Positions 1 to 64,000 of a stretch of 64,000 nt of DNA are shown here, one piece after another. A program made the position numbers and the translations under genes. The stretch comes from Thiocapsa marina 5811. Its GTDB lineage: Bacteria; Pseudomonadota; Gammaproteobacteria; Chromatiales; Chromatiaceae. Numbering within the stretch: position 1 is the first letter of the stretch; the number at the start of each line of letters is the position of its first letter. The notes under the pieces are model-generated. The model did no database searches and was not told the origin of the DNA. It worked only from the letters and a program-made list of their open reading frames with translations. The stretch covers positions 248,001-312,000 of the forward strand of contig NZ_AFWV01000006.1 of the NCBI RefSeq assembly GCF_000223985.1, in the 5' to 3' direction.

Positions 1-39
1 CGCCAAGTCGCCGAGCGCGATCTCCAAGAGGTCACCCAA
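1..39 (-). CDS. Possible start of lpxD (partial, runs off left edge)
   Basis: After the skp stop the same minus-strand frame, following two consecutive TGA codons, reads LGDLLEIALGDLA up to the window edge. This resembles the first residues of LpxD, UDP-3-O-acylglucosamine N-acyltransferase of lipid A synthesis, and lpxD normally follows skp in the bamA-skp-lpxD order. No ATG or GTG is in frame, so the start would be the TTG at 37-39. Only 13 codons are visible, so the call rests mostly on gene order. Confidence 0.3.
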   Translation of the reverse strand, partial: MGDLLEIALGDLA

Positions 40-66
40 TAGGCCGCTGGTCTGGCGAGGACATCA

Positions 67-582
67 TCACTTTTCGACGAACTCCTGTTTGAGTCGCTCG
101 ATGACTTGGGCGGAAATATCGATACGCGGGCTGAAGTAGACCAGACCTTCGCTGATGACGAGATCGATCTTTTCTTCTTTGGCGACCTCGACGATCACCT
201 CGCGAACCTGCAGCGCAAGCTTGGTCCGAAGCTCGTTCTGCCGCAACGCGAAGTCTTCCTGGAACTCATCCCTCGCGTACTTGAGCTTGCGGGTGCGATT
301 TCGAATATCGTTTTGCAGGCGCTGAATCTCGCTCTCGCTCATCAAGGCACCTTCGCGTTCCAAGCGCCCTTGAAGTGCGGTGATCTGCTCCTGCTGCTCG
401 CGCAGAATACTCTCGCGGTCCTCGACTTCGCGCTGAAGTGCGGCCCGTGCAGCCTCGTACTGCGGCGACTCCTCGACGACCGTGTTGGGATCGACCACTG
501 CGATCCGGTAATCCGATGCGAGCACGACACCCGACAGCAGGATCAACAGGACCGTCGACGACCAAAGAACAGCTAACCTCAC
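67..582 (-). CDS. skp: Skp/OmpH-family periplasmic chaperone
   Basis: A 171-residue OmpH/Skp-type chaperone that would hold unfolded outer-membrane proteins in the periplasm on their way to BamA. Residues 1-23 form a signal peptide (hydrophobic core LWSSTVLLILLSGVVLAS). The mature protein starts with the family-typical IAVVDPNTVVEESPQ and continues as a long charged coiled coil of about 90 residues, then returns to the beta-rich body (KIDLVISEGLVYFS). I chose the GTG at 580-582 because AGGGAG sits at the right distance upstream and overlaps the bamA stop; an open frame extends further upstream inside bamA but has no family similarity. It lies 11 bp after bamA in the same operon. Confidence 0.9.
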   Translation of the reverse strand: MRLAVLWSSTVLLILLSGVVLASDYRIAVVDPNTVVEESPQYEAARAALQREVEDRESILREQQEQITALQGRLEREGALMSESEIQRLQNDIRNRTRKLKYARDEFQEDFALRQNELRTKLALQVREVIVEVAKEEKIDLVISEGLVYFSPRIDISAQVIERLKQEFVEK

Positions 583-593
583 GCATCGGCTCC

Positions 594-2927
594 CTAGAAG
601 GTTTGTCCGAAACCGAATTGAAAGACTTGGGTCTCGTCGCCCTCTTCTTCGTTGAGCGGTGCCGCCAGACTGATCGACAGCGCGCCGATCGGCGACAGCC
701 AGGTTGCCGAGACACCCGCCGAATAGCGAAGATCCCCGATATCGAATCCGGTTGGCTCGATGAGATCGGAATCGTTGGTCTGCCAAACGTTGCCGAAATC
801 GAGGAAGGCGCCTAGCCGCAAGGTCTTGCTCAGCTGAGGCCCGCCCGGGGCGGGAGCGAAGAGCTCGATGCTGCCGGCCATTCTGAAGTTGCCTCCGACC
901 GGATCGTCGTCGTCGGTCTCCCGAGGACCCAAGGAGTTGGCCACGAAGCCACGCACGGAGCGCGGTCCGCCCGCGTAAAAGTTCTCGAAGAACGGCAGGG
1001 AGTCGGTCTGGCCGTACCCCTCGCCGTAGCCCAAATCACCGCTCAAGGAGACCACGAACCGAGAGGTCAAAGGGATGTAGAGCTGCTCCTGATAGGTCAG
1101 CTTATAGTACTGGAGATCGCTGCCGGGTACCGTCAGGTCGGCCCTCGCGATACGCAAACTGCCTTCGGTGGGGAAGATCGCGGTGTCGCGACTGTCGTTC
1201 GTATAGCTGGCGGACAGGACGAAGTCGTTGAAGACGTTGCCGTTGTCTTCGACAAACTGCTGTGCCAACTCGGAGCTATCGCCGGCGATGAAATTCGTAT
1301 ACTGGTAGCGCACACCGAGTCCGGCCCGGCTGGTCTCGGAAATCGGCAGACCGAAGTTCATGCCGAGCACGCCGACATCGGTCGAGTAATCCGCACCGAT
1401 CAGCTCGTCGAAATCCGTTTCCCGATAGGACACGTTGAAGCCTCGACTGATACCGTCGACCGTATAGAAGGGGTTGGTGTAAGCGATCTGATAGAGCTGG
1501 GTCGCTTCGCTCGTGTTGAGACCGAACGACACGCGCTTGCCGGTACCCAGGAAGTTGTTTTGCGTCACGCTGGCATTGAACAGGATACCCTGCGACTGCG
1601 AGTACCCGATGCCGGCCGAGAGATTGCCGGCCGGTTTCTCGGTCACGGTGACGTCGACATCCACCTGATCCGCGGAGCCGGGCACCGCAGGCGTCTCGAT
1701 GGTGACGTCCTCGAAGTAGCCGAGACGCTGGAGCCGCTCGCGCGATTTGCGGACCAACTCGGCCGAGAACCAAGCCGACTCCAACTGTCGCATCTCGCGG
1801 CGAAGCACCTCGTCGCGGGTTCGGGTATTGCCCTTCATGTTGACGCGGCGTACGTAGACGCGCTGCCCCGGATCGACGAAGAAGGTCACCGAGACCTCGC
1901 GTGCCTCCTCGTCGATCTCGGGGATGGTGTTGACGTTGGCAAAGGCATAGCCACGGTCGCCGAGCAGATTCGAGATCCGCTCGGCACTTTCCGTGGTCGC
2001 GCGGCGCGAGAAAAAATCACCGCGCTTGAGATGAATCAAGGGGAACAGTTCCTCGGCCGGGATCGATGGCTCGCCGGCAAGCTTGATATCGCTGATCCGG
2101 TAGGGCGCACCTTCGTCGACGACAACAGTGATATAGATCTCTTTCTTGTTTGCGCTGATCGAGACTTGCGTCGAGGTGATTTCAAACCGAATAAAACCGC
2201 GATCCAAGTAGAAGGAGCGCAGCGACTCCAAATCACCGGCGAGCTTCTGCTTGGAATACTGGTCGTTCTTCGAATAGAAGGAGGTCCAGCGGGTCGAGCC
2301 GAGCTCGAAGCGCTTGAGCAGCTCTTTCTCCGGAAATGCCTCGTTTCCGATGATGGTGATCTGTTTGATTCGTGCCGTCAGCCCCTCGGTGATCTCGATG
2401 CGGACCGCGACGCGGTTTCGCTCGAGGGGCGACACCGTCGACTGAATCAGTACACCGTATTTACCGCGCGAAAAATACTGGCGCTCGAGCTCCTGCTCGA
2501 TCCGATCGAGGACGGAACGATCGAAGACCCGGCCCTCCTTGAGCCCGATGTCGGACAAGGCGGCCGTCAACGCCTCGGTGTCGATGTCGCGGTTGCCGGT
2601 AATGTCGATCGAGGCGATTGCCGGACGCTCGCGGACCCAGAGCACGAGGACATTGCCTTCGCGCTCGACGCGAACATCGTCGAAGAAGCCGGTTTGATAG
2701 AGCGAGCGAATGATGCCGCCGGTCACCCCGTCGCCGACGGTATCCCCGACCTGCACCGGAAGGTAGTTGAAGACGGTGCCGGGTGCGATCCGCTGCAGGC
2801 CCTCCACGCGGATGTCGGCGATTTGGAACACCTCGGCGGCGACCGGCGTGTTGATCGCCAGCAGGAGGGCGATCAGAGCGAGCTGCCGACGTGCGCAGCA
2901 ACGGAGCATCAGAGGTATCGCGCGCAA
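594..2927 (-). CDS. bamA: Outer membrane protein assembly factor BamA
   Basis: Central subunit of the BAM complex, which inserts beta-barrel proteins into the outer membrane. The 777 residues fit the family (about 770-820). A signal peptide covers about residues 1-31 (ALIALLLAINTPVAAEV), five POTRA repeats follow to about residue 420, then the 16-strand barrel, which ends in a C-terminal aromatic (FQFGFGQTF). The conserved loop-6 VRGF motif lies in GGPRSVRGFVANS near residue 657. It sits between rseP and skp, the usual gammaproteobacterial order; the gap to rseP is about 80 bp. Confidence 0.97.
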   Translation of the reverse strand: MRAIPLMLRCCARRQLALIALLLAINTPVAAEVFQIADIRVEGLQRIAPGTVFNYLPVQVGDTVGDGVTGGIIRSLYQTGFFDDVRVEREGNVLVLWVRERPAIASIDITGNRDIDTEALTAALSDIGLKEGRVFDRSVLDRIEQELERQYFSRGKYGVLIQSTVSPLERNRVAVRIEITEGLTARIKQITIIGNEAFPEKELLKRFELGSTRWTSFYSKNDQYSKQKLAGDLESLRSFYLDRGFIRFEITSTQVSISANKKEIYITVVVDEGAPYRISDIKLAGEPSIPAEELFPLIHLKRGDFFSRRATTESAERISNLLGDRGYAFANVNTIPEIDEEAREVSVTFFVDPGQRVYVRRVNMKGNTRTRDEVLRREMRQLESAWFSAELVRKSRERLQRLGYFEDVTIETPAVPGSADQVDVDVTVTEKPAGNLSAGIGYSQSQGILFNASVTQNNFLGTGKRVSFGLNTSEATQLYQIAYTNPFYTVDGISRGFNVSYRETDFDELIGADYSTDVGVLGMNFGLPISETSRAGLGVRYQYTNFIAGDSSELAQQFVEDNGNVFNDFVLSASYTNDSRDTAIFPTEGSLRIARADLTVPGSDLQYYKLTYQEQLYIPLTSRFVVSLSGDLGYGEGYGQTDSLPFFENFYAGGPRSVRGFVANSLGPRETDDDDPVGGNFRMAGSIELFAPAPGGPQLSKTLRLGAFLDFGNVWQTNDSDLIEPTGFDIGDLRYSAGVSATWLSPIGALSISLAAPLNEEEGDETQVFQFGFGQTF

Positions 2928-3006
2928 GACAGGGTCCCCTCGATCAAGCCGAAGTCTGCGGCGCAGTCGGCGTTTCAGGGTCGCAAGTATAAGGGATTCG
3001 ACGCGC

Positions 3007-4371
3007 CTAGCCCAATAGTCGGGAGAGGTCCAAGTAGAAGGCCAGCGACATGAGGGCGGCCAAGAGGAAAAGGCCGATCTTCTGGCCCTGCATCTGCGCC
3101 TCCTCGGAGAGTGGACTGCCTTTGACCCACTCGATAAAGAAGTACAGCAGATGCCCTCCGTCGAGGACCGGTACCGGCAGAAGGTTGAGGATTCCGAGGC
3201 TGATACTGACGACCGCGAGGAATTTCACGAAGGATTCCAATCCATAGCTCGCGGTGCGCCCGGCCGTCTCGGCGATCGTGATGGGACCGCTGAGATTCTC
3301 CACCGAGGCCTGGCCGATCAACATGCGCCCCACCACACGCAGTGTCATCACGCTCATCTCGACGGTCTTGGAGACGGCGCGATCGAGCGATTCCAGGGGG
3401 CCGTAGCGGACCTCGACGCTGTAGTCGTCCATCAGTCCGTCCGGAACCAGCACCCCGGCTCCGATCCGACCGATGGTTTCCCCCTCGACCTGCGCGGATC
3501 GCGGCGTAATGCTCAAGGCAAGGCGCTCGCCGTCGTCACGCTCGATCTCGATCGCCAAGGCCTCGTTCGCATGGTCCTGCACCACGCCGACCCAATCCTG
3601 CCAGCCTTCGATCGGGCGGCCGTCGGCGGAGAGGATGCGGTCGCCGCGCTTCAGCCCGGAATCCTCGGCGGCTTCGCCCGGGACAAGCTCGCCGATCACG
3701 GCAGGCAAGGTCGGACGTTTCGGAGAGAGACCCAGGCGACCGAGGAGGTCCGGCTCCTCTGCCAGACTGCGTACCGCATCGGAGGGGATCCAGCGCGTCA
3801 GCTCGCGGCCGGAGGCATCGCGCACCTGAACCGCCAGCTCGCGCCCGTCGAGCGATTTGCCGACGAAGGCGATCAGGGCCGTCTCCCAACTCCCGGCCTC
3901 GCGATCGCCGACACGGATCAGCTCGTCGCCGGATTGGAAGCCGGCCTCGGCCGCGATGGATTGAGGCTCAACATCGCCGACGATCGGCCTCAAGCCCGAG
4001 TCGCCGGACATGAAGATGGCCCAATAGGCGAAGATCGCGAAGAGAAAGTTGAACAGCGGGCCGGCGACGACGATCGCCGAGCGCTTCCAAAGTGCTTGGC
4101 GATTAAAGGCAAGATGCGCCTGCGCCGCCGGCACCTCCTCCTCACGCTCGTCGAGCATCTTGACATAGCCGCCGAGCGGGACGAGCGCGACGACGTACTC
4201 GGTCGCGTCGGGATCCCGCTGAATGCGCAGCAGAGGTCTGCCGAAACCGATGGAGAATCGAAGCACCTTCACGCCCACGCGTCTGGCGACCCAGAAGTGC
4301 CCGAACTCGTGCACGGCGATGAGAATCGCCAGCGCGACGACGAAGGAGCCGATCGTAAAGAGGATGTCCAT
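3007..4371 (-). CDS. rseP: Site-2 zinc metalloprotease RseP
   Basis: Inner-membrane intramembrane protease that makes the second cut in RseA and so releases sigma-E during envelope stress. The zinc site HEFGH is at residues 21-25 in the first membrane helix, and the second catalytic motif LDGGH (VPVLDGGHLLYFF) is near the C terminus. Two PDZ domains lie between them (about residues 115-290). The length of 454 matches the family (about 450). The sequence before the ATG is a copy of the TAAACCGC-type repeat, so the ribosome binding site is weak and probably lies within or next to the repeat. Gene order dxr-rseP-bamA is standard. Confidence 0.96.
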   Translation of the reverse strand: MDILFTIGSFVVALAILIAVHEFGHFWVARRVGVKVLRFSIGFGRPLLRIQRDPDATEYVVALVPLGGYVKMLDEREEEVPAAQAHLAFNRQALWKRSAIVVAGPLFNFLFAIFAYWAIFMSGDSGLRPIVGDVEPQSIAAEAGFQSGDELIRVGDREAGSWETALIAFVGKSLDGRELAVQVRDASGRELTRWIPSDAVRSLAEEPDLLGRLGLSPKRPTLPAVIGELVPGEAAEDSGLKRGDRILSADGRPIEGWQDWVGVVQDHANEALAIEIERDDGERLALSITPRSAQVEGETIGRIGAGVLVPDGLMDDYSVEVRYGPLESLDRAVSKTVEMSVMTLRVVGRMLIGQASVENLSGPITIAETAGRTASYGLESFVKFLAVVSISLGILNLLPVPVLDGGHLLYFFIEWVKGSPLSEEAQMQGQKIGLFLLAALMSLAFYLDLSRLLG

Positions 4372-4374
4372 CTT

Positions 4375-4568
4375 GAATCGCGTCCGGAGTGGCTAATGAG
4401 GAAGGAGTTGCGGGCAGCGACTCCGGCCATCAACGGCGATCGGAGTGACGCGATTTAAGTTGTTATTTTTTATTCTATTTAAACCGCATCGACAACAACG
4501 TCAGCGGGGTAACCGCGGGCAACCATTTCCCACGCCCCCGGCGTTTGTCGATCCGGACGCGGTTTAAA
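4375..4568. repeat. Paired TAAACCGC-family elements (composite, dxr/rseP gap)
   Basis: Two elements lie head to tail between dxr and rseP. The left one (about 4375-4457) begins TGAATCGCGTCCGGAGTGG and ends GACGCGATTTAA, decayed versions of the family ends. The right one (4478-4568) begins TTTAAACCGC and ends CCGGACGCGGTTTAAA. They are separated by an AT-rich spacer of about 20 bp (4458-4477). The dxr stop codon TAA is inside the right terminal motif. Confidence 0.75.
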
Positions 4569-5751
4569 TAGCCCGCGACCGGACCAGGTGCTCCGCATGC
4601 TCGCGCGCCCGCCGATCCACATCCAAAAGGAAGGCGAGATCCTGCCCGTCGACGTCTTCGTTCGGAAGCGACTCGAGCGTCCCCTCGACGACAGCGGCGA
4701 TCCCGGGGAGATCGAGGCGTCGGTCCAAGAAGGCGGCGACCGCGATCTCGTTGGCGGCGTTGAGGATCGCGGGTGCCGTTCCGCCCGTGGAGGCTGCCCG
4801 AAAGGCCAAACCGAGGCAGGGAAACCGTGCGAGATCCGGTTCTTCGAAATCCAGATGTCCGACCTTGAAGAGATCCAGAGGGGAAACGCCTGCATCCAGG
4901 CGCGCCGGCCAACCGAGTGCATGGGCGATCGGGGTGCGCATATCGGGATTGCCGAGCTGGGCGAGCACGGAGCCGTCCTGATATTGCACCAGCGAGTGAA
5001 TCACGCTCTGGGGATGGACGACGACTTGGATACGATCGGTATCGGTGCCGAAAAGCCAACAGGCCTCGATGACCTCCAGACCCTTGTTCATCATCGTCGC
5101 CGAATCGACCGAAATCTTGCGACCCATCGCCCAGGTCGGATGTGCACAGGCCTGCTCGGGGGTCACGGACGCGAGCCGATCGATCGGCCAATCGCGCAGC
5201 GGACCGCCGGAGGCGGTCAACAGGATTCGCTCGACCCCGACCGACGGCAAACCCTCGCAGAAGTTCGGCGGCAGACATTGGAAGATGGCGTTGTGCTCGC
5301 TGTCGATGGGCAGCAGCTGCGCGCCGCTCTCCTCCACGGCACGCATGAGCAAGGCACCGGCCACCACCAGGGACTCCTTGTTGGCGAGCAGCAGACGTTT
5401 GCCCGCGCGGGCGGCAGCCAGTGTGGGCGGCAGACCCGCGGCACCGACGATCGCAGCCATGACGTAGTCGGTCTCCGGCATAGTCGCGACCTGCTCGAGG
5501 CCATCGGCACCCGCGAGGATCTCCGGGCGGTCCGGCATATCCGAGAGCAGCTCGCGCAAACGCCGCGCGGCCTCCTCGTCGACCATGACCGCAATCTGCG
5601 GTCGGTGGCGGCGGCACTGCTCGGCCATGCGCGCGCTGTCGCGATTCGCCGTCAAGGCAACCGCCCGAAAGCGATCGGAGTGTCGCGCAACGACATCGAG
5701 GGTGCTCACGCCGACCGAGCCGGTCGAGCCAAGGACAGTTAGGCCGATCAC
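4564..5751 (-). CDS. dxr: 1-deoxy-D-xylulose 5-phosphate reductoisomerase
   Basis: Second step of the non-mevalonate isoprenoid pathway: converts DXP to MEP with NADPH. The N-terminal dinucleotide-binding motif GSTGSVG is at residues 8-14; ANKESLV and the metal/substrate motif DSEHNAIFQ follow near residues 124 and 150. The length is 395, as expected. The open frame continues far upstream through cdsA, but the protein clearly begins at [11 protein letters not shown]; the GTG at 5749-5751 overlaps the cdsA stop by four bases (GTGA). The stop codon lies inside a TAAACCGC repeat. Its product feeds UppS two genes upstream in the operon. Confidence 0.96.
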
Positions 5752-6608
5752 GTCGCTACTCCAATCAAGGTGAGACCCAAGGCAAACACGGGTGCAGCCG
5801 CCGTCAAGCTGTCGATGCGGTCGAGCATGCCGCCGTGGCCCGGCAAGAGATGACTCGAGTCCTTCAGACCGCGGCGACGCTTGAGCAGGCTCTCGTAGAG
5901 ATCTCCGACGATCGAGATCACGACGGCGACGCCGCAGACCAGCAGGATCAGCAGGGTTGCAGTCGGGCTCGCGGACAGGATCCGGGAAAACGCCAGACCG
6001 CAGACGGCGGCCCCGACGATGGCCCCGTAAACGCCGACACGTGTCTTGCCCGGACTGAGCACGGGCGCAAGCTTCGCCCGACCGTCGCCCCAGGCGCGGC
6101 CGACAAAATAGGCCATCGAATCGGCGGTCCACATCAGAAAGAGCAGGAAGAGAACGAGTGCCGGACCCGAATCAGGAAGCCCATGCAGATGGATCAGCGC
6201 CGCCCACGGACCGACCAGAACGAGAAAACCGGCGGGCAGCAAGGACCATTGGACGCCCTCGACTCTCGGGATCTCACGAATCTGCGGCAGAGCAAACGCC
6301 TGCACGACCCACCACAGGGCGCTGAGACCGAAAAACCAGGGTTGAGCCTGCGGCCAAATCCAGACAAGCGCCATCACGCCGAGGATGCTCGTCGGATAGA
6401 GGGCGCGCGCGATCGGCCGCGTCAGTCCCGCCAGCGTGCACCACTCGACAGCGGCCAGCATCAAGACACCGGCCAAGACAAGTGCGAAGGCCGGCGTCGG
6501 CAGCCACAGGACAGCGGCGATCACGAGCGGCACCAACGAGAGCGCCGTGATCGTTCGGCGCTTCAGCGCATTGGAGACAGGCAAGACGTCAACCCCGCCC
6601 ATACGCAC
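5748..6608 (-). CDS. cdsA: Phosphatidate cytidylyltransferase
   Basis: Makes CDP-diacylglycerol from phosphatidate and CTP, the branch point of phospholipid synthesis, in the inner membrane. About eight hydrophobic segments are visible. The C-terminal CDS signature is complete: [20 protein letters not shown] followed by GMLDRIDS. The 286-residue frame starts at an ATG that overlaps uppS by 20 bp; a GTG at 6576-6578 (VSNALKRR) is an alternative start closer to the usual N terminus. Confidence 0.95.
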
Positions 6609-7386
6609 TCATCGGATCACGCGACGCCACCTGCTCGCCCGTTCGCCCGAACCGCCGCTGACGGCGGGCGTAGTCGTCGAGTGCTCGACCGTAGGCCGCC
6701 GCGTCGAAGTCGGGCCACAGGAGGTCGGTGAAGTAGAGCTCGGCATAGGCCGACTGCCAAAGCACGAAATTGCTCAATCGCTGCTCCCCGCCGGTGCGAA
6801 TGAAGAGGTCGGGTTCCGGGAGATCGGGAAACGACAGGCGGCTCGTCACCGCCTGCTCGTCGATCGCATCCGGATCGAGCGACCCGCTCAGCACATCCGC
6901 CACCAAGCGCCGAGCCGCACGAGCAATGTCCCAGCGCCCGCCGTAATTGGCCGCGACCTGGAGATTCAGTGACCGGTTGCCTCCCGTGAGCTCTTCGGCC
7001 TCGGCGATGCGGCGCTGTAGCTTTTCGGGGAAGGCCTGGCGCTCGCCGATGATGCGAAGCCGAACATCGTTGTCGTTCAAACGACGCACTTCACCCCGCA
7101 AGGCGCTCATAAAGAGCTCCATGAGGATATTCACCTCGGAACGAGGTCGCTGCCAATTCTCGCTGCTGAAGGCGAACAGCGTCAGTGTGCCGACGCCGCG
7201 GCGGACGCTTTCCTCGACAACGGCCCGAACGCTCTTCACCCCCTCTCGGTGACCCGCCGTGCGGGGGCGATCGCGCTGCTTGGCCCAGCGGCCGTTGCCG
7301 TCCATGATGACGGCGACATGTCGAGGCACGGACGGATCAGGTGAATCCGAATCACGCATGCCGGCTGCGGGCGTTGCAATATCCAC
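6589..7386 (-). CDS. uppS: Isoprenyl transferase (undecaprenyl pyrophosphate synthase)
   Basis: Cis-prenyltransferase that extends farnesyl pyrophosphate to the C55 carrier for peptidoglycan and other wall polymers. The diagnostic motif VAVIMDGNGRWAKQR covers about residues 24-38, with catalytic Asp at 29; the C-terminal RTGGEQRLSNFVLWQ and YFTDLLWPDF motifs are also present. At 265 residues it has about 15 more at the N terminus than typical members, so a start at the ATG of MRDSDSP (residue 10) is possible. It lies between frr and cdsA, the conserved order. Confidence 0.95.
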   Translation of the reverse strand: MDIATPAAGMRDSDSPDPSVPRHVAVIMDGNGRWAKQRDRPRTAGHREGVKSVRAVVEESVRRGVGTLTLFAFSSENWQRPRSEVNILMELFMSALRGEVRRLNDNDVRLRIIGERQAFPEKLQRRIAEAEELTGGNRSLNLQVAANYGGRWDIARAARRLVADVLSGSLDPDAIDEQAVTSRLSFPDLPEPDLFIRTGGEQRLSNFVLWQSAYAELYFTDLLWPDFDAAAYGRALDDYARRQRRFGRTGEQVASRDPMSAYGRG

Positions 7387-7417
7387 GTTGATCGTCGTCG
7401 GGCTCGCCCGCCCCGCC

Positions 7418-7975
7418 TCAAATCGACATCAAGTCCGCTTCTTTCTCCGCCAAAACCGCATCCACATCCTTGATGTATTGATCGGTCAGCTTCTGAACGA
7501 GCTCTTGACCGCGGCGCTCTTCGTCCTCGGAAATCATCTTGTCCTTCACGAGCTCCTTGAGATCATGGTTGGCATCGCGACGAATGTTGCGCACGGCAAC
7601 CCGCGCCTGCTCGGCCTCGTTGCGTGCGACCTTGATGAGATCGCGCCGCCGCTCCTCGGTCAGCGCCGGCATGGGAACCCGAATGACCGTCCCCGCGGTG
7701 TTGGGATTGAGCCCGAGGTCCGACTGCATGATGGCCTTCTCGACGGCCTGCACCATGTTGCGTTCCCACGGCGTGACGGCAAGCGTTCGCGCATCTTCCG
7801 CGCTCACGTTGGCCACCTGACGAATGGGCATCTCGGAGCCGTAATAGGAGACCATCACATGGTCCAAAAGGGAGGGATGCGCCCGGCCGGTTCGAATCTT
7901 GGCCAGCTCGTGGCTCAGGGCTTCGACACTCTTGGCCATACGTTCCGCAGCGTCCTTCTTGATGTCGTCGATCAT
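7418..7975 (-). CDS. frr: Ribosome recycling factor
   Basis: Splits the post-termination ribosome together with EF-G. The 185-residue length is exactly that of the family. Recognisable blocks are [21 protein letters not shown] near residue 28, the conserved [14 protein letters not shown] and the C-terminal helix region ([19 protein letters not shown]). It starts one base after the pyrH stop, so the two are probably translationally coupled. Confidence 0.97.
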
Positions 7976-7976
7976 G

Positions 7977-8699
7977 TCAGTTCCCGCTTACGACCAACGA
8001 GCCGACGTCTTCGCCGCGAATCAGCCGCAGCAAGGCACCGGGCTCGTTGATATTCATTACACGCAGTGGCATACCATGGTCACGACAGAGCACGATGGCC
8101 GTCGTGTCCATAACCTGCAGTCCTTCACGAAGCGCACGATCATAACTGATGCGGGGGTAGAAGGTCGCCCCCGGATCGATCATCGGGTCGGCCGAGTAGA
8201 TGCCGTCGACCTTGGTGGCCTTGATCAGCAGATCCGCACCGACCTCGATCGCACGCAGACTGGCCGCAGAATCGGTCGTGAAAAACGGGTTGCCGGTCCC
8301 GGCGGCGAAGACGACTACGCGACCCTTCTCGAGATGGCGCATGGCACGTCGCCGGATGTAATCCTCGCAGACCTGATTGATCTTCAGGGCCGACATGACG
8401 CGCGCCGGGACACCGATGCGCTCGAGCGCATCCTGCATCGCCAGCCCGTTCATCACGGTCGCGAGCATCCCCATCTGATCCCCGGTGACGCGGTCCATCC
8501 CCTTGGCCGCAAGACCCGCCCCGCGGAAGATGTTCCCGCCACCGATGACGAGTGCCACCTGAACACCGACGGCGGCGAGGTCACGGATCTCGCCGGCAAA
8601 GCGGTCCAGAATCTCCGGATCGATGCCGTAAGCCTCGGAGCCGACCAGTGCCTCGCCGCTGAGCTTGAGCAGGATGCGTCGATATAGGGGCGCCGTCAT
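7977..8699 (-). CDS. pyrH: UMP kinase
   Basis: Hexameric bacterial UMP kinase of the amino-acid-kinase fold, giving UDP for nucleotide and wall-precursor synthesis. The phosphate-binding KLSGE is at residues 12-16, GGGNIFRG near 53, and the nucleotide-binding [13 protein letters not shown] block near 140. The length is 240 (family about 240). It follows tsf after a gap of about 215 bp that holds a TAAACCGC element, so the operon is interrupted by a repeat here. Confidence 0.97.
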
Positions 8700-8831
8700 G
8701 GCGGGAGAACCTCGTCATGGGTTGAGTCGGAGAAGGCGGCGCGAGATTCGCGCAGCCCTCGGGGCCCATTCATCTGGATGGGGTCGTTTGGATGGCGTCG
8801 GGTCGCGTCGCACCGACCGAATCGTGCAGCC

Positions 8832-8916
8832 TAAACCGCGCCAGCTCCGGCGTCCGTCAAGTCCGCAGGGGCCGGCCCCATCCAAAAACTTCGCATACCG
8901 CGCCGGGTGCGGTTTA
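8832..8916. repeat. TAAACCGC-family element, B type (tsf/pyrH gap)
   Basis: Begins TAAACCGCGCCAGCTCCGG and ends CGCCGGGTGCGGTTTA. The inner part resembles the B-type copies at 18001 and 42481. The tsf stop codon TAA (8914-8916 on the minus strand) is the terminal motif itself. Confidence 0.75.
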
Positions 8917-9801
8917 GGTCGAGCGAACCTGTGCCATGACCTCTTCGGCGAAGTTCTCGACCTTCTTCTCGATGCCCTCGCCGACCTCGACACGGGCAAA
9001 GCGGTGCACCGCTGCGCCCGCCTGCTTCAGGAGCTTCTCCACCGAGGTGTCGGGATCCTTCACGAACGGCTGACCGAGCAGGGTGACCTCTTCGAGATAC
9101 TTGCGCACGCGCCCGTCGATGATCTTGTCCACGATCGCCTCGGGTTTGCCGCTGTCGAGCGCTTGCGCCTTGAAGATCTCACGCTCTTTGGCGAGCGTCT
9201 CGGGCGGAACCTCGTCGGCCCCGAGGCACAGCGGGTTGGTCGCGGCGATGTGCATCGCGATGTCGCGTCCGAGGGTCTCGTCGCCGCCGCTCATGTCGAG
9301 CACGACGCCGATACGAACACCATGGCGGTAGCTGTAGAGACGGCCTTCGACATCGTCGAAACGGACTAAGCGACGCACCTGGACATTCTCGCCGATCTTC
9401 GTGATCAGGGCCTCGCGAGCCTGGTCGACGGTGGTCGACGGGGCGTCCCGCAGAGGTGTTGCCGAGAGCGTCTCCGCATCGGCCATATCGCCGGCGAGCG
9501 CCGTCGCTGCGGTCGATTGCGCAAAGTCGAGAAAGCTGGCGTCTTTTGCTACGAAATCGGTCTCGCAGTTGATCTCGACCAAGACACCGCGCTTGCCGTC
9601 CGGCGCGATCTCGATCATGACCACGCCCTCGGCCGCCGTGCGTCCGGACTTCTTCGCAGCCTTCGCCTGACCGGCCTTGCGCATGGCCTCGATCGCCGCT
9701 TCGATATCGCCGTCGGACTCCACCAGCGCCTTCTTGCACTCCATCATGCCGGCGCCGGTGCGCTCCCGGAGCTCTTTCACCAATGCCGCTGTAATCGCCA
9801 T
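8914..9801 (-). CDS. tsf: Translation elongation factor Ts
   Basis: Nucleotide exchange factor for EF-Tu. The N-terminal UBA-like domain (LVKELRERTGAGMMECKKAL, residues about 7-26) is typical, followed by DGDIEAAIEAMRKAG and the core NCETDFVA motif near residue 78. The length is 295. The open frame extends about 87 codons upstream through the rpsB-tsf gap, but the family start is the ATG at 9799-9801. Directly downstream of rpsB as in most bacteria. Confidence 0.97.
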   Translation of the reverse strand: MAITAALVKELRERTGAGMMECKKALVESDGDIEAAIEAMRKAGQAKAAKKSGRTAAEGVVMIEIAPDGKRGVLVEINCETDFVAKDASFLDFAQSTAATALAGDMADAETLSATPLRDAPSTTVDQAREALITKIGENVQVRRLVRFDDVEGRLYSYRHGVRIGVVLDMSGGDETLGRDIAMHIAATNPLCLGADEVPPETLAKEREIFKAQALDSGKPEAIVDKIIDGRVRKYLEEVTLLGQPFVKDPDTSVEKLLKQAGAAVHRFARVEVGEGIEKKVENFAEEVMAQVRST

Positions 9802-9937
9802 CGTTTGGTTCCTCGGTCCCTCGCGGGACGCATTCGAGTTTGTCTGGATGCGTTCGCGCCCGAGTGCTCGGGTGCGAACGGCGAATGAGAGGGGCGCCCG
9901 GATCGAGTCCGGACGCACCCGAATCGACGCAGCCGCT

Positions 9938-10708
9938 CTACTCGGCTTCGGCGACGGCGCTCGGCGCCGCTTCGCTCTCGACGGGGGCGTCGATAAAGGT
10001 ATCGCCGCGACCGACCATGGCGGCCGCAGTGTTGCGGCCGTCGAGGATGGCGTCCGCCGCACCGCTGATGTAGAGGCGAACCGCGCGGATGGCGTCGTCG
10101 TTGCCCGGGATCACGTAGTCGACCTTGCTCGGGTCGTTGTTCGTATCGACCACGCCGACCACCGGGATTCCGAGCTTGTTGGCTTCGGTAACCGCAATCT
10201 TCTCATGGCCGACATCGACCACGAACATCGCGTCCGGGAGGCCGTCCATGTCCTTGATACCGCCGATGCTCTGCTCGAGTTTGGCGCGCTCGCGTGCGAG
10301 ACCGAGCGCTTCCTTCTTGTTGAATCGCTCGATCGTGCCTTCGGCGAACATCGTCTCGAGCTCTTTGAGCCGCTTGACCGAGTGCCGAATGGTCTTGAAG
10401 TTGGTCAGCATGCCGCCGAGCCAGCGATGGTTGACATAGGGCATCCCGCAGCGCAGTGCCTCTTCCTTGATGGCGTCTCGTGCCGCACGCTTGGTGCCGA
10501 CGAAGAGGATACGGCCGCCGTTGGCCGTCAACGAGCCCATGAAGTTCACCGCCTCTTGGTAGAGCGGCAGTGTCTTCTCGAGGTTGACGATGTGGATCTT
10601 GTTGCGTTGCCCGAAGATGAAGGCCCCCATTTTGGGGTTCCAGTAGCGGGTTTGGTGTCCGAAATGGACGCCCGCTTCCAACATCTGGCGCATGGTGACT
10701 TCGCTCAC
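9938..10708 (-). CDS. rpsB: 30S ribosomal protein S2
   Basis: Small-subunit protein S2, 256 residues. The start region [20 protein letters not shown] is the usual S2 N terminus; [19 protein letters not shown] and [10 protein letters not shown] are further family blocks. I chose the GTG at 10706-10708 because AGGAAG lies at a normal distance and because family members begin just before MRQML; an open frame upstream is not conserved. First gene of the long operon, with a divergent map gene on the other side. Confidence 0.97.
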
Positions 10709-10955
10709 GGTCTCACTTCCTATAGTCTGGGTTGGGCCTCCACGCATCCCAAGCGGCAACCTGTTTACCAGGCACCCGGCCGGTTGTGTCGATGCGTGTG
10801 CGGACATTTTCCGGCGCCCGCGGATCGGGGCCGGTCTCGGTTCGGCGATTTTCAGCCCGGATCACCCGGGATTGCGGCCGACTGCGCGCAGGATCTCGAC
10901 AGGTCTTCGGCTCGTCGATAGCCGACAGCAGCCGATTTGCCGCAGCGCGCCGGGT
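10709..10955 (-). promoter_or_regulatory. rpsB leader region
   Basis: About 240 bp of transcribed leader is expected between the candidate promoter and rpsB. In E. coli and relatives the rpsB leader is where S2 represses its own operon, so a similar role is plausible. I did not fold it; the assignment rests on position and family knowledge. Confidence 0.35.
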
Positions 10956-10985
10956 TTTATACCATAGCGCGTTCATTACGAGCAA
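10956..10985 (-). promoter_or_regulatory. Candidate sigma-70 promoter for rpsB-tsf operon
   Basis: On the minus strand TTGCTC (10980-10985) and TATAAA (10956-10961) are separated by 18 bp. This is the best match in the 333-bp rpsB-map gap and points towards rpsB. Confidence 0.5.
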
Positions 10986-11041
10986 TTACCTCAAGGTTTT
11001 CTGTGAGATCCGGACCCGATGTCGATTCAGCGACGCACGCC

Positions 11042-11863
11042 ATGAGCGTGCCAATCAAGACCCCCGAGGCGATCGAAAAGATGCGCGTGGCGGGCCGACT
11101 GGCGGCCGACGTGCTCGACATGATCGCCCCCCATGTCGTGCCGGGCGCGACCACGGACGAGCTCGACCGCATTTGCCACGACTACATCACGCGCATCCAG
11201 CGGGCCATCCCGGCACCCTTGAACTACCGCGGCTTTCCCAGATCGATCTGCACCTCGGTCAACCATCAGGTCTGCCACGGGATCCCGGGCAACAAGCGCC
11301 TCAAGAAAGGCGACATCGTCAACATCGACATCACCGTCATCAAGGACGGGTATCACGGCGATACGAGCAAGATGTTCTTCGTGGGCGAGCCGAGCATCCT
11401 GGCTCGCCGTCTCGTCACCGTCACGCAGCAGGCCATGCGCCTCGGTATCGCGAGGGTGCGCCCCGGCGCGACCTTGGGGGACATCGGCCACGCGATTCAG
11501 CACTTCGTCGAGGGACAGGGGTGTTCCGTGGTCCGCGAATATTGCGGGCACGGGATCGGGCAAGCCTTTCACGAGGAGCCGCAGGTCCTGCACTACGGCA
11601 AGCCGGGGGAGGGCTTGGTCCTGAAGGCGGGGATGTGCTTCACCGTCGAGCCGATGGTCAACGCCGGCAAGCGCTTCATCAAACTGCTCCCGGACGGCTG
11701 GACGGTCGTGACCAAGGATCGCAGTCTGTCGGCGCAATGGGAGCACACGGTCCTCGTCACCGAGCAGGGCCATGAAATCCTGACCTTGCGCGCCGAGGAG
11801 CGTGCAAACGAACCACCGGCCGAGGAAACCGAGCTGGAACGCGCCATCGTCGCCCGCCCATGA
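11042..11863 (+). CDS. map: Type I methionine aminopeptidase
   Basis: Removes the initiator methionine from new proteins. The five dimetal ligands are in their usual motifs: NIDITVIKDGYHGDTSKMF (two Asp), GHGIGQAFHEEPQV (His), MCFTVEPM (Glu) and QWEHTVLVTE (Glu). The core ends near residue 252 and a short acidic tail of about 20 residues follows. The ATG at 11042 gives 273 residues and the family-typical start SVPIKTPEAIEKMRVAGRL. It is divergent from rpsB and overlaps glnD by four bases. Confidence 0.96.
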   Translation: MSVPIKTPEAIEKMRVAGRLAADVLDMIAPHVVPGATTDELDRICHDYITRIQRAIPAPLNYRGFPRSICTSVNHQVCHGIPGNKRLKKGDIVNIDITVIKDGYHGDTSKMFFVGEPSILARRLVTVTQQAMRLGIARVRPGATLGDIGHAIQHFVEGQGCSVVREYCGHGIGQAFHEEPQVLHYGKPGEGLVLKAGMCFTVEPMVNAGKRFIKLLPDGWTVVTKDRSLSAQWEHTVLVTEQGHEILTLRAEERANEPPAEETELERAIVARP

Positions 11864-14520
11864 GCACCGCTCCCTGCCCCGCGTCGGGGGCGGTCGCGGA
11901 GCCGAGCTCTGCGCCCGATCCAATGGCGCTGATCGCCGATTGGAAAAAGCGGCTCAAAGCCGGGCGCGACCGACTCTTCGCCGACTTCGACCAAGGCGTA
12001 CCGGTCGGGAGCCTGGTCCTGCAACGCAGTCTCCTCATCGACGACGTCCTGCGCGAGGTCTGGGACCACCACGTCGGGGAGACCGACGACGCCGCCTTGG
12101 TCGCGGTCGGCGGATACGGTCGGCAGGAGCTCCAACCGGCCTCCGACATCGACATCCTGGTCATCGTCGACGCCGATGCCGACGCACGCCTTGCCGCTCC
12201 CCTGGAGGGGCTGGTGACCTGCTTGTGGGACATCGGCTTGGAGGTTGGACACAGCGTGCGCACGCCCGAGGAGTGTGCACGCGAGGCCGCAGACGACGTG
12301 ACCGTCATGACCAATATGATGGAGGCGCGCCTGATCCGCGGCAGCAGCGCGCTGTGCCATCGGATGCGCGACGTCGTCAGCCCCGAGCGCATGTGGAACA
12401 GCGAGCAATTCTTCGCCGCCAAGACCCGGGAACAACGCACGCGTTGGCAAAAATACGGCGGCACCGCCTACAACCTCGAACCCAACATCAAGGAAAACCC
12501 GGGCGGCCTGCGCGATATTCAGATGATCGGCTGGGTCGCCAAGCGCCATTTCGACGCAGAGACGCTGCACGAGCTGGTCGGTCACGGGTTCCTGACCGAA
12601 TCGGAATACGGCACGCTGATCGAGGGGCAAACACTGCTGTGGCGGATCCGTTTCGCGCTGCATCGCCTCGCCGGGCGGCGCGAGGACCGACTCCTGTTCG
12701 AGTATCAGAGAACCCTCGGCACCCAGTTCGGCTTCGAAGACGGTCCGAACAACCTTGCCGTCGAGCAGTTCATGCAGCAGTACTACCGCACGGTCCAAGA
12801 GCTCAATCGGCTCAACGAGATGCTGCTGCAGCTCTTTCGCGAGGCGATTCTCCTGCATGACGAGGTCGGTCCGCCCGTTCCGGTCAATAAGCGCTTCCAG
12901 TCTCGCAGCGGCTATCTCGAGGTCACCTCGGCGAGCGTCTTTCGGCGCTACCCGATCGCCCTGCTCGAGATCTTCCACATCCTTCAGGTCCATACGGAGC
13001 TCGAAGGCGTGCGCGCCAGCACGATCCGGCTGATCCGCGAGAATCGCCACCGCATCGACGATGACTTCCGCGCCGATCTGCGCGCGCGCAGTCTCTTCAT
13101 GGAGATCCTCCGTCACCCGAGCGGCCTCACCCATGCCATTCGTCGTATGAACCGTTACGGCGTACTCGCGGCCTACATCCCGGCCTTCGCCAATATCGTC
13201 GGGCGCATGCAGTACGATCTGCTGCACGTGTACACGGTCGACGAGCACACCCTGTCGCTGCTGCGCAATCTGCGCCGCTTCACCGTGACCAAGCACGACG
13301 ACGAATTCCCGCTCTGCAGCGCGATCGCTCGGCGCATCCCCAAGCTCGAGCTGCTGTATCTCGCCGGCCTCTTCCACGACATCGCGAAGGGCCGCGGCGG
13401 TGACCATTCACTGCTCGGTGCCGACGACGCCCGTGCGTTCTGTCGGCTTCACGGGTTGCCCGAATTCGACAGCCGGCTCGTCGGCTGGCTGGTTGAAAAA
13501 CATCTGCTGATGTCGATGACGGCCCAGCGCAAGGACATCAGCGATCCGGAGGTGATCCAATCCTTCGCCGCCGTCGTCGGCGACACGACACGATTGGATT
13601 ACCTTTACCTATTGACGGTTGCGGATGCCCGGGCAACCAACCCCGAACGCTGGAACAGTTGGAAGGATGCGCTGCTGCGCGAGCTGTATCACGGGACACG
13701 CCGCGCGCTGCTGCGTGGACTGGAGAACCCGCAAGCCCAGGACGAGCTGATCCAGCAGAAACAGACCGAGGCTCGGCGCCTGGTGGCACGCTACGGCGGC
13801 GATCCCGCCGCCTGCAATCGGCTCTGGAACAAGCTCAGTCAGGACCTGTTCCTGCACAACTCGCCCGACGAGATCGCCTGGCAGACGCGCCAGATCCTCG
13901 CCTGCGAGCCCGAGCAGCTGCCGCTCGTCGTCATTCGCCCGGTGACGGCGCGCGGAGGGACCGAGATCTTCATCTACACGACCGATCGCGCGAACCTCTT
14001 CGGACGCATCACCGCCCTCTTGGATCAGGTCGGCCTCAACATCATGGATGCACGCATCCTGACCACCGAGGGCGGCATGGCGGTCAACACCTACCAGGTG
14101 CTGGACCAGGACGGCAGTCCGATCCACGACACATTGAGGATGGAGGAGATTCGGTCCTGCTTAGTCGCGGATCTCGCCGAGGATGCCGGGGAGGAGATCC
14201 AAGTCGCACGCTCCATGCCCAGACGTCATCGGTATTTTCCGACGGAGACGCGTGTCACCTTTTCAACGGACGAGCCGAACCGCCGCACCATCATGCGGCT
14301 CGCAACCCTGGATCGCCCCGGCCTGCTCGCGGAAGTCGGCGCGGTCTTCCAGGAATGCGGCATCCGTCTTCAGAACGCCAAGATCGCAACGGTCGGCGCC
14401 GAGGTCGACGATGTCTTCTTCATCACCAACGACGATGAAACCCCCATCACCTGCGAGACCGCCCTATCCTGCTTGCGACGTGAGATCCACGACCGGTTGG
14501 AAGGCCATGGGACGCCCTGA
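11860..14520 (+). CDS. glnD: [Protein-PII] uridylyltransferase/uridylyl-removing enzyme GlnD
   Basis: Sensor of glutamine that adds or removes UMP on PII proteins and so controls nitrogen assimilation. The nucleotidyltransferase motif GGYGRQELQPASDIDILV spans residues 84-101 (metal-binding Asp 96 and 98). The uridylyl-removing HD domain shows LFHDIAKGRGGDHS near residue 504. Two ACT domains close the protein (about 700-780 and 810-886). The length of 886 is normal. The start ATG overlaps the map stop (ATGA), so the pair is probably coupled. Confidence 0.96.
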   Translation: MSTAPCPASGAVAEPSSAPDPMALIADWKKRLKAGRDRLFADFDQGVPVGSLVLQRSLLIDDVLREVWDHHVGETDDAALVAVGGYGRQELQPASDIDILVIVDADADARLAAPLEGLVTCLWDIGLEVGHSVRTPEECAREAADDVTVMTNMMEARLIRGSSALCHRMRDVVSPERMWNSEQFFAAKTREQRTRWQKYGGTAYNLEPNIKENPGGLRDIQMIGWVAKRHFDAETLHELVGHGFLTESEYGTLIEGQTLLWRIRFALHRLAGRREDRLLFEYQRTLGTQFGFEDGPNNLAVEQFMQQYYRTVQELNRLNEMLLQLFREAILLHDEVGPPVPVNKRFQSRSGYLEVTSASVFRRYPIALLEIFHILQVHTELEGVRASTIRLIRENRHRIDDDFRADLRARSLFMEILRHPSGLTHAIRRMNRYGVLAAYIPAFANIVGRMQYDLLHVYTVDEHTLSLLRNLRRFTVTKHDDEFPLCSAIARRIPKLELLYLAGLFHDIAKGRGGDHSLLGADDARAFCRLHGLPEFDSRLVGWLVEKHLLMSMTAQRKDISDPEVIQSFAAVVGDTTRLDYLYLLTVADARATNPERWNSWKDALLRELYHGTRRALLRGLENPQAQDELIQQKQTEARRLVARYGGDPAACNRLWNKLSQDLFLHNSPDEIAWQTRQILACEPEQLPLVVIRPVTARGGTEIFIYTTDRANLFGRITALLDQVGLNIMDARILTTEGGMAVNTYQVLDQDGSPIHDTLRMEEIRSCLVADLAEDAGEEIQVARSMPRRHRYFPTETRVTFSTDEPNRRTIMRLATLDRPGLLAEVGAVFQECGIRLQNAKIATVGAEVDDVFFITNDDETPITCETALSCLRREIHDRLEGHGTP

Positions 14521-14566
14521 GCATCGGCCCGCCGTCGCGCTCTGCTTACCGGCACACCGCAAGGGC

Positions 14567-15058
14567 ATGAGACTCGGCGCCGCCGTGCTCGTCGCAATCC
14601 TGCTGATCTCGGAGGCCGTCGCAGCCGACGAGAACCTGGCCGTACCCGTCCAGTCCGTCGGCCAAACCTTCGGGGATCAACCACCGGGCGGCGCGCCGAC
14701 ACCTTGGCTCGACGAGGTCCGTGCCCAACGACAAGCCTGGGAGGCCAGACGCGAGGCAACGCGAAGCGCGTACGAGGCGCGTCGGCGAGCCAACAACCCG
14801 AGGGCGGCCGCACAGCAGGAGGCGTGGGAAGAGGATGTGCGCCGACGCCGTGCAGCGCGTCTCGAACGCATGGATCAAGATCTGGAGATCTTTCGCAGCC
14901 TTGGTCCGGGACAGCCCCCGCTACCCTGGCCTTGGGTCACCGGTATGCCCACCCTGCCCGAGCTCGGCAGCGGTCCGACGACATCCGCCACACCCGGCGA
15001 CACGCCGATCTATGTGCCGCCAGGCTGGGACAACCACTGGTATTTCAGGGGATTCTAA
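14567..15058 (+). CDS. Secreted protein, function unknown
   Basis: About 163 residues with a clear signal peptide (MRLGAAVLVAILLISEAVAA). The mature part is Arg/Ala/Glu-rich in the middle (a likely helix, about residues 50-100, QAWEARREATRSAYEARRR) and Pro/Gly-rich at the end (YVPPGWDNHWYFRGF). I do not recognise a family. An upstream ATG at 14508, which overlaps the end of glnD and has GGAAGG before it, is an alternative start but would put 20 extra residues before the signal peptide. Confidence 0.6.
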   Translation: MRLGAAVLVAILLISEAVAADENLAVPVQSVGQTFGDQPPGGAPTPWLDEVRAQRQAWEARREATRSAYEARRRANNPRAAAQQEAWEEDVRRRRAARLERMDQDLEIFRSLGPGQPPLPWPWVTGMPTLPELGSGPTTSATPGDTPIYVPPGWDNHWYFRGF

Positions 15059-15122
15059 GGTCGCTCGAGGGTCGGGAGTGTGGTTTGCTCATAAACTCGG
15101 CCACGTCGCTGATCGTAGCCGC

Positions 15123-15199
15123 AGGGTGGACAAGCGCAGCGCAGTCCAACAGCGCCGACGCGGGGTGCGGTGGACTTCGCTCTCGCTCGTCCACCCTAC
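15123..15199. repeat. GTGGAC palindromic repeat, copy 1
   Basis: An imperfect palindrome: AGGGTGGACAAGCGCAGCGC at the left, GCTCTCGCTCGTCCACCCTA at the right, so the transcript could fold into a long hairpin. A close copy in the opposite context lies at 19676-19753. It sits in the gap between the secreted-protein gene and the convergent VOC gene, so it may also terminate both. Confidence 0.75.
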
Positions 15200-15233
15200 G
15201 GCCGGGAATATGTACACCGCCGGTCTCAGGGCC

Positions 15234-15608
15234 TCAGCCGGTCTCGATCAGCTCGAGCGCATTCCCGTCCGGATCACGACAGAACAGCGCGCGCCGCCCC
15301 GAGCGACTGACGGTATACGGGAGTCCGGCGGCCTCGAGCCGGGCCGTCACCTCGTCCAGACCACTCACCCGCATCGCGAGATGTCGGTCCCGGCCGCCGT
15401 GCTCGGGACGGCCCGCAACCGGATCCGGGTTCGGCAGCTCGAGCAAGTGGATCTGCTGATCGTCCACCCAAAGCCAGGCCCCCGGAAACGACAGGTCCGG
15501 GCGCTCCGGGTCGCGCTCGAGACCCAGAACGCCGTGATAGAAATCGAGCGCCCGCGCGGTATCGGCAACGATCAGACTGACATGATGGATGGAACGGACC
15601 AGCGGCAT
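15234..15608 (-). CDS. VOC-family (glyoxalase/bleomycin resistance) protein
   Basis: A single-domain vicinal-oxygen-chelate protein of 124 residues. Typical blocks are IHHVSLIVADTARALDFYHGVLGL at the N terminus (metal His in HHVS; the block is longer than shown by family logos only in part), FPGAWLWVDDQQIHLLEL in the middle and FCRDPDGNALELIE at the end, where the last Glu is a usual metal ligand. AGGGGAA stands before the ATG at 15606-15608; the longer open frame is antisense to dapC. The substrate cannot be told from the sequence. Confidence 0.85.
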   Translation of the reverse strand: MPLVRSIHHVSLIVADTARALDFYHGVLGLERDPERPDLSFPGAWLWVDDQQIHLLELPNPDPVAGRPEHGGRDRHLAMRVSGLDEVTARLEAAGLPYTVSRSGRRALFCRDPDGNALELIETG

Positions 15609-15652
15609 CGGATTCCCCTCGGCATGGAGCCGGCTTGGACGTTCGCCTATAC

Positions 15653-15736
15653 TAAACCGCGTCCTGAGTGAAATGTGACGTTTCGAGATGGACTCGACCT
15701 CGGTGCAGACAGCGGCCGCCGGAAGACGCAGTTTAG
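15653..15736. repeat. TAAACCGC-family element, A type (single)
   Basis: Begins TAAACCGCGTCCTGAGTGAA and ends GACGCAGTTTAG, in the gap between the divergent VOC gene and dapC. The inner sequence is like the A-type copies at 17896 and 42373 but more diverged. Confidence 0.7.
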
Positions 15737-15758
15737 ACAACCAACTCAGGATGACCCG

Positions 15759-16979
15759 ATGAACCCGGATATCGGGCGCTTGCAGCCCTACCCTTTCGAA
15801 CGACTCGCCGCACTGAAGCACGGACTCGTTCCGCCGGCCGATCGCGACCACATCGCGCTCTCCATCGGCGAGCCGAAACACCCGACCCCGGGGCTCGTCA
15901 CGGATGCCTTGATCGCACACCTGCATCAGCTCGCCGTCTATCCGACGACGCGCGGCATTCCGGCCCTGCGCGAGACCATTGCGGCCTGGCTCTCGAACCG
16001 ATTCAAGCTCGGGTCGGACGGCTCGATGGGGGTAGGCACACTCGGCATCGACCCGGACACACAGATCTTGCCGGTGAACGGCACGCGCGAGGCACTCTTC
16101 GCCTTCGCGCAAGCCGTGATCGATCGCTCGCGGGACGCGCTCGTCTTGATGCCCAACCCCTTCTATCAGATCTACGAGGGCGCCGCCTTTCTGGCCGGCG
16201 CACAGCCGCGATATCTCGCGTGCGAGGCGGCGAACGGCTTTGTCCCGGATTTCGAGGCGGTGGACGAGGCGACCTGGCGGTCTTGCCGCCTGCTCTACAT
16301 CTGCTCGCCGGGCAACCCGACCGGCGCCCTGCTCGATCGGGCAACCTATGCGCGTCTCATCGAGCTTGCGCAACGTCACGACTTCGTCATCGCCTCGGAT
16401 GAGTGCTACTCGGAGCTCTATCTGGATGAATCCGACCCGCCGCTCGGGCTGCTCCAGGTCTCGGCCGCCATCGGCAACACCGCATTCAGTCGCTGCATAG
16501 TCTTCCATAGCCTCTCGAAGCGCTCCAACGCGCCGGGCCTGCGCTCGGGGTTCGTTGCAGGCGACGCCGAGCTGATCCGCGACTTCTTCGCCTACCGGAC
16601 CTATCACGGCTGCGCCATGTCCCTGCCGCATCAGCATGCCAGCATCGCGGCCTGGAGCGACGAGACCCATGTACGGGAGAATCGACGGCTGTATCGCGAG
16701 AAGTTCGACGCCGTCCTCGCGATCCTCGGAGACGCGCTTGCGGTCGCGGCGCCGAAGGCCGGTTTCTACCTGTGGCCGGAGACGCCGATCCCGGACACCG
16801 ACTTCGCCGCGCGCCTCTTCGCCGAGGAGAACCTGACGGTCCTGCCGGGTCGTTTCCTCTCGCGCGTGGTCGAGGGGGCCGATCCAGGTCGAAACCGCAT
16901 CCGACTCGCGCTGGTCCCGCCGCTGGACGAGTGCGTGGATGCCGCACGTCGGATTCGACGATGCCTCGAGCAGATCTGA
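15759..16979 (+). CDS. dapC: Succinyldiaminopimelate transaminase
   Basis: PLP-dependent class I/II aminotransferase (406 residues) for N-succinyl-2-amino-6-ketopimelate in the succinylase route to diaminopimelate and lysine. The substrate loop SIGEPKHPTP, the YPTTRGIPALRETIAAWL block, CSPGNPTGALL and the PLP-lysine motif SLSKRSNAPGLRSGF (Lys near 254) are seen. The start MNPDIGRLQPYPFERL is the family start. Placement next to dapD and dapE supports DapC rather than a general aspartate aminotransferase. Confidence 0.93.
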   Translation: MNPDIGRLQPYPFERLAALKHGLVPPADRDHIALSIGEPKHPTPGLVTDALIAHLHQLAVYPTTRGIPALRETIAAWLSNRFKLGSDGSMGVGTLGIDPDTQILPVNGTREALFAFAQAVIDRSRDALVLMPNPFYQIYEGAAFLAGAQPRYLACEAANGFVPDFEAVDEATWRSCRLLYICSPGNPTGALLDRATYARLIELAQRHDFVIASDECYSELYLDESDPPLGLLQVSAAIGNTAFSRCIVFHSLSKRSNAPGLRSGFVAGDAELIRDFFAYRTYHGCAMSLPHQHASIAAWSDETHVRENRRLYREKFDAVLAILGDALAVAAPKAGFYLWPETPIPDTDFAARLFAEENLTVLPGRFLSRVVEGADPGRNRIRLALVPPLDECVDAARRIRRCLEQI

Positions 16980-17076
16980 CGGCATTGTCATCATTTGAGC
17001 CTTTCGCGCCTTTGCGCTCCAAACGCCCGAGACCTGCGTTTTCCGAGGTCTTCAACACGACAGCAGAGAACACCCC

Positions 17077-17898
17077 ATGAGCGACCAGCAATCCATCATT
17101 GAAGAGGCCTTCGAGCGACGTGCCGAGATCACCCCGCGCACGGTCGAGACCCGCGTGCGCGATGCCGTGCAGGACACGATCGAGCGACTCGACCGCGGCG
17201 AGCTGCGGGTCGCCGAGAAGCGCGACGGCGATTGGGTCGTCCACGAATGGCTCAAGAAAGCGGTCCTTCTGTCGTTCCGGATCGAGGACAACGCCTTCAT
17301 CAAGGGCGGTTTCACCAACTATTACGACAAGGTTCAGTCCAAGTTTGCCGACACCAACTCGCGCGAGTTCCGCGACGGCGGGGTTCGGGTCGTGCCGCCG
17401 GCGACCGCGCGCAAGGGCGCCTACATCGCGCCGAGCTGCGTGCTCATGCCCTCCTACGTCAACATCGGCGCCTATGTCGACTCGGGCACCATGGTCGACA
17501 CCTGGGCGACCGTCGGCTCCTGTGCGCAGATCGGCAAGAACGTCCATCTCTCCGGCGGTGTCGGGATCGGCGGCGTGCTCGAGCCGGTGCAGGCGGCACC
17601 CACCATCATCGAAGACAACTGCTTTATCGGCGCCCGCTCCGAGGTCGTCGAAGGCGTGATCGTCGGCGAAGGTGCAGTGCTGTCGATGGGCGTCTACATC
17701 GGTCAGAGCACCAAGATCTTCAACCGAGAGACCGGCGAGATCCTTTACGGCCGCGTCCCGCCCGGCGCCGTCGTGGTCCCCGGCAGTCTCCCGGCCAAGG
17801 ACGGGAGCCACAGCCTTTATTGCGCCGTCATCATCAAGCAGGTCGACGAGAAGACCCGCGGAAAGGTCGGCATCAACGAGCTGCTTCGGGATATCTAA
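17077..17898 (+). CDS. dapD: 2,3,4,5-tetrahydropyridine-2,6-dicarboxylate N-succinyltransferase
   Basis: Uses succinyl-CoA to open tetrahydrodipicolinate, the step before DapC. The 273 residues match the family. A helical N-terminal domain is followed by the left-handed beta-helix with hexapeptide-like turns ([57 protein letters not shown]). The TAA stop is the first three bases of a repeat element that begins immediately (see 17896-18088). Confidence 0.97.
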
Positions 17899-18088
17899 AC
17901 CGCGTCCAGAGCGACATGTGTCGTTTTCAGTGTTCGTTTAGCTTCGGAGATATCCTTGATCCCAGTGAGACGCGGTTTAGAATTTAAGATGTTTAATCCT
18001 TTAAACCGCGCCTGCTCCGACAGTCGTCGGAGCCGGCGCGGCCAAGCCATCCTGCAAATGACTCATACCGCACCGGGCGCGGTTTAAA
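17896..18088. repeat. Composite TAAACCGC element: A type + spacer + B type
   Basis: The A-type copy (17896-17980) begins TAAACCGCGTCCAGAGCGAC and ends GTGAGACGCGGTTTAG. A 20-bp AT-rich spacer (17981-18000) follows. The B-type copy (18001-18088) begins TTTAAACCGCGCCTGCTCCG, contains the inner hairpin CTCCGAC-AGTC-GTCGGAG, and ends CACCGGGCGCGGTTTAAA. The A copy is nearly identical to the reverse complement of 20141-20224. It lies between dapD and the next gene. Confidence 0.85.
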
Positions 18089-18091
18089 GAC

Positions 18092-19572
<1,481 letters not shown>

Positions 19573-19575
<3 letters not shown>

Positions 19576-19602
19576 ACCGCGTCCGGGGCGACATGGAGTC
19601 TT
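19573..19602. repeat. Remnant of a TAAACCGC element (left end only)
   Basis: TGAACCGCGTCCGGGGCGAC directly at the dapE stop matches the A-type left end; no matching right end was found before 19700. Probably a truncated copy. Confidence 0.45.
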
Positions 19603-19645
19603 TCGTGGGCGGCTTCGCAGAGGTCGGCAATCCAGCGTTGTTCAT

Positions 19646-19753
19646 GCGACCGGCAGGTAGGGTGCGACCGGCAGGTAGGGTGGACAAGCGCAGCGCAGTC
19701 CACCGGCGCCGGCGCTGGGCCAGGTGGACTTCGCTCTCGCTCGTCCACCCTAC
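19646..19753. repeat. 18-bp tandem duplication plus GTGGAC palindrome, copy 2
   Basis: GCGACCGGCAGGTAGGGT is repeated twice in tandem (19646-19681), leading into the same palindrome as at 15123: TAGGGTGGACAAGCGCAGCG on the left arm and GCTCTCGCTCGTCCACCCTA on the right arm. The 321-bp dapE-tautomerase gap holds only these repeats; I see no gene in it. Confidence 0.75.
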
Positions 19754-19896
19754 AGAGCTCGTACCCTACGGCGCTCGTCCACTCATTGCCGGGATCGGCG
19801 ACGTGGCGGATTTATGTGCAGACTCGGCAATCCCCGGTTGACGTCGTTTTCTTTTTCGATTTTTCTTCATCCACATCGGATCGACCGGAGAGCGAC

Positions 19897-20097
19897 ATGC
19901 CCTACGTCAACATCAAGATCACCCGCGAGGGTGCGACCGCCGAGCAGAAGGAGGCACTCATCCAAGGCGTCACACAGCTGCTGGTCGACGTGCTCGGGAA
20001 GAATCCGCAGACGACGATGGTCGTCATCGACGAGGTGGAGACCGACAACTGGGGCATCGGCGGGGAGAGCGTCACACTGCGCCGCCGCCGAGAGTAA
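19897..20097 (+). CDS. 4-oxalocrotonate tautomerase-family protein
   Basis: A 66-residue tautomerase of the 4-OT family. Pro2, the catalytic base after Met removal, is present (MPYVNIKITREGATAEQK), as are the helix KEALIQGVTQLLVDVLGK and the NPQTTMVVIDEV strand. The C-terminal WGIGGESV motif fits the group found widely in proteobacteria. The natural substrate is unknown. It is followed by repeat remnants and a convergent Uma2 gene. Confidence 0.85.
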   Translation: MPYVNIKITREGATAEQKEALIQGVTQLLVDVLGKNPQTTMVVIDEVETDNWGIGGESVTLRRRRE

Positions 20098-20103
20098 GTC
20101 ACG

Positions 20104-20224
20104 CCCGGTGCGGTTTAAAGTCTTAAAAAAGCTTAAATTCTAAACCGCGTCTCACGGGGATCAAGGATATCTCCGAAGCCAAACGCACACTTAAAACGAC
20201 GCATATCGCTCTGGACGCGGTTTA
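20104..20224. repeat. B-type remnant + spacer + A-type element (inverted)
   Basis: A short B-type right end (GCCCGGTGCGGTTTAAA, to 20119) is followed by an AT-rich spacer of about 21 bp and a full A-type copy (20141-20224) in the opposite orientation to 17896. It begins TAAACCGCGTCTCACGGGGA and ends CTCTGGACGCGGTTTA. The Uma2 stop codon lies in the right end. Confidence 0.8.
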
Positions 20225-20785
20225 GGCTTCATCGCCCAGGATGTAACCCAGGTCGATCTCGATGGCATCGAACGGCGGGATGCGCATCTTTCGCTCGTCG
20301 GGGCCGGGCGCGGCGACGCTGGCGACGACCCGGTAGCTGCCCCCGTCGAGCTGCCAGGCGACCAGTGAGCGTTCCTCGGGCCATATCAGCCAGTAATAGG
20401 ACACCTGTTGGCGCTGAAGCAGCAGAAACAGGGTCAGCGTGTCCTTACGCTCATGACCGGGCGAGACGATCTCGCACACCCAGTCCGGGACGATCTCGAC
20501 CACCCCGCTGGGGCGCTCCGGCAGCCGTTCCTTGCGCCAGCCCGCGAGATCGTGGGTCGGGCACTGGTGGTCGGCGTAGTGGACGCTGACCTCGCTGGCG
20601 ATCCACCAGCCGCCAGGGCCAGCGGTGCGTCGTAACGCGTCGAGCTCGGCGACCGTATTGCTTTGCACGAAGCCGTGCTCGATCCGCGCCATCGGGCGCT
20701 GGACAATCTCGCCATCGATCAGCTCGACACGCTCATCGGAAGCATTGAACAGATCGGCCAGGGTCTTGAGTTTAAATGCTTCCAT
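20222..20785 (-). CDS. Uma2-family (DUF820) protein
   Basis: A 187-residue Uma2/DUF820 protein with the restriction-endonuclease-like fold. Blocks seen: ERVELIDGEIVQRPMARIEH (conserved Glu/Asp and H), a variable centre, PDWVCEIVSPGHERKDT (the E-x-x-S-P catalytic strand) and YYWLIWPEERSLVAW. The usual catalytic D-x-D is not obvious in the centre (PTHDLAGWRKE), so nuclease activity is uncertain. Members are often many-copy genes of unknown role in photosynthetic and filamentous bacteria. The TAA stop is part of the repeat at 20141-20224. Confidence 0.88.
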   Translation of the reverse strand: MEAFKLKTLADLFNASDERVELIDGEIVQRPMARIEHGFVQSNTVAELDALRRTAGPGGWWIASEVSVHYADHQCPTHDLAGWRKERLPERPSGVVEIVPDWVCEIVSPGHERKDTLTLFLLLQRQQVSYYWLIWPEERSLVAWQLDGGSYRVVASVAAPGPDERKMRIPPFDAIEIDLGYILGDEA

Positions 20786-20822
20786 CGCTGTCGCTCCGCT
20801 GGGTTTAACATCGACGTTGAAC

Positions 20823-20910
20823 CTGAACAGCGCCCGGTGCGGTCTGCGTCATTCGGAGGCGTCGCTTGGCCGCGCCGGCTCCGACAACGGTCGGAGCCGG
20901 CGCGGTTTAG
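20823..20910. repeat. TAAACCGC-family element, B type (mtnA end)
   Basis: Read on the minus strand it begins TAAACCGCGCCGGCTCCGAC with the inner hairpin (GGCTCCGAC-CGTT-GTCGGAGCC) and ends CACCGGGCGCTGTTCAGG, where the right terminal motif has decayed. The mtnA stop is its first codon. Confidence 0.8.
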
Positions 20911-21974
20911 AGCCCCCAACCACCCATCAAGGCACGGATCTTCTCCTTCGTCGGCCGAAGCACCACGCCCCGCTCGGTGACGATGGCATCGACCAGCTCC
21001 GCCGGCGTGACGTCGAACACCGGATTGCGGGCGACACACCCGGCGGGTGCGAGACGCCGCTCGCCGCAGCTCAGCAGCTCGTCAGGATCACGTTCCTCGA
21101 TCGGAATCTCGCGACCGCTCGCGACCTCCAGATCGATGGTCGACGTGGGTGCCGCGACCATGAATTTGATGCCGTGGTGTTTCGCGAGGATCGCAAGGCC
21201 GTAAGTCCCGATCTTGTTGGCGACATCCCCGTTCGCGGCGATCCGATCCGAGCCGACGATCACCCAGCCGACCGAGCGGCCGGCCATCAGGCTCGCCGCC
21301 GCGCCGTCGGCCTGCAGGGTCACCGGAATGCCGTCGTGCATCAGCTCCCAGGCGGTAAGACGCGCCCCCTGCATCCAGGGCCGCGTCTCGTCGGCGAAGA
21401 CGCGCCCGACCTTGCCCGCCGCGTAGGCGCTGCGGATGACGCCGAGCGCCGTGCCGTAACCGCCGGTGGCGATCGCCCCGGCGTTGCAATGGGTGATGAT
21501 GTCGGTCCGCGCCTCGATCAGCGCCGCTCCCAAGTCGCCGATTACCCGGTTGGCCGCACGATCCTCGGCGTGAATGGCCAGCGCCTCGTCCACCAAGGCA
21601 GGGAAGGGGTCGCGTTCATCCAGACGCGCGATCAAGCGGCGCATCCGGTCGATCGCCCAGAAGAGGTTGACCGCGGTCGGGCGGGAGGCGGCGAGACGCG
21701 CGAGATCGGATTCGATCGCCGCCTTCCAGCCGCCCCCTGCGGCCGCGTAGGCGTCCCGCCCCGCAAGAGCCACCCCATAGGCCGCAGCCACGCCGATAGC
21801 CGGCGCGCCGCGCACCACCATCGCCCGAATCGAATCGGCGACCGCACCCGCATCGGTCAGTCGCAGAAACTCCGCACGATCGGGCAGCAGTCGCTGATCC
21901 GCGAGATAGAGGACACCCTCGTGCCAGAGTGCGGCATCGTCCGGGGTCGGCACGGTCGGGATCGTTGTTTCCAT
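20907..21974 (-). CDS. mtnA: S-methyl-5-thioribose-1-phosphate isomerase
   Basis: Methionine salvage enzyme converting methylthioribose-1-phosphate to the ribulose form. Family motifs: [16 protein letters not shown] near residue 50, [17 protein letters not shown] (catalytic Cys near 163), [20 protein letters not shown] (catalytic Asp near 243) and the C-terminal [15 protein letters not shown]. The ATG at 21972-21974 gives 355 residues, the normal length. It is divergent from the deaminase gene with a 68-bp gap, so one control region may serve both. Confidence 0.96.
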
Positions 21975-22042
21975 CGGGGGCTCCTTGTGGCATGTTCTCG
22001 CCATTGTCACCCATCCCCTGCCCCGACTGAAAGGACCGACCG

Positions 22043-23353
22043 ATGCAAGCCGAGCTTCTGATCCATGCCCAGTGGGTATTACCCGTCGATCCACTGGATC
22101 GTCAGCTCACCGATCATGCGGTCGCGGTCGCGGACGGGCGTATCCTCGCCGTGCTGACGTCCGAAGAGGCGCGGCGCAGCGTCGAGGCCCAACGGGTGAT
22201 CGAGCTGCCGGGCCATCTGCTGATGCCGGGCCTGGTCAATGCCCACACCCACGCGGCCATGGTGCTGATGCGGGGGCTGGCCGACGACCTCCCGCTCATG
22301 ACGTGGCTGCACGAGCACATTTGGCCCGCCGAGCAGCGTTGGGTCGATCCGGCGTTCGTTGCCGACGGAACCCGGCTGGCCGTCCTCGAGATGCTGCGCG
22401 GCGGCATCACCTGCTACAACGACATGTATTTCCATCCCGAGGTCACGGCACAGGTCACTGCGGAGGCCGGGATGCGCGCCGTCATCGGGATGATCGTCGT
22501 GGATTTCCCCACCGGATATGCCGCGAGTGCCGACGAATACATCGCCAAGGGCCTCGCCCTGCACGAGCACTATCGGAACCATCCGTTGATCCGGGTTGCC
22601 TTCGCCCCGCATTCGCCCTACGCGGTATCGGATGCGCCGCTGCAACGCGTGCGTGCGCTTGCGGACGAGCTCGAGGTCCCGATCCATATCCATCTCCACG
22701 AGACGCGCGACGAGGTCCTCCAGTCGCTGCGCGACCATGGCGAGCGCCCCATCTCGCGGCTGAACCGGCTCGGATTGGTCGGCCCGGGACTGGTGTGCGT
22801 ACACATGACCCAGCTCGAGGAGGACGAGATCGCACTTTTGGCGGACTCGGGCGCTCATGTGGTGCATTGCCCGGAGTCGAATCTGAAACTTGCGAGCGGG
22901 TTCTGCCCCGTCGCAAAGCTCTTGGATGCGGGGATCAACGTCGCGATCGGCACCGACGGCGCGGCGAGCAACAACGACCTGAACATGCTCGGGGAGATGC
23001 GCACGGCCGCCTTGCTGGGCAAGGGCGTGGCAGGCTCGGCCTCCGCCCTGCCGGCCGCAACCGCGTTGCGGATGGCGACCATCAACGGTGCCAGAGCCCT
23101 TGGACTGGAGGATGAGATCGGCTCGCTCGAGCCGGGCAAATCAGCAGACCTGGTCGCGCTGGATCTGCGCGACTCCCACACCCAGCCCCTCTATCACCCG
23201 GTCTCGCAACTAGTCTACGCGGCCAGTCAGCAACAGGTGCGTCAGGTCTGGGTGCGGGGTCGCCACTTGCTCCGCGACGGGCTGCCGACCGGGTTGGACA
23301 ACGGTCGGATCATCGCCGCCGCGAGGACGTGGGGTGAGCGTCTCGGGCGCTAG
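22043..23353 (+). CDS. mtaD: 5'-methylthioadenosine/S-adenosylhomocysteine deaminase
   Basis: Amidohydrolase of the TRZ/ATZ group, 436 residues. The metal site [17 protein letters not shown] (His-x-His near 69-71), the metal His in [13 protein letters not shown] and [10 protein letters not shown], and [19 protein letters not shown] (metal Asp near 308) are all present. MTA/SAH deaminases share this set, and the divergent mtnA supports a role in recycling methylthioadenosine. A guanine- or other aminohydrolase cannot be fully excluded by sequence alone. Confidence 0.9.
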
Positions 23354-23433
23354 ACCGCGGCCGGTACGAGATGGAACCCGGTTCGAACCGGCAACGCCCC
23401 CGAACGACCACGAGGCGCCGCGGCAGATGCGGC

Positions 23434-23874
23434 TCAGAAGAGATCCATGAGGACCCGCTCGGCATCGGTCCGCGCGATGCTCTTCCCGGTCGCCCACGAG
23501 GGATTGCCCGAGTCGACGACCTCGAGACGCACCGGGGCAACGCCCCGGCCCAGCATTCCGATCTCTCGGGCAGCCGCCTTCGAAAGGTCGATGGTACGGC
23601 CTCTCACGAAGGGGCCGCGATCGTTGATGACGACCTCGACGGATCGGCCGTTTGCCTTATTCGTCACACTCACCCGCGTTCCGAACTCAAGTGTCCGATG
23701 TGCCGCGGTCAAGGCGTCCTTGTCGAATCGGACGCCGCTGGCGGTCCGCCGCCCGTCGAAACGATCTCCGTAGTACGAGGCCGTACCGTCCGTGACATTG
23801 GCTTGAAGGGTTGTCGTAGGAAGCAACGCCAACATTGCGAGCGCCGGGATCAACCAGATGTTCTGTCGAATCAA
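23434..23874 (-). CDS. RlpA-like double-psi beta-barrel septal/wall protein
   Basis: A 146-residue exported protein with an RlpA-like domain: TASYYGDRFDGRRTASGVRF, then FGTRVSVTNKANGRSV and VVINDRGPFVRGRTIDLS, which carry the conserved His-free DRGP catalytic loop of RlpA; LSKAAAREIGML closes the barrel. It lacks the SPOR domain of E. coli RlpA. I chose a TTG start at 23872-23874 because CGGAGAAC lies at a proper distance and it gives a signal peptide (LIPALAMLALLPTTTLQA). RlpA enzymes cut naked glycan strands; here activity is inferred. Confidence 0.82.
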   Translation of the reverse strand: MIRQNIWLIPALAMLALLPTTTLQANVTDGTASYYGDRFDGRRTASGVRFDKDALTAAHRTLEFGTRVSVTNKANGRSVEVVINDRGPFVRGRTIDLSKAAAREIGMLGRGVAPVRLEVVDSGNPSWATGKSIARTDAERVLMDLF

Positions 23875-24079
23875 AACAGAGTTCTCCGTTCGTAACGTTT
23901 GGTGTTTGTGTCGAGACTCGCATACCTTCGGAATCGCGACCAAGCCGGAGTCTAACGGGAGAGAGGATTTCAATCCACCCCGGGGCAAACACGAAACGCG
24001 CGGGACGTCCCCGGGAAGACTCGCGGAGCGAATCGAAACCCAGGCAATCGGGAGAAGGAAAACCCGATGAAAGCGATCC

Positions 24080-25870
24080 TCAGAGGCGACCTATGGGGCG
24101 CGCTTGCGCAGGATCGAGGGTCGAAACGGCAGGGTCGGGGCCATCGGTCCCCGAGCTACGCTCGTCGACGCGGCCTGCCGCGGAATCCCGGCCGGTGAGG
24201 CGAACCGATGTGTCTTTGTCGGACGGCTCGGCATCCGGCGCTGGTTCGGGCTTCGGGGGTGTCGTGCTCGGGGGCTCGGTCGGAGGCTCCGGGAAGCTGA
24301 TGCGCGTACGCAGAACCGGGGCCGAAAAGGCGGCACGCAGGGCCTCGTCGCGTGCGTAGATATCCCGACGAAACCCGACCTTGCCTTGGTCGTCGGCGAA
24401 GGCCGTCAAGTAGTAAAGCAGCACCGGCAGGTCATCCGCGAGATCGACGTAACGGGTCCGTCCGCGCTCGACCAAGCGCTCGATCCCGGACCGGTCCCAG
24501 TTGGGCTGGTCCAGAATGGCCTCTGCAAGGGCCAGCGGATCCTGGACTCTGACACAGCCATTACTCAGCGCACGCGCCTGACGTCCAAACGCAGCCTTTC
24601 CGGGCGTGTCGTGAAGATAGATGGCATGGCGGTTCGGAAACATGAACTTAACGCGACCGAGGGCATTCTTTGGACCCGGTGCCTGAACGAGCCGGTAGCG
24701 CTTGTAATCGCGGGCATCGCCGCCGCCGACCTGCTTTCCGGTGCGGCGATCGACCAAACGATAGTCGCCGGAAACCCTGCCCATCTTCTTCTGAATGGAC
24801 ACGGGCACCGTCCAGGTCGGATTGAAGACGAGATGGTCCATGGTGTCGCGAAACATCGGGGTTTGCGTCTCGGACGTGCCGACGATCGCGCGCGTCGACC
24901 AAGCGAAAGCTCCGTCACGCACCAGGTGAACCTTGAACGCGGCGACGTCGACGAAGACATAATCGGCCGGAAGATCCTGATAGAGCCAACGCATGCGCTC
25001 CAGATTGATCCGGATCTGCTCCGCATTCGTCTCGTCGCCGTGCCCGTTGAGCGCCGCAAGGGTGGAAGGACCCACGACGCCGTCGGCGGTCAGCCCCGAT
25101 CGCCGTTGAAAAGACAGCACGGCCTCGTGAAGAGCGGCGTCGAAGAGATCGGCATCGGGTGGCGTCGCAACCGCCGCGCCATCGAGGCGCTCGAGCCGCT
25201 CACGCAGCATCGCAACACGCGGATGCCGGTTTCCGCGGGCTAGATTCGGTCCGGCCGGCAGGGGCGGCAATCCCGCGAGAGAGGCGCGGGTCGTAAAGCT
25301 TTGCAGGGCTTGCTTCAGATCCTCGTACCAGAACGGGCGAGGAAAACCCTCGCTTAGGCTGGTTTCCAGATCCTCACCGTCAAGCGCCCGGCTCATATCG
25401 CCGAGGATGACCTCGCTCGACGCCGGAGCTCGGTCGTGCCATTTCGAATCGACGGCGACCGGATCGAGCTTGCCGTAGCGCTGGTGGTGGACGTAGCGCG
25501 CCAGCGCATCGCTGAGGATGAGATCGGCGGCCATCCGTTCGTTGCCGGTCAGGGAGTCAAGCACACCCGGCGAGGCGAGTCGACGTAGATGCTCGGCGTG
25601 GAAATCCTCCGGTCGGAAGCCATCCGACGTGCTTCGCTGCGCGAGGTCCGAGAGCTGCGCAATCCGTTCAAGGTCGACCCAGACCAAGACATCTCCGCGT
25701 TCCCCGTAGAACTCGGACAGCAGACGGCCGGACAACAGCGGAACGCCCTCGACCGCGACGGTTCTCGCGTCCCGAATCGAATCGAGCGTCGGTCGCAACA
25801 ACCCGTCGGTCGACGCCGGCGAAGAGGCGACAACCAAAATCCAAAACAGACCGACCAAACGGCAACGCAT
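24080..25870 (-). CDS. YcbB/LdtD-type L,D-transpeptidase
   Basis: Periplasmic enzyme that makes 3-3 crosslinks in peptidoglycan. At 596 residues it is close to E. coli YcbB (about 615). A signal peptide (LVGLFWILVVASSPAST), a helical N-terminal scaffold, a peptidoglycan-binding domain (LTADGVVGPSTLAALNG near 275) and the YkuD catalytic domain are present; the catalytic motif is YLHDTPGKAAFG and ALSNGCVRVQDPLALAE (His and Cys, near 430-450). The last 90 residues form a Pro/Ser/Thr-rich tail not expected in the family. It is beside the RlpA-like gene, both on the minus strand. Confidence 0.92.
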   Translation of the reverse strand: MRCRLVGLFWILVVASSPASTDGLLRPTLDSIRDARTVAVEGVPLLSGRLLSEFYGERGDVLVWVDLERIAQLSDLAQRSTSDGFRPEDFHAEHLRRLASPGVLDSLTGNERMAADLILSDALARYVHHQRYGKLDPVAVDSKWHDRAPASSEVILGDMSRALDGEDLETSLSEGFPRPFWYEDLKQALQSFTTRASLAGLPPLPAGPNLARGNRHPRVAMLRERLERLDGAAVATPPDADLFDAALHEAVLSFQRRSGLTADGVVGPSTLAALNGHGDETNAEQIRINLERMRWLYQDLPADYVFVDVAAFKVHLVRDGAFAWSTRAIVGTSETQTPMFRDTMDHLVFNPTWTVPVSIQKKMGRVSGDYRLVDRRTGKQVGGGDARDYKRYRLVQAPGPKNALGRVKFMFPNRHAIYLHDTPGKAAFGRQARALSNGCVRVQDPLALAEAILDQPNWDRSGIERLVERGRTRYVDLADDLPVLLYYLTAFADDQGKVGFRRDIYARDEALRAAFSAPVLRTRISFPEPPTEPPSTTPPKPEPAPDAEPSDKDTSVRLTGRDSAAGRVDERSSGTDGPDPAVSTLDPAQARPIGRL

Positions 25871-25904
25871 ACCGGTTATCCCTCAGGCCCGACCCTTCGG
25901 TCGA

Positions 25905-27395
25905 TCAACATTCGCCGATCAACTGTGTCCTGCCGTTCTCGTCCAAGGTCTCCAGGCGCACGGTAAATCCCCACAGGCGCCTGATATGCCTGAGCATCTC
26001 CTCGACCGAATCACCCAGCGGGCGACGATTGTGCCGATAGTGCCGCAAGGTCATGGAGCGATCGCCGCGACGATCGACGTTGAACACCTGAATGTTCGGC
26101 TCGCGCGAGCCGAGGTTGTATTGTTCGGCCAGTGATTGTCGCAACGCACGGTAGCCCTGCTCCTCGTGGATCGCGGTGACCTCCAGGTGCTCCTCGCGGT
26201 CATCGTCCGAGATCGCGAACAAACGCAGATCGCGCATGACCGTCGGCGAAAGATACTGCGCAACAAAGCTCTCGTCCTTGAAGTTGCGCATGGCGAAGTC
26301 CAAGACCTTCAGCCAGTCGCCACCGGCGATGTCCGGGAACCAGTGGCGATCCTCGTCGGTCGGCTCCTCGCAGATTCTCCGGATATCGCGCATCATCGCG
26401 AAACCGAGCGCGTAGGGATTGATCCCGTTGTAATAGGGCACGTCGAACGTGGGCTGGAACACCACACCGGTGTGCGACTGGAGGAACTCCATCATGAATC
26501 CGTCGGTGACGAAGCCTTCGTCGTAGAGATGGTTCATGAGCGTGTAGTGCCAGAATGTCGCCCACCCCTCGTTCATGACCTGCGTTTGGCGCTGCGGGTA
26601 GAAATATTGACCGAGCTTCCGGACGATTCGAACAATCTCGCGCTGCCACGGCTCGAGCAGGGGGGCATTCTTCTCGATGAAGTAGAGCAGGTTCTCCTGG
26701 GGCTCGTCCGGCCAGCGTGCATCCTGCTCTGCGCCGTCGTCGGAATCGAACGTCGGCAAGGTCCGCCATAAATCATTGACCATCGATTGCAGATACGCGG
26801 CGCGATCCTTTTGGCGTCGCTGCTCTTCCGCAAGCGTCAGCGGCGTCGGTCGCTTGTAACGATCCACGCCGTGGTTCATCAGCGCGTGGCAGGAATCGAG
26901 CAAGAGCTCGACCTCGGCCTCGCCGTAGCGTTCCTCGCACTCGGCGATGAATCGCCGTGCGAAGACCAGATAATCGATGATCGCATCGGCGCTGGTCCAG
27001 GTGCGGAAGAGATAATTGCCTTTGAAGAAGCTGTTGTGACCGTAGCAGGCATGCGCGATGACGAGCGCCTGCATCGGCAGGGTATTCTCCTCCATGAGGT
27101 AGGCGATACAGGGATCGGAGTTGATCACGATCTCGTAGGCCAATCCCATCTGACCGCGCCGATACGTCTGCTCGGTCGCGACGAACTGTTTGCCGAACGA
27201 CCAATGCGGATAGTTGATGGGCAGACCGACCGATGAATAGGCATCGATCATCTGCTCGGAGCTGATGACCTCGATCTGGTTGGCATAGGTATCCAGGCCG
27301 TAGACATCGCGGGCCAAGCGGCCGATCTCCCGATCGAACCTCTCCAACAGAGGGAACGACCATTCCGAGGAGTCGGAAATGAGGTTTTTGGTCAT
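25905..27395 (-). CDS. SpoVR/YcgB-family protein
   Basis: A 496-residue SpoVR-family protein. Diagnostic stretches are [70 protein letters not shown] and [19 protein letters not shown], with many conserved His and Glu residues that would suit a metal site. The function is unknown; in E. coli ycgB is a general-stress gene and the trio PrkA-YeaH-YcgB is conserved. The ATG (27393-27395) overlaps the yeaH stop by four bases; an in-frame upstream extension is not conserved. Confidence 0.93.
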
Positions 27396-28663
27396 GCCTC
27401 CTGCCTCCTGAACAGCTCCCGAAACACGGGGAAGATATCCTCGGCGCCGTCGATCTCCTCCATCGCGAAGTGGCGGTGCAGGGCCCGGACCTCTTGATAG
27501 GCGTACCAAAGGCTTTGATGCTGTCGCGGGGTGATCTCGACATAGGCGAAATAGCGCATCAACGGCATCAGCTTCTCCACCAGCAGATCACGGCAGACCG
27601 TGGAATCGGAATCCCAATTATCTCCGTCCGAGGCCTGCGCGGCATAGATGTTCCAAACCGATGAATCGTAGCGCTCTTTGAGAATGTCGTAAGCCAGATT
27701 CAGTGCACTTGACACGACCGTACCGCCGGTTTCGCGCGAATAGAAAAACTCTTGCTCATCGACCTCTTGGGCGATCGTATGATGACGAATAAAAACGACG
27801 TCGATCTTGTCGTAGTTCCGCTGCAGGAAGAGATACAGCAGGATAAAGAACCGCTTCGCAAGATTCTTGCGGACCTGATCCATCGAGCCCGAGACGTCCA
27901 TGATACAGACCATCACCGCTTTGCTCGTCGGCTCGGGAAGCTTCGTGAAGCTCTGATAACGCAGGTCGAAGGTATCGATAAACGGCAAGGCCGCGATCCG
28001 GGTGCGCAGTCGATCGATCTCCTCGCGAATCTCGCGCACGCGGGCGTCCGTCTCGTCGATGCCCCTGTCGAGCAGGGTCTGAAGCTCCTCCTCGAGCTCG
28101 CGCGCGCGGGCACGCAAGGGCGCACCGATCGCCGTGCGCCGCGCGATGGCACCCTTGAGGGAGCGCACGACGTCGATATTCGAGGGCGACCCATCGGTTG
28201 AATAACCGGCCCTGACCGTTTTGAACTCGGTCGTTCCCATCAACTGGTTCCGCACCAGATTGGGAAGCTCGAGGTCGTCGAACAAGAGATCCATGAACTC
28301 TTCTCGCGACAGCTCGAACATGAAATCGTCGTCGCCTTGTCCGCCCTTTCCGGCCTTTCCTTGACCCGAGCCATCCCCGCCGCCGCCCTCGGGACGCCGG
28401 ATCCGATCCCCGGCGATGAAGTCCTTGTTGCCCGGGTGCACCATGTCCCGCACCCCGCCCTTGCCGTGATGAAATACCGGTTCGGAGATGTCCTTGGACG
28501 GAATCCCGACACGCTCGCCCGAGTCGATATCGGTAATGCTGCGTTTGTTCACGGCATCGGCGACCGAGCGCTTGAGCTGCGACTTGTACCGCTTCAAGAA
28601 ACGCTGTCTGTTGACCGTGCTCTTATTCTTGCCGTTCAGTCGACGGTCGATGAAGTGTGACAT
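27392..28663 (-). CDS. YeaH/YhbH-family (DUF444) protein
   Basis: DUF444 protein of 423 residues, second member of the PrkA-YeaH-SpoVR trio. The N-terminal Lys/Arg-rich part ([20 protein letters not shown]) and the [13 protein letters not shown] block are typical. The C-terminal half is a von Willebrand A-like domain with MIDAS motif [12 protein letters not shown] (D-x-S-x-S, near residue 258). A role together with the PrkA kinase in stationary phase or nitrogen stress is known only in outline. Confidence 0.94.
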
Positions 28664-28911
28664 AAGGACTCTTGCCTACTCGGCTGGGTGAAACAACGAC
28701 AAACCGCGCAAGTCGGTGCCCGTGCCTACGTTTGACTTCCTGAGCGTTCTCGTCCTTTTGCAGGTTTCGACACCGCGATGATGCCGTCGGACACAACGGC
28801 CGTTCAAGCGATCGACCGTCGTGCACCGAGGACAGTGCGGCCTGCCCTCGCCGCGAGAGTCACCCGACCGTCGGGACGGACATCGCTCCGAGCGATGTCT
28901 CCCCCTCGCCT

Positions 28912-30834
28912 CTACTGCGATTTGCGAACCCGCAGATACCATTCCGAAAGAAGCCTGACCTGTTTCGGCGTATAGCCCTTTTCAGTCATGCGATCGACGA
29001 ACTGATCATGCTTCTTCTGCTCGTCCACGGATGCCTTGGCGTTGAACGAAATGACAGGCAGCAGCTCCTCGGTATTGGAGAACATCTTCTTCTCGATGAC
29101 GACACGCAGCTTCTCGTAACTGGTCCATTTCGGATTGGCGCCGCCGTTGTTTGCACGCGCACGCAGAACGAAGTTCACGATCTCGTTTCGGAAATCCTTC
29201 GGGTTGGAGATCCCCGCCGGCTTCTCGATCTTTTCCAGCTCCTCGTTGAGACCGCCGCGGTTCATCATCTCGCCTGTATCCGGATCACGGTATTCCTGAT
29301 CCTGGATCCAGTAATCGGCATAGGTCACGTAGCGATCGAAGATATTTTGACCGTATTCCGCATAAGACTCCAGATAGGCCGTCTGAAGCTCCTTGCCGAT
29401 GAACTCCGCATACCGTGGAGCAAGGTATTGCTTGAGGAAGCTCAGATAGCGTTCGTGAGTCTCCGGGGGAAGCTGCTCGCGCGTGATCTGACGCTCGAGG
29501 ACGTACAAGAGGTGAACGGGATTGGCCGCAACCTCGCTGTGATCGAAGTTGAAGACCTGCGAGAGGATCTTGAACGCAAAGCGTGTCGAGATTCCCGACA
29601 TCCCTTCGTCGACCCCGGCGTAGTCGCGGTACTCCTGCATGGACTTGGCTTTGGGATCGGTGTCTTTGAGGTTCTCACCGTTGTAGACCCGCATCTTCGA
29701 GAAGATGCTCGAGTTCTCCGGCTCCTTCAGACGCGTCAATACAGAGAACTGGGCCATCATCGACAGGGTTCCGGGCGCACAAGGCGCATCGGCGAGCGAG
29801 CTGTTGTAGAGCAGCTTCTCGTAGATCTGAGTCTCTTCGTTGACGCGCAGGCAATAGGGGACCTTGACGATAAAGACGCGGTCGAGGAATGCCTCGTTGT
29901 TCTTGTTGTTGCGAAAGCTCTGCCATTCCGACTCGTTGGAGTGGGCAAGGATGATGCCTTGGAACGGCAGTGCAGAGAGCCCCTCGGTGCCGTTGTAGTT
30001 CCCTTCCTGGGTTGCCGTGAGCAGCGGATGCAGCACCTTGATCGGTGCCTTGAACATCTCGACGAACTCCATCACGCCTTGGTTCGCGCGGCACAGTGCG
30101 CCGGAGTAGCTGTAGGCGTCCGCGTCGTGTTGAGCGAATCGCTCCAACTGCCGGATGTCCACCTTGCCGACCAGCGATGAGATGTCCTGGTTGTTCTCGT
30201 CGCCGGGCTCCGTCTTTGCGATCGCCACCTGCTCGAGGACCGACGGGTAGAGCTTCACGACCTTGAACTGCGTAATGTCGCCGCGGTATTCCTGCAGGCG
30301 TTTCACCGCCCATGGCGACATGATCGTGCGCAGATAGCGGGACGGAATCCCGTAGTCCTCTTCGAGGATAGGGCCGTCTTCTTCGGGCGAAAACAGACCG
30401 AGCGGCGACTCGAAAACGGGCGACCCGTGGATCGCGTAGAAGGGTCGCAGCTCCATCAGCTCCTTGAGCTTTTCGGCGAGCGAGGATTTGCCGCCGCCGA
30501 CCGGGCCGAGCAGATACAGGATCTGTTTCTTTTCTTCGAGTCCTTGAGCCGCGTGCTTGAGATAGGAGACCAGATGCTCGATCGACTCCTCCATCCCGTA
30601 GAACTCGGAAAACGCGGGATAGCGCCGGATGATCTTGTTCTGAAAGATCCGACTGAGTCTCGGATCATCGCGGGTATTGACGAGCTCCGGCTCGCCGATC
30701 GCCGTCAGCAACCGCTGCGCAGCTCCCGCATAGGCGCTCGGATCGGACTTGCACAGCTGCAAGTACTCGTCGAGGCTCATCAACTCCTCGCGGGATGACT
30801 CGTAGCGTGCCTGGTAGCGTTCGAAGATCGACAT
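28912..30834 (-). CDS. prkA: PrkA serine protein kinase (AAA domain)
   Basis: A 640-residue PrkA/YeaG protein. The Walker A motif LLGPVGGGKSSLAEKLKEL lies near residue 104, in the N-terminal AAA domain, and the PrkA C-terminal domain, related to kinases, follows (family blocks GSPVFESPLGLFSPEEDG, IILAHSNESEWQSF, NGENLKDTDPKAKSMQEYRD). The start MSIFERYQARYES is the family start, so the 118 codons of open frame upstream are ignored. About 250 bp separate it from yeaH; the three are probably one stress-induced unit. Confidence 0.96.
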   Translation of the reverse strand: MSIFERYQARYESSREELMSLDEYLQLCKSDPSAYAGAAQRLLTAIGEPELVNTRDDPRLSRIFQNKIIRRYPAFSEFYGMEESIEHLVSYLKHAAQGLEEKKQILYLLGPVGGGKSSLAEKLKELMELRPFYAIHGSPVFESPLGLFSPEEDGPILEEDYGIPSRYLRTIMSPWAVKRLQEYRGDITQFKVVKLYPSVLEQVAIAKTEPGDENNQDISSLVGKVDIRQLERFAQHDADAYSYSGALCRANQGVMEFVEMFKAPIKVLHPLLTATQEGNYNGTEGLSALPFQGIILAHSNESEWQSFRNNKNNEAFLDRVFIVKVPYCLRVNEETQIYEKLLYNSSLADAPCAPGTLSMMAQFSVLTRLKEPENSSIFSKMRVYNGENLKDTDPKAKSMQEYRDYAGVDEGMSGISTRFAFKILSQVFNFDHSEVAANPVHLLYVLERQITREQLPPETHERYLSFLKQYLAPRYAEFIGKELQTAYLESYAEYGQNIFDRYVTYADYWIQDQEYRDPDTGEMMNRGGLNEELEKIEKPAGISNPKDFRNEIVNFVLRARANNGGANPKWTSYEKLRVVIEKKMFSNTEELLPVISFNAKASVDEQKKHDQFVDRMTEKGYTPKQVRLLSEWYLRVRKSQ

Positions 30835-31419
30835 AGATGTTACCTCGCTCGGAAGCTGTTGTTGCTCGCCCGACCCAGTGTCGACCGCAACTCGCCTCGC
30901 TTTAGTGCTCGGGGCGAGCCGTGGGAAAGACAAGGTTTGGATTCGAATTTTAGCAATATGCGCGCCATACGCTGCGAGGCTGCCGCTGCACCCTACCGGG
31001 CCGGCACCGGGCGGGCACCGGGTCGCAGCGTACCCGGAATACCCGTGCACCGGCGCGACCGGATTGTGCACCAAGTGAGTGCAGGCACTCGCCGCGAGAT
31101 CGGCAGTGTCAACCAGGTCTGCCGATAGACACCGCCTCCGCCGTACGAAAGGCATCGAGCCATTTCGGAGGCCCGGGTTCGGCTGCATTCAGCGAAGGCT
31201 CGGCCGAACGCTCCGTCCTGCGCGCTTCGGCGGTGGGCAACCCTCGCCCCACGCCGATGCATAGAGACTAGCATCAAGACGCCATACCGGACTAAGAGAC
31301 ATCACGCCGACGCCGGGGTTCATCCCGCGGTCGACATCCCGAAGCGGCGCTCGCGGGTTGCGTGTCGCCCCGGCGTCTTATGCCGGGTCCACATCACGCG
31401 GGAACATGAAACCTCGACC
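30835..31419. other. Gap upstream of prkA, no gene seen
   Basis: No convincing reading frame on either strand. On the minus strand GCTAAAATT at about 30946-30954 resembles the -10 of a stationary-phase (sigma-S) promoter pointing to prkA, but no clear -35 accompanies it. GC-rich imperfect inverted repeats around 30990-31040 and 31080-31130 may be terminators or leader structure. Confidence 0.3.
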
Positions 31420-33069
31420 TCAAGCGCGGCGCCCTCGAATGAAGTCGTTCAGCAGGGAGCGTGTAGATGCATCGTGGTCTGCGACGACGCGCCCTTCACC
31501 GAGCTCTTCGAGGATCACACCGGCAAGCTGCTTGCCGAGCTCCACGCCCCATTGGTCGAACGAGTTGATCCCCCAGACGACGCCCTGCACGAAGATCCGA
31601 TGCTCGTAGAGCGCGATCAAGGCCCCCAGCGTAAAGGGCGTCAGACGTTCCATCAGGAGACTGTTGGTCGGTCGATTTCCGGGGAAGGTCCGATGCTGTG
31701 CGAGGACCTGCGCCCGCTCCACCGGAACCCCTGCGTTCAGCATCTCGGCGAGCGCCTCCTCCGTGGTGCGCCCGCGCATCAGCGCCTCGGTTTGGGCGAA
31801 GAAGTTGGCCATGAGCTTGAGGTGGTGATCGCCGAGCTCGTTGTGACTCTTGATCGCGCCGATGAAATCCGCCGGGATCATCTGCGTGCCCTGATGGATG
31901 AGCTGGTAGAAGGCATGCTGCCCGTCGGTACCCGGCTCGCCCCAGACGACCGGCCCGGTGGTGTAGTCCACGGCGATACCCTCGCGGGTGACGCCTTTGC
32001 CGTTGCTCTCCATATCGCCTTGCTGAAGGTACGCCGGCAAAAGCCTCAGATACTGGTCGTAGGGCAAAACGGCATGCGTTCGTGCGCCCCAGAAATTGGC
32101 ATACCAGACCCCGAGCAGAGCCAGTACGACGGGCATGTTCTTCGCCGACGGGGCGGTTCGGAAGTGCTCGTCCATCGCGAACGCGCCCTCGAGGAGCTCC
32201 ACGAAACGCTCGTAGCCGACCGCCAAGGCGATCGGCAGACCGATGGCGGACCAGAGGGAGTAGCGTCCACCGACCCAGTCCCAGAACCCGAACATATTCC
32301 GCGTGTCGATCCCGAACGCGGAGACCTTCTCGGCATTGGTCGAAACCGCGACGAAGTGCTTGGCGACCGCCGCCGGATCGCGCGCCGCCGCCAGGAGCCA
32401 GTCGCGTGCACTGGTGGCGTTGGTCATGGTCTCTTGTGTCGTAAACGTCTTGGAGGCCACGATGAAGAGCGTGCGTGCCGGATCCAGATCGTTGAGCGTC
32501 TCCAGCAAATGGGTCCCGTCGACGTTCGAGACGAAGTGGACACGAAGGTCGTTGCTGCCGTAAGCGCCGAGCGCCGTGCAGACCATTTTGGGCCCGAGAT
32601 TGGAGCCGCCGATGCCGATGTTGACGACATCGCGGATGGACTGGCCCTGAAAGCCCTTCCACTCGCCCGAGCGAACCAATCCGACGAACGCCTCGAGACG
32701 CTCGAGCACGCGATTCACGCCCGGCATCACGTCTTGACCGTCCACTTGGATCGGCCGGTTGGAGCGATTGCGCAGGGCCACATGCAACACCGCGCGCTCC
32801 TCGGTGTTGTTGATGGGCTCGCCCGCGAACATCCGGGCGATCCATCCGCTCACGTCCGCGGTCTCGGCCAGATCGAACAGCAGCGCAAGGGTCTGCGGGG
32901 TAGCCAGGTTCTTCGAGTAGTCCAGATGCAATCCCGCGACAGACAGGCGCATGGTCTCGGCGCGGACGGGATCGGACGCAAAGAGATCGCGCATCGCGAC
33001 GCTCTGCATCTCTTGCCTGTGCTGTTCCAGTGCCCGCCATGCAGGCGTTTGATTGATGAGCGACGTCAT
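31420..33069 (-). CDS. pgi: Glucose-6-phosphate isomerase
   Basis: Interconverts glucose-6-phosphate and fructose-6-phosphate. At 549 residues it is the long bacterial form. Motifs: [31 protein letters not shown], the PGI signature [15 protein letters not shown], and [20 protein letters not shown] (catalytic Glu and His). The start [17 protein letters not shown] at 33067-33069 has a good Shine-Dalgarno (AGGAGAAC) upstream. It follows zwf by about 60 bp, so the two sugar-phosphate genes form one unit. Confidence 0.97.
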
Positions 33070-33130
33070 GAAGTTCTCCTGATGATGCGTTGGCGAATTG
33101 TGGCGCTGTCCGGCTCGGCGTTCTCGCAAC

Positions 33131-34606
33131 TCACCCGTCCATCCCCTCTCGCCAAGACTGATCGTCCCGGTCAAACAAGCGGTTGGCCTCGGGTGGTCCG
33201 CAGGTGCCGGCCGGATAGGTCTGGATGAAGTCACGCTCGGTGGACCACAGCTTGATCACCGGATCAACGACTCGCCATGCCCAATCGACCTCGTCAAAGC
33301 GCAGAAAATGAGTATGGTCCCCTTCGATCACGTCGAGGATGAGCGCCTCGTAGGCATCGATCTGCTCGGAGGGGATGGTGCATCGGCTCGCGTCCAGCCG
33401 CTCGGTTTGGGTGCGCATCTCCAGTCCGGGTTGCTTGACCTGGATCTCCATGCGGATGCACTCGTTGGGTTGGATATTGAGCAGCAGCCAGTTGGGTTTG
33501 AGCTGCTCGATGGCCGTATAGCGGAACAGCTGCTGCGGCGGATGCTTAAACCGAATGGCGATCAGGGAGTTGCTGCGGGCAAGACGCTTTCCCGTGCGCA
33601 GATAAAAGGGGACGTTGCGCCAGCGCCAGTTGTCGATGTAGAGCTTCAGCGAGGCATAGGTCTCGGTGGTGCTGTTGTGCCCGACGCCGTGCTCGTCGCG
33701 ATAGCCGGGAACCTTATTCCCGCCCGAAGCGCCCGGTCCGTATTGTGCCCGGAAGGCCTGGGCATGCACCGCCTCGCGCGGAATCGGTCTGATGGAGCGC
33801 AGCACCTTGACCTTCTCGTCGCGCAGTGCCTCGGCATCCAGACAGGGCGGAGGCTCCATCGCCACCAGGGTCAGCATCTGCAGGAGATGGCTCTGGATCA
33901 TGTCGCGCATGGCGCCCACACCGTCGTAGAAACCGGCGCGCTCTCCGATCCCGGCGGCCTCGGCGTGCGAGATCTGCACATGATCGATGTAGTTGCGATT
34001 CCAAAGGGGCTCGAGCATCAGATTGGCGAAGCGGAACACCAGGATGTTCTGAACCGTGCTCTTGCCCAGATAGTGATCGATGCGAAAGATCTGCGACTCG
34101 TCGAAACAATGCCGGATGCGGCGATCCAGGACAGCAGCGCTTTCGAGGTCGAAGCCGAAGGGTTTCTCCACCACCAGACGGGACCAGCGCCCGTCCTCGG
34201 TGTTCAGACCCTGAGCGGCCAGGTTGTCCACGATGCCGCCGTAGTGCTTCGGCGCCACCGCCAGATAGGTCATGAGGTTGGCCGGGATGTCCGCCTCTTC
34301 GCGCAGTCGTTCGGCCAGGCGTAAGTAGCCGGCGGGCTCTTCCAGGTCACCTTCCACAAAGAGCATCCGGCTGAGCAGACGTTCCAGGACGTGTGCGTCA
34401 GTGGCGCCGGGCAGTCGCTCGGCGAGCTTCGCCCGGACCTCGTCGCGCCATTCGCCATCCGACCACGGGCGGCGGCCGAATCCAATGATCCGCGTCTCGG
34501 GATGAAGGCGCTCCGCCGCCTCGATGTGATAGAGCGCCGGGAGCAGCTTGATGCTCACCAGGTTACCCGTCGAGCCGAAGATCAGGATGGTGCAGGGATC
34601 CGACAT
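33131..34606 (-). CDS. zwf: Glucose-6-phosphate 1-dehydrogenase
   Basis: First step of the oxidative pentose-phosphate pathway. The 491 residues fit. The dinucleotide motif [19 protein letters not shown] at residues 10-28 is the family GxxGDLA site with Asn for the usual Asp. The active-site motif [20 protein letters not shown] (His and Lys) lies near residue 172. Coenzyme preference cannot be read with certainty. It is divergent from glgA. Confidence 0.96.
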
Positions 34607-34717
34607 GGCCTTGGTGCCTCGATCGCGGACAAATGTGATAACGTGAGCCCTGTCATACTGTTGCCAAGCCAGGCGTGCCGCGCCGGCAACCGATTCGCTC
34701 GGATTTAGGGACCCTCC

Positions 34718-36268
34718 ATGGAGCCATCGCTTCTTCTACCCCCGGACATTACCGCGCCGGAGCGGCCGCTGCATATCCTTGTGGCGAGCAGCGAGGCTCA
34801 CCCGCTGATCAAAACCGGCGGGCTCGCCGATGTCGCCGCCAGTCTACCCGCTGCGTTGCGCGATCTTGGCCACGATGCGAGGCTCATCCTGCCGGCCTAT
34901 CCTCGCGCTGCCCGCCAGTTGCGCGACACCAAGATCATTTGCGAGCTGAAGATCCCGACGAGCCGCACCCAGGTGCGCATTCTCGAAGGCAAGCATCCGG
35001 ATCACGACTTGCCGATCTATCTGGTCGACGCACCCGAGCACTTCTGTCGCGAAGGCAATCCCTACACCGACCTCAGCGGACGTGACTGGGGCGACAATGC
35101 CGAGCGCTTCCTGCTCTTCTGTCGGGCCATCGCCTTGATTGCCGGCGGTCTCCCGGCGATCGGCTGGCGTCCGGACGTCCTGCACGGCAACGACTGGCAA
35201 ACCGGGCTGGCCCCTGCCCTGCTCCGAGATCTGCCGGGCCATCCGGCAAACGTCTTCACGATCCACAATCTCGCCTACCAAGGGCTGTTCGATCGCGCGA
35301 CCTTCGATCGGCTCGGCCTGCCGCCGGCGCTGTGGAGCGTCTCGGGCCTGGAGTTCCATCAGAGGATGTCCTTCATCAAAGGGGGCATCATCTTCTCCGA
35401 CCGGGTCAACACCGTCAGCCCGTCCTATGCCGCGGAGGTGCGCACGGCTCGTTTCGGATTCGGGCTCGACGGACTGCTGCGCCAGATCGGCAGCCGCTTC
35501 AGCGGCATCCTCAACGGGGTCGACTATCGGATCTGGGATCCCCTGACGGATCCCTTCATCCTCCAATGCTATGACCCGGAGACCTTCGGACTCAAGGCGG
35601 AGAACAAGCTCGACATCCAACGCGAGGTCGGGCTTCCGCGCAACGAGGACGCCTTCGTGCTGGGCTATATCGGGCGCTTGGTGGAGCAGAAGGGCGTGGA
35701 CCTGATCCTCGCCATACTCCCGCGCCTTCTCGAGGACCCGCGCATCCAGGTCGTGTTCCAAGGCACGGGAGAACGCAGCACGGAGCAGGCACTGCTCGCC
35801 ATCGCGGCATCGTATCCGCGTCAGGTCGGGGTCTTTGTGGAGTACGAGGAGGCGCGGGCGCATCGCATCGAGGCCGGCTCGGACGCCTTCTTGATGCCGT
35901 CGCGCTTCGAGCCCTGCGGGCTCAACCAGATCTACAGTCTGCGCTACGGGACGCCGCCCATCGCCCACCGCACCGGCGGGCTGGCCGACACCGTCGTGCA
36001 TACCTCCCCGGAAACACTCGCCGACGGCACCGCGACCGGCTTTCTGTTCGAGGAGCCGCGCGCCGATGCCCTGCTCGACGCCGTGCGCCAGGCCCTGCAA
36101 CTGTATCGCGAGGACCCGCAGGCGTGGCAAAAGCTCGCAACAACGGGAATGCAGCAGGACTTCAGCTGGGAGGCAAGCGCACGCGGTTATGTGCAGCTTT
36201 ATGCGGAGGCGATCGCCGACCGGGCGATCGCGCAGAGTGCGGAACAGGCGAGCGCGGCGTCGGTGTAG
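34718..36268 (+). CDS. glgA: Glycogen synthase
   Basis: ADP-glucose-dependent GT5 glycosyltransferase, 516 residues. The N-terminal substrate motif [20 protein letters not shown] (near residue 28) and the C-terminal catalytic block [19 protein letters not shown] (E-x7-E) followed by [10 protein letters not shown] are intact. It is divergent from zwf, so storage and use of glucose phosphate are encoded side by side; 111 bp separate the two starts. Confidence 0.96.
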
Positions 36269-36284
36269 CCGCCCGGTCGGGCGG
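36269..36284. terminator. Possible terminator hairpin after glgA
   Basis: CCGCCCGGTCGGGCGG is a perfect GC-rich hairpin directly after the glgA stop. No T-run follows, so it would be weak or need Rho. Confidence 0.3.
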
Positions 36285-36364
36285 AATCCAATCGGCGCTT
36301 ACGGGATGGGTCCTGCGGACCGGATCTTCGGCAGGCGTCTTCGCTCCGGAAGGTTCAATCCGGA

Positions 36365-36745
36365 TCAGGCGACCTGAGCCGGGATGAAGTCCCCGGTGCG
36401 GGTTACGCGGTTGTGCTCGTTGAGATAGACGAGCGCCGGGCGGTAGGCATCCGCCTCGGCCTCCGTCATGGCGGCGTAGGCGCAGATGATGACACGATCG
36501 CCGGGGGCAGCTTTATGGGCTGCGGCCCCATTGACCGAGATCACGCGAGAGCCGGGCTCGGCGCGAATGGCGTAGGTCGTGAACCGCTCGCCGTTGGTGA
36601 CATTGTAGATTTGAATCTGCTCGTACTCGCGAATACCGGCGAGCGTCAGCAGCTCCTCGTCGATGGCACAGGAGCCTTCGTAATCGACTTCCGCATGGGT
36701 TACGCAAGCGCGATGCAGTTTGCACTTCAACAAGGTCAGATGCAT
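36365..36745 (-). CDS. panD: Aspartate 1-decarboxylase
   Basis: Makes beta-alanine for pantothenate. The 126-residue precursor has the self-cleavage site Gly-Ser in [12 protein letters not shown] (Ser at 25 becomes the pyruvoyl group). [13 protein letters not shown] and the [20 protein letters not shown] block are typical. A strong GGAGG precedes the ATG. Last gene of the pan cluster; convergent with glgA. Confidence 0.97.
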
Positions 36746-36826
36746 GTCTTCAATCCTCCGAAAGGCCGGTCCGGCCGCGACTTCGTGCCCTGGACGAAGC
36801 GCTCTCGATCTTAGAATCGGCGTAGT

Positions 36827-37705
36827 TTACCGCAGCGTTTGTTGCGGCGCAGCATTCGTGTCGGACTGCACCCTGAGATTGTCGATCAAACGCGCCCGGC
36901 CAAGATAGGCTGCGGCGAGGATCACGAGATCCCGGTCGCTCTCCGTGGCCGGGCGTAAGTCGTCGGTCGTGCACACCCGGATATAGTCTGGGGTCAAACC
37001 GGCCTCGCGCAAAGCGTCCTCCGCCTCCCGCTCAACCAACGCGACGGCATTCCCTGCCAGCAAGGATTCCCGAGCCTGCGTCAACACCCGCCGCAGCGCC
37101 GGCGCGCGCGCCCGCTCCGACGGCGAAAGGTAGCCGTTGCGCGAGCTCATAGCGAGCCCGTCGGGCTCCCGAACCGTCGGCACCCCGACGATCTCCACCG
37201 GCATGGCCAGATCCTCGACCATCCGCCGGATCACCAAGAGCTGCTGGAAATCCTTCTCGCCGAACAGCGCGACATCCGGCTGCACCATATTGAACAGCTT
37301 ACAGACCACCGTCGCCACCCCGCGAAAATGTCCGGGACGGCTCTCGCCGCAGAGGACATCGGAGAGCCCCGGCACCTCCACGCGCGTCTGCGCCTCGCTG
37401 CCGCGCGGGTAGACGGTCGCGACACCGGGAGCAAACAAAAGGTCGCAACCCGCCGCCTCGAGCAGCTCCCGATCGCGCGCCAAGGTCCGGGGATAGGCAT
37501 CCAGATCCTCGGCGGGGCCGAACTGCATCGGATTGACGAAGATGCTCGCAACCACCCGCTGTGCACGCGCGCGGGCCTGCGCGACCAAGGCCAAATGCCC
37601 GGCATGGAGATTCCCCATCGTCGGGACGAAGGCCACGCGCTCGCCGGCCACACGCCAAGCAGCCACCTGCGCCCTCAAGCCTTCCACGGTTTCGATCGTG
37701 TTCAT
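36827..37705 (-). CDS. panC: Pantothenate synthetase
   Basis: Joins pantoate and beta-alanine using ATP. The 292 residues start with [14 protein letters not shown]; motifs [16 protein letters not shown] (HIGH-like, near residue 26), [25 protein letters not shown]-linked [16 protein letters not shown] and the KMSKS-like MSSRNGYLS are all there. The preceding gap to panB holds a composite repeat. Confidence 0.96.
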
Positions 37706-37727
37706 CGTCCTGTTCCGCTGCGGCGGC

Positions 37728-37922
37728 TTAAACCGCGCCCAGCGCGGTATGCGTAGTTTGTTGGATTGGCTTGGCCGCACCGTCCCCGATCATCGTCGGA
37801 GCCGGCGCAGTTTAGGGTATTGAAAAACCAACAATTCCAAACCGCGTTCCCGCTAAGGGCCGTGGATGCACCCAACGTCGAATTCACGCGAAAGCGAGCA
37901 TCTCGCACTGGACGCGGTTGAG
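37728..37922. repeat. Composite TAAACCGC element inside the pan cluster (B + spacer + A)
   Basis: The B-type copy (37729-37815) begins TTAAACCGCGCCCAGCGCGG and ends GGAGCCGGCGCAGTTTAG. A spacer of about 22 bp with A/T runs follows, then an A-type copy (37838-37921), AAACCGCGTTCCCGCTAAGG to CACTGGACGCGGTTGAG. The A copy is homologous to the reverse complement of 42373-42458. It separates panB from panC. Confidence 0.8.
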
Positions 37923-37959
37923 TTTGCCTGGTCATCTCGGCTTCGGCATCGATCTGTCG

Positions 37960-38763
37960 TCAATACGATGTCTCGTCGGGACCGGGGAACTCGCGCGCCT
38001 TGACCGCTCGGACATAGGCCGCGACGGCATCCCCGATCGAACCCTGCCCGGCCATGAAGTCTCGACTGAAGCTCGGAGGCCGACCCGGATTGAGTCCGAG
38101 CATGTCGTACAGAACGAGCACTTGGCCATCGCAACCGGCCCCGGCACCGATTCCGATGACGGGAATGCTCAGCATCGAGGCGATCTCCGAGGCCAAGGCA
38201 GCGGGGACGCATTCCAAGACCAGGAGGCTCGCACCGGCCTCCTGCATGGCAACGGCATCATGCCGGATCGCCTCGGCCGAGGCATGGTCCCGACCCTGAA
38301 AACGATAACCGCCGATACGGTGCACCGATTGAGGCAGAAGACCCAAATGGGCGCAAACCGGCACGCCCTGCTCCGTGAGACGCCGGACCGTATCCAACAT
38401 CGGCGCCCCGCCTTCGAGCTTCACGACCTCCGCCCCGCCCTCCTGCATCAACCGCCCGGCCGCGTCGATCGCACGCTCGGGCGTCGCGCAGGCGAGAAAG
38501 GGGAGATCCACGACGAGCAGCGCACGCCCGCGTCCGCGCGAAACACAGGCGGCGTGATAGACCATCTGCTCGAGCGTGACCGGGACGGTCGTGCGGTGCC
38601 CTTGGAGCACCATCCCGAGAGAATCCCCCACCAGCATAAGCTCCACGCCCGCACCTGCGAGCAGGCGCGCGAAGCTGGCATCGTAACAGGTGAGACAAGC
38701 GATGCGCTCGCCCTTCGCCTTCATTGCGGCGAGCGTGGCGACCGAGATCGGCGCGAGAGACAT
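37960..38763 (-). CDS. panB: 3-methyl-2-oxobutanoate hydroxymethyltransferase
   Basis: First committed step of pantoate synthesis, 267 residues. Metal/substrate motifs VGDSLGMVLQGHRTTVPVTL (near residue 46), KLEGGAPMLDTVRRL and VIGIGAGAGCDGQVLVLYD are intact. It starts MSLAPISVATLAAMKAKGER, as in the family. Follows pcnB at 94 bp, the order known from E. coli but without folK between. Confidence 0.97.
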   Translation of the reverse strand: MSLAPISVATLAAMKAKGERIACLTCYDASFARLLAGAGVELMLVGDSLGMVLQGHRTTVPVTLEQMVYHAACVSRGRGRALLVVDLPFLACATPERAIDAAGRLMQEGGAEVVKLEGGAPMLDTVRRLTEQGVPVCAHLGLLPQSVHRIGGYRFQGRDHASAEAIRHDAVAMQEAGASLLVLECVPAALASEIASMLSIPVIGIGAGAGCDGQVLVLYDMLGLNPGRPPSFSRDFMAGQGSIGDAVAAYVRAVKAREFPGPDETSY

Positions 38764-38857
38764 GATCGACTCCGAAGATCAGGTAAGATGTCAGCGAGGA
38801 TAGTGACCGAGATCGAGCAACGCTACCCTGCGCCGGATCGCGTCCGAATCCGAAGAT

Positions 38858-40228
38858 TCAGCCTCCCCCCTTCACAACACCCGTCGCATCCGCCCCGGGG
38901 GTAGCGTCACCCGATTTGCGGCGCCGCGGACGACGCCGCCGCCGTTTGGCGCTGCCCTCGGTCATGGTCGCGCGCTCCGCGCCGCTCGCTTCCTGAAAGC
39001 GCGTCCACCAGGCCGCCAGCTCCGGATCCGCCTCGCCGGCCTCGGCACGCAGGACGAGGAAGTCGTAAGCGGCCCTGAACCGCGGATGCGTCACCAAGCG
39101 TTGCGGGCGCTTGCCGTCACGCTGCTCGAGCCGCGGCTGCATCGACCAGATCTCGCGCATCGGCAGCGAAAACCGCTTCGGAATCGCGACGAGCGATTGC
39201 TGCTGCGTGCAGATCTCGCTCGCCGCCAGAAACATCGCCTCGTTGGCGGCCTCGCCGCCGGCCAGATACTCCTCGAAACGCTGGCGGACCGGCTCCCAGA
39301 GGAGTACGCCGAACAGGAAGGCCGGTGTCACGGACTTGTCCTCGTGCAGCCGCTTGTCCGTATTGGCCAAACCGCGACTGACGAAGGTCAGCGGAAAACC
39401 CTGATCTTCCCGCGCCAAGCAGTCCTCGGTCGCCGGGAAGAGCTCTCCGAAGAGCCCGTACTGGCGCAGCTTCTCGAAGACGCCGAGTCCGTAACCCGAA
39501 TGAAAGAGCTTGATCAGCTCGTCGAAGAGCCGCGCCGGGGCGATGTCGGCAAGCAGGTGGGCGAGATTGAACAATGGCTCCTCGGTCTGCCGCTCGATCG
39601 TAAAGCCGAGCTTGCAGGCAAAGCGCACCGCCCGGAGCATCCGCACCGGATCCTCGCGATAGCGCTGCTCGGGATCGCCGATCAAGCGCAGACGTCCGGC
39701 CTTGATGTCCTCGAGCCCGTCGGCGTAATCGATCAGCGAAAAATCGGCGATGTTGTAGTAGAGCGCATTGACCGTGAAATCCCGGCGCAAGGCGTCCTCG
39801 GCAATCGTCCCGTAGGTGTTGTCCCGAAGAATCCGACCGTTCTCCATCTGTCGATCGTTGTCGTCGCCCTCCGACGCGACGGTCGTGCCCCGAAAGGTCG
39901 CGACCTCGATGATCTCGCGCCCGAAATGGACATGCGCCAACCGAAAGCGCCGCCCGATCAGGCGACAGTTGCGAAACACCTGCCGGACCTGCTCCGGGGT
40001 GGCATCGGTCGCCACGTCGAAATCCTTCGGCTCGTGACCGAGGAGCAGATCCCGCACGCCGCCGCCGACCAGATGGGCTTGAAAATTCTCTTGTTTGAGA
40101 CGGTAGAGCACCTTGAGTGCGTTCTCGCTGATGTTCGCGCGCGAGATCCCGTGCTCGGGCCGAGGCACGATCAAAGGGCTCGCCGCGATCGCGTCCGGGC
40201 TCGTATTTTGGAAAGGTTCCTGCATCAC
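38858..40228 (-). CDS. pcnB: Poly(A) polymerase I
   Basis: Adds poly(A) tails to RNA 3' ends. The 456 residues hold the nucleotidyltransferase motif HLVGGGVRDLLLGHEPKDFDV (G-G-x-R-D and D-x-D, near residues 56-76), the RRFRLAHVHFGREIIEVATFR block and RRDFTVNALYYN. The C-terminal basic tail (KRRRRRPRRRKSGD) is typical of PcnB rather than CCA-adding enzyme. Start at the second ATG of the MM pair is equally possible. Confidence 0.95.
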   Translation of the reverse strand: MMQEPFQNTSPDAIAASPLIVPRPEHGISRANISENALKVLYRLKQENFQAHLVGGGVRDLLLGHEPKDFDVATDATPEQVRQVFRNCRLIGRRFRLAHVHFGREIIEVATFRGTTVASEGDDNDRQMENGRILRDNTYGTIAEDALRRDFTVNALYYNIADFSLIDYADGLEDIKAGRLRLIGDPEQRYREDPVRMLRAVRFACKLGFTIERQTEEPLFNLAHLLADIAPARLFDELIKLFHSGYGLGVFEKLRQYGLFGELFPATEDCLAREDQGFPLTFVSRGLANTDKRLHEDKSVTPAFLFGVLLWEPVRQRFEEYLAGGEAANEAMFLAASEICTQQQSLVAIPKRFSLPMREIWSMQPRLEQRDGKRPQRLVTHPRFRAAYDFLVLRAEAGEADPELAAWWTRFQEASGAERATMTEGSAKRRRRRPRRRKSGDATPGADATGVVKGGG

Positions 40229-40341
40229 CTTTTAGGAGGACTTCCTGATCGCTGGGGCCGCACTCATGAAGGCGTCACCCGGTGCCGAGCACGACGGGGC
40301 GCAGAGTTGCAGCCATTGGTAAGACAAAGGTCACAGCCGGC

Positions 40342-40369
40342 TTGTAGAGCGCCGTGATGCGCGTATAAT
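40342..40369 (+). promoter_or_regulatory. Promoter of tRNA-Glu
   Basis: TTGTAG (40342-40347) and a perfect TATAAT (40364-40369) are 16 bp apart. Transcription would start about 18 bp before the tRNA. Confidence 0.75.
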
Positions 40370-40393
40370 ACGCGTTTCTACACCGCAGTACCT

Positions 40394-40468
40394 GCTCCCT
40401 TCGTCTAGCGGTTAGGACGCTGGCCTCTCACGCCGGTAACAGGGGTTCGAACCCCCTAGGGAGCGCCA
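40394..40468 (+). tRNA. tRNA-Glu (anticodon CUC)
   Basis: 75 nt with encoded CCA. Acceptor GCTCCCT pairs with AGGGAGC, the anticodon stem CTGGC/GCCGG encloses CTCTCAC (anticodon CTC), and the T arm AGGGGTTCGAACCCCC is perfect. It reads the GAG codon, which is favoured in high-GC genomes. Confidence 0.95.
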
Positions 40469-40785
40469 AACCCAAGCCGATGATCTCAAAGTCTATTTGA
40501 TCCGATCATCGCATCGACTCCGGATTTCCCCGTCCAACGTTCGCCACTCGTCCCGGCGATCGCCGAACCGTGACGCCCCGAACCGTGACGCCGAAGGCTC
40601 GCGGCCGCTTTACCGCACGCCGACGCAGCCGAGCGCATCCGGCAAGGTCCGGGACGAGGCCCCGAGCGGAGTGGGCATCGCAGCGACTTCGGTGACACAG
40701 CCTCTGTCGGAGCACCCACAAGCCACCCCCTTCGGCGTGCGGTGCCGGGCCGAACCGGCACCGCACGACCGTCGAGGCCGGCGAG
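40469..40785. other. Gap between tRNA-Glu and ffh, no gene seen
   Basis: No supported frame on either strand. CGTGACGCCCCGAACCGTGACG at about 40567-40588 contains a short tandem duplication (CCGTGACGCC twice, starting near 40569). No clear T-run terminator was found for the tRNA. Confidence 0.3.
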
Positions 40786-42192
40786 CTACATCGGGAATCC
40801 ACCCGGCGGCATGCCGCCCGGAGGGAAGCCCCCACCCGGCGGAAAGCCTCCGGGCATGCGCCCCTGCATGGAGCGCATCATCTTGGCCATGCCGCCGCCC
40901 TTCATCTTCTTCAGCATCTTCTGCATCTGAGCGAACTGTTTGAGCAGGCGGTTCACGTCCTGCACCTCGGTCCCCGATCCCGCAGCGATGCGCCGCTTTC
41001 GCGAACCCTTGATGACAGCGGGAAAACGACGCTCCTGCGGCGTCATCGAGTTGATGATGGCGATCAGCTTGCCCATCTCCTTATCGCTGGCCTTGCTCTT
41101 GACGTGGTCGGGGATCTGCCCCATCCCGGGGAGCTTGTCCAGAAGACCCATCATTCCGCCCATGTTGGCCATCTGATCGAGCTGCTCTTTGAAATCGACC
41201 AGATCGAACTCCTTACCCTTCTTGAGCTTCTTGACCAGCTTCTCGGCCTTGTCCTTGTCGACCTTGGCCTGGACCTCCTCGACAAAGGAGACGACGTCAC
41301 CCATCCCCAAGATGCGCGAGGCAACCCGGTCCGGATAAAAGGGCTCGAGCGCCGTGGTCTTCTCGCCGGTGCCGAGGAACTTGATCGGCTTGCCGGTGAT
41401 TTGGCGGATCGAGAGGGCCGCACCGCCGCGGGCATCGCCGTCGGTCTTGGTGAGCACCACGCCGGTGAGCGGCAGGGCCTCGTCGAAGGCCTTTGCCGTG
41501 TTGGCCGCATCCTGACCCGTCATGGCATCCACGACGAAGAGGGTCTCGACAGGCTTCAACGCGGCATGAACCGCCTTGATCTCGTCCATCATGGCCGAGT
41601 CGACATGCAGCCGGCCGGCGGTGTCGACGATCAGCACATCCTTGAAATGCTTGCGCGCGGCATCGAGCGCGCGCTTGGCGATATCGATCGGGTTCTGATC
41701 CGGCGTGCTTGGATGGAACTCGGCCCCGACCTCGGTCGCGACCGTCTTCAGCTGCTCGATGGCGGCCGGGCGGTAGACGTCGCAGCTCACGACCATCACC
41801 GACTTGCCCTGCTTCTCCTGCAGCCAGCGCGCGAGCTTCGCGACGCTGGTCGTCTTGCCCGAGCCCTGCAGGCCCGCCATCAGCACCACCGCCGGCGGCT
41901 GTGCGGTCAGGTCCAACTGCTCGTTGGCCTGCCCCATCAGCTTGACCAGCTCGTCGTTGACGATCTTGATCATGACCTGACCGGGCGTCAGGCTGCGGGT
42001 CACGGTCTCGCCGAGCGCCTTCTCGCGCACCTCGTCGACGAACTGCCGCACCACCGGGAGGGCAACGTCGGCCTCCAAGAGCGCCATGCGCACCTGGCGG
42101 ACGGTTTCTTTGATGTTCTCTTCGGTCAGACGGCCCTGACCGCGCAGATTGTTCAGGACATCGCCGAAACGGTCCTGGAGATTCTCGAACAT
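40786..42192 (-). CDS. ffh: Signal recognition particle protein Ffh
   Basis: GTPase subunit of the SRP that targets inner-membrane proteins. The 468 residues show the N domain (MFENLQDRFGDVLNNLRGQG), P-loop GLQGSGKTTSVAKLA near 105, DTAGRLHVD near 190 and TKTDGDARGGAALS near 247. The M domain is Met-rich and ends in a Pro/Gly/Met repeat tail (GGFPPGGGFPPGGMPPGG). The ATG at 42190-42192 is the family start. Confidence 0.97.
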   Translation of the reverse strand: MFENLQDRFGDVLNNLRGQGRLTEENIKETVRQVRMALLEADVALPVVRQFVDEVREKALGETVTRSLTPGQVMIKIVNDELVKLMGQANEQLDLTAQPPAVVLMAGLQGSGKTTSVAKLARWLQEKQGKSVMVVSCDVYRPAAIEQLKTVATEVGAEFHPSTPDQNPIDIAKRALDAARKHFKDVLIVDTAGRLHVDSAMMDEIKAVHAALKPVETLFVVDAMTGQDAANTAKAFDEALPLTGVVLTKTDGDARGGAALSIRQITGKPIKFLGTGEKTTALEPFYPDRVASRILGMGDVVSFVEEVQAKVDKDKAEKLVKKLKKGKEFDLVDFKEQLDQMANMGGMMGLLDKLPGMGQIPDHVKSKASDKEMGKLIAIINSMTPQERRFPAVIKGSRKRRIAAGSGTEVQDVNRLLKQFAQMQKMLKKMKGGGMAKMMRSMQGRMPGGFPPGGGFPPGGMPPGGFPM

Positions 42193-42372
42193 AAGGTGGA
42201 CCTCGATCATCGCCGGGCTGCGATGCCCGCACGGATATTCGATCTGAATTAGACCGGCGTGGGCCCGGCCTGTCGTGAAAGTTCCGAGTATAATGCTCGC
42301 CACCGGCAGGCGATACGACAAGGCCCCGTCTCGACGACGTCAGGTTTGCGCGAGCCCTGTGCACGATCCGAC

Positions 42373-42566
42373 TTAAACCGCGTCCGGAGCAAGATGCTGA
42401 CTTTCGAGTGAGCTCGACGTTTGATGCATCCACGACACTTAGCGGGGACTCGGTTTAAAATGATATATTTTTTAATGTCTTAAACCGCGCAGGCTCCAAC
42501 GGTCGCCAAGCCTACCGGGGCCGATCCCATCCACAAACATCGCAGACCGCGCCGGGCGCGGTTTAG
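42373..42566. repeat. Composite TAAACCGC element (A + spacer + B) between ffh and ypjD
   Basis: The A-type copy (42373-42458) begins TTAAACCGCGTCCGGAGCAA and ends GGGGACTCGGTTTAA. An AT-only spacer of about 22 bp follows, then a B-type copy (42481-42566), TAAACCGCGCAGGCTCCAAC to GCGCCGGGCGCGGTTTAG. It occupies most of the divergent ffh-ypjD gap and ends 18 bp before the ypjD start. Confidence 0.8.
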
Positions 42567-42584
42567 GCCCATCGGTTTCCATCT

Positions 42585-43400
42585 ATGACCCATACCCTCA
42601 TCGCCATCGTCGCCATCCTCTGCTACTCGGCTGCCGCCGCCTTGATCGGCATGCGTTTGTTCCGCAAGACCGACGGATGGACGCCGCAGCGCCCGCTGGT
42701 GCTCGGGCTGATCTTCGTCGGTCTCATGCTCCACAGCTGGCTTCTCTGGGACAGCATCTTCAGCCATGCCGGGCTCAATCTCGGGTTCTACAACGCACTG
42801 GCGCTCACGACCTGGACCATCATCACGCTGCTGCTGGTGTCGAGCCTGACCAAACCGGTGGAGAATCTCGGCCTGCTGCTCCTGCCCGCCGCGGCCCTGA
42901 GCCTGATCTTGGAGGCATCGTTCGTCGATGTCGGCTTCATGCGTCCGAGTGCGGATTGGCCCCTGAAGATCCATGTCCTGCTCTCGATGCTCGCCTACAG
43001 TCTTCTCACACTCGCCGCGGTGCAGGCGATCCTGCTGGCCGTGCAGGACAGCCATCTGCGCAGCCGTCATCCGGGCGGTTTCGTGCGCACCCTGCCGCCC
43101 CTTCAGACGATGGAAAGCCTGCTCTTCGAGATGATCACGGCGGGCTTCGTACTCCTGACCCTGGCGCTGCTGAGCGGTTTCGCCTTCCTCGAGAACATGC
43201 TCGCGCAGCACCTCGTGCACAAGACGGTGCTCTCGATCCTGGCGTGGCTGATGTTCGGCGGACTGCTCATCGGACGGTTCCGCAAGGGCTGGCGCGGCCG
43301 GACCGCGATCGGCTGGACACTCGGGGGATTCGTCGTGCTGATTCTCGCCTACTTCGGCAGCAAGGCCGTCTTGGAGCTGGTCCTGCAACGCGCCGCTTAG
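42585..43400 (+). CDS. ypjD: YpjD/CcsA-type inner-membrane protein
   Basis: A 271-residue polytopic protein of the cytochrome-c-assembly (CcsA/YpjD) family with about eight hydrophobic segments: MTHTLIAIVAILCYSAAAAL, LGLIFVGLMLHSWLLW, WTIITLLLVSSL, LLLLPAAALSLILEA, HVLLSMLAYSLLTLAAVQAI, and others. The GFVLLTLALLSGF and LSILAWLMFGGLLIG blocks match YpjD, usually encoded beside ffh. Its role is unknown; the heme-handling motif of true CcsA (WGxFWxWD) is absent. Confidence 0.9.
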   Translation: MTHTLIAIVAILCYSAAAALIGMRLFRKTDGWTPQRPLVLGLIFVGLMLHSWLLWDSIFSHAGLNLGFYNALALTTWTIITLLLVSSLTKPVENLGLLLLPAAALSLILEASFVDVGFMRPSADWPLKIHVLLSMLAYSLLTLAAVQAILLAVQDSHLRSRHPGGFVRTLPPLQTMESLLFEMITAGFVLLTLALLSGFAFLENMLAQHLVHKTVLSILAWLMFGGLLIGRFRKGWRGRTAIGWTLGGFVVLILAYFGSKAVLELVLQRAA

Positions 43401-44053
43401 GCTTCGGTGCGACAGCCCGTCGGTTCGGCGTCGCCTCGATCGGCATCGAGGCGACGATAGCGCAGGAGATCCTCGGGCCGATCCAGATCCCACAGGCTCG
43501 CAAGCTCGCGCCAACGCAACCCCAACGACGCCATGCGACGCCGCGTGATCGCGGCGACGCGATCTCCTCCCCACGGCATGTCCTCGAACAAGGTCGGTGC
43601 AGGGGCTTTGAGCCCGAGCAGCACATAACCACCGTCCTCGGCCGGGCCGAGAACCGCGTCAGACTCGGCAAGCGTCGCCAATGCCGATGCGCAATAGTCG
43701 GCGTCAAGCCCCGGGACATCGGCGCCGACGAGAAGCACCGCGTCGGCACGACCCAGCGCATCCTCGGCCGCCGCGCTCAAGCGCTCTCCGAGATCCTCGC
43801 CCTGCTGTGTTCGCAGCGCGACACCCTCCGACTCGGCAAGGTCTCGAAACAGCGGATGTCCGGGATCGGGCGAGCACCAGAGCTCCACCGGGGCGAGGTG
43901 CGCACCCGAGAGCCGCCGAACGAGCCGCTCGAGAAGGTCGCATGCAAGCTGCGCAGCGCCTGTAGGCCCCAGCGCCGGGATCAGGCGGGTCTTTACCTGT
44001 CCCGGGATCGGCGCCTTGGCGAAGATCAGGATACGGGCATTCGGATAGCGCAC
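43397..44053 (-). CDS. TIGR04282-type glycosyltransferase
   Basis: A 218-residue cofC/GT-A-like nucleotidyl- or glycosyltransferase: RILIFAKAPIPGQVKTRLIP at the N terminus, LLVGADVPGLDADYCASAL (D-x-D-like) and GPAEDGGYVLLGL in the centre. This family is usually paired with ArsS in putative arsenosugar synthesis. I chose a GTG start at 44051-44053 (VRYPNARILIFAK), just after the ArsS stop; the longer frame is antisense-like. It converges with ypjD and overlaps its stop by three bases. Confidence 0.85.
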   Translation of the reverse strand: MRYPNARILIFAKAPIPGQVKTRLIPALGPTGAAQLACDLLERLVRRLSGAHLAPVELWCSPDPGHPLFRDLAESEGVALRTQQGEDLGERLSAAAEDALGRADAVLLVGADVPGLDADYCASALATLAESDAVLGPAEDGGYVLLGLKAPAPTLFEDMPWGGDRVAAITRRRMASLGLRWRELASLWDLDRPEDLLRYRRLDADRGDAEPTGCRTEA

Positions 44054-44087
44054 CGGCCTGCCCTCGGGATGAGCCGGGCCGCTCGCC

Positions 44088-45053
44088 TCAAGCCAAGGCC
44101 CCGCCACAGCTGCTTCCCTGCCCGGCCGTGCAGCCGTAGCAATGCTGCGCGGTACGGATGCGCAGACCCTCGAGCCCATCGACATCGACCTCGGAGATGT
44201 GCAAGCGCCGCGTGTCCCGCTCGAGCCCAAGACCGAGCATCTGATTGAAATCGCAATCGAAGACGAAGCCCTGCCAATCCACGCTGATCAGGTCGCGACA
44301 CATGACGGCGTCGAGATTCTCCGCACGATAGGCGCCCTTCAGAAGGGCCATATAGTCGGCAAACTGCCCGGTCGACTGGAGCAGACTGCCGAAGCGCTTG
44401 ACCGGCATATTCGTGATCGTCAGCAAGCGACTGAATACAATCCCGTAACGCTCGCCGAGAACGGCCCGATAGTCGGCCTCCAGGGCACACTGAGCAGGCG
44501 GCAAGGTCGGACCCTGCGGGTTAAACACCAGGTCCAGCTCGAGAGCGCTGCCGTCCACCCCGTAGCCCAGGCGGTTGAGTTGGCGAAGACCGGCAATGCT
44601 GGCCGCGAAAACGCCGTTGCCGCGCTGGGTATCGACGTTCTCCTCCAGATAACAGGGCAGGGACGCAATAATCCGAACGCCTTGATCCGCCAAGAAGGCC
44701 CCGAGATCCTCATGGCCGGGCTCCGAGAGGATCGTCAGATTGCAGCGGTCGATGACCTCCGCGCCCCGGCGCCGACCCTCGCGCACCAGACGACGAAACT
44801 CCGGGTGCATCTCCGGTGCACCGCCCGTGATGTCGAGCGTGCGCACGGGGTGCCGGTCCAAGAACGCGAGCACCGCCTCGACCGTCTCCTCGCTCATCGA
44901 CTCGGAGCGCTTGGGTCCCGCGTCGACATGGCAGTGACGGCAGCTCTGGTTACAGCGATAACCGAGGTTGATCTGCAGGGTCTGCAGGCGACGCCGGTCG
45001 ATCGCGGGAAAGTCGGAGGGGAAGAGCAACGGCAGGGAATCCAGCATGCGCAC
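44088..45053 (-). CDS. arsS: ArsS-type radical SAM protein
   Basis: A 321-residue radical SAM enzyme. The cluster motif CNQSCRHC (C-x3-C-x2-C) is near residue 34 in LGYRCNQSCRHCHVDAG; DITGGAPEMHPEFRRLV holds the SAM-binding GG motif; the C-terminal DUF3641 part has ISVDWQGFVFDCDFNQMLG and a Cys-rich end CYGCTAGQGSSCGG, suited to a second cluster. This matches the arsenosugar radical SAM family. No ArsM arsenite methyltransferase is in the window, so arsenic chemistry is inferred from family only. Confidence 0.92.
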   Translation of the reverse strand: MRMLDSLPLLFPSDFPAIDRRRLQTLQINLGYRCNQSCRHCHVDAGPKRSESMSEETVEAVLAFLDRHPVRTLDITGGAPEMHPEFRRLVREGRRRGAEVIDRCNLTILSEPGHEDLGAFLADQGVRIIASLPCYLEENVDTQRGNGVFAASIAGLRQLNRLGYGVDGSALELDLVFNPQGPTLPPAQCALEADYRAVLGERYGIVFSRLLTITNMPVKRFGSLLQSTGQFADYMALLKGAYRAENLDAVMCRDLISVDWQGFVFDCDFNQMLGLGLERDTRRLHISEVDVDGLEGLRIRTAQHCYGCTAGQGSSCGGALA

Positions 45054-45085
45054 TCCGGTAGGATCGTCGGGAAGGGTTGCAGGGC

Positions 45086-45115
45086 TTGTTTCAAGACGCC
45101 GGCACGGTGCACAAT
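45086..45115 (+). promoter_or_regulatory. Possible promoter of tRNA-Ala
   Basis: TTGTTT (45086-45091) and CACAAT (45110-45115) with an 18-bp spacer, about 65 bp before the tRNA. The -10 is a moderate match. Confidence 0.3.
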
Positions 45116-45181
45116 GCGCCGTCGGCGGCCCTTCTCCCGGAACAGAGTCGGGGCGAATCGTCGCCGAAACAATCAGACAAT

Positions 45182-45258
<77 letters not shown>

Positions 45259-45302
45259 AGACCGACTTGCAGTGTCCCGACATGGACACTATGAGACAAG
45301 AG

Positions 45303-45329
45303 ACCCGCCCCGAAAAGGCGGGTTTTTTT
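45303..45329 (+). terminator. Rho-independent terminator after tRNA-Ala
   Basis: ACCCGCC-CCGAAAA-GGCGGGT hairpin followed by TTTTTT. It lies just inside the island, so transcription of the tRNA is stopped before the integrase. Confidence 0.9.
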
Positions 45330-45357
45330 ATGCCCTTACGCTTGTGAGATTGTCCAT

Positions 45358-45468
45358 TTAGGGGTAGATTGTACCAGGACAGGACGCGGTTTAGTCCACT
45401 AACATCCGGGGTACCGTGGGGGTAGATTTCCGGGGTACATCGGAAACACGGAAAGGATATACCCCCAA
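45358..45468. promoter_or_regulatory. Putative integrase arm-type sites upstream of int
   Basis: AGGGGTAGATTGTACC (from 45359), GGGGGTAGATTTCCGGGGTA (from 45419) and the inverted GGATATACCCCCAAATG (45455-45471) share a GGGGTA(G/T)A core. The other island end has CGGGGTAGATATGGGGGTAT near 54424-54443. A truncated TAAACCGC-family right end (GGACGCGGTTTAG, 45382-45394) is also here. Confidence 0.4.
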
Positions 45469-46674
45469 ATGCCCCTGACAGACGCCAAGGTCCGCAACGC
45501 CAAGCCGGCCGGCAAGATGTTCAAGCTCTACGACGAGCGCGGCCTATTCCTCATGGTCGCGCCCGAAGGGGGCAAGCTGTGGCGGTTCCGGTACCGCATC
45601 GACGGCAAGGAAAAGCTGCTCGCCTTGGGTGGCTACCCCGACGTGGGACTGAAGGAGGCCAGAGAGAGACGCGACGATGCCCGAAAGCTGCTCGCTGCCG
45701 GGGTTGATCCGGGTGCAGCACGCAAGGCGCAGAAAGCAGCGCGGATCGAGCGCGCGACCAATTCGTTCGAGGTGATCGCTCGGGAGTGGTTCGCGAAGAA
45801 CGAATCGACGTGGGCACCGAGCCACAGCACGCGCGTCTTAAGGCGCATGGAGCGTGACATCTTCCCCTGGATTGGCGGCTCCCCGATCGCAGACCTGAAA
45901 GCCCCCGAGATCCTCGCGACCGTCCGACGCATCGCAGAACGCGGGGCACTGGAGACCGCGCACCGGGCGTTGAGCGACATCGGCCAAGTGTTCAGGTTCG
46001 CAATCTCCACCAGCCGAGCAGACTCGGATGTTACCCGTGATCTGCGCGGGGCACTCCCGACAGCACAGGACGGGCACTTCACGGCAGTGACAGACCCAGT
46101 GGAAGTCGGCGCGCTGCTGAGGGCATTGTGGGGATATGAGGGCACGCTGACTGTTAAGTGTGCGCTGCGGCTCGCTCCGCTTGTCTTCGTTCGGCCGGGA
46201 GAGCTGCGGGCGGCACGATGGGCAGACTTCGACCTTGACGCGGCCGAATGGCGGTTCACGGTAAGCAAGACCGACACGGACTTGATCGTCCCCCTCAGCC
46301 GTCAAGCCGTCGAGATCCTTCGGGAGATCGAGCCGGCCACGGGGAATGGTGAATATGTCTTCCCGAGCGCACGCACCCCGCGACGGCCGATGTCCGACAA
46401 CGCCATCCTGTCGGCGATGCGGAGGATGGGCATACCGAAAGAGACCGCGACCGGGCACGGCTTGCGCGCAACGGCTAGAACACTGCTCGACGAAGGACTC
46501 AAGTACCGGCCAGACCTGATCGAGCACCAGCTTGCCCATGCAGTGCGGGACGCGAACGGCCGAGCCTACAACCGCACGAGCTACCTGGACGAACGGCGCG
46601 CGATGATGCAGGAGTGGAGCGACTATCTCGACAAGCTGCGCATCGGCGCGAACGTGCCCCCGGGCGCGGCTTGA
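45469..46674 (+). CDS. int: P4-type tyrosine integrase
   Basis: Site-specific recombinase of the P4/DUF4102 class, 401 residues. The N-terminal DUF4102 arm-binding domain ([40 protein letters not shown]) is followed by the SAM-like core-binding domain and the catalytic domain: first Arg in [14 protein letters not shown] near 244, the HGLRATART motif (H-x-x-R) near 330, HQLAHAV, and the nucleophile Tyr near 366 in [14 protein letters not shown]. It would cut the tRNA-Ala site. It starts directly downstream of the arm-site region. Confidence 0.96.
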
Positions 46675-47165
46675 GCGAGCCATTCACCGCGATCGACTGG
46701 CACCTGATCCAAGAGGCGGAGGCCGGCAACCGCGAGGCGCTCCGCGTCATGGCCGGCGAGTGCGTGGAGAGCCTGACCAGGATCAAGGGCACCGACCCCG
46801 CGACTGCGTGGCTGGCGGGCATCATGGCGCGGATCGCGGAGGGGCAATCCCCGGATCAGGCTTTCGGTTGGAAACGCGAAGGCAAGCCGAAAGGGAATCT
46901 AGCCTTTCTGCAATGGAACTATGCCCGATGGGTCGAGACGCTGATCGCCGAGCACGGGGTTGCAACACTGGACGCCGCCAAGGAGATCGTCGGGCGCGCT
47001 GCCGGAAAGTCCGGCGAGGACGGCGGCACGATCGACAAGGCTTGGAAGAAATACAGGCGAGTGCAGATACCCGACGACATTTTCCCGATACCCGACGAAG
47101 TTTTGCGGCTTGTGCTGAAGCTCGACGAGCACATGAGGGCGGAGGTCGCTCGCCTCGCCCGCTAG
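46671..47165 (+). CDS. Unknown island protein
   Basis: About 164 residues, in frame from a TTG that overlaps the int stop (TTGA). Sequence is mainly helical and charged (AIDWHLIQEAEAGNREAL, GNLAFLQWNYARWVETLI, TIDKAWKKYRRVQ). I do not recognise it, but the GC3 and the close coupling to int support a real gene. An ATG 27 codons in (VMAGECVESL) is the alternative start. Confidence 0.6.
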   Translation: MSEPFTAIDWHLIQEAEAGNREALRVMAGECVESLTRIKGTDPATAWLAGIMARIAEGQSPDQAFGWKREGKPKGNLAFLQWNYARWVETLIAEHGVATLDAAKEIVGRAAGKSGEDGGTIDKAWKKYRRVQIPDDIFPIPDEVLRLVLKLDEHMRAEVARLAR

Positions 47166-47224
47166 CACCACCCCCGCAAAGGGGGAACTAACCCCGCGAT
47201 TTATCTCCCCTGACTACATCGACC

Positions 47225-47288
47225 CGTGGTGTTTCACTTCGCTGCGTCGGCCATCTTCGGCCATCGCATCGCGAGAGGTAACACCACG
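47225..47288. promoter_or_regulatory. Inverted repeat upstream of alpA-like gene
   Basis: CGTGGTGTT (47225-47233) and AACACCACG (47280-47288) are perfect inverted 9-mers that flank 46 bp. The right arm runs into the GTG start of the AlpA-like gene and sits on its ribosome binding site, so it could be an autoregulatory operator or an mRNA hairpin. Confidence 0.45.
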
Positions 47289-47524
47289 TGCACGCACCGT
47301 CCGCATTGCCAGAAACCGGCTTTCTCCGCCTTAAGCAGATCATCGGCGACCCCGACGCCAACCCGCCCGTCCCGCCCTTGGTCCCTGTCAAGAAAAGCAC
47401 TTGGTGGAAAGGCTGCGCCAACGGCACCTATCCGGAGCCAGTCAAGATCGGCCCCCGCGCTACCGCATGGCGGGTCGAGGACATCCGCGCATTCATCGAG
47501 AAGTGCGGCCGGGCCGCGGCTTGA
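47288..47524 (+). CDS. AlpA-like DNA-binding regulator
   Basis: 78 residues with the AlpA/phage-regulator type winged HTH: FLRLKQIIGDPDANPPVPPL, then STWWKGCANGTYPEPVKIG and TAWRVEDIRAFIEKCG. Such proteins control the integrase or excision of P4-like islands. The loop after RLKQII is longer than usual (proline-rich insertion). GTG start, with GAGAGGTAAC before it. Confidence 0.8.
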   Translation: MHAPSALPETGFLRLKQIIGDPDANPPVPPLVPVKKSTWWKGCANGTYPEPVKIGPRATAWRVEDIRAFIEKCGRAAA

Positions 47525-47535
47525 GGGGTGCCGAA

Positions 47536-47718
47536 ATGAGCCGACGCACCCGAGACCGCCGAGCCGCCCGCCGCGCCAAGACCGAAAAACGCTGGCCCGA
47601 AACGAGAAACGCCCAACCGGGGGGCATCCGGGCGGGCGTTGAAGAAGCAGCATCGGCAGAGTATTGTTCAAACCGTCGCGAGAGCCCTGCAAGGCGTCTC
47701 GCGCAAAGCTCCGACTAG
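47536..47718 (+). CDS. Small basic protein, doubtful
   Basis: ATG at 47536 after GAGGGGTG gives 60 residues, Arg-rich at the start (MSRRTRDRRAARRAKTEKRW). It is 11 bp after the AlpA-like gene. The inside of the frame holds an inverted repeat (AACGCCC at about 47607, GGGCGTT ending at 47640) that could be the terminator of the operon, so the coding call is weak. Confidence 0.35.
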   Translation: MSRRTRDRRAARRAKTEKRWPETRNAQPGGIRAGVEEAASAEYCSNRRESPARRLAQSSD

Positions 47719-47827
47719 GCACAGTCGCGAGCACCGGCGAGAAGATGATAGCGCACCAACTTGCGCCTGTCGTCTGTCGCCATGCCCGCAGCCCGGTCGG
47801 TTTCCGAGATCATTGGAGACCACCAAC

Positions 47828-48316
47828 ATGACCACCGACTTAAACCGCCTACCGCCCGAGGTCCGGGCGCACATCGCTTTCCAGGCCCCGCCGTCCGGTA
47901 CCCGCGTTCACGCCCTTCTGAACAGACTTGAGGGCGTCCGCGCTGCCGGGGATGGCAAATGGTCCGCCCGCTGCCCCGCGCATGAAGACCGATCGCCGTC
48001 ATTGTCCGTGCGCGACACCGGCGAGCGTGTGCTGCTGCATTGCTTCACAGGCTGCGAGTCCGAGGACGTGTTGGCCGCGCTCGGGCTGACGTGGAGCGAC
48101 CTTTACGAAGACCGACTGGACGCCGCGCGCTTCGCACAACGCCCGAACAAGGCACTTCGCCGCCGTATGGCCGACCTTGATCCGCTGGAGGTCGAGCGCG
48201 CCGTGCTACGTATCGCCGCTACCGAGATCCGATCCGGTCGCGTGCTCGGTGTCGAGGATCAGGCCCGCGTCGAGGTTGCCCGCGAGCGACTGAAGGCATG
48301 GGAGGGAGCGCGATGA
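47828..48316 (+). CDS. CHC2 zinc-finger primase-like protein
   Basis: 162 residues with a CHC2-type zinc ribbon of the DnaG/TOPRIM-primase kind: SARCPAHEDRSPSLSVRDT followed by RVLLHCFTGCESEDVLAAL (C-x2-H ... C-x4-C pattern, near residues 42-75). No TOPRIM or polymerase motif follows, so the protein is only the N-terminal part of a primase. It overlaps the next gene by four bases and probably acts with it in island replication. The ATG at 47828 is chosen for its position before the conserved block. Confidence 0.75.
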   Translation: MTTDLNRLPPEVRAHIAFQAPPSGTRVHALLNRLEGVRAAGDGKWSARCPAHEDRSPSLSVRDTGERVLLHCFTGCESEDVLAALGLTWSDLYEDRLDAARFAQRPNKALRRRMADLDPLEVERAVLRIAATEIRSGRVLGVEDQARVEVARERLKAWEGAR

Positions 48317-49905
48317 GCACCGCACCCGTCTACAAGTTCGACCCCGATGAGCTGGAGCGGCTGGCTGGCGTGGAGCCGGCAAACGAGCCCGTCGCCCCAC
48401 CAGCGGAGCCGGAGGAATGGCCGAAGATCCAGCCGATTCCTGCGACGCTCTACCCGGTCGATCCGTTCGACATGGCGCTATTGCCCGAGTCGCTGCGAGG
48501 CTGGATCGCCGACGCCGCGGAGCGGATGCAATGCCCGCCGGACTTCCCCGCAGTGGGGGCAATGGTGGCCCTGTCGTCCGTAGTCGGGCGCAAGTGTGTC
48601 GTCAGGCCCAAACGGTTCGATGATTGGGAGGTTGTGCCGAACCTGTGGGGCGCAGTGGTCGGGCGCCCGGGGATTATGAAAAGCCCGGCGCTATCGGTCG
48701 CGCTCAATCCGCTGGATCGGCTACAGACCGCGGCCCGTGACGCGTTCAAGGATCAAGTCTCGCAGCATGAAGGCGCGGAGATCATCCGTGAGATGCAGGC
48801 CAAGGCCGCCAAGGACCAGGCTCAGAAACTGGTCAAGGGCGGCAAGATCCTTGAGGCTGAGGCCGCGCTGCGTTCGATGGGAGGGGATGAGGGCGACCCG
48901 CCCGCGCTGCGGCGATACAAGGTGACAGACACGACGGTCGAGGCACTGGGGGAGATCCTCATCGACAACCCGTGGGGCGTCCTGGCCTACCGCGACGAAC
49001 TTTATGGGCTGTTGCGCGGGCTCGACAAAGAGGGTCAGGAGGGCTCGCGCGCCTTCTATCTACAGGGGTACGACGGCAACCAAGGCTACACCTTCGACCG
49101 GATCATGCGAGGCAAGAACCTGCACATCGAAGCCGTCTGCGTGTCGATGCTCGGAGGCATCCAGCCGGGCAAGCTGAAGTCATTCATCCGTGAGGCCGTC
49201 ACCGAGGGTGCGGGCGACGACGGGCTGTTGCAGCGATTCAGTTTGATGGTCTGGCCCGACCCGTCGCGCGACTGGAAGAACGTGGACCGCTGGCCCAACA
49301 CCGACGCCAAGGCCAGCGCCTTCAAGGTCTTCGAGAAGCTCGATGGGATCAAGCCGGACACCGACCCCGACACCGGGCGAGATGTCCCGTGGGTCTACCG
49401 CCTGTCGGAAGCCGCGCAAGAGCTATTCGACCACTGGCGTGCAACCTCTTTGGAGCCTCGCCTGCGGGATGGGTCGATGCACCCGGCGCTGGAGTCGCAC
49501 CTCGCGAAGTATCGAAAGCTGGTGCCCGCGGTCGCCTTGGTTTGTGCGCTGGCGGACGACGAGGAAGCCGTGAGCGAGGCGTCGATGCTGCGTGCGCTGG
49601 CGTGGGCGGGGTACCTAGAGTCGCACGCACGACGGATCTACGGAGCAGGGACCGGCGCCGACGTGGACGGGGCAATCGCCCTGCTGGCGAAGATCAAGGC
49701 CCGTGCAGTAAGCGACGGATTCAAGGCGTCCGACATCTACCTGAAAGGATGGGCGGGGGTGGCGGGCGTCCAGGCGACGCGTGACGCCCTGCGGATCTTG
49801 TGCGACTTGGGCTATCTGCTGCATGTCTCGACCAAGCCCGGCCCTGCCGGCGGGCGCCCGTCCGAGGCATATCGGATCAACCCCGCAGTGTTCGGGGGGC
49901 GCTGA
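48313..49905 (+). CDS. DUF3987 protein
   Basis: 530 residues of the DUF3987 family (phage/plasmid helicase-like). VVGRPGIMKSPALSVALNPL is its P-loop-like motif near residue 121; GVLAYRDELYGLLRGLDKEG and FDRIMRGKNLHIEAVCVSM are also typical. These proteins are encoded beside CHC2/TOPRIM primases in islands and are thought to be replication ATPases. The ATG overlaps the previous stop (ATGA); a stop-start overlap with the next frame follows (TGATG). Confidence 0.88.
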   Translation: MSTAPVYKFDPDELERLAGVEPANEPVAPPAEPEEWPKIQPIPATLYPVDPFDMALLPESLRGWIADAAERMQCPPDFPAVGAMVALSSVVGRKCVVRPKRFDDWEVVPNLWGAVVGRPGIMKSPALSVALNPLDRLQTAARDAFKDQVSQHEGAEIIREMQAKAAKDQAQKLVKGGKILEAEAALRSMGGDEGDPPALRRYKVTDTTVEALGEILIDNPWGVLAYRDELYGLLRGLDKEGQEGSRAFYLQGYDGNQGYTFDRIMRGKNLHIEAVCVSMLGGIQPGKLKSFIREAVTEGAGDDGLLQRFSLMVWPDPSRDWKNVDRWPNTDAKASAFKVFEKLDGIKPDTDPDTGRDVPWVYRLSEAAQELFDHWRATSLEPRLRDGSMHPALESHLAKYRKLVPAVALVCALADDEEAVSEASMLRALAWAGYLESHARRIYGAGTGADVDGAIALLAKIKARAVSDGFKASDIYLKGWAGVAGVQATRDALRILCDLGYLLHVSTKPGPAGGRPSEAYRINPAVFGGR

Positions 49906-50209
49906 TGGGTACCTACCTCGATCGCCTGAAAAATCTGGCAACACCCCAGGGGGGCACCTAATAAACCAAAACAACCCAGGCTACGAGGGTTCTTTAGGTT
50001 CTTTAGGTGCCTCGCCCGGCATGTTCAAAAGAATCAGCGAGCCCGATCGCCCATCTTGGCGCTGGCTGATCCAACACGCCGATGGATCATGGAAAGATCA
50101 CACCGTCACCCCGCACGCGACCCGAGCCGAGATGAAAGCCGTCTACCCGGATGCCGTCGCGCTCGATGCGCTGTTCAATCTCACCCCGGCGATGGAGGCA
50201 TCAGCATGA
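49905..50209 (+). CDS. Small island protein in two frames (possible -1 frameshift)
   Basis: From the ATG that overlaps the DUF3987 stop, 18 codons (MGTYLDRLKNLATPQGG) run to a TAA at 49959-49961. A -1 shift in the G6 run at 49949-49954 joins this to the frame HLINQNNPGYEGSLGSLGAS, which continues to the stop at 50209 through MFKRISEPDRPSWRWLIQHA. Joined, it would be about 102 residues. Without a shift the second half may start at the ATG 50021 (62 residues). Sequencing error, decay or programmed slippage are all possible. Confidence 0.5.
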
Positions 50210-50296
50210 CCACCGAAGACCCAAATCCTTCTCGATGCGAGACGCGAACACGCCGCCGCCGACGACCAAGAACGGCGAGATCTACAGGCGACGGTT

Positions 50297-50509
50297 TCAG
50301 TCGGAGGAGTCGACCTTCGGCGGGTTCTGGCTCTGGTTTCTGCTCGGTTCCGGCTGGCTCGCCTTCGCCTGGCCCTGCTGGCTGCGCCGCTCCCGCGCCC
50401 GCGAGAGTAAATCCGCGCGGTTCGCCTTCACTTGAGCCAGGATCTCCTTCGCCCGCACCATCGCTTCCTGTTCCGTCAAGGTATGCCTCCAGGCTTCCCA
50501 TGTGGACAT
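50297..50509 (-). CDS. Unknown small protein, probably part of a frameshifted gene
   Basis: 70 residues (MSTWEAWRHTLTEQEAMVRA, then a Gln/Pro/Ser-rich tail) with very high GC at third codon positions, as expected for real coding here. Upstream, in a different minus-strand frame (about 50505-50620), runs EALEQTIQAWTKGVEGVSFM, equally coding-like, so the two were probably one gene separated by an indel around 50480-50500. A third frame segment further upstream (to about 50800) is less certain. Confidence 0.45.
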   Translation of the reverse strand: MSTWEAWRHTLTEQEAMVRAKEILAQVKANRADLLSRARERRSQQGQAKASQPEPSRNQSQNPPKVDSSD

Positions 50510-50973
50510 CGACGGCCTCGTCGAGCGCCGCCTCCAGTGTCGCCATAAACGACACGCCCTCTACGCCTTTCGTCCAGGCTTGGATCGTCTGCTCGAGCGC
50601 CTCGCACTGCCGTCATCGGCGAGGTAGCATTGCCCGCAACCACCGACACCCGGCGCCCCGACGGCAGCAGCGTATCCGATCGATTCGGTGCTCGGGAACC
50701 GCAAACGATCGAAGGATTGGGCATATTGCTCGACAACCGACAACCGACAACCGTGACAACCGTGACAACCGCCCGCCCCGCGTAAGGCCCGGTGATCTTC
50801 GCCTCTTTCGACTGCCCGAGTCACCCTGGTGCGCTGACATTGCCGGCCCATGCTGTAATGTCAGCAAGACCGACAGCGCAAGGTCGCCGCATCGTCACCG
50901 TCCCGCAGCGAGGCATGGGGGCACGACGGCGACGATCTCGGTTTTTGACAACACCCCAATGGCAGAGCACACC

Positions 50974-51258
50974 ATGAACCACCTCCCGCTCGCAATGACC
51001 CTCGGACTGATTTTCGGCCCCGCCATTGCTTCCGAACCATGGTTTCCGGGTGCTCCCGGAATCGGTCAAGGCGCACGGACAGAATCGACAGAGTTCGGCG
51101 GCACGACGACCACGACCGGTACGATCGACGGGCAAAGGCTTCGTGCGGAAACGACAACCTTCGGCGGCACGACGACCACCACCGGTACGTTCGGCGGCCA
51201 GCAATTTACGTGCGAGGAGTTCGAGTTCGGAGGAACCGTGACGCGGAAGTGCCGGTGA
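50974..51258 (+). CDS. Small secreted repeat protein
   Basis: 94 residues. Signal peptide MNHLPLAMTLGLIFGPAIAS, then an internal tandem repeat: TEFGGTTTTTGTIDGQRLRA and TTFGGTTTTTGTFGGQQFTC, ending EFGGTVTRKCR with a Cys pair. The DNA repeat is nearly exact over about 39 bp. Proteins with T-x-x-G-x-T repeats and a terminal Cys pair are common small secreted unknowns. ATG 50959 is an alternative start. Confidence 0.65.
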   Translation: MNHLPLAMTLGLIFGPAIASEPWFPGAPGIGQGARTESTEFGGTTTTTGTIDGQRLRAETTTFGGTTTTTGTFGGQQFTCEEFEFGGTVTRKCR

Positions 51259-51563
51259 ATCGCGCGACCCGACGTCGGCTCCGGAGGCGGTCGACGCCCT
51301 TAATCCACTCAAGTTGCCCTACGCGGGCAAAGCATCCAGATCGCTGCGGACTCAAGACCTAAGTATCCACGAGGCGTACACTTAACCCTGTCACCCACAA
51401 ATGGCGCTCTGCTATTCCCGGAAAAAGCGCCCTTTCCTGCGCAGTTTGCAGCGATGAAGCTCAAAGTCAGGTTGGGCACATCGATGAATGCCTACCAAAG
51501 GGCGGGCGTGAAGGGGTAGAGCGCCATTACGGATGAAGATCGGAAGACGACTCGCGTTGTTCA
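51259..51563. other. Gap, no gene seen
   Basis: Between the secreted repeat protein and the convergent unknown gene. No frame with host-like codon use; no clear terminator. Confidence 0.3.
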
Positions 51564-52025
51564 TCAGGCCAGCCCCACCATGCGCTCGGCGTTGTCCTGC
51601 AGGATCTCACCGAGCTCGGCGCCGGCCTCCTCGTCGGTCATCGACCCGCCGGCCATCTCCTGGGCGGCGGCGATGCACTGCGCGGCCAGCGAACGAAAGT
51701 ACCCCTCGCCCGGATCGTCGTCCCGGCCGATCTCCTCGGGGTACCAGTAGCGCAACCGCGCCCCGAGACGATGCCGCTCCTGCCACGGGGCGATGCGGTA
51801 ATGCCGATTGCGCCCCATGATAATGTCGCCGTACTCGCGCGCCAGCGCCTCGATCTTGGGCAGCACCACATCCGCGCCCTCGCGCCCATGCAGGTACTCG
51901 TCGTAGGCCGCCATCACCCGATGCACGTATCCCTCGAGCAAGGTCCGCAACGCGACCACGCTGCCGAGATAGAGCTTGTCGTCATCCGGGAAATCGACCG
52001 TCAGGTTCCCGTCGGTGCTGGTCAT
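51564..52025 (-). CDS. Unknown protein
   Basis: 153 residues, acidic and helical: DDDKLYLGSVVALRTLLEGY, YGDIIMGRNRHYRIAPWQER, GSMTDEEAGAELGEIL. No signal peptide or membrane segment. AAGGCGCGG precedes the ATG at 52023-52025; the 36 codons upstream in frame are not protein-like. I do not recognise the family. Confidence 0.6.
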   Translation of the reverse strand: MTSTDGNLTVDFPDDDKLYLGSVVALRTLLEGYVHRVMAAYDEYLHGREGADVVLPKIEALAREYGDIIMGRNRHYRIAPWQERHRLGARLRYWYPEEIGRDDDPGEGYFRSLAAQCIAAAQEMAGGSMTDEEAGAELGEILQDNAERMVGLA

Positions 52026-52262
52026 CCGCGCCTTATAGCGTGCTCCGATTAAGCGCCTAGCCGGGGCCGGCCTACGGCGAATCATGGAGATTACCACCAA
52101 GGAGAACACGAATACGCTTCGGGTCGGCAACAAGAACGAAAGATCGCGCGTCTTCGGCAGGTTCCGGAAAAATCAGAACCAGCGGCCATTTTGCTTCGGA
52201 CCGGGCGGCCACTTTCGTCGGGATACACACCCTACCAGCGATCGGATATCCCTATCCGAGCG

Positions 52263-52451
52263 TCAGGAGGGTTGCTGCGCGATCTCGGAGAGGTGTTCCG
52301 ATGCCTCCCAAGCCGCGCACAACATACGCTTGATCACCGCTACCGCGCCGTACAGCGTCCCGTCTGCTGCAACGGCTGGATGCTCGGAAAGAAGATCGAG
52401 AAGACACGCGATCTCGGGAAATACGACTTCGTTCAAGTCTTCAGTGGCCAT
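52263..52451 (-). CDS. Small unknown protein
   Basis: 62 residues, helical (LNEVVFPEIACLLDLLSEHP, VIKRMLCAAWEASEHLSEIA), with a good AGGTGACG ribosome binding site before the ATG at 52449-52451. Similar to the small helical cargo proteins often seen in islands; no family recognised. Confidence 0.55.
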   Translation of the reverse strand: MATEDLNEVVFPEIACLLDLLSEHPAVAADGTLYGAVAVIKRMLCAAWEASEHLSEIAQQPS

Positions 52452-52557
52452 ATCGTCACCTCGCTTAATGTGGCTCGATCATTCCACCGATAGCCGGGCG
52501 CGTCAAATAGCGCCCCGACGCTGAGTTCTATAGCCAAAGATCCAGAATTGACCAGCA

Positions 52558-53142
52558 TCAGTACCCAACGTTATACCCGCAGCCGGTGCCGGTCGGGATC
52601 ATGTTTCCGGGGCAGCCGTAAATGTTCGGCGTGCTGAGGTAGCGCTGCATCTGGCGCTCAGCCTGCCGCACCAGCTCCGGGTTATCCCTTTCCCACTGTC
52701 GCGCTCTCTCGCTTGCTTGCGCCTCAGACGCACTCTCCGGGGTAAAACCCTTCTCTCTCCACTGACTTGCATCCGCAAGTGAAAACCCGCCTTTTCGCCA
52801 GGAGACAGCCTGATCGAACGTAAACCCGTTTCTTATCCACTCTCGCGCGCTGTCGTTTCCAGATTCCTCCGTTAGGCTGAAACCGCCCCCGAGCAATACA
52901 GCCCCCTCGTATGGGCCAAAGCCCGTATCCTTTGTTTTCGCGCAGAGTTCTGCATCAATCCCTTCGACAAGACAGGTGAATGCATCGCTGTCGGATAGAT
53001 TCTTGGCTCTGTAAGTATCCATCTCAGCTTTAGAAAATCCGCTCGGATCTTTCGTGGCGCCGAGCGTCGTACAGCCCGAGCACAGCAGAAGCAAAGATGC
53101 ACCCCCCAACAGCCACAACGCCCTCGCATAAATTTCGTTCAT
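52558..53142 (-). CDS. Lipoprotein with 13-residue repeats
   Basis: 194 residues. The N terminus has a membrane segment and a lipobox-like LLCSGC with the lipid Cys at 24. In the middle lie three tandem 13-residue repeats: WIRNGFTFDQAVS, WRKGGFSLADASQ and WREKGFTPESASE; the pattern W-x3-GF(S/T)x3-A is like short helical repeat lipoproteins. The C terminus has two Cys pairs (YGCPGNMIPTGTGCG). The function is unknown; exposure on the cell surface or periplasm is likely. Confidence 0.65.
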   Translation of the reverse strand: MNEIYARALWLLGGASLLLLCSGCTTLGATKDPSGFSKAEMDTYRAKNLSDSDAFTCLVEGIDAELCAKTKDTGFGPYEGAVLLGGGFSLTEESGNDSAREWIRNGFTFDQAVSWRKGGFSLADASQWREKGFTPESASEAQASERARQWERDNPELVRQAERQMQRYLSTPNIYGCPGNMIPTGTGCGYNVGY

Positions 53143-53459
53143 ATATGACCCTCACGCCGCCCGGAAAACAATCAGCGAAGGATTGAAGATCCAATCCACA
53201 GAAAATTGACACAGGAAAGACTTGAAAGCATCCATCTAAATCCGCTTCGCCTACCTAGACCACGACCCGAGTCCCAAGAACCAGGCCCGACCGCTGTTAT
53301 GGATAGGCGCAAGCGAGACGATGATACCGGCCAGCGATCCGTCTGTCGCGCCCTGCCGGACGCGCACTGTGTTCGCTGCCGACCCCAAACCGCAAGGCGG
53401 TCGCCCCCGCTTCCGGGGAGAAGCCGGCGAATCTCACCTGATGCCCCTTGTTTTTCGGC
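53143..53459. other. Gap before the iteron gene, no gene seen
   Basis: No supported gene. An imperfect GC-rich hairpin lies near 53406-53432 (CCCCGC...CCGGGGAG). The 3' end leads into the first two GTTACAGTGAC sites. Confidence 0.3.
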
Positions 53460-53501
53460 GTTACAGTGACAGAATGGGACCACCTAGATTGTTACAGTGA
53501 C
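53460..53501 (+). promoter_or_regulatory. Two GTTACAGTGAC sites upstream of the iteron gene
   Basis: Exact copies at 53460-53470 and 53491-53501, 31 bp apart. The second ends six bases before the ATG at 53508, in the place of the ribosome binding site, which suits an operator for repression of translation or transcription. Confidence 0.65.
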
Positions 53502-53507
53502 GCGAAC

Positions 53508-54038
53508 ATGACCGACTCGACGACCCCGAAGACGACGAGCGCCCAACGCCAAGCGGCTCTTCGCAGGCGTGCGAGCGAGCTGGCCTATGGGCTCGATGAC
53601 AGCGAAATCGGCAAGGCCGCCGACAGCACACTCTTCGAGGCGATTCCCCAAGCCTTCCGGCTCAAACAGTCCGTGGCCATCGAGAGCATCGCCGCCGAAC
53701 TGGTGCGCCGCTTGCGTGCTCGATCCGTTACTGTGACGACCCCCGAGGCGCCAGAGGTTACAGTGACGATTCCCGAGCCGCCGCCCGTTACCGTGACGGA
53801 GCCACAGCCGAAGCGCGTCACAGTAACGAGCCAAACGGATCAGGCCACCGTCGGGCTGCATGGCGTCACTGTAACGAAGCGAGGCTATCCGCCAGCCGTC
53901 AAGCAAATGGCAATCGGGATGCTGGACGCGGGCGCATCGTCGCGGGATGTCTGCGAGGCGATCCAGGCGGCACACGGCAAGGCGCCCGATGTCTCGAATC
54001 TGGCCCGGCTGGCCCGAGGATGGCGCGAGACGCTGTAG
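53508..54038 (+). CDS. Iteron-carrying gene: candidate DNA-binding protein with VTVT repeats
   Basis: 176 residues. The N-terminal half (SAQRQAALRRRASELAYGL, AFRLKQSVAIESIAAELVRR) is helical. A linker then repeats VTVT every ten residues (VTVTTPEAPE, VTVTIPEPPP, VTVTEPQPKR, VTVT, and one more later), and the coding DNA of every VTVT is a GTTACNGTGAC-type site. The C-terminal 50 residues (PPAVKQMAIGMLDAGASSRD, VCEAIQAAHG) look like an HTH. I infer a DNA-binding protein acting on its own sites. A TTG at 53448 would extend the frame and make site 1 also encode VTVT. Confidence 0.7.
   Translation: MTDSTTPKTTSAQRQAALRRRASELAYGLDDSEIGKAADSTLFEAIPQAFRLKQSVAIESIAAELVRRLRARSVTVTTPEAPEVTVTIPEPPPVTVTEPQPKRVTVTSQTDQATVGLHGVTVTKRGYPPAVKQMAIGMLDAGASSRDVCEAIQAAHGKAPDVSNLARLARGWRETL
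53727..53875. repeat. Iteron array inside the gene: five GTTAC-type sites
   Basis: Sites at 53727 (GTTACTGTGAC), 53757 (GTTACAGTGAC), 53787 (GTTACCGTGAC), 53817 (GTCACAGTAAC) and 53865 (GTCACTGTAAC). The first four are spaced exactly 30 bp; the last follows at 48 bp. The last two are in inverted orientation. Confidence 0.85.
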
Positions 54039-55056
54039 CAGCCCCGTGGAGCCGCCGCCGAGGGCGACCGCACCAACCCACAGAAAAGGCGTGCCGAGGG
54101 CGTGGCGGGCCGGTCTGGACGCCCGAGGGCGACCCCATCATCCCAGACGGGAGGTCGCACTGCTCCGGGGAGCTGACCGTCGGTAAACCCCCTCGCGATT
54201 CAACTGCCGAAGGGGGATTTGCCGCTCCGTGTGGCGCCCCAGACGGATGATCGCCCCAGGTTCGCGGAGAAGCCCGTAGAACCCGCAAGGGTCGCGCGAC
54301 GTGACCCCAAAGCCGACTGCGCGTCGGTTTCCCCTCGGTTCAAGCGAGGGTCCGCAGACTGTGCGTATCCTTCCGCCCGGACCCCGAAATAAGCTACCTT
54401 CACCGGGTACCAGACACTCAAAGCGGGGTAGATATGGGGGTATACGAGAAAACGGATCATAAAAAACCTATTCAAAACATAGCCATGCGCGACGAGTTCG
54501 GTAGACCTCGGCTCCACCAATAAAATTGATTTTCTTCATTATTTACAGCGCCTTACAATGCGCTTATCTCTTTCGATCCCCCAATTGGTCCCCCACCTGA
54601 ACAGGGAAGTTCGCGATCGCGGGAGGACATCCGCGAACGGTTAGCGTGGCGACTCCGCAAATTTCACCCCTCCCTAAGACGCAACACTCTCGTTCCCGCC
54701 CATGATTGTCGGCGTTAGGTGCCGGCATCCGACAGTCCAAAACAGTGTTTCGAGCACCGCGCCTCGGATGCTCGAAGGTGGGCCGGAAGATCCGAGCATG
54801 GAACTGCCTAGAATCCGCGTCTGTTCTGCGCTCACTGCTGCACAAGAACCGAATCCCCCTGCGCCGAAATCGAGGCTAGAGACCGGCGATTCTAACCCTG
54901 ACCTCGCCTGCCCAGTCTGCAAGTCGATCGACGCGATCCGAGCGTCGTCAGACCACATCTCCTCGCATATCAGACATCTCGAAACCCTTCGAGAAACCTC
55001 ACAACCGACGTGATATCCGTTGGGAAAAAAGCGCGAAGGAAACCGTCACGTAAAAG
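54039..55056. other. Gene-poor region across the island end
   Basis: About 1 kb with no frame I can support. The island side (to 54520) has the second arm-like GGGGTAGATATGGGGGTA at about 54425. Beyond attR, 54521-55056 has lower GC and short inverted repeats (CGCGATCGCG at 54612-54621). Frames such as 54702-55013 plus lack a start and codon bias. Confidence 0.35.
54506..54520. repeat. attR: copy of tRNA-Ala 3' end
   Basis: CCTCGGCTCCACCAA, identical to 45244-45258. Marks the right end of the island. Confidence 0.85.
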
Positions 55057-55079
55057 ACCCCTCCTTGCGGAGGGGGTCA
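55057..55079 (-). terminator. Terminator hairpin after the 55122 gene
   Basis: GACCCCTCC-TTGC-GGAGGGGGTC (one bulge) followed on the minus strand by TTTTAC. It lies about 42 bp downstream of the 55122-55415 gene. Confidence 0.7.
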
Positions 55080-55121
55080 AAAATACACATCCAACCAACG
55101 AGGTTTGTTGTCAGTGTTCGC

Positions 55122-55415
55122 CTAATCGTCAGTGACGATATATGAAAACATTCCGTCATCACCCAACCCATCGTCGGATTCAGGTTCCAAATGTGAGTCG
55201 TTGCCGATCACGACGGGCATGTCACGGTGGGCACGATAGTGCAGCATCATGTTGTAAAGGAACTCGACGTCGGTATAAAACAACCGACCACTGCCGTCAC
55301 GCAAAACAACTCTTTTACCGCTGAAATATTGAAAGTAATAAACCGTGGTCACACCGGGCTCGGGTATCGGGAGTTTTGAAAGTCTATTAGTCGAAACTGT
55401 AGAATGATGAAACAT
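55122..55415 (-). CDS. Small unknown protein
   Basis: 97 residues (YYFQYFSGKRVVLRDGSGRL, FYTDVEFLYNMMLHYRAH), ending in an acidic tail (SDDGLGDDGMFSYIVTDD). Codon use and GC are lower than in the core, which suggests acquired DNA. The Shine-Dalgarno is weak. It is followed by a good terminator. No family recognised. Confidence 0.5.
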   Translation of the reverse strand: MFHHSTVSTNRLSKLPIPEPGVTTVYYFQYFSGKRVVLRDGSGRLFYTDVEFLYNMMLHYRAHRDMPVVIGNDSHLEPESDDGLGDDGMFSYIVTDD

Positions 55416-55922
55416 GACATGATTTTCTTTGAGTGAAGTAAGGAAGAAACGGCTTCTGATAAATGAAGATGAGTAAAGCTCGTCGTCGTGACTCTTCGCC
55501 GCTCGGATTCTATTGTAGCCAGACGATCATCACGCGAACGCCGCAGCCTGTCAATACTCGACAATGACCGTGGCAGCGGTACTGCTTCTCTTGTCGCACT
55601 AAGCGATCATGCGTGCAGCCTGCCCTATAGCACTTAGGTGCCCTCCCCGAGAAGGCCCCTACCGCCGTTTGACCACACTCCTCCGAGAATCGCGATCGCT
55701 CGACGGTTGCCTTCTGCGTTCGCCTGGACTATTGTGAACGCCAAGCTCGGAGGGTCCGAGTCCGTCGCTCTTCATATCCAGACAGGCGACACCACCACTA
55801 CGCTGAAGATCGATCTCCCCTGCTCTTACTCTTACACTTTACTAAGTCAAACTTACTCGCTCGCTACACTTACTCTTCTAATTTCGCATCGTTCCAACGC
55901 GTATTCTTGTTTAAGAGTACAC
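55416..55922. other. Gap, no gene seen
   Basis: AT-richer stretch; a frame from 55638 continues into the AlpA-like gene but the codon content upstream of 55923 does not look coding. Confidence 0.3.
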
Positions 55923-56123
55923 ATGGCAAATAATACGCAGAATCCGACAAGTCATCGTCTGTTACGTTTAAAGCAGGTCCTGGAAATAACAGGTCTCGGC
56001 AAGACAAAAATATACAGCCTGATCAAACTGAATCAGTTCCCTGCCCCGAAGAAAATCGGCCGTATATCCGCTTGGCTGAACACCGATATCGATGACTGGG
56101 TAACTGGCTGTAGCTCGAAATAA
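55923..56123 (+). CDS. AlpA-like DNA-binding regulator (second)
   Basis: 66 residues, a standard AlpA family protein: RLLRLKQVLEITGLGKTKIY, SLIKLNQFPAPKKIG and ISAWLNTDIDDWVTG form the winged HTH. The ATG at 55923 gives the family-typical N terminus; a frame extends upstream. Its presence outside the first island hints at a second, damaged element. Confidence 0.85.
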   Translation: MANNTQNPTSHRLLRLKQVLEITGLGKTKIYSLIKLNQFPAPKKIGRISAWLNTDIDDWVTGCSSK

Positions 56124-56358
56124 CAGTCCAACAAAAAATCAATGGGTGCAGCTCGATCAACGTGCGCACCCATTGATAGGAGACTCAGAAAACGTCCACA
56201 TCAAAAATCGAACCAAGGACATCGACACCAGTAGATGCCTTAGGAAGCGACCGGCAGACTCTATGAACGGATCGCTGACTGCCCAGGATCAACAATTGGT
56301 TGGTCACTTCCGCGCCGAATGTATTCCATTGTCGAAAACGTTATACCCCACTAAATTT

Positions 56359-56760
56359 TTATTTTTTGAATCTGGCTACTTCTTCTCTGTTCTTCTGACC
56401 GATATATCGAATGGTCTTCTCGCGATCAATCTTTCGTTCTTCATCAGTTCTTTTATCCTCCCAGGGTTCATCATCATCTGAATCTTCAAAGTTGAAATTC
56501 ACAAAAACAAAGTCAGAACCTTTTCGAGTGATGGTCACTTCTGAATCTGACTTAACAAGTGGCGATGTTCTGGAAAGCGTCTCCACCTCTTCATCACTCA
56601 GACCAGAAATATCTGCGGCACTAAAAATAAAGCTTTCCGCCCTATAACTACACCACGCCCATTTCTGGTACATGAGATCGTAGCCGTCGAGAGCACCCTC
56701 CACCTGAAACAAGATGACGGTATCGCTTTCGGTAGGGATATTGTCAAACTTTGCAGACAT
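56359..56760 (-). CDS. Unknown protein, acidic
   Basis: 133 residues, strongly acidic in the middle (NFNFEDSDDDEPWEDKRTD) and basic at the end (KIDREKTIRYIGQKNREEV). KFDNIPTESDTVILFQVEGA and KWAWCSYRAESFIFSAAD suggest a beta-rich soluble fold. I chose the ATG at 56758-56760 with GGAG upstream; an extension to a TTG at 56823 is possible. No family recognised. Confidence 0.55.
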   Translation of the reverse strand: MSAKFDNIPTESDTVILFQVEGALDGYDLMYQKWAWCSYRAESFIFSAADISGLSDEEVETLSRTSPLVKSDSEVTITRKGSDFVFVNFNFEDSDDDEPWEDKRTDEERKIDREKTIRYIGQKNREEVARFKK

Positions 56761-57078
56761 ATGTATTTTTTCTCCGCACTGACCGCTAAATCGAAGGGCA
56801 GATATGTAAGTGCAATTACTCAATCAGTGATTTCATTTTCATCACCTCGAAAATAGAACCAGAATTGGTGATCAGTATCCGTTTCGGACCAGGCTCAGCC
56901 AATCAGTCCAGAACTCACGTTGCACTGATCTCGGAAGCGGGAGTCACTTGTCCAGCCGGCATTCGTTTTGGCTATTAACCGATAATAAAGCCAACTCGAC
57001 GAGTGGATCGATCAAGTAGCCGACGCCCTGCATTGAAGGTTCCTACTTCGTCACGTTCCCGAACATGGTGTTTGCCCC

Positions 57079-58528
57079 CCCAATGCCATTAAGTTAAGCC
57101 CTAGCGGCAGCGCTTGTAGTTGGGATGGAAGCGTTTTGGCGTCGTGGACTTGATGTGACGCGGGAACGACCGATCGGGCCGGATCGCCTCCACCTCCAGG
57201 GCCATGGCGCAGAGGAGCCGTTCAAGGAGGTCGGGCGGTGGCTCCGCAGAGAGCAGGCGCACGACGTTGTCCTTCATTTTCGACAGTGCGTTGGCGAAGT
57301 TGACCTGATAGCCGCGTCGGCGCTCCTGATACAGGCGCGTGGTCATCCATTGCGCCACCCACACCAGGATCGCCGTCAGGTTGAGCGTCAAGATCTTGGC
57401 GAGGACGTCCTGCTTGAGCGCGTGCACCGTGCGCCCGGAGAAGTTTTCCACCTCGACCCGGGATTTTTCCGTTTTGTACCCCTCCTCAATGCCCCAGCGC
57501 AGATGGTACAAGTGCTTGAACAGCGGCGTGGGGAATGCCTCCTCGTCGAGCAGCGAGGTGATCAGGAACTCCTCCTCCCCGCCCTTCAGGCGCACCCGAA
57601 TCAGGCGCAGCCGCAGCGCCTCGGTCGGCAAGCCAAAGGCTTGGCATTGGCGACGCGCTTCATCGCAAGGCGTCAGCTCAATCACGGCGCTGTGCGCGTC
57701 ACCGGCGGCAAACGCCTGCACCTCGGTGCAGAAGGCGCGCGGCACACGGACACAGAAGTGGCGTTGCTCGACGGCATGGGAGGCAAACAGCCAGAACGCC
57801 GGATAGCCGCGATCGTAGAGCAGCAGATCATCAACCCGTGTCGCCGGCAGATACTCGCCGGCCAAAATGCGCTCGCCGAGGCTCAACGGCTCGATGTCCG
57901 CCGCCACGACCAGGCGATTGAGCACGTCGTACAGCCGCGAGAAACGCGCCTGCGGTGTCACCTCCCCGGTTTGCCCGAACGCCTCCACGATCGCCGGCTC
58001 CTTGGGCAGCAGAAACGTCGACCCGTCCACCGCCAACAGCCGAAAACCGTGCCAGCGGCGCATCGGCAGCGTGCGCATCGCCTCGTTCACCAACACCTCA
58101 CTGAGTTCGCTGAACGCCTCGGGACGCAGCTTGGCGCGGGCTTGGGTCAGCGCCGACTTGGAGACACTGTCGGCCAGCGGTTGCTCGCAGACGACCTCGA
58201 AGAAGCGGTCCAATTCGTCCTGGTTGGCACCTTTGCGTAAGTTCAGCAAAAACCTCACCAGTTGCGGCAGCGGCAGCTTACGATCGCGCGTGAACGCGTT
58301 CTCACCGACCCGGTGGCGCTCCAGAAAGTCCGACGATGCCAAAGTATTGCTTATAGCCCTATAGATCGAAGAAAATCACCGTTATGTGTGCGATTTCAGT
58401 GGGGGTGAAGTCGGTCGCCTTGGGTTTGAGTACCATTTGGGTGCCCTCGCATCGGGTTGTGAATACAGAACTATTCTAACATTGTCAGATAGTTATGATT
58501 CAAAAAATGCTAACTTAACGACATTGGG
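57079..58528. mobile_element. IS4-family insertion sequence
   Basis: Ends are CCCAATGCCATTAAGTTAAG on the left and CTAACTTAACGACATTGGG on the right, imperfect inverted repeats. The flanks carry a direct repeat TGTTTGCCCC (57069-57078 and 58529-58538; up to 14 bp if some G/C are counted), as expected for the 10-12-bp duplication of IS4 elements. One transposase gene fills it, so the copy looks complete and young. Confidence 0.85.
57101..58342 (-). CDS. IS4-family transposase
   Basis: 413-residue DDE transposase. The Asp residues are in LLAVDGSTFLLPKEP (near 108) and DDLLLYDRGYPAFWLF (near 180), and the Glu is in the IS4 motif LRWGIEEGYKTEKSRVE (near 292, Y-x2-R-x3-E-x6-K pattern). A TTG start is used or the real start lies a few codons upstream. 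No frameshift or stop, so it may be active. Confidence 0.92.
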   Translation of the reverse strand: MASSDFLERHRVGENAFTRDRKLPLPQLVRFLLNLRKGANQDELDRFFEVVCEQPLADSVSKSALTQARAKLRPEAFSELSEVLVNEAMRTLPMRRWHGFRLLAVDGSTFLLPKEPAIVEAFGQTGEVTPQARFSRLYDVLNRLVVAADIEPLSLGERILAGEYLPATRVDDLLLYDRGYPAFWLFASHAVEQRHFCVRVPRAFCTEVQAFAAGDAHSAVIELTPCDEARRQCQAFGLPTEALRLRLIRVRLKGGEEEFLITSLLDEEAFPTPLFKHLYHLRWGIEEGYKTEKSRVEVENFSGRTVHALKQDVLAKILTLNLTAILVWVAQWMTTRLYQERRRGYQVNFANALSKMKDNVVRLLSAEPPPDLLERLLCAMALEVEAIRPDRSFPRHIKSTTPKRFHPNYKRCR

Positions 58529-58586
58529 TGTTTGCCCCCCTCCCGCATGCCCTATGGAGTCGGGACAGGGTAGGTTTAACCCTCGC

Positions 58587-59171
58587 TCAGGAAAAACGCG
58601 TGAAATGTCCTACCAGCGCGGCCTCGGGCAAGCACTCCAGCGCACGACCCTCCAGGTCATAGCGAATGGCCTCGTCGGGACTGAAGTTGATCACGAACCC
58701 TTCGATCCGACCGTAGCCAGGCAAATCGGGCGGATCGGGCAACATCCGCATCGCCTGGTCCACGAAGGTAGCAGGGCTAGAACCCGGCACAAAGAACCCC
58801 TGCATCTTGACGTACGCCCGAGCGAGAGCGGCCTGTCGCGCCCAGTACCGGGTCCGGGGCGTCGTGACCCAAATCAAATGCGGACTGAAAACCGCGCGAT
58901 AGGCTTCATCCCACTCGGCGGAAAGTTGATCGCGCGTCGCCTGGAATGCCTCTTCGACCACATCCGGCTCAACCTCCAGCGCTTGGGCGAGCGGAGCATG
59001 AAAAAACGCCGTGTGACTCAGGTCACCGTGTTTGATGTCTTCCAGACGGCGGACGCCCTTGCTGAGGTTGCGGGAACCCATACGCCGGATCACATCGGAG
59101 CGCGACAGCCCCAGCGCTGCACGGCGCTCCTCGATCAGGCAATGCAGTGGATAGCTCGTCGGCTTAGGCAT
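58587..59171 (-). CDS. Unknown protein with possible HTH N terminus
   Basis: 194 residues, high-GC coding. The start LIEERRAALGLSRSDVIRRM and LEDIKHGDLSHTAFFHAPLA resemble a Cro/C1-like HTH; the rest (WARQAALARAYVKMQGFFVP, EGFVINFSPDEAIRYDLEG) is not recognised. AAGAGGT lies before the ATG at 59169-59171. Host-like codon use suggests it is older than the AT-rich DNA around it. Confidence 0.65.
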   Translation of the reverse strand: MPKPTSYPLHCLIEERRAALGLSRSDVIRRMGSRNLSKGVRRLEDIKHGDLSHTAFFHAPLAQALEVEPDVVEEAFQATRDQLSAEWDEAYRAVFSPHLIWVTTPRTRYWARQAALARAYVKMQGFFVPGSSPATFVDQAMRMLPDPPDLPGYGRIEGFVINFSPDEAIRYDLEGRALECLPEAALVGHFTRFS

Positions 59172-59969
59172 AGAGACCTCTTAACGTTGTGCAGTGCGAC
59201 GTGCGGCCCCCAGGATCGAACCGTGCGAGAACCGTTAGCGTTAGTCTGTCACGCGAGTGCGACAATGCGTGTCGCGCTTTCGCGACTGTCCGGATTACAT
59301 CGAGAGGCATACCTGAGAAAAACCACCAGCAAGCTTCCCCCGAAGCATCGCCATCCAGAAACGAGAGACACATGGTGCGGTAAAGGTTGTTCTCCAAAAT
59401 GCCTTACGGATATGAAAGACGAGAGATTCCTGTTCTCATTTGAGCCACCAAATCAGCTTCCAGAAAACGAGATTCGGATTACTATGCTTTAGGCCCCGCC
59501 TTTTATGTTCCAAATACAAAGCTCGATTTTGGCCAAATAGAGAACTGTTTTATACTTCCCGAGCAATTCATACTGCCTCTGCGGGAGCGCAACCTTTGAG
59601 TCTACTCCGAAGAAGTGGTTCAGAGTGACGACTCACCAGCGACGAAGTCCCGACGCACCTGCTCGCAGCCGTAGTTGGTGTATCGTTTTGGTAACGATTG
59701 TGTAACAGACACTCAAGACTCAACGAGTTGTATTCGCTCAAAATCGTTACTCGTTACTCGTAACTCGTTCACGTGCAATTGACTTTCCGTTTCCGGGTTA
59801 GGTGGTCCCCTCGCTGCGATCGCCCGACAACGGCAATTTTTGACACAACGAAAAGACAGGCGAAACGGCTTCGTGGCCATCAACAATATAATAGTCTAGG
59901 CCCACGACATTTACATGGCGACAAGACTTCCTCGATCTCTCGCTAGAGCGTTCTCGGCCGTTAACGAAA
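59172..59969. other. Gene-poor gap
   Basis: About 800 bp of lower-GC DNA with no supportable gene. It holds the tandem ACTCGTT-like repeats at 59745-59769. Small frames at 59189 and 59440 have no start signal. Confidence 0.3.
59745..59769. repeat. Short tandem repeat of TACTCGT units
   Basis: CGTTACTCGTTACTCGTAAC then TCGTT: three to four seven-base units. CAACGAGTTG at 59721-59730 is a related inverted copy. Confidence 0.6.
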
Positions 59970-60716
59970 TCACCTCCGAGCCTCTGCGCCTCCGGCCGTT
60001 TCGCAATTGCGCTGGTAGTCTCGGTAGCACAACAATTTCTCTGCCCAATAATTCTGATTCGGACGCTGCCTAAAAGGATCGTCCACAGCCTCATCAGTCA
60101 TTTCCAGACCCAATTCGGCTTTCATCAGTTGGAGTATATCGACGAAGGAAACCATATCTGCCGCTGCTCTCAATCCATCGTGAGACGGAAAATAGCGCGC
60201 CAAGAGCTGTGGATCCATCTCGGTACTGCTTGGGTCAAGCCCGAAAACTTCCAGCTCAAGAATAAATTTGCAGAGCTGCTCGCCAAGGTCTTCTCCAGGC
60301 GGCGTATTAGCGTCATAACGTACGAAGAGCGTAATTGTAAGGGCAAGCTCCTCTAGTCGACCGAGTTCATCCGCGTCCAGCCTTCCATCCAACGCACTTC
60401 TTGTGTAGCAAGCGATGAACTCCCGGAAGAGTTCGAGTTTACGCTCGAAGATATGCGTCTTGTTCGTGGCAGCCGCCTCTTGCGCCTGCTCGATCGTTCC
60501 CTGCCGTTTGATCAGAAGCATCGTGATCAGAACGGTCAGAATCGTACCGAGCAAAGCAGCCAATATTTCTGTGGCCAGCGGGTCGATATTAGCGTCGAAG
60601 AATGTCTTGAAAAAGACAAAAACGGCAATTGCCAAGAGCATGATACTCAGTGCCATCAGCAAATCGTCACGGTGACGGATAATCCACTTGTAGGGCACGG
60701 CAACCATCATATCCAT
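59970..60716 (-). CDS. Unknown inner-membrane protein with two helices
   Basis: 248 residues. Two hydrophobic segments at about residues 19-39 (LLMALSIMLLAIAVFVFFKT) and 48-68 (ILAALLGTILTVLITMLLIK) are followed by a cytoplasmic-looking helical domain (IEQAQEAAATNKTHIFERKL, ELFREFIACYTRSALDG). The ATG at 60714-60716 follows AAGGGAG. The shape of a short membrane anchor and a helical domain is that of many small sensor/effector proteins in defence and phage-related regions, but I cannot assign a family. Confidence 0.65.
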   Translation of the reverse strand: MDMMVAVPYKWIIRHRDDLLMALSIMLLAIAVFVFFKTFFDANIDPLATEILAALLGTILTVLITMLLIKRQGTIEQAQEAAATNKTHIFERKLELFREFIACYTRSALDGRLDADELGRLEELALTITLFVRYDANTPPGEDLGEQLCKFILELEVFGLDPSSTEMDPQLLARYFPSHDGLRAAADMVSFVDILQLMKAELGLEMTDEAVDDPFRQRPNQNYWAEKLLCYRDYQRNCETAGGAEARR

Positions 60717-62284
60717 AACTCCCTTTGCCAGACGGTTCTTTAAAAGAACCCATATCCTATCTATCGGCGATTGGCTTGTTCCGCCTGAGCAGCCGATAAA
60801 TATCACGCCAAAGTCCAACTGCTACCCCACACCGAAGGGTTGGGACTGCAAGTGCCGCTTCGAGTCATGCGGTGACCAAAGGCTACCGAGGGCTGAATGG
60901 TTGGTCAAGAACTCTCCACCTGGCTAACGAGTCTTGCACACACGACCGGAGTGGGCTTCGAGACGACGTGCAGACTAAGGGCGTCACATAGGGCAGCTGA
61001 ACGATCTACTAGGGCAAGTTAAGCTTCGGAGAGGCGCTGCACTGGAAGAGGCGGGCCTAGACTCGCGAACGGCGCCCCCGTCGGGAGGACCTCGGGAAGT
61101 CCAAGGCGGAGATCTTAGTGATGCAGAGGGTGATTTCTCAATTTGCCCGGCGAGGCGTATTGCGACCGTCGATGATCGAAGAGCCTACGGCAGTTGGGGA
61201 CTTTCTAGACCTTACTAACACCCCTTGGGCGGTGCCAAGAGGTGGAACAATTAGCGGTTGCAGATGTGAGAGAACTGCGGGCATTCATGTCGAGCTGTTT
61301 GAAGCAGCAGTGTTGTCACTGACTGTACTCAACATGAAGCTCAAAAATTAATCGGCGCTGAACGCCAAGTGCCAACTGAGCAAAGAAGGCATCGCCACCT
61401 GTGCCGATCCTCGGCGTCTGCGCCAGATCATTGACACACGACTGAGAAACCAACCACCTGCATCCAAGATCTAAGGATATCGACGAATGTCGATGCCGCC
61501 GTTAAATTCGTGCTGATCGGAGAACCAGACCCCGTTTCTTGAAACCCCTCCCGCTATATGTAAATACGAGCTTGTACAGCTAGACGGATCGTTTGCGTAA
61601 GGGTCTGTCAGGAAGGTCTCGGCAGAGCCTGGGGGTGTTCCAACCGGCCCGTGGGGTTAATGCTTGTTTTTTAGATCCGAACCCAGCGAACGCCCACGAA
61701 CGCTCCGTTGTAGATCGTGTAGAGGGTGTACATGTTTCCGGGATCTATCACAGGCCCGAGAAAAAAACTTTCTTGGAAAGCTCCTGATCAGGCTATGCCA
61801 ACGACTCAAGGATCATCGACTCCTCGAACCCAGGCAAGTCACCTACGCTGAGAGACCTGTCGAGATGATCTAGTCTCGTCAGAGACTCGATCAGACCAGA
61901 AGACTCTGACTCCATGATCTTAAATAGACTTCGTTCAAGCTAGAGACTCTAAGAACCTGATCATACAAGAGACTTAATCAGACCTAGAAACTCTAGGAGA
62001 CTGATCTTACCTGAGATTTCTTCTAACAATCCGATACGCCCATGCCTCAGGCTTCGCTCGGTCCGACGCCCCTTGCTCGCGATTTATTCTTCTTCGCGGG
62101 CCAGGGGAAGGTCGGTCAAACCAGTGCACGCAGTACACCATGTACACTGCCCCGCCATTCCGTCGACTCCGGGGCAAGGGCCGCGCTCACGAAGACCACT
62201 ACCGGCGACCACACCCCCAGGAGACCTGCAACGTCTAGGCCGGTGTGAGGATCGACTCCCTCTCTGTGCATTCAACGTCCGCAC
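60717..62284. other. Long gap, no gene seen
   Basis: About 1.57 kb with no supported reading frame. It includes the degenerate repeats at 61881-61994 and short T/A-rich segments. Short frames (61118, 61593, 62042) have no ribosome binding site and poor codon content. The region could hold a non-coding RNA or a decayed gene. Confidence 0.35.
61881..61994. repeat. Degenerate direct repeats (AGAGACT...ATCAGACC...ACTCT)
   Basis: AGAGACTCGATCAGACCAGA with AGACTCT after it (61881-61907) and AGAGACTTAATCAGACCTAG with AAACTCT after it (61968-61994) are about 87 bp apart. More related fragments (TAGAGACTCTAAGAACCTGA at 61941; GAGAGACCTG near 61850) lie between and beside. Confidence 0.5.
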
Positions 62285-63994
62285 TTAGCAGTAATCCTTG
62301 TCGGCGTAGTTGTCTCGCCACGTCATGGTCGGCGGAATGCGCAATTTAGGCTCCGGAATCGCTTTTACAATCTTTCCTACTTCAAGAAAACTCAATCCGT
62401 AGGCCACTGTCAGCCGATCATAATCGTCACGTTTAAGGCCAGGAGCTTCAAGTCCACTAGGAAGCTCAATCCTGTGAGGTTTCAGACCGAACCAGGATAA
62501 GTTGGCATCTGCGCGCAGCCGATCGCGGAGGTGATCGTAAAACAACATACGCGTTCCACCCCCACAGTAGAAGGTTGGAATATCCTTCAATAGTTGACCT
62601 TCCAACAAACCCGTCTGCCAAGCCTTCATATATGTATTCGTCGACACTTGATTTAAGACCGTGCCGAAGAAGACTCTATCTGGAGTATTCCGAGTATCGT
62701 TAAAATCGACCTCTATACCCTGGAAATATCCTGTGTAGCAGTCAGGAATAGCCAATTCCCGATCCGTTGGAAACTTGAGATCATCCCAACACGACACGAG
62801 CCCTCTGCATTTAGCATTTGCCTGCAATGCTTCCTGCCACCAATTGATGCGATGACGGTGTAGATTCATCACTCCATTTGGCTCTACAGCCGAGGTAAAG
62901 AACTCAAAATCCCATTTTCCACCACGTGCGGGATTCACACGAAACAATGATGAGTCGACGGTACCAGCGCCCACATCCATGATGAGATAGAGGTTACGGG
63001 CTTTGCGGTCGAATCGGTTCGAATTCACAAACCCGTAAATCTGTGCTGCGATCTCCGGTACCACATCGACATCGATATCCTCATGCTCGGTCATCTGCTC
63101 GGGACCCGCCAGAAGCGCCTCGTGACGCTCCTCGGCACGGCGAATGCTAGGCCGCGTGATCGGACCTGTGCTGCCGGCGACTAACCAGGCGATTCGAGCT
63201 AATTTCTCGAAAATGGGCGAAAGCTGCTCATCAAGCCGATGCGCCACCGGCAGACCAATCCGAAGCTTCCAGAAAATGTGGGTGTCATGGTATTTGTCCC
63301 GATGCTCCCGTAATAGCCAGTTCCGGGCATGCCGAATCACGAAGGCCAGGAATGCAATGACTGGTTCCTGAAACGTCCTTTCGGTCGGGTTGGCTACAAG
63401 GGCGAGCTTTAAGTCACGATACACCTGGCTACCTTGGTGTAAGGAATACAGCTCGTCGGTCCGATACAAGCAACAGGGAAGCAGGTACCGTGCAATGCCC
63501 GTACCGGTCGTGAACGGGACGGCAAACGCATAGCCCAAAGCCGAGTCGCCGATGACGACTTTCACGCTTGATGTGCCGAAATCCAGCCCCACGACGATCT
63601 CACGCTCGTCGTGGGTCGTCTGCCCATGACATTGCGTGCCATGCTCTTCAAAAAGACTCGAATCGAGCAGATCGGTCCGGTGACGAGACTGTGACTCAAA
63701 GGCAAGCTTTGGTCTATTTGTCACCGCTAAACGATAGGTCCCTGCTCCCGGTGTAGGTCGTGGCAGCGTGTTCTTGTGTGAGGCGCAGCGCGTCGGCGTG
63801 CTGATTGTAGTCGGTTTTTTTGGTGTTTGTTGATTGGTCGTGGTCGTATTTTTACTGGATGGCAAGACCTTTCTGAGATTGTCTCGATAGCGAACCATGT
63901 CTTCCTTGGTCTTTAAAGTCGGTCCCGATCCGTTGGAGACGCCTGATAGCTGCCTTGGCTGGCCTTTGCTTTTCTCGTCTTGCGCCTTGCGCAT
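62285..63994 (-). CDS. Hsp70/actin-fold ATPase-like protein (may run off right edge)
   Basis: At least 569 residues. Three nucleotide-binding motifs of the Hsp70/actin fold are seen: phosphate 1 GLDFGTSSVKVVIGD (near 136), phosphate 2 YLIMDVGAGTVDSSLFRV (near 336) and the adenosine motif FYCGGGTRMLFY (near 476). No peptide-binding domain of DnaK follows. The first 125 residues are Thr/Pro/Gln-rich and probably disordered, and the frame is open to the window edge, so the true start may lie beyond it. AT-rich codon use unlike the core suggests transfer. Function unknown; partners would lie to the right. Confidence 0.75.
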   Translation of the reverse strand: MRKAQDEKSKGQPRQLSGVSNGSGPTLKTKEDMVRYRDNLRKVLPSSKNTTTTNQQTPKKPTTISTPTRCASHKNTLPRPTPGAGTYRLAVTNRPKLAFESQSRHRTDLLDSSLFEEHGTQCHGQTTHDEREIVVGLDFGTSSVKVVIGDSALGYAFAVPFTTGTGIARYLLPCCLYRTDELYSLHQGSQVYRDLKLALVANPTERTFQEPVIAFLAFVIRHARNWLLREHRDKYHDTHIFWKLRIGLPVAHRLDEQLSPIFEKLARIAWLVAGSTGPITRPSIRRAEERHEALLAGPEQMTEHEDIDVDVVPEIAAQIYGFVNSNRFDRKARNLYLIMDVGAGTVDSSLFRVNPARGGKWDFEFFTSAVEPNGVMNLHRHRINWWQEALQANAKCRGLVSCWDDLKFPTDRELAIPDCYTGYFQGIEVDFNDTRNTPDRVFFGTVLNQVSTNTYMKAWQTGLLEGQLLKDIPTFYCGGGTRMLFYDHLRDRLRADANLSWFGLKPHRIELPSGLEAPGLKRDDYDRLTVAYGLSFLEVGKIVKAIPEPKLRIPPTMTWRDNYADKDYC

Positions 63995-64000
63995 AGCTTC

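Follow-up and report, generated by a model that had tools for sequence, protein, structure and literature searches.

Our analyses of a 64,000-nucleotide stretch of the genome of the purple sulphur bacterium Thiocapsa marina 5811, referred to here as the window, support the proposal of a first-pass annotation that one gene's coding sequence also serves as an array of DNA sites linked to the region just upstream of that gene. From the sequence, we consider it reasonably likely that this gene encodes a self-repressing regulator of a satellite-like element and that its operators extend into the gene itself. Seven exact GTTACNGTGAC sites lie within 416 bp, five in forward orientation (starting at 53460, 53491, 53727, 53757, and 53787) and two in reverse (53817 and 53865), where 0.0004 exact sites would be expected by chance; all the positions and orientations first reported were recovered. 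The 5.59-Mb genome holds eight exact matches, seven in the array and one elsewhere, so the sites are not scattered through the genome, an outcome against which the annotation had asked its reading to be checked, and the reversed pattern, taken as a control, has three exact matches in the genome. With up to one mismatch allowed, the window contains 12 matches versus 1.58 expected, a number attained in none of 100 shuffles.

The site array and the element that carries it

The features of the array and of the surrounding element are as follows, in window coordinates.

53448-53475, forward strand: weak sigma-70-like promoter candidate, TTGTTT-N16-CAGAAT (from the sequence and the relatives' register)
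53460-53470, forward strand: site O1, GTTACAGTGAC, at -48 from the ATG
53491-53501, forward strand: site O2, GTTACAGTGAC, at -17 from the ATG, in the Shine-Dalgarno place
53508-54038, forward strand: gene of the 176-aa putative regulator (from alignments and codons)
53727-53737, forward strand: in-gene site 3, GTTACTGTGAC, encoding VTVT
53757-53767, forward strand: in-gene site 4, GTTACAGTGAC, encoding VTVT
53787-53797, forward strand: in-gene site 5, GTTACCGTGAC, encoding VTVT
53817-53827, reverse strand: in-gene site 6, reverse orientation, encoding VTVT with GTC/GTA codons
53865-53875, reverse strand: in-gene site 7, reverse orientation, encoding VTVT with GTC/GTA codons
45182-45257, forward strand: tRNA-Ala (CGC), the element's integration site (ARAGORN)
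45244-45258, forward strand: attL, a 15-bp direct repeat of the tRNA-Ala 3' end (exact repeat with 54506-54520)
45469-46674, forward strand: tyrosine integrase (Pfam Phage_integrase, Phage_int_M, Arm-DNA-bind_3)
48298-49905, forward strand: DUF3987 protein, called "primase" in PICMI satellites (Pfam PF13148, E=2.7e-87)
54506-54520, forward strand: attR, the 15-bp tRNA-Ala 3'-end repeat (exact repeat)

The spacing measured is that given before, 31 bp between the upstream pair and steps of 30, 30, 30, and 48 bp within the gene, and all five in-gene sites encode Val-Thr-Val-Thr in frame, as had been read. Sites 3-5 do so with GTT and GTG codons and sites 6 and 7 with GTC and GTA codons, the latter two being, as DNA, the same word as sites 3-5 on the opposite strand; neither GTT nor GTA occurs at any of the gene's six remaining Val codons. 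The four in-gene copies at 30-bp steps show some similarity in their flanks. Upstream, the site at 53491 is out of frame relative to the gene, and that at 53460, which shares the gene's frame, could be coding only from a start at TTG 53448; alignments place the relatives' start codons at ATG 53508 and not at this TTG. By eye, site O2 takes the Shine-Dalgarno position before the ATG, in agreement with the first-pass annotation, and O1 falls in the spacer of the promoter candidate, which is not the top scorer of the scan.

The 176-aa protein consists of an N-terminal domain (to about aa 72), a linker with the five VTVT copies (about aa 74-123), and an HTH-like C-terminal GYP..GKAP..N..W region (aa 125-176). 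It has no Pfam or NCBIfam match above curated cut-offs, its best family-library matches, ChrB_C (E=0.055) and phrog_6334 (E=0.009), are not confident, and a PDB sequence search returned no match below E=0.33. The gene sits near the far end of an element of about 9.3 kb at tRNA-Ala. A six-frame search found no AlpA between the att repeats (there are five AlpA matches genome-wide), the sole match in the window, at 55953-56102, lying beyond attR; the AlpA-type regulator at 55638-56123, just past attR, possibly belongs to a second, adjoining element. Elsewhere in the window, an ORF at 57101-58342 resembles an IS4-type transposase by eye, and an ORF end at 51000-51260 carries a repeated FGGTTTTTGT peptide.

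A family with one layout and many motifs

Relatives of the protein were found in 19 of 190 genomes (E<=0.01), and a profile search found members in 25 of 210 genomes of the Chromatiaceae, the family of Thiocapsa. At class level, two of the 369 genomes matched the profile, that of the window itself and G481 (E=5.5e-6), and a search of genome contigs gave four loci, all in Thiocapsa, Thiodictyon, or Imhoffiella, so that among the genomes searched the protein family is confined almost wholly to the Chromatiaceae. By tblastn, the window protein has no match in phages or plasmids, the member at locus L078 none in phages, and that at L080 none in plasmids, and L083 gives weak matches, in its C-terminal part, to two Microbacterium phage records; two scans of viral contigs revealed no relative. 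PHROG 6334, a group of phage proteins of unknown function, resembles the N-terminal domain of L078 (E=2e-8), with weaker matches for L080 (1e-4) and the window protein (0.009). Searching phrog_6334 across the class gave 3 of 369 genomes (L094-L096), whose short proteins, unlike this family, have no such linker; the palindrome GTGATGCMTCAC was seen by eye upstream in L094 and L095.

Some members sit on tRNA-bounded elements with an integrase and a primase. For example, a second element in the window's own genome (L074, 5436-11674, tRNA-Ser) carries a paralogue in the PICMI-like order int, family gene, AlpA, and DUF3987/RepB-primase protein, and a DUF927 gene lies near the family gene in L078. 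In L077, a segment of some 3.9 kb enclosed by 14-bp tRNA-Ser repeats (6691-10589) includes a family member and, by a six-frame search for these two, neither phage integrase nor DUF3987, and is possibly a non-autonomous element. Directly downstream of the L078 gene lies a DUF5681 protein (9198-9698, Pfam), to which ORFs in L079 and L075 are similar by eye, and in L080 an ORF upstream of a large primase-like ORF (5870-6604 in gene orientation) is ParB-like by eye.

About a dozen different palindromes share a common layout, in which copies lie at about -49 and about -16 and again in the linker codons; the words are 8-13 bp long, palindromic or near-palindromic, and clustered. Near relatives of the window gene carry GTCACNGTGAC (L074, L088), GTGACNGTCAC (L077, L016), GTTACNGTAAC (L087), or a mixture of such words (L075), and because all of these still read VTVT in frame, the change of word is synonymous in the gene. 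Distant members carry GTTKCNGMAAC (L085, L092) or GNAACNGTTNC (L080, L089, the former with five in-gene copies at exact 45-bp steps), and further loci carry the GTCACTGTGGC type (L078), GTTGNNNCAAC (L064), GTMTCNGATAC (L065), GTCTAGAC (L066), GTYASTRAC (L079, L082, L083, L084, and, in upstream copies only, L076), or GTTAC-N3-GTAAC (L053/L093, with nine copies in L093); GTCACAGTGAC and GTGACAGTCAC are among the relatives' motifs. As these members use different palindromes, their linkers read VAET, VTD/VSD, VSDT, LPGN, or VVTT instead of VTVT. Some genomes carry two or three variants. Paralogues differ in motif in G000, G002, G004, G037, and G248 and share one in G058 (L083, L084) and G270 (L100, L116); incompatibility is thus a weak candidate for the driver of motif change, G058 and G270 each holding two of the same motif.

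The first-pass annotation had proposed the codons of VTVT in homologues as a check, and their use is not free. Across seven VTVT loci (the remnants L019/L058, L033/L081, and L145 being left out, and Val usage being approximate, as taken from long open frames), all 14 scored coding sites fall in the same synonymous class as the non-coding sites at their locus, a fit reached in 1 of 100,000 trials in which sites were shuffled among loci. One L016 site outside the scored stretch, where the frame is broken, mismatches its locus, so that 14 of 15 is the fair count. The locus-matched synonymous bases, together with the different linkers of members with other palindromes, argue that the DNA sites shape the peptide and not the reverse.

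For a count of the layout, we asked for one 11-mer that occurs at least twice in the 110 bp upstream and at least once inside the gene. This was found in 26 of 39 family ORFs (with start codons placed by hand, truncated ORFs included, L067 passing on an unrelated word, and the word of L057 merely overlapping its own palindrome) versus 19 of 600 ORFs taken from these loci as controls, and with at least four copies in 22 of 39 versus 1 of 600. Several of the 13 failures are truncated; others look intact and gave no motif, among them L059, L061, and L062, which are RHH-like by eye. A profile of the second class of members (class B), which have a coiled-coil-like N terminus, hit 27 places, of which 13 were taken, the other 14 being in loci already studied, and eight of the 13 gave an ORF by the script's rule. 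Four of these eight (L100, L116, L101, and the re-found L103, which is L067) have the GTYASTRAC pair expected for the class plus an in-gene copy, which in L101 overlaps the stop codon, one (L106) has in-gene copies only, and three have none. In a further set of six loci, four of them already among the 39, none of the five ORFs scored has the layout, though inspection by eye shows single sites in L141 and L145. Three class-B members (L082 362-967, L083 9991-10521, and L079 9724-10221) show a basic AERQRRYxERLKA stretch that leads into a coiled-coil-like region, together with a palindromic GTCANTGAC-like site; by eye, protein and site recall bZIP proteins.

Across the family, the regular spacing reported for the window is kept within a class by the upstream pair, near three helical turns in the window's own class, and not by the in-gene sites. 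Among 27 loci picked because their motif was known, the distance between the two upstream sites is 31-35 bp in 16 of 16 loci of the window's class (class A), 26 bp in eight of nine class-B loci and 28 bp in the ninth, 27 bp in L053, and 22 bp in L066, with the second site beginning 14-29 bp before the ATG. In-gene steps, on the other hand, run from 22 to 78 bp and more, with one to five in-gene sites per array and no in-gene copy by the patterns used in L091 and L076. In 18 of 23 loci, versus 5.9 expected with shuffled flanks, site 1 falls between the -35 and -10 boxes of the best-scoring sigma-70-like promoter (site-1 positions were entered by hand, some one or two bases off); in the other five, the window included, the top-scoring promoter does not enclose it. 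The sites, their layout, and a locus-specific motif common to coding and non-coding sites can be read directly from the DNA, and overlap with a predicted promoter is seen in most loci tested.

The first-pass annotation noted the HTH-like C terminus and proposed that the protein binds the array. Across 16 members, motif similarity follows similarity of the N-terminal domain (rho 0.70, 0 of 5000 permutations) and not that of the C terminus (rho 0.15, 900 of 5000), four of the 20 loci (L092, L084, L091, L065) being dropped for having no in-frame C terminus; within the window's class (n=12) both track the motif about equally (0.50 and 0.48), so that either domain may be the one that binds.

Proposed autoregulation and its rivals

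On our reading, the protein would be a sequence-specific DNA-binding regulator of the 9.3-kb tRNA-integrated element, and the palindromes would be its own operators. Binding at two points a set distance from each other, O1 in the promoter spacer and O2 ahead of the start codon, would repress the promoter; such a pair of putative operators, at a predicted promoter and a start codon, is the layout of a co-operative self-repressor. The operators in the linker codons would carry the protein-DNA complex into the gene and strengthen repression by co-operativity, looping, or an elongation block, and since the in-gene steps vary, these sites probably act less precisely, through local concentration, looping, or such a block. 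In-gene operators may also let gene dosage sense the copy number of the element. In L074, the locus motif lies just before and inside the integrase start, and in its near relative L088/L039 just before it; the integrase of the window element has no additional site. Given the same sites at the integrase start, the regulator probably restrains excision in the L074 lineage. We infer, on sequence grounds, this protein as the binder, together with repression, looping or roadblock, copy sensing, and excision control.

The strongest rival is a replication origin inside an initiator gene, as in phage lambda O, where the sites would be iterons, the protein the initiator, and a DUF3987/DUF927 primase-helicase would be loaded there. 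The presence of DUF3987 in the window and L074 elements and of DUF927 near the gene in L078 fits this scheme, as do the one to five in-gene sites, which are reminiscent of the mid-gene iterons of O (PMC7466680), and local GC dips over part of the L080 array (0.45-0.49), just after the L074 gene (0.50-0.52), and about 0.9-1.1 kb after the window ATG (0.45-0.46). We nevertheless regard an origin as unlikely, because a 100-bp GC profile of eight loci shows no AT-rich stretch at a constant place, seven of the eight arrays lie in DNA of GC at least 0.58, the layout centers on the predicted promoter, and the L077 tRNA-repeat stretch has neither DUF3987 nor phage integrase by the search for these two.

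It is improbable that the protein is an accessory factor of excision or integration, with sites near the element end organizing an att complex. The L074 gene, between integrase and AlpA, occupies the slot of iolg/icg in PICMI satellites (PMC10803314), two L074 sites begin 156 and 231 bp from their own att repeat, and the genes of the window, L077, and L079 are each about 0.7 kb or less from an element end. Yet about 630 bp separate the end of the window array from the nearest att repeat, and about 310 bp that of the L077 array, and the constant distance is to the start codon, not to att. A partition or silencing complex, in which the protein would coat the array for segregation or silencing in a ParB/parS-like manner, likewise has a poor chance of being right: palindromes clustered in and around the gene of a putative binder do resemble the parS site inside the Bacillus ParB gene, but the sites are placed at the predicted promoter, and a six-frame search for AAA_31 found no ParA-type match in the window. 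The sequence does not show the role in replication or segregation first suggested for the protein.

That the DNA identity is an incidental side effect of a repeated VTVT peptide has almost no likelihood left and is already contradicted, since, although four of the five copies in the gene follow at 30-bp steps with some flank similarity and may owe something to unit duplication, identical sites lie upstream, one out of frame, the reverse-orientation copies use other codons, the synonymous codons are locus-specific, and relatives with other peptides have the same DNA layout. RNA hairpins as the selected feature were also discounted by argument, as a 1-nt spacer cannot close a loop (that of the N3 class could), O1 would precede the start of the transcript, and the array has copies on either strand.

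Relation to known systems and what the family may offer

Among known cases, parS lies within spo0J, the Bacillus ParB gene, and a replication origin lies within repC. The self-repressor that we favor can be set against three described systems. Phage lambda O has its iterons in the middle of the initiator gene, and is alike in that the coding sequence contains sites for its own product (the in-gene sites here being putative) and in that extra iterons add residues (PMC7466680). It differs in that the sites here lie also at the predicted promoter of the gene, are 8-13-bp palindromes differing by locus, and come with local GC dips (in L080, in L074, and after the window gene) and no AT-rich stretch at a constant place. 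The repressor of cluster A mycobacteriophages acts through operators and stoperators, sites beyond the promoter blocking elongation; as here, one repressor has many sites, and motif and protein diversify together, whereas stoperators lack symmetry and are dispersed across the phage genome (PMC6550527) and the palindromes here are clustered in and before one gene. In PICMI satellites, iolg is needed for excision and fis is the integration site, in place of the tRNA genes used here; L074 shows int, family gene, AlpA, and DUF3987 in the PICMI order, with the family gene where iolg/icg stand (PMC10803314). The window element has an integrase and DUF3987 between its att repeats and lacks AlpA there, and we therefore do not class it as PICMI.

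The first-pass annotation knew of no described system with iterons in a VTVT linker. A gene holding the sites of its own product (lambda O, PMC7466680) and a multi-site repressor with co-diversifying specificity (cluster A, PMC6550527) are already known. Our search of one open-access library, on the other hand, found no whole family that has palindromic operators in the codons of its linker and rewrites them at each change of specificity; a family of this sort seems to be new.

Because the putative operators lie in coding sequence, each change of specificity would rewrite the linker peptide, and the series of loci suggests a natural set of matched protein-DNA pairs. We see about an even chance that the whole represents a family of mobile-element regulators that carry their recognition sequence in their own linker, in which operators and linker change together, with about a dozen natural pairs and the gene acting as a copy-number or immunity sensor. 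If so, the family would be a compact natural experiment in the evolution of DNA-binding specificity, with operator and protein readable from one gene, and would show coding DNA under selection for a regulatory role, to which the peptide conforms; regulators of this small size might also act as orthogonal laboratory switches.
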